This document shows positions 1 through 64,000 of a stretch of 64,000 bases of DNA, in pieces. Source of the DNA: Datnioides undecimradiatus (taxonomy: Eukaryota > Chordata > Actinopteri > Lobotiformes > Datnioididae); NCBI GenBank assembly GCA_008933995.1, contig WARS01000031.1, positions 2,198,001 through 2,262,000 on the forward strand, read 5' to 3'. The notes below the pieces were generated by a model, which had not been told where the DNA came from, did no database searches, and was given only the letters and a program-made list of their open reading frames with translations. Position 1 is the first letter of the stretch, and each line of letters opens with the position of its first letter. Position numbers and translations under genes: made by a program.

Positions 1-14714
<14,714 letters not shown>

Positions 14715-14897
14715 GTGCCGGCAGACAATCAAATGAACTTGAGGAAAGCTACACGCCTGGCAGCTGACTGAGAAAGGAGCTACGCCGCCCTCAGAACTGT
14801 ATTTCATTCGAGTATTGAATGGAAAGGGCCATCTCAAGCTCACCATGTACTTCTCATCACGACACCTCAGCTGTGCTTTCCACCTGCCCACCCACTG

Positions 14898-14903
14898 AAT
14901 AAA
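14898..14903 (+). terminator. Proximal cmtm4 polyadenylation signal AATAAA
   Basis: Canonical hexamer 184 bases beyond the cmtm4 stop codon. A second candidate is at 17508-17513. Confidence 0.5.
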
Positions 14904-16812
14904 TCCTCATTTCATAGCCACAGACGAGCTCTGTGGCTTTGTTTATCAGGCATCCAGGCTTCAGTGACACACAAAGACCCTGAAGTGAAGAGCTTGTCAG
15001 AATTGAAGGTGTTCTCTGTGATACCATTCAGCAAGATACCTTTCTAATTCAGCATGAAGTATGACTTCCAGGAAAGCCCCAAAAAGGGGTGACCTTACTG
15101 CACCAACTTCTGTTCTGGTGTAGTTATTCAGTTTTTTTTCGATTGTGTGTTTCACTGTGAATGAAGTCAAGGAAAAGGTCAGCTTTTGTACAGTTTGCTT
15201 GCATCACGCTGTTTTCTGTGAAGTGTGTGACCATGGATCCAGGGAGCCACTGGACCAGCAGCAAAGAGGAACCTGCAGTACAGCAGAAGCACCATGACTT
15301 TATTGCTCTTTAGCCTTTGGCTTGAACAAGGCTAACATTAGATATTTTAATCTAAAGATAACACGTGTTGATTTAAAAAGTTTGTTTCTCCTACTTTACC
15401 AATGTCTGTGTGATTGTTGTCAATACTATGATCTGCCAGCAGTTATACAGTAACAGCACAGGGTGACTCTCAATCTCTGTGAAGACATCAATGCATATGA
15501 ATACAGAATCTGTCAGCACCTGTATAAACATCTTATACCGGAAACATTTCTGTTTGATGTCATAGTATTTACCAATCACATCTGAGCAGGCTTTGGTTTC
15601 ATGCAGGGTTATAATCCATGTGGAGAGCAAATAGACACATCAATATGTATCCGTATTTATTTGCAGATATCTGTCTGCAGCGCTGAAATGAAATGCCGTC
15701 TGAACCTGACCAGCACACAGCCTGGATATGCATTATCTATCAAACACGGATATGCATTGGCTACACCTGAATCACTAAAATACTGTCCGCTCTCGTCAGA
15801 GGCTAAATTATAATCAGAAGGACAGCTGATAATAATAGAAAAGATTTATTTCCTTGCAACACAAGTGATGGTTGCTTTGTCACAATTCTGAATCTGAACA
15901 ATTCATCCCACATATTTTTGTCCATCATCTATCCAACATAATCTTCACCCTAGCATTCCTACAGTTTTGATTTCAGAGGTGTGTGTTAGGTCAACACTGT
16001 GAGTAGGCTGTATCAGGCGATGATAAAGTAATTGCTATCTTGTTACTTTTGCACATATCCAAGGCATCAGGTAATGCAAATGTTGATGGTACGTAAGTGA
16101 GGTTATTCTTAGAAGAAACATCAGTAGGAGACTGGGTCAAGATCAATGCCCTCAGCTTATACACTGTATCTCAGGTATTGACACACTCCTTACAATCTTT
16201 GATTCTTAAAAAGAAAACAGTTGAAATGAAAATCACAGGGTGCCTCGACCTGAACGCTGTATTTCTTAATGCCTTCCTAATTATGAGACATGATAGGACT
16301 ATCATAGAGATTAACTGATACTTCAAAGTTGAAATAACAAAGATTCACACAAAGATGGAGACAGGTTGGATGGAAATATGGTACATTTAGCATCCTTGTC
16401 ATTCTGCATTCGGCTGAACTAAAACATCTGTATGTGTAGCTACAGTAGATCATCACACACTTAATGTATTATTAAAATATCTTTCATTCCACATAAAGCT
16501 CATACATACGAGTACAAAGTCATTTCTTTACTGTCATGTGCAAACAGGACGCTCAACAAGAAATTGTATCATATGCTTTTTAGGATGAAGAACGAAAGCT
16601 CAACTTAATTTTTGCTGACTTACATTGTCCTAATGTATTGGATCTACACTACAGTTATGCGTGTGTGTTGTTCATTGAGGTCTTTTTACGTATATAAGGC
16701 TTGCGTGAGTTTGTGCAAAGTCTAAATCAACTCTATGGCTCCATCTCCTGGTCTTCATCTAAAATGTTCTCCTTGTGACTGCAGCGGACTGACTGTGCAG
16801 CCAGATTAATAC

Positions 16813-16816
<4 letters not shown>

Positions 16817-16858
<42 letters not shown>
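16817..16858. repeat. (GT)21 microsatellite
   Basis: Uninterrupted GT repeat in the putative cmtm4 3' UTR/intergenic region. Confidence 0.97.
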
Positions 16859-16864
<6 letters not shown>

Positions 16865-17540
16865 AGGACCTGATGTGTGTTTGACTGTGGTTTAGAATGA
16901 AACCTATATGGCTTCATAAATAGCCTGAAAAGTTTCCAAACTATACCATATGCTTGACTAACCAAGTGTTTCTACTAACTTGTATCACGTACAACTGCTA
17001 TTTGGAAGTAGCTTTATGAATAGACAATCATATTTGTTGTTCTGTCTGTCACTTACATTGATGGATTTTGTTTCTGGATGATGTAAAAATGTTCAACATG
17101 TGTACAGAAAACTTTGCAGCACAATCATGCAAGTGCATTATGTTATTTGTTAATATAAACTGACCATCATATTTGTCACAACCTATCAAGCTGCAGTTCT
17201 CTATATACAACTTTATTCTATAATATGTTTGAAGTATTTGTATTTATGGGTAATAGAAGAAATGCTTTCCAATAGTTTCTGAAATTGTGCTACAAAGCAC
17301 AGACCTGATCTGTTTGACTGTTGATGATTGACTGTTTTGACTGATGAAGTTGGAGGTGAGACGCTCTTCTGTTTCCTTTTTAATTCTGTGTGCTTTGTTA
17401 ATAATTACAACGAGGTCTGTATTGTACAGCATGGAGCTGTAATTAGCTGTATTTTTGTATTTAAAACATTGACAAAAGGCTTCACATCCGTTTATAGTGA
17501 CAATTTAAATAAAGTGATTTGGACATTATGGAAGACAGCT

Positions 17541-19387
17541 CCGGTTTTTATTCAAACAATTCGTAACACAAAAGGAAACAAACAAACAAAAAAACACATT
17601 TATTTCACTCTTGTTCTCATTATTATTGTTTTTTAACTCATGTATGCATGGTAACATTGTTGAGTTTAATGCTCGCCAAAGGAAAATGACGCATCTCCAT
17701 ATTTGGTGATGATGAATTTTTCCAGATGAATTGAAGGACTACAACTCTTAGTTGTGAAAAGTTCATGTTTTGGAAATGCATGTGTTTCATGGGACGCCAA
17801 AGACATAACATCACACAGTAACTGGCAACAGTTGGGGCCGGTCCTTTTGCACAGCAAACGTGTGCACATGTAGCATAGATCTGGGAGTGTTCTCTCAATT
17901 TTAGTCTCAGTTTGAAGCCACAGACGTAACTCTACCATCAAAGGCTCAAACATAAATAATTGTTGCATCTAATTGCAACTTTGAGAGCATTTTCTTATTT
18001 GACAATACACCAGTTGAAGTTCCACATGGAAATCAAAGACTAATTTTCACTCATCCTTTCACAATGTCGTTACACTCATATAGCGCAGCGTAAATGACCT
18101 CAACAGTCACTGTGGCGTTCGAGTGCGTCTAATTTCTCAGTAGTGGCAGTGGAAGAAGTGATGAATCAAACAAACATGACAAAAACATGAAAGAACAACC
18201 AAAATAAACACAGATGCTTTTCAATACAAAAAGGATTCACATATAGGACATTTAGCATCTAATGCACCATCAATGCATTAAGTGACTTCAATGCACTGTT
18301 ATTCACACACATGCAGTTTGTAAAAGAAGCGCATACGGCAGACACACTGTCGCACAAGAGTCTTCGCGTTAATTGAAAATGTTGCGTCATTTCTGTCATT
18401 TGGATTCACAACAGCTCTCAAACATATAAAATGATTGGAAATATAATAATGTATAGCAGAAAAGGGTGTCATGCAGTGCAGCACGCCACAGGAACTCTGT
18501 TGACCCAAAAGTCTGATTTAGGAAACATTATCCTCTAATTATAAAAAAGACAGTTTTGAAGAGTGAAGACAATTGGACAGAGGTTGTAACCAGCCAACCT
18601 GCAACCAATCTGTTTTTCTATATACTGTACATGTTTTGTGTAAATTGAAATTTGAATTGTAATACTGTAAATCTATAAGTGATGATGATGCCCCTCACTT
18701 TTCCATTTTTTTAACACCTCCATTTAAACATCTTTGTAACAATACAGCTTTGTCATTAGTACTCCTAAACATTTATACACTAAGGATATTAATATAGTGT
18801 TGTAGATGAATATAGGTCAATATTAGCCATTATTTCAAATTTAGACATATACATAAACCGTACAAAACAACATCTAAGAACTCAGTTTATTGAGACCCTA
18901 ACAGTTTCACAGCTTAATGATCAGTTGGTATTTTCCACAATTCAGGTTTCCCAAATCAATTAACATATTGGGTATTTGGGGTGACAAAGAACTGATTTTG
19001 TAAAAGAGAGTATATTAGCTATTCATGAACAGAACATACTTGACTGGTCAGTTTTGACTTGTTTCCTGAATGTCTTGACACGATTGTTGTGTGAAATACG
19101 TTTCAACCCTTAAATGCTTTATAGAAGAAAATGAGGATGGAGATAATCTAGTTCACTGTCTTTATAAATTTGTAAGGAGAGTCCCACAACTTCCAATAAA
19201 AGCACGTTATAAACAAACAATCAGTGTGACCTTGATGTGATTTCTACTGTGCGCAGTGTTAATGTAACCTTGTTGCATGTTGAAACATTTGCAGTCTTTG
19301 CAGATGGCAGCTCAGTCATGGCGTTTCCTAGTGCAAAGGACTACTTGGCATGATCAAACATGTCCGCTGGTAAATCTCCCTGTGGTC
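17541..19387. other. Convergent intergenic region and cmtm3 3' UTR
   Basis: Tail-to-tail interval between cmtm4 (+) and cmtm3 (-). A reverse-strand AATAAA at 18896-18901 would give cmtm3 a 3' UTR of about 0.5 kb. The rest is AT-rich with no coding-like frame. Confidence 0.55.
18896..18901 (-). terminator. cmtm3 polyadenylation signal AATAAA (putative)
   Basis: Reverse-strand hexamer about 490 bases after the cmtm3 stop codon, the first good candidate I noticed downstream of that gene. Confidence 0.45.
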
Positions 19388-22300
19388 TCAGTCCGAATCA
19401 GAGTCTGAAAACTCATCTAGAAAGCAAAAGCGGAAAAATACATTTGGTATCAGAATGAGTGTTCTGCTTGTCAGCTTCCTGTGGATAATCAAAAATAAGG
19501 TGCATTTCAAGACATTTAAACAATGGCCTTTAAACAATGAGAGGACATGATGTGTTAAACCATCTGCAAAAAATATTCCTACAACTTAAAACGAAATTAA
19601 AATACATAAAACTTAGTGTTCTTTAAAGGGTTGGTTCACTCATATCACAAAAAGCATGTTCACTTTCCCCTACTAGTAACAAACTGTACAGACAGGTCCA
19701 ATTTAAGCTACAGTCTTCAATCTTTGCAACCACAGCAAAGCTCAGGGAGTGGAACTATCTCATCTGTGGCACTCAAACCCCTGAGTGTGACACACAAATT
19801 TAACACAAACCAGCCAAGAGACAATTAAGCTCTATTAATCGATTTGTTCCCATATGGCCATATAACATCATTTTGTCTGAAGTATTACCTTGCTGTCTTG
19901 ATGGCTCCTCACTGGACTCCCCTCCTTGCTTTAGGAAACTGGCCAGCTCATTAAAAATTAGGTAAAAATCTAGAGCGAAAACAATGGTGGCAATGAACCC
20001 AAATATCTGTGAAAAGAAGGGTATCTGATATCAATACCTCTACTTGATAAAACATAAATGTTGGCAGAGTGGGCATCATGAGTTAGTTAGATAATGTTGA
20101 CTTTACCCCCGCAGCTTTAGCGGAGCCATCCACATATTTGGACACAGCAATTATGGAGATGATGAAAAAGATAATGGAGGCAGTCACACATCTCATGAAG
20201 TCCTTTGAGAGAAATGGAAGAATGTATGTGAATACATGAATGCATGTATACGCACTGCAAAGTTTTAAATGTTTCTTTCGAGATTTGCCTCTCACCATGA
20301 GAGGCCAGAGGAAGCCTTTAAACCTCTCATTGAATTTGGTGGAGTAGGCGAACAGCAAGAAGAGAGCAGCCAGGAACTCCAGCAGGGGAACTGTCACGAA
20401 GGCCGCTGCTGTGGAGGCCGCGAAACACACAAAGGACACAAAGGACAGGACCTACGGAGGCAAACAGAAATAGAGGGAGAAGATATTGTGTGTTTTAATG
20501 AAACGTTTAAGACAAGAAGTCTTGAGCAAAGGGTTAACTCAAGTCTGTGTATCCTTTCATGATTGATGACAGCTAAGACACACTGGAGGACGCACTTTAT
20601 ATATCTTTATCTTATTTCTAAGTGAGCTGCTGCAAGCCAACAGCAAATTTACATTTTTAATCTAACTGAGACATAAAACGAAGTTGAGCCTTCTTTGATC
20701 CTCTCCCTTTAAGATAAGGTTACCCTGCCCCACAGCTGTAAGTCTGTGTGAATTACAGCTCCAGGCCTACTTCCTGTAAGGAGATACAGCTGTTAAGAGA
20801 CAATGTTTATTCACACAGGCTCGTACACTGTTACACTGAATCCCTCTCGTTCTGTGTCACACACAAACACACTTGTGCAAACACCCGCAAACACAAAGCT
20901 GTAATGACAAAAGAAGAGGTTCAAACGTGCTCTATGTAAAACAAAGTTATAATTAGCTACAATGCAAGTAAATGAGGCTGCCCTGTGTTTGACAGTCTCT
21001 ATTAGAAGAGCTGGATGCACCATGTCGGTGCAAATGAAAGCAAGTCCAGACAGTGTAATCTCAGACAGGCTCGGCCATCTTGTCTTTGTCTAAGTCAGTC
21101 ATCCTACACTGCCCTGAGGTTAGAAACTCCCCCTGACTGAACCCAAACTGCTGCAGCTGCTGTTCTTTAAAAAAATGCTACTACTGAGCTGCATCCTGTC
21201 AGGGAACCTTAAAATTACCCTGTAATAAGACAGCGCCTAAAAGGTTTTTCTCAGTCGATCCTCAGGGTGTTTGTTTATGGGAATTATAGTCTGGGATGTA
21301 GTTTGTATATCTGTCAGGAAAAAAAAGTAATTGCTCATCGCGTCACTGAGGCAAATTACTTTTAATGTTTAATTTAATACAGCTCTAGGGTTAAGCATTA
21401 TTTTTTAGTCAATAAATCAATTGTAAAAATAACTTATTTTTTATCTATTAACTGGTTGATAAGAAATGCGACGAATAGCGACGTATGTCCTTCACAGTGT
21501 CTTCACATATCTGTTTTACTGTACCAACACAGAGAAAAGCAGCAAATCATCACACCGGAGGAGCTGGACACAAGGTGATTCATTTTCCGATGATGTCGAT
21601 TAACCGCCCAAACGTTTCCTGTTGCGAAGATGAACTGCATTATGAAGCAGGATCAGATTGGAGACAGCATGTTTTCAGAGCATTACCCTTAAAAGGAATG
21701 CCATGAGGCAAATGGGAAGGTAGTGAAGGTAGTAAAGCTGGCTGTGAGTTGGTATGGGGGCTTTTAAACTCACAAATAAAAAACCCAGTGAACTATGAAA
21801 TCTGGCAAAGCTTAGATTCTCTGTTCACACCATCACAGGGTGAGGCTCACTTTGCAGAAAATTTACCGCACCATGTCATGTTTATTAACAGCTTGTTTGC
21901 ATTTTGAAAATATTTCAAACACTACAAAAATCAGCTCTTTGCAGCCCACTCATTGTGCTGTGATTCCACATTCCTTATCGGGCCTGTTGCTGGCTCAGAC
22001 CGAGAATCCTAATGAGAAATACATGGTGGTCTGACACACTGTGTGTATAATAATGCACGCTCAGCAGGATATGCGTCTGACTAATGCACCCAAGAATGGT
22101 AGACCCACAGGCTGTGCTCTCATCTCACATCTTATGGCTGACTTCAGTGAGCCGATAATACACTGCTTTCAATTACAACAAAAACAATGAAAGTGTGATA
22201 CCATATTCTAAGAAGAATTATGTTGCAGCTACAGCAGGGCTGCACACCCACACAGTGCACATGCTTACTGCATGTGGAATATACCAGAATTTGATCAGCA

Positions 22301-24467
22301 GCAATACTATGGCTTAACCTGCTGTATACCAAATCCCAATTTACAGCTGCATCAAACTACTGAACTATCGTTAATCTGAACTTTCAGAGTACACCAATTA
22401 GCATTGCTAAAGGGACAGTTCACTCAATACATTATAATATAAAGAAACACTGTCTCACTTGCATCTGACAGAATCTAAACAAGCAGTTTGTTGTTTTTGT
22501 TTACTTGCCTTAGACTTGAGATTTCGTCTCACATTCATTGTGTGTATGTATTTTATTGTTGTTGTCGTAACAACAACAAGTTGTACCACATTGAGTGCAC
22601 AAAATCCTACAGAGGTCACTTCCACCTATTTAACTATGGTAGCTATCCTCTTAACCTCTGTGGTTGTGTTACATCATTGTGTTCTATGATCTATGACTGA
22701 ACTGTTTCATGGCAACCATGAGTTTGCTGATTAAACAATATGCAAAGCTGTTCTGTAACAGGATGATGCTTTTTTTTATCCATGTTGAATTTTTTAATGT
22801 AAGTTTTTAACTATGTACGTGCCCCATATTAAATTCCATTCACCTCCATTTAGTTAGGAGTTATCATAGATGAAGAAAATACAATACAAAAAGAAAAAAC
22901 CAGACTGTGTAAAGCAACACACTAGAATAGGTAAATGTGAAAATAATTTTATAATTATTCATAATGTGGCCTTTGAACAGACCCTTTAAAGGTCAACGAT
23001 GAAAGCAGTTTAACTACACAAACCATATATGAGGTTACAGTAAATCCTGTTCTACCTTCCACTCTGACCACAAACACACAGCAGTGCTTCCCCCAGAAAT
23101 TACGTTGACGATGGTAGGATATCTAAGTATTGAGTTTAGCTCAGTTTTGCTAATAGATAACAACCTGAATAACAACCGCATTCACTTCAAATCCCGTCAT
23201 TTACACTGTGAAATATCACCTGTACTCTCTCCCCTAAATAAACAACATCCTTACTTTTTATTTTTGAGGAGGAGGTCTGTCTTTAAGGTGGGGGAGCTCA
23301 CCTGATGAAAACCCTGCACAGTGCATCACTAAGCTACAGCTTTGTTGGAAACCTGGTGTGAAGTCTCACCTCCATGCACATACACACAGGACACACATCT
23401 GTTGTCTGCTGCTAGTCGAGGCCAGTGGGTTTTCAGATTAGTTCTACAGAAGGTTTTTAGCCTTGGGCTGAAGATCTCAGTCACATTGTTTAGTAGCAGT
23501 GAAGAGGCTGTATTGTGTGTGTACGTGTGTGGGTGTGTGTGTGTGTGTGTAAGAAGAGCAGGGGGGTTGTTGAGCTCGACATTCATACAGTGAGGACTGA
23601 GCTTGAGGCTACATGTTGTGGAAACAGAGTGAAGGATGTGACTGTGGGGGACGATGACTGCTCTCTCACAGCCCGACATGAGCTGAATGTCACATGACAC
23701 AAATGTGAGGGTTCATACAGTCACGACACACTTACTGCAAGAAGACTCTAGACTGTGTTGTGAGATGATAGTTTCACGACCAGCCCCCCCACCAACTACC
23801 AGAACACAGACACACAGGGGCACTCTTTCAGTTCATGCTTTGTTCAAATCCCATTAAAAAGCTGTTTTTTTTAAAAAGGAAAGTAAAAAGTAATGCTCGA
23901 TAAACTTTTACAATAGTTAAATAAAATGATTCTGCACACACTGAAATAAGCACAACGGTTTGCTTGATCACTCATCATATTACAGAGGACACTGCACAAT
24001 TAATGTCTCCGTGCCATGAGCCCATAACCCAGTTTAAATGTTTATTCCAAGTTTCATAAGTTTATCTCATAGCTGCTATAAACCGTTACAACTCCTCCCT
24101 TTGCTAATGGAAACCTTGTGACGGGAACTGACTGACCCATATTCAAAATGACAGCTAAACAGTCTGTTAAAGTTATTTAGAAATGTGCAATAAAGCAACG
24201 CATTGCAGTAGTTGCCAGAACTAGAGGAAGAAAAGCAAATAAGAGAATCCCAAACGCAGCGCGCTTTGATTTTTTGTGCGCATCAGGCGAAACAATGGCA
24301 CAGACACGGCTTCATTTGTTCCAGAAGTGATTCTCCTGGTCATTTCTTACCACTTCAGCAATGAGCAGCATGCCTTTCCTCGAGGTGGTGAACTCTTTGC
24401 TCGGAAGAACAGAGAGCAGGACAGTTTGACGCGGCCGATTCGAGTCGGGAGCCTCAATGTCCCCCAT
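19388..24467 (-). CDS. cmtm3: CKLF-like MARVEL transmembrane domain protein 3 (cmtm3)
   Basis: Five coding exons on the reverse strand: 24351-24467 (ATG), 20296-20451, 20107-20202, 19889-20006 and 19388-19416 (stop), giving 171 residues with consistent phases (0, 0, 0, 1). It is a four-helix MARVEL protein. Diagnostic CMTM3-like strings are VPLLEFLAALFLLFA (helix 2), DFMRCVTA at the start of exon 3, KYVDGSAKAAG before helix 4, and the acidic C-terminus DEFSDSDSD, which matches the SDSDSD end of mammalian CMTM3 and is encoded by a 29-base last exon. CMTM3 is a membrane protein tied to receptor trafficking (EGFR turnover, cadherin surface levels) in mammals; that role is family knowledge. It is tandem with the cklf-like gene, which has middle exons of identical size (156 and 96 bases), pointing to local duplication. 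Confidence 0.93.
19610..19830. repeat. Repeat-like segment in cmtm3 intron 4 (putative)
   Basis: The segment opens with AAAGGGTTGGTTCACTCATA, resembling the AAAGGGTTGGTTCACCCAAA-type teleost repeat often found in introns and UTRs. A related phrase, AAAGGGACAGTTCACTCAAT, occurs at about 22409. Evidence is limited to recognition of these short phrases. Confidence 0.35.
20452..24350 (-). other. cmtm3 intron 1
   Basis: A 3.9-kb phase-0 intron (reverse-strand donor GTAAG at 24346-24350, acceptor TAG at 20452-20454). It carries a (GT)-rich tract at 23513-23550 and a repeat-like phrase near 22409. No coding-like frame was seen. Confidence 0.8.
23513..23550. repeat. Interrupted (GT)n microsatellite
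   Basis: GT-rich imperfect dinucleotide tract in cmtm3 intron 1. Confidence 0.85.
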
Positions 24468-24992
24468 GATTATAAAAACTTTGAATTCTCCTCAAACTTC
24501 AGATAGTCCAAACTGCACGTAACGTAACGGATTCAGGGCAAAACAGGAAAAAAAAAGATGTGTGGAGGCGTGAGGCTTCTCGGAGGTGGAAACGGAAACA
24601 ATGACAGCGCGGAAACGCAGCGCGAGCTCCAAAAAAGCGCAACATCTGCTTTCTCCAGATGTGAAATGCGATGCCCCCCCCATCCCAGCTGCATACAACA
24701 CAATCCTCAGCCACGCTGTAGAAATATCCAACTCGTGATGTCACAGAGTGTCTTTACTGATATGTGTTGTCTCCATAAGATTCATTTTGAAAATATCTGT
24801 CAAACATCTGGAATATTAAATATCCTAAAAACTGGGGCGTAGTTTGTAAAGTTCTCACGCTGTATTACAAAGTTAAACAGCTTTCAATAAAACCAGTGAT
24901 TCAGATTTTAGAGCTCACGGGACAGCAATCATTTGTTGAACATGTTCACATACAATATTAAAAGAGTAAAACTGGACTCATGTACAGGAATT
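24468..24992 (-). promoter_or_regulatory. cklf-cmtm3 intergenic interval and cmtm3 promoter
   Basis: Only 525 bases separate the cklf stop from the downstream cmtm3 start on the same strand, so this interval must hold both the cklf 3' end and the cmtm3 promoter/5' UTR. No reverse-strand AATAAA is visible inside it; the only nearby one overlaps the last cklf codons (24996-25001). The arrangement allows read-through transcripts, as documented for the mammalian CKLF-CMTM1 pair (family knowledge). Confidence 0.55.
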
Positions 24993-26268
24993 TCATTTAT
25001 TCATTTGTTGATTTTCAGTTTCACTTCTTGGCTTGTTAAATGTGATGTTCTTGAAAAGTGTGTAGCTGTCCACACAGAGCAGTGCAGCTGATATTAGGCC
25101 CACAATCTGCAAACAGAAAAACAAAAAATAAATGCATCACTCTGCATGTCAGCATATCCAGGGTCTAGAGTGTGTGAGTGAGAGAGACTGAGAAAAAAGG
25201 TAAATAGCTACTCATATTGTTGGGCCATACAGCACAGATTAAAAACAGCATTTGCATATTTAGCTTTACTGACAAGGTACAAGAGAAAGCTACACAACTA
25301 GACAACAAACAACTGCAACTAGAGATTTTAGAAGTATTCCTCACCCCTCCAACCAGGGAGCCTGTGACAGTGTATGTAGTCAAAGCCATGAGGCTTAAGG
25401 CAATAAAGTAAACTGCTGCAAATACTGAATTGAAAACATCCTGAAGAGGAGAGAAGAAAAGAACATCAGAAAAACAACATCGACAGCACACAACTCTTCT
25501 CAGCACCAGGCCTTTTAAGGCTTGTACATTATAATGCTGTGTTGTGAAACTTCACCCACAATGAGAGGCCAAAAGAAGAAAGTCAACCTCTTGTTGAGCT
25601 TGAGCGCATACAGCAACACCAGAAGTACAGTGATCAGAAACTCAAACACTGTGGCTGCAATATACTGTGATCTGGATGCAACAGTGAAACACACAAATGC
25701 CACAAACAGGGTCACCTGAAGCAGAAAAACAGACATATTACACAGAAAAGTAGTTAACAGAAAACATAAATCCTGACACTTCAAACATTTAAATAGTAGC
25801 AAATTACTGGATCAACAAGAGGACTTTTTCCTCAAAAGTTCAGCACATCAGTTCTACAGATTCACTCAATGTCCTTCTTCATACAACATGGGACAGTTTA
25901 TGTAGAGAAAGAGGAACCGAGTTTCTGTTTGTCTGTTTTCACATCACACTTTTACACAAATGCATTTGCTCCTCTAGTCTCCAAAATGTCCTTGGCATGT
26001 GAATGTGCTCCTCTGCCTACATCAAACTAGTAGTTAACTAGATCATAGAACAAACTTGTGACCGTTCTTTGTTGTTGCTTCATGTACAGTATCCGTAGCT
26101 CTTTCACTACCTGTAACAGAACTTTGTGCTGCAAACTCAAATATGCTCAAACTTTTGGTGATGTGCAAGTAGTCTCACCATCTCTGCCAATTTCAGGATT
26201 CCCCTCTTGGATTTGAGAAAAGCAGTGTCAAGGTCCACAGCCGGATTTGTATTTTGATTTTCTGCCAT
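24993..26268 (-). CDS. cklf: Chemokine-like factor (CKLF/CMTM family), cklf-like
   Basis: Four coding exons on the reverse strand: 26179-26268 (ATG), 25560-25715, 25345-25440 and 24993-25106 (stop), giving 151 residues, all junctions phase 0. Human CKLF is about 152 residues. Exons 2 and 3 have exactly the sizes of those in cmtm3. Four hydrophobic segments form a MARVEL fold: VTLFVAFVCFTV (about 31-42), FEFLITVLLVLLYAL (about 53-67), VFAAVYFIALSLMALTT (exon 3) and IVGLISAALLCVDSYTLF (exon 4). The string ending helix 2, LNKRLTFFFWPLI, followed by DVFNS, parallels CKLF (RLMKWLFWPL, DIINS). CKLF proteins are small tetraspan proteins with reported chemotactic activity in mammals; the function in fish is inferred. 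Position next to cmtm3 and length favour cklf over another cmtm paralogue. The tail is short, lysine- and glutamine-rich, and lacks the acidic CMTM3 ending. Confidence 0.8.
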
Positions 26269-27065
26269 TTTGACGTGCTTTCATTTGAAAATAAAGTTCG
26301 CACTGTGTGTTTCCTGTGACAAGCAAGTTCCCTTTAGCTGCAGAGGAAATGGCTGTTAGCAAGAATATGTGCAATATTTTTACACCAGCAGCTACGTGTC
26401 AGTCTCACTGAAAAGGCTGAAGAAGACAAACAAACAAAAAAGGCTCTGAATTTACAGGAAACCTTGAATCAAATCAGAGAACGATCAGTCATTTTTCAAA
26501 TGATGTCACTATTTGTTGGACATCAATAAACCATAGGAACCATGTGCAGGACTACAGTAAATGTGTGTGTGTGTGTGTGCGCACAATGTGTGTTTTGTGG
26601 ATGTGCATTTGTATCTACAGTCAAATTGTCACAATACATAATAATAACAACAAAAAATAACAATAAAAATGTTTTATTAGAATACAGACATTTTCCAGTA
26701 CACAGAAGGATACACAATTAATCCAGTGATCCAACATTGTATACATTGTTTTGGGGTTTTTTTTTAGGAATGATAAAAATAAATATATTTCCCAATCTGT
26801 TTTCTGATCACTAACATTTGTATTGAATCATAAACCACTGTCTGTTAATACAGTGTTTTTACTGAACAAATAAAAGTTGTGCTGGCTCATTAAAATCATA
26901 GCTGCAGAAACTATTTGCATAATCAATGCAATGTTATTATATGAACATAATTCCCCTGGTTTTACACCACCACCATTTTACAAACAATTCTAAAGCGTTA
27001 AATAACAGGGTTTTTGGTTGTTCTGCAGAAAGGCGAAGCTTCAGGGTTTGCTTCCTCATTTGTTC
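26269..27065 (-). promoter_or_regulatory. cklf upstream region, galns 3' UTR and synteny junction
   Basis: A 797-base interval between the galns stop and the cklf start, both on the reverse strand. It must contain the galns 3' UTR (reverse AATAAA at 26673-26678) and the cklf promoter. A (TG)9 tract lies at 26562-26579. The mammalian counterparts of the two flanking genes lie in different parts of chromosome 16, so a rearrangement breakpoint falls in or near this interval. Confidence 0.6.
26673..26678 (-). terminator. galns polyadenylation signal AATAAA (putative)
   Basis: Reverse-strand hexamer about 390 bases past the galns stop codon and before the cklf 5' region. Confidence 0.45.
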
Positions 27066-30000
27066 TCAGTGTGGCCAGTCACACTTCCAGGGTTTAGACT
27101 TGGGCACTTTGAGACACTTTCCTAGCTTCTCACAACCTGCTGGGGCCCAGTTCTGTAAAGAGAGTAGCCATAATGTAAGCACAAGACGATATAGTTATCA
27201 AAGGTATTATTTATTGAGCACCACATCATTTATGTGTCCTGTGCTGTAAGTGTCTTGAGATATAAGCTGACTGCAGCCCTTTGTCCTGTGTCCTTACTGT
27301 CTGGGTCTTTTTCAAGTCTTTTCCTCTGGCTTAGCAATTAAATGACTATCACAACAGAACCAAGAGTTAATCAGAAGAAAAGAATATGGGGATGCGTGTA
27401 TGTCACATATGCAGTGTCATTCAATTTTAATGCTTAATGCATTGCCAGTAATGTAATTTATTTACAAAATAACCTGTTTGTCACTGAGTGGTGAAATGAC
27501 AAACTTTGGAAAAGTTTCACAGTGCATTTATTATCACCGGGAACTCTCTAGACAACCAATATTAAACTTGTAAGACTTTTACACATATTTCAGTTCCTTC
27601 CAAATGAGAAACAATAATAAAAAAGCAAAGGAATTCAAATAATGCAACATTCAAAATGTTACAATATGTCTCCTATATCACAGACAACAAAGGACATTGT
27701 TCCTAAACTGTGCTCTTTCTGCATATACATGTGAATACTGTAGATACGAGAATCAATAATCCAAAAAAAAATCAATAGATGTATACCACCATAACAGGAA
27801 AATACAAAGAAACCTCTTCTTAAAATTGTATGTATTTATTTTCACCACCAGGGGGCAGTGCCACACCGCACATTCATCCCCAGCACAGGCGGTCACAATC
27901 TCCGGTGCTCCGCGCGACAGAGCAGCTGCTCATTTAGCTGTTTCAAATAATAGCAGATTTTTTAAAAATCTATTTTTTTTTTTTTTTTGTCACAAAGGCT
28001 TAACACAGACACACAGCCAGGGCGGAAGGGCCAGATTAATGTGAAAATATGATACACATTCTGGTACTAGTTGGTAACGGTGATAAACAAATACAAAAAT
28101 AAAAGATAAACTGCTAAAGCGGAACACATTAACAGTCAGACTGAAAACAGATAACAAGGGAGAAAATATCTCCATTCAGGGTCTTTTATTGATTCTCTTT
28201 TTTTAATAAAGGCTTTATCAATTTCTCTTATGCATTTGTTTATCTGATGCACAAGTTTGATGAAGAGAGGAAAGAGATAAGGCGCAGCCTTTGAGGGCTG
28301 CTGGCCTGAAAGAAACATACAGTATCTGCTGAGAAAGCTGAACTGGTTTTGGTCCACTGCCTCTGGATATGGTGGCGAAGGGTAAGCTGCCACACACGAC
28401 ACACCCTGTTTTCACACTGTAACTATTCTCGTTTTTGCAATTCCACCAACAAAGTAACGACGTGAAAGACACAGATACGTTGATCAGTCTTAGGTTAATC
28501 TCACCATCACGGCCACATCACACATGTTGAGCTGGGGAATACCAGGGACCAGAGTCTTCTGATGCTGCTCTACAACCGGAGAGATCCTTCTCAGCACATC
28601 CCGGTACTCCTTACTCAAAACACTGCAAAAACACCATACACATAGACAGGCTGAGAATATTTATTAGTTTCACGATCGATAATCTGCAGGGGGTTTTTGG
28701 ACAAATTGAAGAGATATGTAAAGAAATAGTGAAAAATGTCACAATCTCCCAGAGCCTATCATGACGTCTTCAGATGTAACTCCAAAATTAAGATATTTAG
28801 TTTACACTGATACACGATGGAGACTGCAGTTAAACCTCATATTTTAGAAATTCTTAACAAAACAAAGCAGTCAATTATTTTTTTATCACTCTACTTTATT
28901 TCTTCAATCTCTTGTTCATGTTTTTCAGTAAAGCGTTCACAGATGTTCTGGTGTAGGTGCATAAAGAGCAAGAAAAAAAACCCCAAATTCAAATTCCTTA
29001 TAATTCCTTATATGTGCATAGATACAATTAAGTTGCTTCTAATTCAGAATATGTTTTGTCCAGGTGTTTAACCTTTACAAATGGAAAAGCTTAACAACAC
29101 AGGCACACACGCGAGCACACCCTCTGTACACTCTGATGAACATAACTCCTAAATTTGTGCCTTTTTGTCAGGGAGTGTTGCAGTGAATTAACTGCATATA
29201 TGTATCCACTTCAAGCTTTACTCATTATATCAGAGTGGGGATATTCAGTAGCTTTCATCAACAAAAACATAAACACATGCACACACCCAGGCTCTCCACT
29301 CGGGCACCCTTTGGGAAAGCACACTCAGCAGGGTGAACTATGTAACCCCTATCCCATCCCCTGTCTCTCAATTACTGCTGTTGGACACCAGTGAGCCCGA
29401 GCACCTCTGTGCATTATTATATTCAGTGTGTAAAACACAGGGGCCCTGAAGGCTTTCAAAGGAACGCTGCTCTCAATAGGACCTGTAGGGTTAATGGGCT
29501 CTGTGTGCCTGTGTGTGTGTGTGTGTGTGTGTACGTGTGTTGGGGGTGTGGGCGTTTGGTGGCGTGACACACGGACAGACAAATATCAGCAGTGCAATTA
29601 CACCCCTGATACACTCGCCGGCAGCACCTGTGCCAGCCTTCCATCCTCCCTCCACTGCAAACCCAACCCTCTGATTGGCCCCTGGGGACCATGTGCATGT
29701 GTGTGAGGTGAAGTGTCAATTAGAGTAATAACCCCAGGCCCTGTCCAGCTCACACCTACCCTCCCCTCTTAGATCTCCCACCGGGCAGCAAGGCTTCCTC
29801 CATCAGCCAGCACCTGCTCCTTTCCTTGATACTCTCAGTCTTTACTTTCCCCTGCAATTACTCGACTGGTAGTGCAGCGGCTGCAATTAGTCTCTCTCCT
29901 GGTGTGCCACATTCGTCATAAGCTAACTATCTGTGCATTGTGACCCCAGCTGATAGGGAAAAAACTGGTTTACTCCCCCTCCTTTAAAATCAGACATTCA

Positions 30001-33000
30001 GATTAAATTGCTTCAGCTATCTGAAATCGCAAATTCTGCTTTCGCTCGATCTTGATCAGCAAAGAGGGATATTCCACTCCCCTCCTATCTGCGACCGCTA
30101 CTTATTGCTGCAACTCATTTTGTGATAAGTGATGAAGCAACTTAATATAAGGAAAATATAAGGGAGATTCATCAGACTGCTATAATGGTTCGTTTTCTCC
30201 ATACAAGTCTGCAAGCAAAGCATGCCATGCAGTGGGAAACTTCTGCAAGACACCAAGTTTTCCATTGTTTTGTCTATGCGCTGAAAATCTAACAGTGCAG
30301 ACCTCTAAATCAAAAACTAATAATATCATTTGTTTATGCCCCCTCTGCAAACAAATAATAAAAAGCCCACAGTCAGCACAGCTCATTATCATGATTATAA
30401 CCCTTAGCCTACTGGTGGAGAGGCAAATTCTGGAATAATAAGCAGGCTGTATGCAAATTGAGTCTTTTGATTTATAATGTATGGCACCCAGGGGGGATGG
30501 GGGCATTGCTCAGGTGTGTCACCACTCTGATTACTGATTCATAACACTATTGCTGGAACAAACACACACACACACACACAAACAACCACACAGTGGCAGA
30601 AGGTGGGGGAATTGAGGAGACAATCAAATACATCTGTCCTGGCTACCCCTCCCCTCCACCATCTTCTCCACCCTGGTGGAAATTGAGCACTTCAGTGAGG
30701 ACTATTGATTGGGGACACAAGAGCTTGGTGGCAGGCAGCAGATGAGGCCAGACTGTGCAGGGCTGCCTGCAGTGTCAGGGGCCGGGACTATGCTCCGGAT
30801 GGCTGGGGCTCTGGGGACCTGAGCTGAGGTGGGTGGTGAGAAGCTAGGATGTGTTAACCTCAGGACTTCAGGTCACAGAGACGGAGGGCGATTCGGAGGG
30901 TGGCAAAAAGGCTTTGAACAAATCCATTGGGGATCTGAAGTCATTGAGTTAGGTTGATGTACACCTGTGTTTCCTCGTGGACAGATGGACCACCAACACA
31001 CACCTCATCATCCTCCAGCAAGTCAAAGTCAAATTGGTCTGAAACAACGGCAGCTAGGCCTCTATTCATACAAGGCAAAAGAAAACCAACGACAAACTAA
31101 AAACAACAGTATTTCTGTTCCCATATTTGCTCCCAGATTGCATAATCATAATCTGCGCTGTTTTCCTTGGTGACTGCTCCGGACTGGGGATTGTGTATTT
31201 GCGTGTGCGTCTGTGTGTGTGCTCTTTGCTATATCACAGGCTGCGACAGTAGTGAAGGTATGTGTGCAGACAGGCCCTACATCATCTTAAGTGGCTCTTT
31301 AGGTGCAGACAGAGATTAATGATGGCCAGGCAGCCAGTCCAGCTGGGGGACCGAGGAGCACACGGACAAAACGCACACATACACATGTGTACACACACAC
31401 TTAACTAGGATGGAGGAGAATGGTCCCAGTGGATGCAGAGGGACAGCAGCTGAGTGGTGAGAAGTGAGCTGAGGTGCGCGGCAGTGGGTGGAGAGAGAGG
31501 TAACGAAGGAAAAGTAGGAGGAAAGTTTGGAGAGGAAGGGGACTGAGCAGAGCGCTGTGGAGTGGATAGAAGCAGAACAGTGCATGCACAGTGAAGAGGT
31601 CATCCCAATGAGTGTCGGGAGGGCTGACCTTGTAGACGAACTCAACGACCCCCGTGAAAATGAGTGTGCTGTTTTTGCTTGCTCTGCGTGTGTGTGCACA
31701 CATCTAGCACTCAGCACAACACATGGCTGCATATTGATTGGTTTTTGCTTTTTTTTTTTTTTTATTCTTCCAAGTGAATAGCAAGGCTAAAAGGTGGGCA
31801 ATTGAAAAACAACATTAATGTTTTATCATCCAATCTCACTTCAGAACTGAGCAGGAGGCAAAGAGGAGATGAGGCCGGAGCAAAGAATATGAGAGGCAGA
31901 GCTGCAGAAGGCAGAAGAGAAAGGTCAATGTAGGTTTCATGGCAAGAGGGAGCCTAAGGGAACACTGTGCACAAAAGGAATAGTCTTTCATCAAAGCGAT
32001 TTTGAGATTATCTTAATGTATTAGTCATGGTGTCAGGTTGCACCATTTTTTTTTAAAAGATCACAGAAATATTCGACATTGGCAGAATACAGGAAAGGAT
32101 GACGCTCATCTATCTTTGCACCCTTATTTAGTAATGGTCTTAGTTCAGCATCGGCAGCCCGTGTCCTCTGGCGTCACTCCTCTCTGCGATTCTTAACTCT
32201 CCTCTGCACTGACGCAGAGACACACAAAACTCCATTAAACAGCACTCGCTCTCAATTTAGTCCTGAACAATTTATCTTGCAATTTTAACCTGCAGCGGTG
32301 CACCGGAGGGTTGAGGGCCAGATAGCGATCTTTAAGGAGCTGTTTGCAATCACAAAGAGAGGAGTGTAATCAGGCGCGCTCCGGCTGGGCGGATCAATCC
32401 GCCACCTTCTTTTTCATGCCACTGAATCAGCATTGATCTCATAAACATTCTGTGCAACCAACAGGCTAACCGCCTTCCTATTCTCACATCTCTACTGTTC
32501 ATTTTCCAACATCTTTTCCCTTGTTCCTGCGTGACTCCCCTCTTTTCTCCACCTCTCCCCTTTTTCTCAATCTCAGTGTGTCTGTTCCCTCTACTGGGAT
32601 TCAGCTGTGAGCGGAGTAGAAGTTTTCAAACAACGAACCTGATGGGGAACTTCTCCCCAGGATCCCGACCCAAGTGGAAAATGATTGGCTGCAGTGTGTG
32701 CTCTTTCTGCTCGTGAGTAGTCACACCTGGAACCTCTTCACCTGGACAAAAGTTGATACCCTGTGAGAGAAAACACATGAAAAGGCACAAGACATTTGAA
32801 TTTTATTTACATGAATGGTTGCATGTTGATATATTTGTTGAAGGCTCCCAGCTGATTTTTTATTCAAGTACACTTTTAATACAGCAGCCAGTTAGGGGTT
32901 TTCATCAAGTGAATGACTGCCTCAGTCGCACAGATCTTTGTGTGTGTGTGTGTGTATCTGAATGTAATTTAAGCAGAGATAATGACTGATAAAACAGTAT

Positions 33001-36000
33001 CAATGACTGTTAAAGGTTAAAGTCTCTGACTCCAGAAAGAGTAGGGTCTGACATTTGAGGTGGAATGAATGAAAGTGTCTCCTTTTCTCCATGTTTCTAA
33101 AATATTTGATGTCATTTTACATTTTTTTTCCATTTGTTCTTTTATCTGAGAGAACGTGTTACATGTGTGGCCCTGACTTTAGTGAGAAAGCCACAAAAGG
33201 AAAGATCAGGACAGCAATGGTTTGGCTCTCATAAATGAACCTTACAGTTTTTGAGGACAGTAACAGGTAAAAAATAGACATTAGCTTTTACTTTTTGTCC
33301 TTTACTTATGTGACATTTAAAAGAAGACATGACAAATGTAAAAGAAGCTTTTTTCTTTTCTACTATTTTTTTTTTCTTTTTAGACGTTTTAGTTGAAAAA
33401 TGTGTGAAAAAGGACTTTTTTCTGTGTGTTTTTAACTGTAGAGCTCTGGATGTTGCAGCCTCCTGCAACTCTGAGCTGGGTGCATTATTGGATTGTTGTA
33501 TGGTCTATATGCATATTGTTTTCCACTCCATTGTGTTATTTATGCTACTGTGGGTACACCATAAAGGGGTTCTAGTCACTGGCAAAATAGAAGACTTTTC
33601 TCCCTCGTGCTGCCTCCCCTTCATCTCTCCACGCCTTCGCTCCTGCTCCCTGACTCCATTCTCATGAGCCTGGCAGTGATCGCAGTCTGATTGAGTCACA
33701 CTCACTCCTCCAGAACCCCCCGGAGTTCTGCCTCTTTCTTCAACACGCGCACACACTAACACACACACACACGCACATTTTGATGAGCACAACTAATATT
33801 GAGAAAGCATTCATCTGTAAGGTTCTGCTGCTGCCCCCCTCTGAGATCACTTGACAGAGCACCTCAAAATACATATAGAGGAGAGAGAAAGAGAGAGAGT
33901 GAGAAGGACAGATACCCCCCACCACACCCACCCACCCCGCAGAGACTCCTCTCATCCAGACTTGTCCTGTCTTTTGAAGCCAGCAGCTTAGAAATGCAGA
34001 AAAGAATGAATGAAAAAAGAAAAACTCATCCCAGAGGAGCAGCGAGAAAGGCCTGCTGCGTGTATCTCTCTGACTCTGTCGCTTGTATCCAAGACATAAC
34101 AGCAAGAACTCCATATCTCCCCTGACATTAATGCTATGGATACAACTCGGCTGCTTTCAAACTGGGGCAGAGCAGTCGCTATTACAAGATAAGGTGCAGG
34201 AGCACCCAGGGTTGGCGGGATGGATTTTGGAAAACTGAATATTTGCTGTCTATTTTGATCCAAAGGGGAAAGAGGACAATCATTTCATGTAGATTGTAGT
34301 TGAATATTTAAAACAACATATCTACTTTACTATGAGTGGTGCATTTGACGTATTCAACATGTAAAAAACTGCAGTCGATCTGAGGACCATTTGTAAAATC
34401 TTGATGAGTCTTAGGAATGTTTAAGCTTCTGTATTCTGCTTTATTATCTGTCACTGATCTAGGAGTTCAGCATCTCTCGTTAGTTTCTACCACTGTAGAA
34501 CCAGCAGCTGTCTGGGAAACATCTCATTTCTTTCAGTTTTCATTCATTTTGTTCAAGTATTCAACAAAGTTAAAAAAAAAAAAAAAGCCACCACAGCAGC
34601 CGCAGTAGAGCTCTTGCTATAGCATAGGTTACTCAGCAATCCAGATACAAAGCAGCAACAGTCAAGACAAACTATATTTCGCAATATTAACATCACTACA
34701 CTGCCTCAAGAGAGTTTGATGAGAACCATTTAAGCTTGTGAAATTTCTCATTTTCCTCTTGGCTGAGCTGCATGAACACAGCCAGGACAGAGCAATACGT
34801 CTCCCAGCTATTAACCTGTAATTTCACTCTTCTTCACAGACACACATCTTCCCTTGTTTATTTCTCACCATAGCCCAAGAAAAAAAAAACAAATTACATT
34901 TAAAGCATTACTACAGCCAAAGAGCAAGCAGGAAAACAGGATTTTTAGGTTTGATTGTAGATTTCTGTTGTAAGACAGGTTAAACTGAAGCCTGTATGAT
35001 CATCAATCCATGTTATTCCTACCCTACAGGGTCTAAACAAGGACAACGAAACATATTTTCTCTCTAAGGTAATTTTGAAAGCATGTCATGCATAGTCTGA
35101 CAGTGTGAAATGGTTCAATAAGAGGGCATAAGACAGTTTGTTTACATTCTTTATGTTTATAAAGTGCACTATGGGTTACATGAGATGGACAGTTTAAGGA
35201 TTTGGCCATAATGGCATGGAGCATAACGGGAATTGAACGTTCCCTTGTAGGAACAGTCGCTCCATAAAATACACACACAGGCACACACATCTATACAGAG
35301 AACCGAGCATACATGTACTTTCGCCCTCTCTCTCATGTACACATACACACATGCGCCAATCGATAGGCAACTCACAGGCAATCAGACGCCATTATTTGTG
35401 AAGTTCCACTTCAGTTCACATGAGTTGATAAAGGAGGCTGCTATTGATTCAGCGGCCCTGAAGGAGAGAGCAATTTAAGCGACCGATGGGGCATAAAACA
35501 AACTGGATCAGAGGAAAAGCAGAGCCATGGAGGGAGGACAGGAGGACATGTTTTTTATGGACAAAGGGGAGCAAGAGGGACCTCGCTGTTCTGCGTCTGT
35601 GTCAGATTTCACATGTTTCCTGATACGTTTAATCACCCCCAGGCTGATATAATTATGGATGGGAGATATTGATGGCAACTGCCTGTCTTCGTTTCTTTTG
35701 AGCTCAACGATGGCAAAAAGAACAGGTCTACAGCAGGCAGCACCGGTATGTAAATGGAGAGCAAGAACATCTCCACTGGAGTTAGAACAAACAAGTCAAC
35801 TGGTTGATGAATGATGTAAGTTTGCTGATGTGGGGGCTCTTCATTAATATTCATTACGCTGTGATGTACACAGCAGTCAACTGATGAGCCATTTTCAAGA
35901 TAACACCAACAGTGAAAGTGTTTGTGTGTTTGAGGAAGATTAGGAGAGACAAAGAGGGAGGACGTGGCAGAGCAGAATCAGGAACTGAGGAAACAGAGAG

Positions 36001-39000
36001 TCACTGTGTTAAAAGGAAGTCTTACAGTTTTTAACTCCTCCCATGAGTTGCTCCAGGTCCAGTAGTGAGCTTTGTACTGTCCGAGCCTCACCGCCATCAG
36101 CTCATTCCCACGGTAATAGAAAATTGGCCTGTTGAGGATGAGAAGAGAAAGAAATGATACTGAGAGTTGTTTTAGATCTTTTTCCTTGACATGCTTACAC
36201 TTCAAAGCCAACCATCACTGTTTATACCTACAATTGCAGTCCTTCAGTAAAGGAACATGAACTTGAAAACTCAAATTCAGAGATGCTGAATTCTTCACAC
36301 TTAGATAAAACAAGATGAAGAGTTTGTGACCATACTAGCAGCTCTGCAGGGCTGCACAGTGGTTTGTTAAGTTAAATGTCAATGTGCTCACAATAACTAT
36401 GCTAACATGATGATTAATGCTGCTTCAATGTTTACAAAGTTCTTAGCATACAAGCATTTTCTGATAAGCACGCGATACAAAGTACAGCTAAGTTACTAGA
36501 GTTCATCGTCTGGGAACCACAAACGTCTGTGCAAAACTCCACCACAGTCCTTCTGGTAGCTGCTCAGATATTCCAGTTTGAACCAAAGAGGTGGACCAGC
36601 CGACCGCCACTGGCACAACTCTAAGAAACTCTGCCTTGTTTACCTCTTGTGTGATGAAACTGACACTAATCACCCACTCAGGGGTGTGATAATGAACAGC
36701 GGAAGCAGGGGCCCAAAGGTAAAAGCAGTCACCTGTTTTGGAGTGTGTCTGATTGCTTCAACAGGACCGGTGTCAGATCCAGTCCATCAAAAGTCCTGTC
36801 ATGGGGCTGGCTGACACCAGCAAGAGCCAGACTGGTGGTGAACAGGTCCATCACACTGGCCAACTGGAAACTGACCTGCAGTGAGGACAGGAGAACAAAG
36901 ACGTTTATGCGCAGCTACGAGAAGCTACGTGAAAAAAAGTTGGGAATTTTGAAAATTGGGGAGAAAAAAACTTAAATTGTTCTTCATTTAACCGTGACAG
37001 GTGTATCCCACACAAACACACACACATTTTAATGGCAGCATCTTTTGACGAAATAGCTTCATCTTTCTACCACCAGTGGAAATAAGTTCACAAATCCAAT
37101 CCAGTACCACGAGCTGTCTCTTTTACACTGGATTTCCCTCATGAGCGCAGACAAGGTAACAATGCATAGTCATGATAGGATGTTTGTATGTGTGATTGTG
37201 TGTCCACATGAAGGAAAGAGGTGCATTTCTTCAGTCCCATCTCTAATCTCTGCTTGCAGGTTTATTCTAAAAACCTCCAAATGCTTCTTTTTCTAAATTA
37301 TTTTTTTTTGGGGGGGCAAAGAAAGAGAGGAGAAGAAGTAGGGAGAGGACAAGGCCCGGGCAAGCAGGCGGCTGGAGCTAGAGCGAGCTGGTGTTTTATC
37401 TCCTTCTCCCAGTCCCAGTGAAAAGCTTTATTTTATTTATAAACTTTGAACTATTTTCAGATAAAATGCCATTTTTTCGCTGTCATCCTTGATCTTCCGT
37501 TCCATTCTCTCCTGAGCGAGCCTTAGAGGGAGACGGCACGCTCACAATCAGATAGCGCTATCAGGCCTCTGCAGCTGCACCGCCATGTGCCGCTGTGCTC
37601 CTATCGGCAGCCAGCACACATACACACATACACACAGACACACAGACACACGCTCACGCTCGCGCGCACACACACACACACACGCACGCACACACACACA
37701 CACACAAGCTCCTAAGCACTGAAATGAATTCCCTTTTCTTCTGTATCCACAGAACTAGCCGCAGAAAAGGCTTTGCAATGCATTCCATGATCTATCTGCA
37801 CATCCAGACACTCTTTCTCACAAACACACACACACACACACACCCTCACAGATTTAGTCCTTCATTTTTTTTTTTAAATCTCCCCTCACACAGACACACA
37901 CAAGCCATTAAAGAAGACAGGACAAAAGGACACAAGAAGAAGCAAAACTGACATTTAGTTGGTAATAACTTGCATGACCAAAAAACCCAAACTTTCAGAC
38001 TCGGCTGGTCTGACAGAGGAATTTATCTTGCGAGCTGCCATCTTTTTATTTCATGCCTTTATTAGCTCTGTCCTCGTTTGCCGTCCATGCTGAACTTCAT
38101 TCTTTCTTCACCCTTTGTTCTTCCTTTTTTTTTTTAAATGACTCATCACTCTCTATTAATGTCACACTCTTCTTCTCTCTCTTTCTCTCGTCTATTTCTG
38201 TGTTGTGAGCGGTGATGTTGGTTATCTGAGGAGGCAGCGCTTCTATCCCTGTCCCTGCCACTCTCCCTGTGTGTCTGCCGCCTGATAAAACGCAACAAAA
38301 GGGATTGTGACGCTCGACAACATTGTGGGGCCGACACCCCCACCCGCCCCCCCATCTTTGTTCCTGCTCCTCATCATCCTGGCCCCTCGTCCCCCTCCCA
38401 CAACCTCAGGCACCAGGAGAATGCTGAATCTGCACCTGCTTCAGACCAACCACGCTCCTTCATTCCAGTGCACCTCTTTACATGCTCCTGAATCTGAGAG
38501 AGCGACTGAGTTTCATCACTCAGATGCATCCACAGCTTTTTGTCTCTCTAAGACATGTGGACTTACACACTGAAGTGTTCTTTCAGCCCCCTCTATCCTC
38601 CAAAAACTTGTCTCCTCATCTTGATACTATAAAAATGCATCTGTCCCTGGTCAGTCCCAATAAACCTGCTGAGATCCTCCTTTAACAAAGGCCTGCATGG
38701 CTGTTTGTTGTCTCCAGCATTTTGCTCCAAGAGCTTATAGACTTTTCAATGCGCAGATCAACAGAGATTTCAGAGGACTACAAATAGGGTGTGGGGGGTG
38801 GTCTGGGGCAAAACTGTGCCCACTCTGTTCTCCCTCACAAGAAGCTCTGAATGATAAATCCAGAGCTGTGGCGCACAGTAGCTCCAAAAAAGCAGCTCTG
38901 TCATCACAACCCTAGAGAGCTTCAAGGAGGATCTACTGACCCTCATTCTCACTGCTGAGCAACAAATGCAAATACAAATACACACACAGGTGTTTTGTGA

Positions 39001-40336
39001 TTTACATCTGTGTCTCTTCAACTGATCTGGAAAGTTGTCTGTCACACACACAACTAAAGCAACACACATATGAAAGCATGCATCTATATGCAGGCTTGCA
39101 GAGTCAAACAAAATGCACTCAGACATACACGTAGACACACTGATCAATTATAATGTGGCACAGGTGCAGCAAAGCCCTGCAAACCCAACAGCGTTCCCGG
39201 CAGTGTGGCGGTGCCAACGTCTTTTGCACTCTTCCTTCCTTTTCTCTTCTACACCAGCCACTTCTTTTACTTCTTCCTTGCTTCCTTCCCTGTACACCAC
39301 CACCCCCCGCACCCCTACCCCTCCACCCCTCCGTTCCTTTATCCTGAGCGCCTGGCATATTCAGATACTGAAGTCCTCATTACAGCTCAATCCAACCTCA
39401 GCAAACACACAAACAGATTAGCCGCTTAAGACGCTCCCAATCCCCCTCTCCCTCGCTACTCTGCTGTGCTATCAGGCCCCAGCACACCCCTGTGAGATGA
39501 GCCAGGGGCAAGGCTTACTGCAGACTGCAGCCTCCGCTCGCTCCTCCACCAAATCCCTCTGCGTCACAGCCCCGTGTCACAGCTGCCCCTAATACAATTA
39601 AAAGTCATTTGCAGAACGCACAGGCTTAGAGGATCACGGTGTGGGTGGGTGTGGGGGGGCTTAAGTGGGGAGGGGAGAGAGGGAAAGAGAGTTTGGGGCA
39701 TTAATTCCAGCCAAACATATTTGAGGAACTCAGTGGAAAAGGCGCCCACACGCTTCGTGGCCATAATCACACTGATTATCTTTATCGTTTCCGTTCAGTG
39801 GAGTTCGATAAGCTCGACAGAAATTACAGTTGAGATTAACTGGTTATGGCTGCAATGGAGTCATGCGTGTAAAGTGGTAAATACACAAATGGAAACAAAA
39901 AGCAACAATGGATTTCGAGAGGATTAATGCAATAATTATTTCGCTACTCTCAACCTGCTTTATAGTCTGCCATAGCCCTGCACCAGAGAACATTTCAGCT
40001 CCTGTTGCCTGTTAGGCAGAACATAAAGGGAACAACAATGCTTAGAAAAAAAAAAAAAAAAAAACTGGCTCTGGATCCTGGGTCTAACTCTACTCCGGTC
40101 TCGAGAAAGATGGCGAGGATTAAGTGAATGATAAGCCTTGAATTTTTTTTTTTAGTGACTTTATTTAGTAAGCACTTTAAAAACCGCAGTATTCTCACCG
40201 TGCCCTCTTTGATAATGTCCAGGCCACCAGGCAATAGCAGGCTCCCTCATGCCCCGCTAAAAGTGGTCTCCTTCCATGACGGCCATTACTGCCACCTGAG
40301 AGTCAAGCACAAAAACACATGTATCCCTGTGTCAAA

Positions 40337-40374
<38 letters not shown>

Positions 40375-43300
40375 AAGAAAAACAGTCGAATCAGTGCCTG
40401 CACTCATTGGGCCTGGCGTTAGAGCAGCTCCGTTATCCGAGGTGAAGAAGACAAATGTATTATTTTCTATGCTCAGACTCCGCAGCCATGACAAGATCTG
40501 ACCGACGCTGTAGTCCAGCTCCATCACTGCATCACCATACCTACAAAAAACAGACAACTGCACCTTCTACCATTCCCCTCGTGAGAAATGCATTCATTCA
40601 TAACCTTGATAGCAACTACAACCAAGAGCCAGCGAGTTATATAGTGTACCTTTGCTTCCTGAGCTGGCTCTTCCTAAGAAGCGTTGGGCGTGAACAGGGG
40701 CGTGAGTGTATCGACACCCAGTAGAGGAAGAAGCGGCCGCTGGGCTTCAGTCTGACGGAGTATAAAGTCAAGACCTTCCTGCAACAGAGGTGGGGGTGTG
40801 AGAGTGTTACAACACTGTCAGTGCAATTGTCAAATGACTTGCTGTAGCTTCATTTACAGGCTGTCAAGCTGCATAGAAGAAAATAACCTCTTTTCACTTG
40901 CATACTACTTGCATTGATGTTTATGAGTTTGTAGGGCATTCTGTTATCAGGTACACTATGTTAAAATGAATGTAGTCTAATTTTCACAGAGGTATGTTGA
41001 TTTGCTGTTTGAAGTTTTGAGGCTGCACTGTTGTTTTTAAACTGAGAAATTTCTGATATTTTTGCCCATCAATGAGATAAGATTAATATTGGAAACAATT
41101 CACCTCATACACTGCAAAATGGTTTCAACAATAGACGTACAATTATAACTGATTTGTTGCCGGACTAGACTACATTAGTTTGTCAAACAAAATGGAAATT
41201 CGCAAATATATACCAATGAATAGAAATGCACTTTACAGGCTGTATAAGGCATTTTCTAATTTCTTGAATTATGTTTCCAAGTGAACTCAGTTGACATCTG
41301 TTGACGCACACAAAATGAGACAGCATAGTAACTCATGCACAGTAACTGACAGACCAGCACTGAGCAAACATGACTTCACTGTGTACACCTTTTAGTCTAG
41401 GATATAGTCCCCAAATTGCATTTTTGCTGGGTTAACACAAGCATGTCATATCAGGACTGATGTCAAACATCTGTAGTTTTGCAAAAATACAAATGCAAAT
41501 GTTGCAACATCTGAATCTGTTTAAAACAACCAGGGACACTGATAACTGCATAACCAAAACCAGTTTTGCCGCATCATGTGAGCTAAAGTTAACAAAAGCT
41601 CCTGTTGACAGAGCCATCCTGTTCTTATGATAACATATTACACCTCTCAAGCATGCAGTGTGTCTCTGGAGGCTTTTGATCCCTTTAGGAACAAATGGGA
41701 GGGCTGAGGTAAGCAGGAGGAGAGATAATCAAGCGTCTGCTTAAGAAAAGCAGAGGACTGATAATCAGAATCAGGCTTTAATTACACTCTTAATTTGTTA
41801 AATAAATTGTTATGTTTTGTGCTTTTATGTGTTTTGGTGTTGAGGGAAGAGCGATTTCCCATTCTGGTGGACAATGAACCTTTCTATTGCTAGTCTATTT
41901 CTATTCTATTCATGGCTTTAGGACAGGATTTTGGGTGTGCCTGACACACAAGAGAGCCTCAACTTACCTGCAAATAGATCTGTGTAGGTGGACTCTCGGT
42001 CTGCACTATCAATCCAAACTCCCTCATAGTATCCTGCAAAACCGTCGTTTGATATGGTTTTATTTAATAAACATTCATTATTAATTATCCACCACCTTGT
42101 CTGGAATACCACTGAGGACACTGCGCCATCTCTCCCGTGCTAAGTTCCAACTCCATGGCTTGATTCTTTAATGATCTGATGTATTGTCGCGGCTTTCACT
42201 CTGCCTCCAATTTGATCGAAACCACTGCAGACAATATCATCAAGACAGTGGAAGCTCTTGCGGACTGTGTTTGCAGGAGGATTTTGGCGAAAGACATATT
42301 TGGGGAGTCTCAGCAGAGCCGAGCAGAGGGAACTGTTATGAGGTGTTGCTGAAGCGTGGCGCGGCGAGCAGAGAAGCAGTGACAGGCATCTCTCTTTCTT
42401 ACGCTTCACTTCCTCCAGGTGTCTCCGCATACAGCCAACGCAACCTGCCGTCTCTTGAGGGCGTGTGTGTCTGTGTGTATACCTGTCTATGTGTGTGTGC
42501 ATGTCTGTCCAGGGCCCAGGTATGCAGCGCTGATTAAACCCACGGCTAAGCGAAAAACACGCCCGGCTGCCAGTTCCAATGACCCTGAATACACATATGG
42601 CTGTTTTGGGGAAAACAAATGGGCGGAAAATGGAATACACAAGCACAGCTGGTAGAGAAGGAAGAGGAGGGGAGACACTCAACTCATCCAGAGGAGCAGC
42701 CAGCCAAACTATTCCTCTGAGTCATGGGGAAAGAAGATTTTTATAGATTCCCTGCCTGTGTTTCTGTCTGCCGTTATGTATATCTGAGTGCCTGAGTGTG
42801 ATAGTACCTGCCAACCATCTCCAAGTTGTTGTAGACAGGGATGTTAGGTCTGATGCTGCTGTTGTAGGGGCCAAAGTGGCAGTTTGGTGCACCGAACCAT
42901 TCATCAAAACCATTCTCCAGAGGCAGGTACTGTGGTCTGTGGCCCAGATGCCTGTAGTGACAAACAAAGTGCACTCAGACACTGTAAGATCATCGTGACT
43001 GAAGGACCATTCCACATGTTTTGACCATTTCTACAAATCAGGTATAATACACATGAAAGCACAACAGACTGATTGTGATGCTTTATTACAGTTATTACCT
43101 TTAGGCTTTCACGGGTCTCCATTCCTTCCAGTACATTATTAACTTACAGAGGCTTAAAATTTTGACATACCTCTGCAGTAAAGTTGCGTGTTTGGTGAGA
43201 AGACTGTCAAGATTTTTTTAAAACAAGCAGTCATCCCTGGGTGCATCAGCACAGAGGAGAGACAGCAGCCATGTAATACAGTATGTGAGAAATTATCAAT

Positions 43301-45209
43301 CCCAAACAAACTTCAGCTCTCTGCATAAAGATTTTCATATCCCACTGAAAGGAATGTAATTCAGTGAATGCCTTTAGGGGAAAATGCATTAAACATTTAG
43401 TACAGAATTATTGTTTATTGTGGAAAATCAACAACAGAGATAGTAAAAGTGGCTATAGACAACTTTTCAACCTAAAGCAAAATACCTTTCTAGTGCCAGT
43501 TCAAGTATACATGACCTACAATAAACTGGCTAAAGCATGCAAATATACTGCGAGGACCCTTTTAATTAGTGGCTTGCTCATAACATTTTCTAACCAACTT
43601 TTATCAAAAGACAAGTGAAGAGTGCTGATCTATACATTTAACACATTTAAAGTGTTAAAGTGTATTTCTGATTTTGGACTATGTTTATAATTTTTTTATG
43701 CAAATTGCTTTAAACCTTGCCTCCTTCACTGTATATATATTATATATATATATAAAGTTTATTATACCATCAGCAGGCCTCATCAACATAACCTTTAAAA
43801 CTTCTGTAGTAAAGAAAGATGAAGAGCTCACCACTTGCCCACTATCTTGCTGACGTAGCCCTTTGGCTTCAGCATCTGGGGTAACAAAATCTCATCCTTG
43901 GAGATTCCTCCCACTATCTCCTGTGGGGTGTATGCTATAAAAAAAAGGTCAGAACTTAGTGTACAAAACTTTTCTGTAGCTTTACAGCAGACTTTATGAT
44001 TCAAAATCTATAAGAAATGATTTGCTGCTGGATAATTTGCACTGTAAGGATATACTGAGGGTGTACCATTTCTGGCGTGGGCATTCGTGGTGTAGAAACC
44101 GTTTCTGACAGGCAGCCTCCCAGTGAGAAGTGCAGCTCTGGCTGTTGTTAAAATGGTAGGAAAAAAGTTATTAGGATTTCTGTCCAAATGCTTTTTTTAC
44201 TGGCAAACAAAAACAATCTACTTGAGTAGTTGAGCAGGTTTTTCTGCAGGTTTTTCATTAGTAACTCTTCATAAAACAAACAGCATAGAGACTCTTTTCT
44301 GAGTACATATGTAACTTGAGTAAAGATACATTAAGTTGACAGATGTGAGGTTTCTCAAACCAGCAATGTTGCAATACCTGTTTTCCTGCACTGAGTTGCT
44401 GTATCATACTGTATGTTTTTGTTGTCTTTTTCTGCATGCTTTATTTAAATGAGAAAAACTTTTTAGCAAAAACAAGTGTTGTTATGTGGTACGTCAGCCG
44501 TGTTACATTTACACTTCATACAACATGTAAATGATAATAAATTGCAAGGAACTGAAAAAAAACCAAGTGGAGATAGAAAGCTTCAGCTGTGATCAGAGAC
44601 CAAAAACATCTTAGCATCTTACAAAACAGGAAGTGCTGCTTCATATTCTGCATTTTTAGCTGACTCACATGGGGAACAGAGTGGGTTGGCAGTGTAGAAG
44701 TTTGGAAGAAGCATGCCCTGAGCGGCCATGGCATCCAGGTTGGGGGTCTCTTTGGAAGGCTGGCCAAACACCCCCAAGTCCCCCCAGCCCATCTGGAGAA
44801 CATTGAGAAAACAGGGACAGTTCATTAACTGCTCCTGCTTGTACTAGTCACACCTAGAGGGGTAAAACACACAAGCAAGCACAGACACTAACACAGTGTA
44901 CAGGCTGCAATGAGATTAGTGAGATGAACTTCAGAAGGAACTCCACAGAGTTCACAGACAAAGACAAAACAAACACAGAGAGAATGAGCAAGAGACAGAG
45001 AAGCACACTTTGGCTCTCAAACTCATTCAGTTCTCAAAAACACTGTGCTGTGATCAAGACATTCACATTCAACAAAGAAAAAAAAAACTTACGTCATCCA
45101 TGAGCATGATGATAATGTTTGGAGATGATACATTTGGATCTTCTTCTGTCGAAGAGCAACATATTATTGCACAAAAGAGAGCTAAAGTTTGAGTACCTAT
45201 CACTCGCAT
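27066..45209 (-). CDS. galns: N-acetylgalactosamine-6-sulfatase (galns), frame broken in exons 7 and 9
   Basis: Lysosomal sulfatase removing 6-sulfate from keratan sulfate and chondroitin-6-sulfate (family knowledge; loss causes Morquio A in humans). Fourteen reverse-strand exons: 45093-45209, 44669-44792, 44067-44141, 43832-43934, 42808-42951, about 41968-42022, 40650-40778, 40404-40540, 40199-40295, 36733-36875, 36026-36128, 32639-32760, 28505-28622, 27066-27152. Exons 2-5 and 11-14 have the same sizes as human ones as I recall them. Motifs: signal peptide (about 1-20), metal-binding LMDDMGWGDLG, formylglycine signature CSPSR with Cys78 split across exons 2/3, KWHLGH (exons 4/5), TSDNGAAL (exon 8), [12 protein letters not shown] (exon 12), and C-terminal [13 protein letters not shown]. 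Literal translation hits a stop at 40674-40676 after about 240 residues, because exons 7 and 9 carry several indels relative to the family. Either a decaying gene or clustered base errors. Confidence 0.93.
27153..28504 (-). other. galns intron 13
   Basis: A 1.35-kb AT-rich intron with a strong CTCF-like site at 27844-27860 (listed separately) and a poly(T) run near 27971-27989. No coding-like frame was seen. Confidence 0.8.
27844..27860 (+). promoter_or_regulatory. CTCF-type motif
   Basis: CACCACCAGGGGGCAGTG matches the vertebrate CTCF core (CCACCAGGGGGC followed by R-S) at every strong position. It lies in galns intron 13, about 1.6 kb from the cklf start, near the junction between the CMTM block and the galns block. 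Binding is inferred from the motif only. Confidence 0.65.
29511..29537. repeat. (GT)n microsatellite
   Basis: GT dinucleotide tract in galns intron 12. Confidence 0.9.
30562..30580. repeat. (AC)n microsatellite
   Basis: Short AC tract in galns intron 12. Confidence 0.9.
32130..32480. promoter_or_regulatory. Candidate conserved non-coding element in galns intron 12
   Basis: Complex, non-repetitive sequence with no microsatellite. It includes the homeodomain/GATA-like run AACAATTTATCTTGCAATTT near 32268 and a perfect 16-base palindrome at 32388-32403 (GGCGGATCAATCCGCC). The texture differs from the surrounding intron. Calling it conserved is inference, because no alignment could be made. Confidence 0.3.
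32761..36025 (-). other. galns intron 11
   Basis: A 3.3-kb intron containing short TG/AC tracts, poly(A) near 34571-34585 and complex sequence at about 35400-35850. The open frames here, including one of about 124 codons around 33740-34114 (-), have repeat-driven composition and no recognisable protein features. Confidence 0.75.
37613..37706. repeat. Compound (CA)n microsatellite
   Basis: About 94 bases of CA repeats interrupted by CG, TA and GA units, in galns intron 9. A second (CA)n tract follows at 37824-37842. Confidence 0.93.
39560..40020. promoter_or_regulatory. Candidate conserved enhancer-like block in galns intron 9
   Basis: Complex non-repetitive sequence with clustered developmental transcription-factor motifs: two TTATC (GATA) sites one base apart at 39776-39786, TTAATGCAATAATTATTT near 39924, and CATTAATTCC near 39699. 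It lies just downstream of the damaged galns exon 9. No open frame resembles a protein. Regulatory function is inference; a possible target is cbfa2t3, whose human counterpart shares this block. Confidence 0.3.
40199..40295 (-). pseudogene. galns: galns exon 9, damaged
   Basis: Acceptor CTCAG and donor GTGAGA are intact and the exon opens in frame with GSNG. It is 97 bases against 104 in human (as I recall), so the frame is not kept. The segment expected to read PFLCGKQTTFEGG is shortened and shifted. Pieces such as ACCACTTTT and then [12 protein letters not shown] remain readable in another frame. One extra base follows the codon for the H of WWPGH. At least three indels separate it from a functional exon. 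Confidence 0.75.
40338..40372. repeat. (CA)n microsatellite in galns intron 8
   Basis: About 17 CA units fill roughly a third of the 108-base intron between galns exons 8 and 9. Its edge is about 31 bases from the exon 8 donor. Confidence 0.95.
40650..40778 (-). pseudogene. galns: galns exon 7, damaged
   Basis: Opens in frame ([15 protein letters not shown]), then needs successive frame changes to recover FFLYW, then GVD, then THAPV and FLG, before the exit phase demanded by exon 8. Relative to the family there is an extra base near GCGGCCGC (40733-40740) and missing bases after the FFLYW codons. Read literally it stops at 40674-40676. Splice sites are intact. The exon is 129 bases against 125 in human (as I recall). 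The catalytic His of the THAP motif falls in this exon. Confidence 0.8.
41968..42033 (-). other. galns: galns exon 6 with ambiguous acceptor
   Basis: The end of the exon reads TQIYLQ and a GTAAGT donor follows, as expected. The obvious acceptor (TTTTGCAG, exon start 42033) gives 66 bases and an immediate stop when joined to exon 5. Using an AG 11 bases further in (exon start 42022, 55 bases) restores the frame but drops the conserved YYE. Human exon 6 is 67 bases as I recall, so one indel or a shifted splice site is needed. Confidence 0.65.
43727..43754. repeat. (TA)n tract
   Basis: Near-perfect TA dinucleotide repeat in the galns intron between exons 4 and 5. Confidence 0.85.
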
Positions 45210-45723
45210 TGCTGTGCTGTAGTCATATGAGCATCAACTCCGAGGAAGTGGCTTGTTTACCTTTGTGCGCGTCCTCTGCGCAACACTTGCGCATACACAA
45301 CAGAATCGTTTGCTTGAGTTACTTTAGATCTTTACAATTCACGTTAACTTGATCGATTTTTCATTTTGCTGGATTAGGAGCGTGCTCATATTATATAAGA
45401 TGACTGAATCGTTAAAGTGTAAAGAAATTTAAAATCGTTTCTGGACTGATGGTGCATTCACTGACCTCTCACTAAGGTTCTACCTGCAAAACAATCCAGA
45501 TTGGTCAAAGAGACAAAAAAAATAAACCTAATAAAATACTTTAACTAAATAATCTTTACATTTTTGATTAGGTTACATGAATACTACGGCTAAACACAAG
45601 ACGTGTATACGGTTTGTAACTTACAAAAAAAGTGGATACTCTTGCGTGTTTTCTGTTTTCCAATATCTGAGAACGCACCGTATCACGTGACAGCATCTGA
45701 CAGCTCGGAGGAGGCACACTAAC
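45210..45723. promoter_or_regulatory. Divergent (bidirectional) galns/trappc2l promoter
   Basis: The start codons of galns (-) and trappc2l (+) are only 514 bases apart, head to head, as in mammals. A TCACGTGAC E-box (45683-45691) fits the CLEAR element bound by TFEB/TFE3, which controls lysosomal genes such as galns. No TATA box stands out. Shared use of the interval by both genes is inferred from distance. Confidence 0.75.
45683..45691. promoter_or_regulatory. CLEAR-like E-box TCACGTGAC
   Basis: The palindrome TCACGTGA followed by C matches eight to nine positions of the CLEAR consensus GTCACGTGAC. USF, MITF or MAX could also bind it. It lies 33 bases before the trappc2l ATG and about 470 bases upstream of the galns ATG. 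Confidence 0.55.
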
Positions 45724-47257
45724 ATGGCGGTGTGCATAGCAGTGATCGCAAAAGAGGTAATAAATGCTGTTGTTAAATGCCCCAGGTTTAATCCACAACC
45801 TGGTTTTAACGCGTAAATAGTGTTCCTTATTGTTAGAATCGTCTGTCGAGAAACTGCATTGTTCTTTGTATTGTAAGAGGTCCGACATCCTAAAATGAGG
45901 CAAACAGAGCTAACAGCTAACAACATTAGCATTCCTCGAGACAGGCTGCTTGTGAACAGATTTTCACGTCGTGGCTGAGGTATAATTGCAAGTGGTTTAA
46001 ACGCGCTGCTTTTAAGAGGTTCCCTGTTTTTTTCTGTGTCCCCGTATGTCCTTTCCTTTCCCAGAACTACCCGCTGTATATCCGCAGTGTGCCCACTCAA
46101 AATGAGCTGAAGTTTCACTACACAGTGCACACCTCTTTGGATGTGGTGGAGGAGAAGATCTCAGCAGGGGGCAAATCTTTGGGGGACCAGAGAGAGCTGT
46201 ACCTGGGTCTGCTCTATCCCACGGAAGATTACAAAGTGTATCCTTGATTTTTATGATTATTTTAAAAAGGTTAAGAGTTACGGAAGTGCTCCGAGAGCCT
46301 TTCTTACCTTTTAATTAGATGATCTCTCTATCGCAGAATACTGTTAACAAATCGTTATTCCATCTGAAAAACAAAACTTAATGTACAGGTCACTGCTAAT
46401 GTAGACAAATGCTGAATTCTTGATTATATATCCATGTTTTCAGATCTGTAGAACATGACATTTATTTCGTTGTGGTTGTTTTAGACTAGGACTCGCTATG
46501 AAATACTCGGGCAGAAGACCTGAACTCTGTGAACTGCATGTGTATGGATCAATATGTACATAATTATTTTCTTGTATGTGACACCAATATCCTTAACTTT
46601 TAACTAGATATGGATATGTAACTAACTCCAAGGTGAAATTCGTTATTGTTGTGGACTCTTCAAATACATCATTACGGGACAATGAAATCAGAAGTGTAAG
46701 TGAAGCCTTATACCTTGTTGCCTGAAACCCCAGCTTAGCTTTTTAAGAACAAACAGTAAAGAAGTAAAACCAAAGTTTTTCACAATGTGTTTCATTGTAA
46801 TGATCTGATGGCACATTTTTGAAGGCTAGTTTCAGAAAAGCGGCTTCAGTGTTGGCAGTGTTTTTTTGCATGTATACACATTTTTCCTCTATAACCTTAC
46901 CACACACAGCGTTATACAAAGACATATCAAGAAAACTGGATTGAGGATGGGCATGCTCACATGACCCAGCAATACAATTTCTGATGCACTTGTACATTTC
47001 TCAGTTTTCGGATGGTTTTAAACAGTAACTTGTTTTATTCCAGATGTTCAGAAAATTACACAACTCATTTACCGATGTAATGTGCAACCCATTCCACAAT
47101 CCTGGGGACCCTATTCAATCCAAGTGAGTTCAATTTTTTGAAACTTGATATTAAAACAAATTTGGATGACTGATCTAACAGTACTTCACTGTTGACCCAA
47201 ACATTTTCCAGGGCGTTTGATGGCATCGTATCTGGAATGATGGTGCAAACTGGCTGA
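45724..47257 (+). CDS. trappc2l: Trafficking protein particle complex subunit 2-like (trappc2l)
   Basis: Five coding exons: 45724-45756, 46065-46237, 46608-46695, 47044-47123 and 47212-47257, giving 139 residues (human 140 or thereabouts). It is a sedlin-fold (longin-like) subunit of the TRAPP complexes, which act as Rab GEFs in ER-Golgi and Golgi traffic (family knowledge). Nearly every stretch matches the mammalian protein: [19 protein letters not shown] at the N-terminus, [20 protein letters not shown] in the middle, and [15 protein letters not shown] and YNP-like [14 protein letters not shown] near the end. The start is the first ATG, in the expected MAVCIAV context. Intron 2 (46238-46607) has U12-type splice signals. 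The gene is divergent from galns and convergent with pabpn1l, matching human 16q24.3. Confidence 0.97.
46238..46607 (+). other. U12-type (minor spliceosome) intron in trappc2l
   Basis: The donor reads GTATCCTTG, matching the U12 donor consensus RTATCCTT. The branch region CCTTAAC at 46591-46597 matches the U12 branch consensus TCCTTAAC, with its adenosine about 11-12 bases from the exon, and the acceptor is AG. It splits a codon in phase 2, as many U12 introns do. The other trappc2l introns start with ordinary GTAATA, GTAAGT and GTGAGT donors. Confidence 0.9.
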
Positions 47258-47356
47258 CGTCCCATCTGCCCCTTCTCCTGATCCTCCACTGTACAGACCC
47301 CCCCCCCATCCTAATTAATTGTCTACATGTTGCCTTGATTTTTGAAATGCATGAGT

Positions 47357-47362
47357 AATAAA
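47357..47362 (+). terminator. trappc2l polyadenylation signal AATAAA
   Basis: Canonical hexamer 100 bases after the trappc2l stop, followed by GT-rich sequence typical of a downstream element. Confidence 0.75.
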
Positions 47363-47424
47363 ACTGTTGTTGTGCATCGCTGCATGTGTGTCATTTCACT
47401 AGAAATGGAGCACTGGATCATTGT

Positions 47425-47434
47425 TTTATTTATT
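47425..47434 (-). terminator. pabpn1l polyadenylation signal (overlapping AATAAA pair)
   Basis: Two overlapping reverse-strand AATAAA hexamers about 345 bases after the pabpn1l stop codon. Confidence 0.6.
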
Positions 47435-47776
47435 CATTCACTTACATAGCAAAGAACTTAAGTTATACATAGAGAGGATTTATACATAACACTGCAGGCA
47501 GCAACAGTACATTCGCATCAATTTGTAAAAACAGTAAGTCGCAAACTGCATAACAACTTGAGAATTGTCCCATGCACTCACAGCAACACAAGTGTATAAT
47601 GCAACACCTCAGACCCCAGTCTTCACTCTCCACAACTCACTTAAAGGACTGATGAAGGGATGCAAATTGTCCATTCTGGCTTTCAAATGATGCCCAACTC
47701 AGTAATGCCTGAAAAACACTTTAAAATCAAAAAAGGTTCTATTCGCCCACTTTTAGTATGTATGCTGTGGGATGTG

Positions 47777-50700
47777 CTAGCGCTGTTGAGGGTAGTGCTG
47801 TCCACTTGAGCCTGCCCCCAACTCCTCTGATGGTGGGGTGATGAGAAGGAGACATGGGTAACGTTTAGGCATCTGTTCATGGTAGTCCATGTGTCCCCAT
47901 TGTCTCTTCCCCGTTGAGGGGCCTCCTGCGTAGTAAGGGTGGGGTGTCTGATGTTGTGGCCTGGTTGACTGGTACCTGAACCTGCCCCGAGAGCCATTCT
48001 GGTAGCGGGGTGGGCGGTAACCACGACCTCTCCCTCTTGAGTGGCCACCTCTGTGTCCTCCCCTGTCTGTGGTGCTGATGCCTGGCATGTTGGTCCTCTT
48101 GGGCATTACCTGCAAGCCAGAAAACACTGGTCTTTACTGCGCTGTTGAACTGATTAGTGTTTAAAGAACATGAAGATATGTCTGCTATCAAATGGATTAA
48201 AATAAAAACTAAACCACTGCTGTGACATGACCGCTTTAAAAACAGAAACATCAAGTCCACCACACATTACCAAAATAAAAATAAAAACCAAACATGACTG
48301 TTCTGATTTCCACACAAGGGGTAAAAAAAAAAAAAAAAAAAAAAACTATTTCTAAATGTTGAATCATTATGGAGAGGAAGCACTATATTGCAGGCTGTAT
48401 ATGGGCATCACTTAAGCTCCACCAATGTAAAACTCAGTTTAAACATGCCCTCCCAGTCACTAACTCAGGCAGTGCATTTGTGTGGCCCTGAAAGGCAGGG
48501 GCAACTACACTTCTACAACTGGCCTATTCTAACTGACTGACTAGATGGGAGGTACAATGAATATTCCCGCCTGCTATATCGCCTTGAAAGGACAGATCGT
48601 TTGTATCAAGACAAGCTTATGAAACAGTGCAGTCAGTTTAGTTCACTGAGCAGTCGGACAAATATTCTAGCCAGGTCATCCAGACACAAAAATAAGGGCC
48701 CAGCCAAAATTAAAATCCTGGCACTATGCCTGATCTAACCATCACTGTTAATCTTCAAATGTGTGTTACAGTAGGAGTACCCATGATGCTATAAAATGTA
48801 GCACTGAGATTTTGATTCATATTTGTTGAAAATTAAATGATACAGGATATAAACTAGCTTGTGGGATTTCCTTTTAAGACTAACACGTGCTGAAATATGC
48901 TGCTCACCTTAAGGACCCTTCCTCTGAACAAGGTCTCGTGCAAACCAATGGCGCTGTGCACAGAGTCCCGATCAGAGAACTCGATGTAAGCAAAACTGTT
49001 AAAGTGGAGGAGAAAGGACCAACAATAAATAAACTTGAATCCTAACACAGCTATTATAGCTGTATGTATGATCAAAACGGTCTAAGATATACAAAACTGG
49101 ATGCCCAGCATGAACCCACCCCTTGGGATGGCCAGAGAACCTGTCACACAGGATGGTAACACGGTTGACGGGACCGCAGCCGTTGAAATGGATCTCCAGC
49201 TCATCTGCAGTAGCCCCATAGTCTACCTGGGATTTGTTCAACAGTGCTTCAGATCAGAGGTGTGAAAAAACATGCTCTGTATGAAGAAAAGGCAGATATA
49301 CAAGCCTTACATTTCCTACATAGACTGATCTGTTGTCTGCGTCTATCCTCTCCTCAGGAGTCATGTTGTAGAAAGGTCCTGTGGAGGAAACAAAAACAGA
49401 CTGTATACACTGCTTTTGTGTGTGCAACACAAAGGCTGTGCAGTACCGCCTGCACAGGGGGTCACTACAGGTGAAATGATTACTTTTTCCACCAGTATAG
49501 TTCTTGCATCATCCCTGACATTACATCTCTCAGAATCTGGCTCCCCTCTGATTGCATCTGTATTCTGAGGAGGAACCAGAAGGGAGGAAGGAGAGAGTGA
49601 AAAGGATGAGGAGATGCACAGAGGCAGAAAATCGCCACAGGCAGCAAGGAGGACCCTTCTGGTTCTCTGGGGCTCACTGCTTCGTCTCATTGGGCAGTGA
49701 TGAGGCACATGTGAAGTGTCCCAGGTGTTAGCCAGATGGTGGAGGATGCGGCTACCTCACCTGCCTGCAGGCTGCGATGCGACACACCTGGCTCAGTATA
49801 CACCGCTGAGGCCTCTCAAATGCATAATCAGCATTTAGCTGTATAACAATGTGACACAATAACAAACCACAGGGTAGACCAGACCCATGGGCTTGCTCAC
49901 CAGGTCGAGGGCTACTGGTCAGGAGCTGCATGTCTCCCCCGTCACACCTCTCCTCCTCCTCCTCCTTCAGCCTTTCTGTCTCTTCCTCCATCTCCAGCTC
50001 CTGAACCCTGGCCTTAATGGCCGCCAGCTCCTGAAAAACATGAGCATACAAACCAAAGCATGAAGACACTGTGGACTAAAGCAGAATACTACACTAACAG
50101 GAATGGTGACACATTTTAGTGCAGAAACAATGGATACAGGAGGCTGACACCTGTGTTTTTGGATCATCAAAACACCTTATAAGATTGTTTTACACGAGTG
50201 GTGTTCCCTCGGCTACAAGGAGCATTGGAAATGTTCTCGTGGCTTGTGGCAGACATACATCTTCAAGTACTGAAGAAGTTTCCTTCAATTTGTCACACAC
50301 CAGTCTATTAATTGTAATATTAATAGATAGGATTTTTTATGATCTTAGTTACAAGGAGCAGTTTTCCAAAAAGAGTTGAATTGATAGCCGATAATGAAAT
50401 GACCACTAGGTATGGACTCCTTAAACAGCATATGCATTTACTGTCTTAAATATCACACGTCACCAAGTGTTGGCCTATATATTCACCTAGCATATTGAGA
50501 TTCGTCACATTTTACTTTGCCCAGGTAAGTCATCGTTTCACGTGCTTAGCCGGCCTGATGTTTTCACGTCAATGTCAATATGTGGAACAGGATTTCACCA
50601 TTATTTTAGTGCATGAAACATAACGTAGAAGCGTGTCCTTCATGCTGACATGCAGTGCACCTGATTGGCTCCATGCAGAATAAGTCGTTCAGAGTGTTTT

Positions 50701-50970
50701 GGTAGGTGTGATTCACTGATGTCGTTCTTTGCACATAACGTTTATCAGTGATATAACAGACAGCGGCATAGCATTGCTTGTGCTCTCGTTTGCTCGTCCT
50801 ACGTGACAATCGTCATTTGCTCGCCCCGCCGACGTGCGTACAAACGAACAAACGTGACGGCAGCCCTTTTGATTCGCAACGAACATAACAATACCCACCG
50901 GGTCCTCGGCGAAATGCTCCCCGATGGACTCGCCCTCCAGGTAGCCGTACTCCAGATGATTTTCCGCCAT
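47777..50970 (-). CDS. pabpn1l: Embryonic poly(A)-binding protein 2, PABPN1-like (pabpn1l)
   Basis: Six coding exons on the reverse strand: 50899-50970 (ATG), 49901-50030, 49311-49378, 49120-49226, 48908-48995 and 47777-48109 (stop), with phases 0, 1, 0, 2, 0, giving 265 residues. Order of domains: acidic N-terminus; a Glu/Lys coiled coil in exon 2 ([20 protein letters not shown], the PABPN1-type helix); and one RRM with RNP2 VYVGNVDYG across exons 3/4 and RNP1 KGFAYIEF across exons 4/5. The tail is Arg/Gly- and Tyr-rich ([17 protein letters not shown]). ISTTDRGG after the RRM is diagnostic of the PABPN1 family. PABPN1L binds poly(A) tails in oocytes and early embryos (family knowledge). Position between trappc2l and cbfa2t3 separates it from pabpn1. 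The start is the first ATG in frame with the conserved N-terminus; the reading frame runs further upstream only to a GTG. Confidence 0.93.
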
Positions 50971-52780
50971 GCTCACTGCTCAAACATGGCATCTGCAAAG
51001 CCGAGTGCAGCTTGCCAGAAGTAAACCGCCACAAAGAATCTCTCCCACAGTACCAAAACGGGCTGGTGGTCCACGGACGCGGCACCTGACAGCATATGAG
51101 AAAGGCTAATAGATATCACCTGCGCGCTCGATTGATTGACAGCAGCGTGCACGTGAGAGAGACGCTGGAGGATGAGGTCTACGTTCCAGTGGCGCATCAA
51201 TAAGGGGCCCATCCCCTCCTCTGCCTCCGGTTCCCATCCTCCTCTCCATACCTCATTCATATGGTTTACACCTCTTGACAGCTGCAATAAAAAATAATAT
51301 AAATTAATTTACAGTATATGGCCTCATATAGAAGCCTGACATGTTTTTTTCAAAACACAAAATGTAGCATTTTAAGTGTCAAGACATTTGGCTGCACAAA
51401 ATTAAAACATTTGATTCTATATAGTTATCACGCCCTACTTTGTAAATGAATTTGATTTAGTTTAATAAGTGCAAAAAAAAAGATACAAAGTAAAGTTTAC
51501 TATTAAGTTTTCATGCTAAAAATAGGATTTACACAGGATGGAGACGCCTATAATTGAAATAAAGTTAATTTGAGTCCACTAATGCCATTTCATGTAGCCG
51601 AACTTATTGTAATTGTTGAGATACAGCCATTTTTATATCATGCTGTGCTTACTCAATATTGGGGTTACTGATTGTTTTTAAACACACCATTTATAGTGGA
51701 AAACCATAATATCGTCACCCTCTTAAAATAATGGCCTAAGTCATATTTTCAAGTTTTTTCAAAAAACATAAAAAACTAAACTAAATATTGAGTATATGAT
51801 AATTATTAATCAAAAACCATTTTTGTCAAAAAATGACTTGGCCATTATTTTAAGAAGGTGACAATATGATCCAATGTGAAACGTGCACTGTGGTCTCACA
51901 CTCACCAAGCTATCTGAAAAATTGCAAATGATTTGTTTTTGCTTGGGTCAGCTGGTTCTTTAAATTATGAAAAGGAAGTTACCAAATGTCACTTTGGACA
52001 TTCATCGGTTAAGGGATAGTCCTAGGCTGGGAAATACGCTGTTTTAAGCAGCAACAAATCAGAGGTGTCACTCATAACAGTAATGGTAGCTCCATTCTCT
52101 TTAAGTGTCCCACTAAGTTGTGGCTGTGTGACAATGAGCGAGCGTGAACAACATGAGGACTCTCAACTTGAAGCAGCTTATTGGAATTCAGCCATCATTT
52201 ATTGTATCATTTAAATCTGTGCTTGTAACATGAAAACAAACAAAAGAAGAAAAAGAGTTCATTCAGTGCACTGCAGCTGCATTGTTTCATTAAATGAAAA
52301 TATTCTAGACAATTTGTACATATTCATCCTGATATATTTGGTGTTAGTGGAAACACTGGGCTGTCCACTCAAATCTAAAATAATGTTGCTGCACACAAAG
52401 AATTTGAAATGTCCAGCAGCTTGAAGGACATTTTTCATATTTCAAGCACTTGTGAGGGAAATATGAAGAGAAAGACGCAGAGTGAGCTTGTTAGTGATTT
52501 GTTTTGGGTGGTATGTTAGTAATATCTATGTAAAGGTTTATATGTTACTGTTATATATTTTGAAAATGATGTTTAATATTTATATTGCCCTTTCAGTATG
52601 TTACTAAAAGCTGCTACTATCACATTTCAGTAGACGTGGGGGAAATGCAATCATCAGACCTCTGAAGTTCACATAATAACTTTGTGTTGGTGATGATTCA
52701 ATAACAATGGGTAATTTCTCCTCATGTGAGGATGTCTTCTCGGAATATGCCAGCGTGTAAAGAAGAAAAGCAACAAGAGC
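50971..52780. other. pabpn1l upstream region and intergenic DNA
   Basis: The first few hundred bases upstream of pabpn1l should contain its promoter; no TATA box is evident. Further on the DNA is AT-rich and contains a fold-back element (about 51698-51875). No gene-like frame was seen. Confidence 0.55.
51698..51875. repeat. Fold-back (inverted-repeat) element, MITE-like
   Basis: The left arm (about 51709-51751) contains GTCACCCTCTTAAAATAATGG, and the right arm (about 51829-51870) contains its near-perfect reverse complement, CCATTATTTTAAGAAGGTGAC. The arms share about 42 bases with a few mismatches around an AT-rich loop of about 80 bases. Such structure suggests a miniature inverted-repeat transposable element or an expressed hairpin. 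No target-site duplication is certain. Confidence 0.75.
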
Positions 52781-55499
52781 GATGAATATTTCATTTCATG
52801 TTTTAATTACACAGTTACATTGTTCAACACAGACAATAACCTGAATTAGAATGTTTTACAGCTTCACACATCCAACAGAGCGAACAGTTAAAGAGCGGTA
52901 TTAGCAACAGGGAGGAAAGCATGCAAGAAATAAATACAAATCAGAATTTAATTCTTCTGGCACAGTTAACTTCATCTAAAAACGGCAACAGGACCTTTTG
53001 AAGAGGGAAACAAAAGGAGAAAGATCTTCAAAGCGCCAACCTTTCCTACAGAAACATGTTTTTTCTGTAATAATGTATTGCACAATACAGTATAGAATGC
53101 TTCCCTACACATATAAAACCATAAACCTTTTTTCAATTTATGTAAAGGTAAAAACAGGACCATCCTGAGCCATGGCTTTTGGGAAAACGAGTGCTGTATC
53201 CACTGTTTGCCACTTTAGCTTCCCACTGTAGCTATTCATCAGTGCCTGTCTCACAGGAAGGACATGTCACCATCACATCAGATGAGCCTTGAAACTTCAT
53301 TGGTAGAGTTACTGGTTGGTTTGGGAAAAGACAAATGCCAACCTGCTAATAATATTTGTCTTTTCTAAACATGCGTTTGCCCATATCATGTACATAGTTA
53401 AAGAAATAGAAAAGTGGCTGATGTAAAGTGTTCAGAGACCCTTGGATGGTATTCACAACAGCGGAGCCCTTATGCGTTTGCCATCTATAATATCTTCACA
53501 GAGAAAAGTATATGACACCTCAGTACAGATCTCATTTGTTTCATGACTTGATGAAGCTTACACCCAGCTAAACAGAGTATTTATCTGATCATTTGTCTCC
53601 CGTCCAGTGAAATCAGGGGGTAGAGTCTCAGCAAATTGGACAGTTTGCTTCGTTTTTTGCAGGACTGCAGCTTCGTGTCCCACACAATCGAGCACTGGGA
53701 AGTTTTCTAATGCCGGAGCCTAACACAAAAACCTTAACCAAAGTGAAATCTGAGGAGGAAACTGTAGCTTTTGGTTGCATTTTGGTCATTTATAACAGGT
53801 CTACTGGGTTTGGCTTTGTTTAGTTTATCTGAGGGCTTATTTGCAGACAAGGAGGCACATGCAAAGCACTTGAGACTTGATTGGAACTGCCATCACAATG
53901 TCGTATTGATGACGATATTGTATGCAAACATGTTTTTTTTACTGCACTACGCTGTTGCTACATATTGTGAATTGATCTGCCACTATAGTCTGTCTGGGAT
54001 GTTTCATTAAAGCTCTGAGGATTTCAAGTAGTTTGTACAGAGACACGAAAACAAACAAAAACAAAAACAATTTTTTTTTTTTTTTTTTTACAAAAACACA
54101 CTTGCATCACAAATCACAAACACACACCCACCATGTATTCATTTTTATCTCTGCAAGGCTTTGTAACTGTAAGAACACGCAATCAGTGGGCTTTTCCAAA
54201 GGAGATGCTTCCATTATTTTCACAGAAGCACTATTTAACATGTAGACAACAAGCGCTTTGATTGCTTGAATACGAATTCTACGCATTGGAAACTCTGCCG
54301 GTTCACTGAGCGTGCTCTTCACACTTGTGCCCTGATTGTGTGTATTTCAGACACTTTGGTTAACTGGTGTAGTGGAGCTCTAACCTTATTATTTCTGGTC
54401 TGTTCATACACACCATGTCAAAGCCTACTACGGCAATGCAGGAGTACTTTGGTCTGTGCTTTTATTGGTTTTGGACAACTAATGGCATGTCATGGTTGAT
54501 TCTGTGTTTAGTTGGCTAATATTAATTGTAGGTGTACCTGCTACTGAAACAGCAGTATCAGTTCAGTTAGTGGGAGGTGATCAAAGATCTGGTGAGAATA
54601 CACATTTTTCTACACTGTGAGTAATGGCAGTTCCTTTCAACCCTTTCAGCATTATCTTCTGTATCATTTTCAGATAGATTCTCATGCTTGTGTTTGAATG
54701 TGCGTTTCCATGTCTGCTGTCAGCCCAGCTTTTCAAAGTCCAGGTCAACCTCTCCTGGTGGTTAGCTGTATGGTCACAGGAGGTAGCTAGTGTGAAGGGG
54801 GGGTGGGGATCATGAAGAGTGGTCTGTGGTAGTAGTGGAGGAATTTGACATCAGGGATGGAAAGGACACAAAAAGGCTGAATTCAACACCATATATCACG
54901 GTAATCATAAAACACATACGTAAATGCTACATGCAGATGCAGGGGTACCTTGTAGCTTATCCTGTTTGAATTAGACGTCTTGGTTAGTTTAAAAAAAGAT
55001 TCACTTTAACCATCAGTTGTTGAACAATGAAGCAGAAAAAATGTCTTCTTTGAAAGTCACTCATTTTTTCTCCAAGTTTGGTCCAAGCGTGTAGGAAGCC
55101 AACCGTGTCGGTTTTTCAATGATCAATAACAAATTTGTGTGTTTGCTACAAGGCCTCTGTTGCCTTAAGGCCTTGAGACTGTTAAATGTGAGTTTACGAG
55201 TGGTGATTGTATTGCTAGAGCATGTGGAAAAGGCTGAAAAAAAAAAACAAAACCCAAACCAAAATATCTCCAAAAGACGCGATGCTTCTTTCTTGGCTAA
55301 AAAATAAATAGCCATCCCAGAATTTGAGCCGATAGTCCAATTGCATCTTTGCAAATAAACTAAAAACAGTGAGAACAAAAAAGAAACGCTTCAGAGTTTG
55401 GGTATCAAAATTAGTTTGAGGTTTACTGTAGCTTAACACTGGCTTATCATTTAATCCTACAGTAATGGCTTGTCCTGCATCTCAGGGGGAACAAACACT

Positions 55500-55560
<61 letters not shown>

Positions 55561-58385
55561 GATGAAGACAAAGAGAGCGGTTCCCTACAGTGGCACTTGA
55601 GCTGAATTGACAGTAAGAAACAGAACACTTGACATGATATATCAAGTTTCACAATTTCTAAATTTTGTGCGGACGAATTAAATTTGGAACCGAGCTACCA
55701 CCTTTTCCTTGTTTTACTACACATTTTATATTTAAGGTTGTTTTTTTGTCATTGCTCACTGTTGAGCCCCCTCGTATAGGTTGTAAACTGGGGTGAATGA
55801 AGCACAGGACGGTGACATCACATGGGCCCAATTGTGCCACCCCCTACAAATGAAGAAAATTAAAGTTTAATGTTAAATTAATTGTTTAAGTGAGTGTTTA
55901 ATGGAGTGTTCTGGATGTCTTGTAGTGTCCATCCACCCTTAATCTCTTTTTAAATCCATTTTCAGCTACATGCCTTGCAGGTCCTGTACGGGGCTGCTTT
56001 GCCTCTGCTACCCACAGGCTCCTCCAGTCAGGGTCACGTGACACTTTGATTTGAATGAAAATTGAACATTTTTAACTGGAGTGAGAGAGAAAAAAAAACA
56101 AGAACAATTGATAAATTTGAGAAACAAATGAACTGTGAGAAAATCATATTCTGGACATTAATCTTTAAAGGTTTCTGTTATTTGGCAAACACATTTTTGG
56201 ACCTCTTTAAATACTATGTACATTCACATTAAGTTACTGATGTTACTTTAAATATATTTATATGTATCTATATTATATGACACCCTATGGGCAGTTGCTG
56301 AGGTTCCATTCAGTAGCTGAATTCTCTTCATATTGCACCTCTGTCCTCTCACTGTCTTACAATGTGAGCAATACAAAATATTCTACAAGAGGGGTTTCAT
56401 CTCATTAATATAGATACAACAAATCAAACAATAAGTAAAATGTGGGGCTTCCTCTCATAAACAAGTGTCCTTGCTCTGACTTCACCTCTCAGCCCAAACT
56501 CAAAGGAGGAAAAATGAAAGAGAACAAAACCAAAACAAAGTCCATCTTTCTGGATATACACAAGGGCAGCACATATGGACATCAGCGACAAGAGACATTA
56601 TTGAAATTTGAAAAGAGGAACAATATCTACAAGCAGGTTCGATCCTTTCCCACGTGACTGCTCTGAGGCTCTGTCCAAAGCAGGCCGGGGGTTAGGGTCA
56701 GACTTGAGTCAAGTAGTCGGGGAAGAGCGCAGAAGGGAGGTGCGGGGTGAGGGGAGGTAGAAAGAGAGAGGAGAACCAAGTCTACACCGCCCTTCACTAG
56801 GCTCTTTCATCTGTTTATCATGCTTTGGAAAAGGAGGGAGTTAATGTAAAGGTAACAGCAATTCCTTGAAACATCTCCTCATTTTGGAGCTTTTTTTTTT
56901 TTAAAAAAAAGGACTTACAAACTTTCCATACATCTCCGTGGTATGCAACGCCTTCTCGGACAATGTTTTCAAGCTTGTTTTGAGGTTTTTGGCAGCTCCA
57001 TTGCCATGTATGTATCTTCATCTCCTTTGAAGCCATGTAGCTTTTCCTTTCCGATATTTTTCTCTCTGTCCTTTCTGTTACCGTTCACAAACAAAAGAAA
57101 TCACACTGTGGCAGGGTTTCCATCCATTTCATCTTAGTCTTTCTCGTAGGCAAGTTCACAGCATTGTCCTTATTCACTAGTCCGGGCCATCGCTGAGGAA
57201 TCGCTGTAGTTGTATCCAGACTGCAGGAGGCAGCTGCAGATCAAAGCTGATCACAGTTTTTTTGTGTTTTGTCTTTTTTTTTTTTTTTTTAATGTCTGAC
57301 TATCTCTGGGTCCCGTTCTGCAGCTTCTCTGCAGCCTGGTCCTCTCAGGGCTGGCTTATCTGCTGAGGAGGTGATGTTGCTTTGCGTTTGGTTATAAGAT
57401 GAGTGCTTCTCCTTATCGCTTACTTACTCACTTTGGCAGTGTAATACAAAGGTTTGGATCATGTTATTTTTCATCTTTGAATTCATTTGGGTTCACAATG
57501 GTGCAGAGAGGTGAGTCCGGTGTAGATTTTCTTGGCTCGCTAGCAAGGTAGTTAGCAGTTTAAAATTAATTTATTTTCATTTCATTATCGTTGTCATTAT
57601 CATCATCAGCATCACTATTATTCTTTATTTAGAATATTTGGACTTTTCTTCATTTTCCTTTAAAGCCAGAAAGAAACATTTAATAAATACTAAGCTGTGT
57701 TTCTGAGGAATTAGTTGCATCCCCTTCCATCATCCATTTGAAAAAAGGTATTATGTTCCTTTCCTGTCTCCATTAGGACACCATAGAATAAGTGCCACCT
57801 CAGTGAACTGTTTGGACTGCTAGTGCACATGTCAGGGCTGGGTACTGTTCTCTCGTTGGTGCTAAATTAAAGGGAAATCCAACCCAAGTGCTAATCGTCC
57901 TCGTCATCCCCCCGTCAATGTTGCCTTACCACAGCCCTTGTCTTGTGTCCTTGTGTGGACAGTATTTATCGTGCTTACAATACTGAGGGCACATCTTAGT
58001 CACGCCTTAAAGTCAGAACTCATGTTTTTGAGCAAACACATCTGATATGTTTCTGTGACTGAACACAGATATAGGAGACACTTTTCATGCTTTCCACTAC
58101 ACTGAACCCCAGGCTGGAATCTTTGTATTTGTGGCTGTGGTTGTGAAGGAGACAGGGACAGAGTGGATTTTGTTTTGGGGGGGGGTGACAAGTTCAGAAA
58201 ACAAGTCTGTCATCATCAGGTAATGAGAAGATATTCAGAAGAGCTTGGTATGGGGGGAAGGGAAACAAGGATCGAAGTTGGTGAGGGAAAAGGGAGCAGT
58301 GTGCGATGAAGATTCCTCAGTTTGGTTTTGTGTGGAGTGTGGGCACTGTCGCATCGGTATGCAGGGAAGGGGCAAGGATCAGATG
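52781..58385 (-). other. Putative long cbfa2t3 3' UTR and flank
   Basis: A 5.6-kb non-coding stretch after the cbfa2t3 stop. Several reverse polyadenylation-like hexamers occur (for example ATTAAA at 52802-52807 and AATAAA forms near 57568 and 57625), so the 3' end is uncertain. It contains a (CA)27 tract, poly(T)/(A) runs near 54070 and 57275, and no coding-like frame. Confidence 0.4.
55501..55554. repeat. (CA)27 microsatellite
   Basis: Long uninterrupted CA tract downstream of cbfa2t3, probably within its 3' UTR. Confidence 0.97.
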
Positions 58386-61300
58386 TCAGCGAGAGGTGGC
58401 ATCCAGTAGGGCAGGTGTAGCTGGAGTTGTGGAGCGAGAGGCACTGCTGGAACTGCTCTCTTTGGGGCTGGCAGAGACACTTCCACTGCCGCTGCCGGCC
58501 CCTCCCACAATACTGCTCTGGCCTGCAAGGGACAGGGGTCCTGGAGGGGTGCTCTCCGAGTGGGTGGGGGGTGCACTGGAGGATGCCGAGGATGTGGAGG
58601 AAGAGGAGGGGGTGCCTAGGGGTACGCTGCTGCCCCCTGGCAACCCCTGCAGCCCCTGACCACAGACATGGTGGTGCTTTTCCCAGTCTTTGTGTTGGCA
58701 GAAGGAGCCGCAGTAGCGAGCCGTGTTGCAGCCGCTGCACGTCTCACTGGCTTTCCTCCCGCAATTCCAGCAGCTCTGGTGAGACAGTGGGGGAAGAGTG
58801 GGTTGATAAAAATAAGTCTCTTTTGTGTCCCAGGATAACACAGTTTTCTCTCTAATTATGTACATATATGCTGAAACCTATAATACATCATACTTATAAT
58901 CCTGTTTATATGCTCTTTTTACTCTTTTCATCATAGGGTTGGAAAGCCATTCTGTTTCGTGGTAACCTTAGTGTGAAAACTGAGGGTTTTTATCTTTTGT
59001 TCTCTATTAATTTTGACAATTAGTTCACCAAAAAATATAGAACATAACATTTTCTAAACGCAATTAAAACCCCTCTGTTTTTTGTACTGATTCCTTTAAA
59101 AGCCACACAACTAGAGCTAATAATATATAATAATTACAACAATAATTATAATAATAATATAAAAACATATACAGTTGCATGGTGAAACAGTTTCTGTGAT
59201 GGCTTCTGTACAGTGAAAGTCTTACACCATTGTAACCCTATTTCATAGGGATTTGATTTAAGTCCTGGTCCAGCACCACTGGTTTGTGTTACCAGCAGGT
59301 GGTGGTCAACTGCTCTGTAATGGCCTCAGCCTGGCACTCTGCTCCAGCCATCTGGGTCTGTCTGCTTTTATGAACACAGGCAACTGGACTGCTTCTGCAG
59401 TAATCATGACAACATGGTGCAGCACCAAACTGAGAGCAGCCAGCTGTGTGGATTACACAACAGTGGATAACTTTGAGGATAAGTGGAACAAAGTGAGGGG
59501 CAATGGTTGGAGCAAAACAGCTTGAAAAGGAACCTGAAGAGTGGGAGACTGTGTGAGAAATTAGGGATCAAGTGAAAGGAAAACGAGGCAAAATATGGAT
59601 GGGGGGTCTGTGATACTCACTTCACTGGAGTCCTCCTGTTGGTTGATGACTGTTAGTGCATCCTCAGAGGCTTGCCTCTTGGCCTCAGCCAGCGCCCTCT
59701 CCATTTTAGAGCGTTCAGCCGAAATCATCTCATGTGCCTTCCTCTCAGCATCCGACACCGCCTTCTGCAGCTCTGACATCGCCTGTCGCTTAACCTCGTT
59801 CACTGCCTCCTCTGGGAGAGAGAGAGAGAGAGAGAGAGAGAGTGTTAGTGCTTGTGACCATCGTCCCAATCCTGCTTGCTCTGTCATCCTTTATTGAGGC
59901 TCTTTAAGCTGCCATCTTGTTGTATCCCAGTGAACAGATGTACATCATCCAAGATTTAAAACTTTCTGCCAGAAAAGGGAAACAGCCAGACTTCAATAAT
60001 TAATTCAAACACGTCTGGCCACAATAATTTCCAGTGCTGACAACAGCAGATGTCTCCAAAGTTTTGTCACCAACTTGGCTGTTCATCCAACATCCTGGGA
60101 TTCCCTGTTTGCATGACTGTCATCTTGTCATACGAACAATTTTAACAGAAATTGTTAGAGTTTATGGCAAGGAGTGAATAATTTCCCCACCAGTGGGCAC
60201 GCAGTTCTCCACTGCAGGGCTTCCTACGATGTCGATTTTATCATGGGGCCTTTTGTTCTTCCAGCACAAGCACAAACTGTATGAGTGAGGAGGCTGTGTT
60301 TTTTTACAACAGGCAGGTGTGTAGACTCCTTTCCAGATGGCAGTCTAAAATAGAAACTTCCCGCAGTCCCTTCTCAGTAAGAGGCAGGAGTGATTACATT
60401 TTTCCATCTTTCATTATTGGCCTCACGGCGCACAACAAATGTACAGTGCATGATTTCTTGTAGGCCTGTATGCACCTGAGAAATAGGTTGCCGAATATAC
60501 ACTATTTATTAATCAAATGCTAATGTGGCATGTCGTGATCACAACATGTGAATTCCTCTAAAATGACATTTTCTTCCACCATCAAAGCCAGCAACATTTT
60601 TAAAGATGAAATGATTCTTCTCCCTCCTGCTCCACCTCCTCCAGATGTAGACAAACACGCACACAAATGACACACACACAAGTGGCTCTCCAGGTGCGTT
60701 AGGCCAACCAAGTAGGAGGTGAGACAGATACCATTCTCTCCACTGCGCCCTATTTCCTCCAGTCAGTGTTTGTTTGAGAGGAAACTCATAAATAACTGTC
60801 ACTTTTCCTCGCCACTCCACTCCAGTTGTTTCAGACTACTGTGCAATAAGAGGAGGGAGGGGGTTGGGGGTGGGGGGGGCTTAACCACACTGTGCTGTGC
60901 ATATGTGCATGGCTATGTGTGCATGTGTGCATGTCTGAGCTTGATTCTTATGCTCATATACTAAAATGTTAGCATCCTGTCAATCCTGTCAAAACACAGT
61001 CACACTCAAGACACACATCTGAATGCTCTGCGTCATCCCGTCTCTACCTTTATCCTTCATTTCATTTCTACTACCTTTTTTCCTCCTCCTCCTCCTCCTC
61101 CTCCTCCTCTTTCTTCTCTCCCTTGCAAACATTATCTGCATTATCCTGAGCTTCTCAATTATCTGGCCTAATGCATGCACCACTAAGATTAGTTTGCAAA
61201 TTTAATTAATTCTTATCAAGGAGACTGCATAGCAGATGCTGGGGCAATTAGCACTTAATGGAAAACACGGGGGCAGCAATATTAACGTTTTAATTCCACA

Positions 61301-63188
61301 GGGATTTGGCAAGTCCCTGAGACGTGTTATTTCTGTCTGCTTTTTCACACTTCAGATCTTATTTTTCAAAAGCACTGCAGTCTCTCAACCTGAACCAGAC
61401 CAGGGGAGTACGTGTCTGGTTTTAATTAAAAGCAAGAGGTGCTGCAGCTACATCAGGCCGACTACCTGGCTGCTGAGACAGAGGTGACACATGCTCACAT
61501 GTATACACACACACACATGCACGCACTTGAGGTGAGATGTTGTGAGTGAGGTATGTTACTCACCCTGCCTGTTTTGGAGGTGCTTTAGTGCTGGAGAGAG
61601 CGGGATGCTTGTAGTACCTGTATGAAAAACAACTGCAATTAAAAGAGCTTTTTTTTTCCTGCTGGTGAAAATGCAGCACAGTATTTTGCCGACAGCAGCA
61701 GCATCTTTCCTCCGCAGGGTATTGAGAGTATGACGGCAACATAATAGTGCTGGGACTTAGGTGGAACAGGGGCCGAGCCAGATGACTCCTGGGATGGGCT
61801 GGATCTAACATGCAGTATACGAGAAGGCCCATGCAAATGCAACACTCCCACCTGCTTCCCAATGGCTACAGAACGAGCCAACTAAATAATAAGCATAGTC
61901 AAGATTTTTTGGTTTGTATATCAAGACGTGTCTATTTGGTTCACTCTTGTAATAAGTCTGTGTACTGTGGATGAGGCTGTAACAATCACATGAAAAACTT
62001 CAGAGTGTGTGTTTGTTTGGGACAATGGAGACCAGTTAATCTCCAACCTGTGCTGTGCTGCGCTGCTGTGGCCTGCCTTGGGCCAGGTGACTGCATTTTC
62101 ACTGCAGCTTTAACTGCAGTGGCCTTTCATAGTGGTGACAGATGGAGGGCATTTAGTCCTAATGACACAGAAGGCCTCCAATCCTCTGCCCTGACAGACC
62201 TACGGCTGTAAGGCCTCTGCTCTGTCTGTCTCAGTGGCCAGGGTGAGGGCCCTGAAGACTGATGATGGTGATTGTGTGCTTGTGTGTGTGTTTTGTTAGT
62301 CTATGGGAGGTCAGTCATGAAGACAATAGTAAGAAGGGGGATGCTTGGCTCTTACCAGCTTTTCTCCAGATTTCTTCTGGCAGGTATCCTGAGGGAGGCC
62401 TGTGTAAGAAGTCTCTGTGGATCTCTGAAACACACAAGCGTGCACACACTCACTCTCAAATGCGCACAAACACGCTGATAAACTCTTCATCTGTACAGAC
62501 ACACATCCACCAGTCTCCCCTATAGTTTTCAGTTCTATATGTAACTGGACCAAAACAAACTATGTGTGTGGCACCATCAGTAAATAAGCTGTCATCAACT
62601 TTTTCAACCATTTCTAGGAAGGAATGGGAGTACGGGAGTTACATGTGAATACAAATCTTAATTATGAATGAGCATGCTGGCAGCATAAGGGTGCAATCAG
62701 TTGGTTAAGATGCAGGATGTTGCAACTAGAGTTGTATGCCTCACAGTATGAGCTAAAATTTGCAAATATGCAGAAAAATATGATCATCTAACTGCCTTTT
62801 TGTGTCTAAATTGATATATTGAGGCATTTGCAGCATTTCAGATAAGCCCTACCTTGCTGTGAGTGTTTTGCTTTGCCAAACATACCCTGTGTGTGTTTTG
62901 TCTACCTGTCTGTCTGCCTGTCTGCCTTTCAGCAGCCGAGGAAGTTCCTATGGGCAGTGACTCGCTGCTGCTAGCTGTGTTGGAGGAGGAGTTGTGGTGA
63001 GGAGTAGGAAGAGGAGGAGGAGGAGGAAGGCAGTGCTGTCCGTTGCTCCCACCTTTTTTCATCTCCTCCACGTCACTGTAGCGCCGAATCCAGTGATTCA
63101 TCTCCTCCCGGTCTGCCTCCTGGCAGCGACGCAGCACCGTCAGAGAGCGGCGCGTCTTCTCCACCATGTCCATGATGCAGTTCAAGAG
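58386..63188 (-). CDS. cbfa2t3: CBFA2/RUNX1 partner, MTG16 corepressor (cbfa2t3), 3' part
   Basis: Four C-terminal coding exons on the reverse strand: 62906-63188, 62356-62424, 59621-59811 and 58386-58775 (stop). Earlier exons lie beyond 64000. The first encodes the end of NHR2, the oligomerisation helix ([19 protein letters not shown]), then a Pro/Ser-rich linker. The second encodes [12 protein letters not shown]. The third is the NHR3 coiled coil ([19 protein letters not shown]). The fourth is the NHR4 MYND zinc finger ([30 protein letters not shown]) plus an 85-residue Ser/Thr/Pro-rich tail. ETO-family proteins are nuclear corepressors recruiting NCoR/HDACs and acting with TAL1/GATA complexes (family knowledge). 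Synteny with galns-trappc2l-pabpn1l identifies cbfa2t3 rather than runx1t1 or cbfa2t2. The exon 62906-63188 donor (CAG, GTAGAC) sits in a CAGACAGG repeat. Confidence 0.92.
59816..59842. repeat. (GA)13 microsatellite forming a polypyrimidine tract
   Basis: On the gene strand this reads (TC)13 then CCCAG, so the dinucleotide repeat itself is the polypyrimidine tract of the acceptor for the cbfa2t3 NHR3 exon starting at 59811. Confidence 0.93.
61081..61110. repeat. (TCC)10 microsatellite
   Basis: Trinucleotide tract in a cbfa2t3 intron. Confidence 0.95.
61110..61460. promoter_or_regulatory. Candidate conserved regulatory block in cbfa2t3 intron
   Basis: Complex non-repetitive sequence rich in homeodomain-like sites, such as AATTTAATTAATTCTTATC near 61199 and GGCAATTAGCACTTAATGG near 61243. 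It also has GGTTTTAATTAAAAGCAAGA near 61418. It lacks the simple repeats that fill neighbouring DNA. Function is inferred from texture only. Confidence 0.3.
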
Positions 63189-64000
63189 CTGCGATGCGGA
63201 CAGGGTAAAAGATGAGTTGAAAATTTAATTAAAGTGACGAATGAACAGGAAGAGAGGTTTGACAGTGCTTCATTTAGATGAAAAGGTAAATCCCTGTTCA
63301 TCCCAAACACCTGCCCAGGTTCTCAAATCTCTGGGACACCGGTAGATTTTTTTAATGAGCCTTGACGAATCTATATGTAAAACTCCACAGCTAACAAAAA
63401 CAAAGAAAGTTACTTTTAATGCCACTGATCTGTAAATCTACACAATAATTGTCTGAAATTAGCCCCACGTAGCAGATGTGTGTGTGTTTTCATGTGACAG
63501 TGTGTCTTGTCTCTGACTATCTGCTCATGGGTCATATGCTCGCCGTCAGTGAATTTCAGTGTCTACAATAGTGTAACAGCTGTGCTGATGATGAAAAAGT
63601 TGAGCCAATTCCTTCCACCCTTCTGCTCTGTTCTCTGCCAGCTCCACAGATTTCCTCTCTTTTCCCTCCTTTCTCCTGCACTGCTGTAAACAGTGTCACT
63701 TTTTTCCACAGTGCCCTGTGTTTCCAGACCCAACCCGCTCCGCTAAATGGGTTTAGCATGTTTGACATTCAATCCATATCATTATTCCCATTCATCTTTC
63801 CCTCTCTCTGTCTCTGCCTCTTTTCCTCTGTCTCTCCCCTACCTCCCTCCCCTCTGAGTTGGCTATATTTATTTCAGTGAAGTGTTTCTAATTTGGCATG
63901 GGTCCAGGCCTGGCCGGTTCTCTCCATGACTGCAGCTCTTGTCTCAGCTGCTCTCCCCAGCTGGAGCTGCTCTCTGCTGGGTCCTGAGCTCCATCTGGGG
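63189..64000 (-). other. cbfa2t3 intron at the window edge
   Basis: Sequence upstream (on the gene strand) of the NHR2-encoding exon. I do not find the expected EWAEEWKHL-type preceding exon here, so it should lie beyond 64000. A pyrimidine-rich tract (63780-63850) and complex sequence at 63850-64000 are the only notable content. Confidence 0.6.

Follow-up and report, generated by a model that had tools for sequence, protein, structure and literature searches.

Frame breaks in exons 6, 7 and 9 of galns from Datnioides undecimradiatus probably reflect a local assembly error and not gene loss

Three exons of galns, the gene for N-acetylgalactosamine-6-sulfatase, are frame-broken in the genome assembly of Datnioides undecimradiatus. 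Has this fish lost the enzyme, or is the sequence wrong at this place? GALNS is the enzyme missing in human Morquio A disease, and a fish living without it would be of interest if the lesion were true. The original prediction left the choice between gene loss, with or without another copy, and clustered indel errors of the assembly. In this study, we believe that galns is very likely an ordinary gene within a stretch of poor consensus; clustered errors are favoured, gene loss found no support and no other copy was detected among the best candidates scored. The damage probably bears the marks of a local assembly error, with real gene loss unlikely, and, judged from its sequence, galns is probably a functional single-copy gene.

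The assembly comprises 581 Mb in 497 contigs, and the window, that is, the whole stretch of 64 kb analysed here, was drawn from contig C479 (6.49 Mb). The gene lies on the minus strand at 45209-27066, with 14 of 14 exons present and their order kept (Table 1). Among solved structures, human GALNS (PDB 4fdi) ranked first for the N-terminal 187 amino acids and for the part encoded by exons 10-12, with E values of 4.4e-89 and 1.8e-51, respectively, and arylsulfatase A was far behind as a solved relative of these two clean parts. The active-site cysteine motif C-x-P-S-R (CSPSR) spans the junction of exons 2 and 3. The closest solved relative, this motif and the 14 ordered exons all agree with GALNS of sulfatase family S1. 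An open frame through all exons was not found, and it is in exons 6, 7 and 9, out of frame in the assembly, that the fish gene differs from human GALNS, which it resembles in its 14-exon layout and order, its CSPSR motif and its neighbours. These neighbours, trappc2l (about 45.7-47.3 kb of the window) and pabpn1l (about 48-51 kb), are located upstream of galns with clean coding sequences in which no breakage was seen, and their position beside GALNS is, we assume, the vertebrate gene order. Exons of cbfa2t3 begin to appear approximately 5 kb past the window end, and APRT was not seen across the 124 kb examined around galns.

Table 1. Positions and state of the galns exons in the 64-kb window
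Feature	Position	Strand	State and basis
galns exon 1	45093..45209	-	intact; start codon and signal peptide region; from translation
galns exon 2	44669..44792	-	intact; translation, tblastn, frame-shift-tolerant alignment
galns exon 3	44067..44141	-	intact; CSPSR formed on joining to exon 2; translation
galns exon 4	43832..43934	-	intact; translation, tblastn, alignment
galns exon 5	42808..42951	-	intact; translation, tblastn, alignment
galns exon 6	41968..42033	-	66 bp, frame-broken; in-frame TGA at 42026-42024
galns exon 7	40650..40778	-	129 bp, taking the GT there as donor; frame-broken, 3 shifts and codon gaps
galns exon 8	40404..40540	-	clean; 3' limit tentatively set at the GT after 137 bp
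galns exon 9	40199..40295	-	97 bp, frame-broken
galns exon 10	36733..36875	-	intact; translation, tblastn, alignment
galns exon 11	36026..36128	-	intact; translation, tblastn, alignment
galns exon 12	32639..32760	-	intact; tblastn, alignment
galns exon 13	28505..28624	-	intact; limits from tblastn
galns exon 14	27066..27161	-	intact; TGA end at 27068-27066; 5' limit approximate

The extent of the damage was evaluated by a frame-shift-tolerant alignment with human GALNS, the sequence of which agrees with PDB 4fdi in the parts of exons 1-5 and 10-12. Eight exon stretches (2, 4, 5, 8 and 10-13) served as the intact control, and exons 1, 3 and 14 were assessed by translation outside this alignment. 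Under the strict penalty, the numbers of shifts in exons 6, 7 and 9 were 1, 3 and 3, respectively (7 in 292 bp), compared with 0 in the eight intact stretches. Under the laxer penalty, the numbers were 3, 3 and 3 (9 in total), and exon 10 took 2 spurious shifts that replaced one codon gap. The claim of eleven clean exons was thus borne out for eleven of the 14 by translation, by tblastn and by the eight stretches free of shifts, and the predicted breakage of exons 7 and 9 was reproduced with three shifts each at both penalties. Exon 6, which had been called doubtful with its obvious acceptor, is as broken as the other two. Exons 1-5 joined together form an open frame of 187 residues, and reading on through the obvious acceptor gives R-I-L-stop (TGA at 42026-42024), a product of 190 residues. 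Translation would end ahead of the THAP histidine and also ahead of the second half of the active site, and we agree that a genuine lesion would be expected to abolish activity.

The THAP segment is present in pieces in exon 7. The literal stop reported at 40674-40676 of this exon exists as the letters TAG; it is a stop only in a shifted frame, and in the best alignment these bases belong to TTA GGA (Leu-Gly). Between the two broken exons, exon 8 was found clean as predicted, at least through its SDNG motif, and the GT after 137 bp, where its uncertain 3' limit has been placed, would preserve the frame. Exon 9 is indeed short and shifted, with 97 bp against 104 bp in the human exon. An intact spare exon 6, 7 or 9 was not found within the window by tblastn with human GALNS.

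The shifts are dense (2.4 per 100 bp of the broken exons) and tightly clustered. All 7 strict shifts fall within 292 of about 1,573 coding bp, for which the chance is about 8e-6 for exons 6, 7 and 9 and, by a hand estimate, about 0.003 once any three of the fourteen exons are allowed. Homopolymer runs of at least 6 bases were less frequent at 40.2-42.0 kb (0.5 vs 2.3 per kb, with one run observed). As a sign of homopolymer collapse in the island, this depletion is weak and not significant. The only repeats near 40-43 kb were CA/GT repeats and short palindromes.

Pseudogenes gather substitutions alongside indels, along their entire length. With shifts allowed, 59 of 91 codons in the broken exons (65%) were as in human GALNS, compared with 221 of 324 (68%) in the eight intact stretches, and the broken exons taken singly had 62-70% identity. 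We therefore compared this value with a simulation in which the intact galns exons were mutated at indel rates for which roughly 2 shifts were detected per 100 bp. Codon identity in the simulated exons was 57-66% when each indel came with 0-1 substitutions; three substitutions per indel lowered it to 46-56%, and eight to 33-44%. The observed 65% against 33-44% at 8 substitutions per indel indicates short islands of indels almost without substitutions, with room for a few substitutions per indel if exons 6, 7 and 9 originally exceeded average conservation. As for a unitary pseudogene, disabling changes are present and no second copy appeared among the best candidates scored in this one assembly; relaxed constraint, namely substitutions together with indels in all exons, was not found.

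Real variation in the same assembly looks different. Contigs C473 and C474 (both about 2.81 Mb) have aligned pieces that are 95-99.9% identical over about 48 kb, so that both haplotypes of this region are apparently represented. Over these 48 kb, we counted 149 substitutions between the two and 39 indel events, most of which fall in short tandem repeats and only 7 of which are single-base. This indicates that real variation in this assembly is dominated by substitutions.

The same signature was found in other conserved genes, in tandem clusters only. The tubulin C-domain (PF03953) was matched at 28 places, of which 13 had full length and no stop, and the matches in an alpha-tubulin tandem cluster at C496:2.919-2.964 Mb were fragmented. 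Four copies (L038, L039, L043 and L044), from four of the six odd places in this cluster, were examined. Their shifts numbered 12, 13, 18 and 18, respectively, within 773-819 bp each, and the human residue was kept at 228/254, 219/255, 210/250 and 213/245 codons (84-90%). Blocks identical or nearly identical to human alternate, inside one exon, with scrambled blocks that still encode the correct residues but switch frame. Because alpha-tubulin is nearly invariant, a decayed copy would not retain 84-90% identity. A tubulin control (L041) had 1 shift, and its slice enters an intron; a second one (L040) was dropped as a control since part of it is N, and L042 showed no island by eye, its split match resembling introns.

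For connexins (PF00029), 62 matches were obtained, of which 37 had no stop and covered model positions from at most 21 to at least 220, and ten odd places were followed up. L046 (C307:279.8 kb) has a clean second half after a scrambled first part, in which 318 bp required 7 shifts and 51 of 98 codons matched human Cx43, a paralogue. In its neighbour L051 (C307:282.5 kb), visual inspection showed a brief scrambled segment. In the remaining eight (L045, L047-L050 and L052-L054), no island was seen by eye; they look intact, or their split matches resemble introns. Outside galns, the density of shifts was about 1.5-2.3 per 100 bp, matching that in galns.

Indels almost without substitutions, together with the same islands in alpha-tubulin and connexin genes, lead us to favour a local consensus error. 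Such islands exist in the assembly, and by analogy with them exons 6, 7 and 9 would fall in brief stretches of poor consensus in which single bases were lost or gained. We infer that errors in sequencing or polishing of a long-read assembly produced the islands, and that the real galns presumably encodes a normal enzyme. The case is like the long-read indel errors that mimic pseudogenes, in which single-base indels disrupt otherwise conserved genes, and unlike the usual errors in that dense islands stand within an otherwise clean vertebrate assembly. However, some observations count against this reading. Most places tested in the assembly looked clean, including C473/C474 with few single-base indels, connexins and tubulins, both neighbours of galns are unbroken, and the depletion of long homopolymers at 40.2-42.0 kb is weak. 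Furthermore, the comparison islands sit in tandem gene clusters, where poor consensus is expected, whereas galns is single-copy.

Copy number was assessed by searches that score the best candidates only, so that an allele missing from the assembly would escape them. Among the candidates scored, the DNA of 40150-42100 matched only itself, and the proteins of exons 1-5, of exons 10-12 and of a read-through of exons 7-9 gave 18, 4 and 8 matches, respectively, without a second galns. Matches outside the galns locus had at most 53% identity, save one on C334 (67% across 36 residues) that we take to be arylsulfatase A. A second galns copy, which the original prediction had proposed to look for, was therefore rejected, as the DNA query and the three protein queries gave, among the best candidates scored, the galns locus and mostly low-identity matches.

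The most serious alternative is a real lesion, in which galns is disrupted in the fish, or in this individual's allele, and a working copy is lacking. The frame breaks are present in the sequence, a second copy was not found, and the assembly outside the islands mostly looks accurate. However, neutral decay would strike all exons with several substitutions per indel, whereas 11 of 14 exons are clean with the expected similarity to human and the broken ones have indels with hardly any substitutions; a technical cause is also suggested by the alpha-tubulin copies, which show this pattern too. We regard a real lesion as unlikely, and no report of galns loss or of a galns pseudogene in fish was found among the literature matches listed. 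If it were true, the lysosomal breakdown of keratan sulfate and chondroitin-6-sulfate would be reduced or done by another sulfatase. More generally, that the indels are real, whether by recent galns loss or by substitution-poor bursts of single-base indels that also scarred the alpha-tubulin and connexin clusters, seems quite improbable to us.

A true local mutation burst, in which about 1.8 kb of one haplotype was resynthesised in an error-prone way or converted from a decayed copy, would account for the tight clustering, and islands at three unrelated loci might reflect a process acting across the genome. Yet the clean exon 8 lies inside the stretch, no DNA-level donor for conversion was found in the assembly among the best candidates scored, and we know of no process that gives 2-3 indels per 100 bp without matching substitutions, as would have to be the case here. 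Such a burst is very improbable. We hardly credit that galns stays functional through transcripts that bypass the broken exons: a joint skip of exons 6 and 7 would keep the frame (66+129 bp, divisible by 3), but exon 9 is not skippable in frame by the human exon lengths, conserved active-site residues would be lost, and the 62-70% human codon identity of the skipped exons would be left unexplained.

With the poor consensus at galns as the favoured reading, we suggest that a broken frame without an excess of substitutions in this assembly calls for reads first and for a claim of gene loss only later. In the connexin search, the matches at C193:953486 and C196:954514 had identical scores and near-equal positions, and these contigs are perhaps another haplotype pair.
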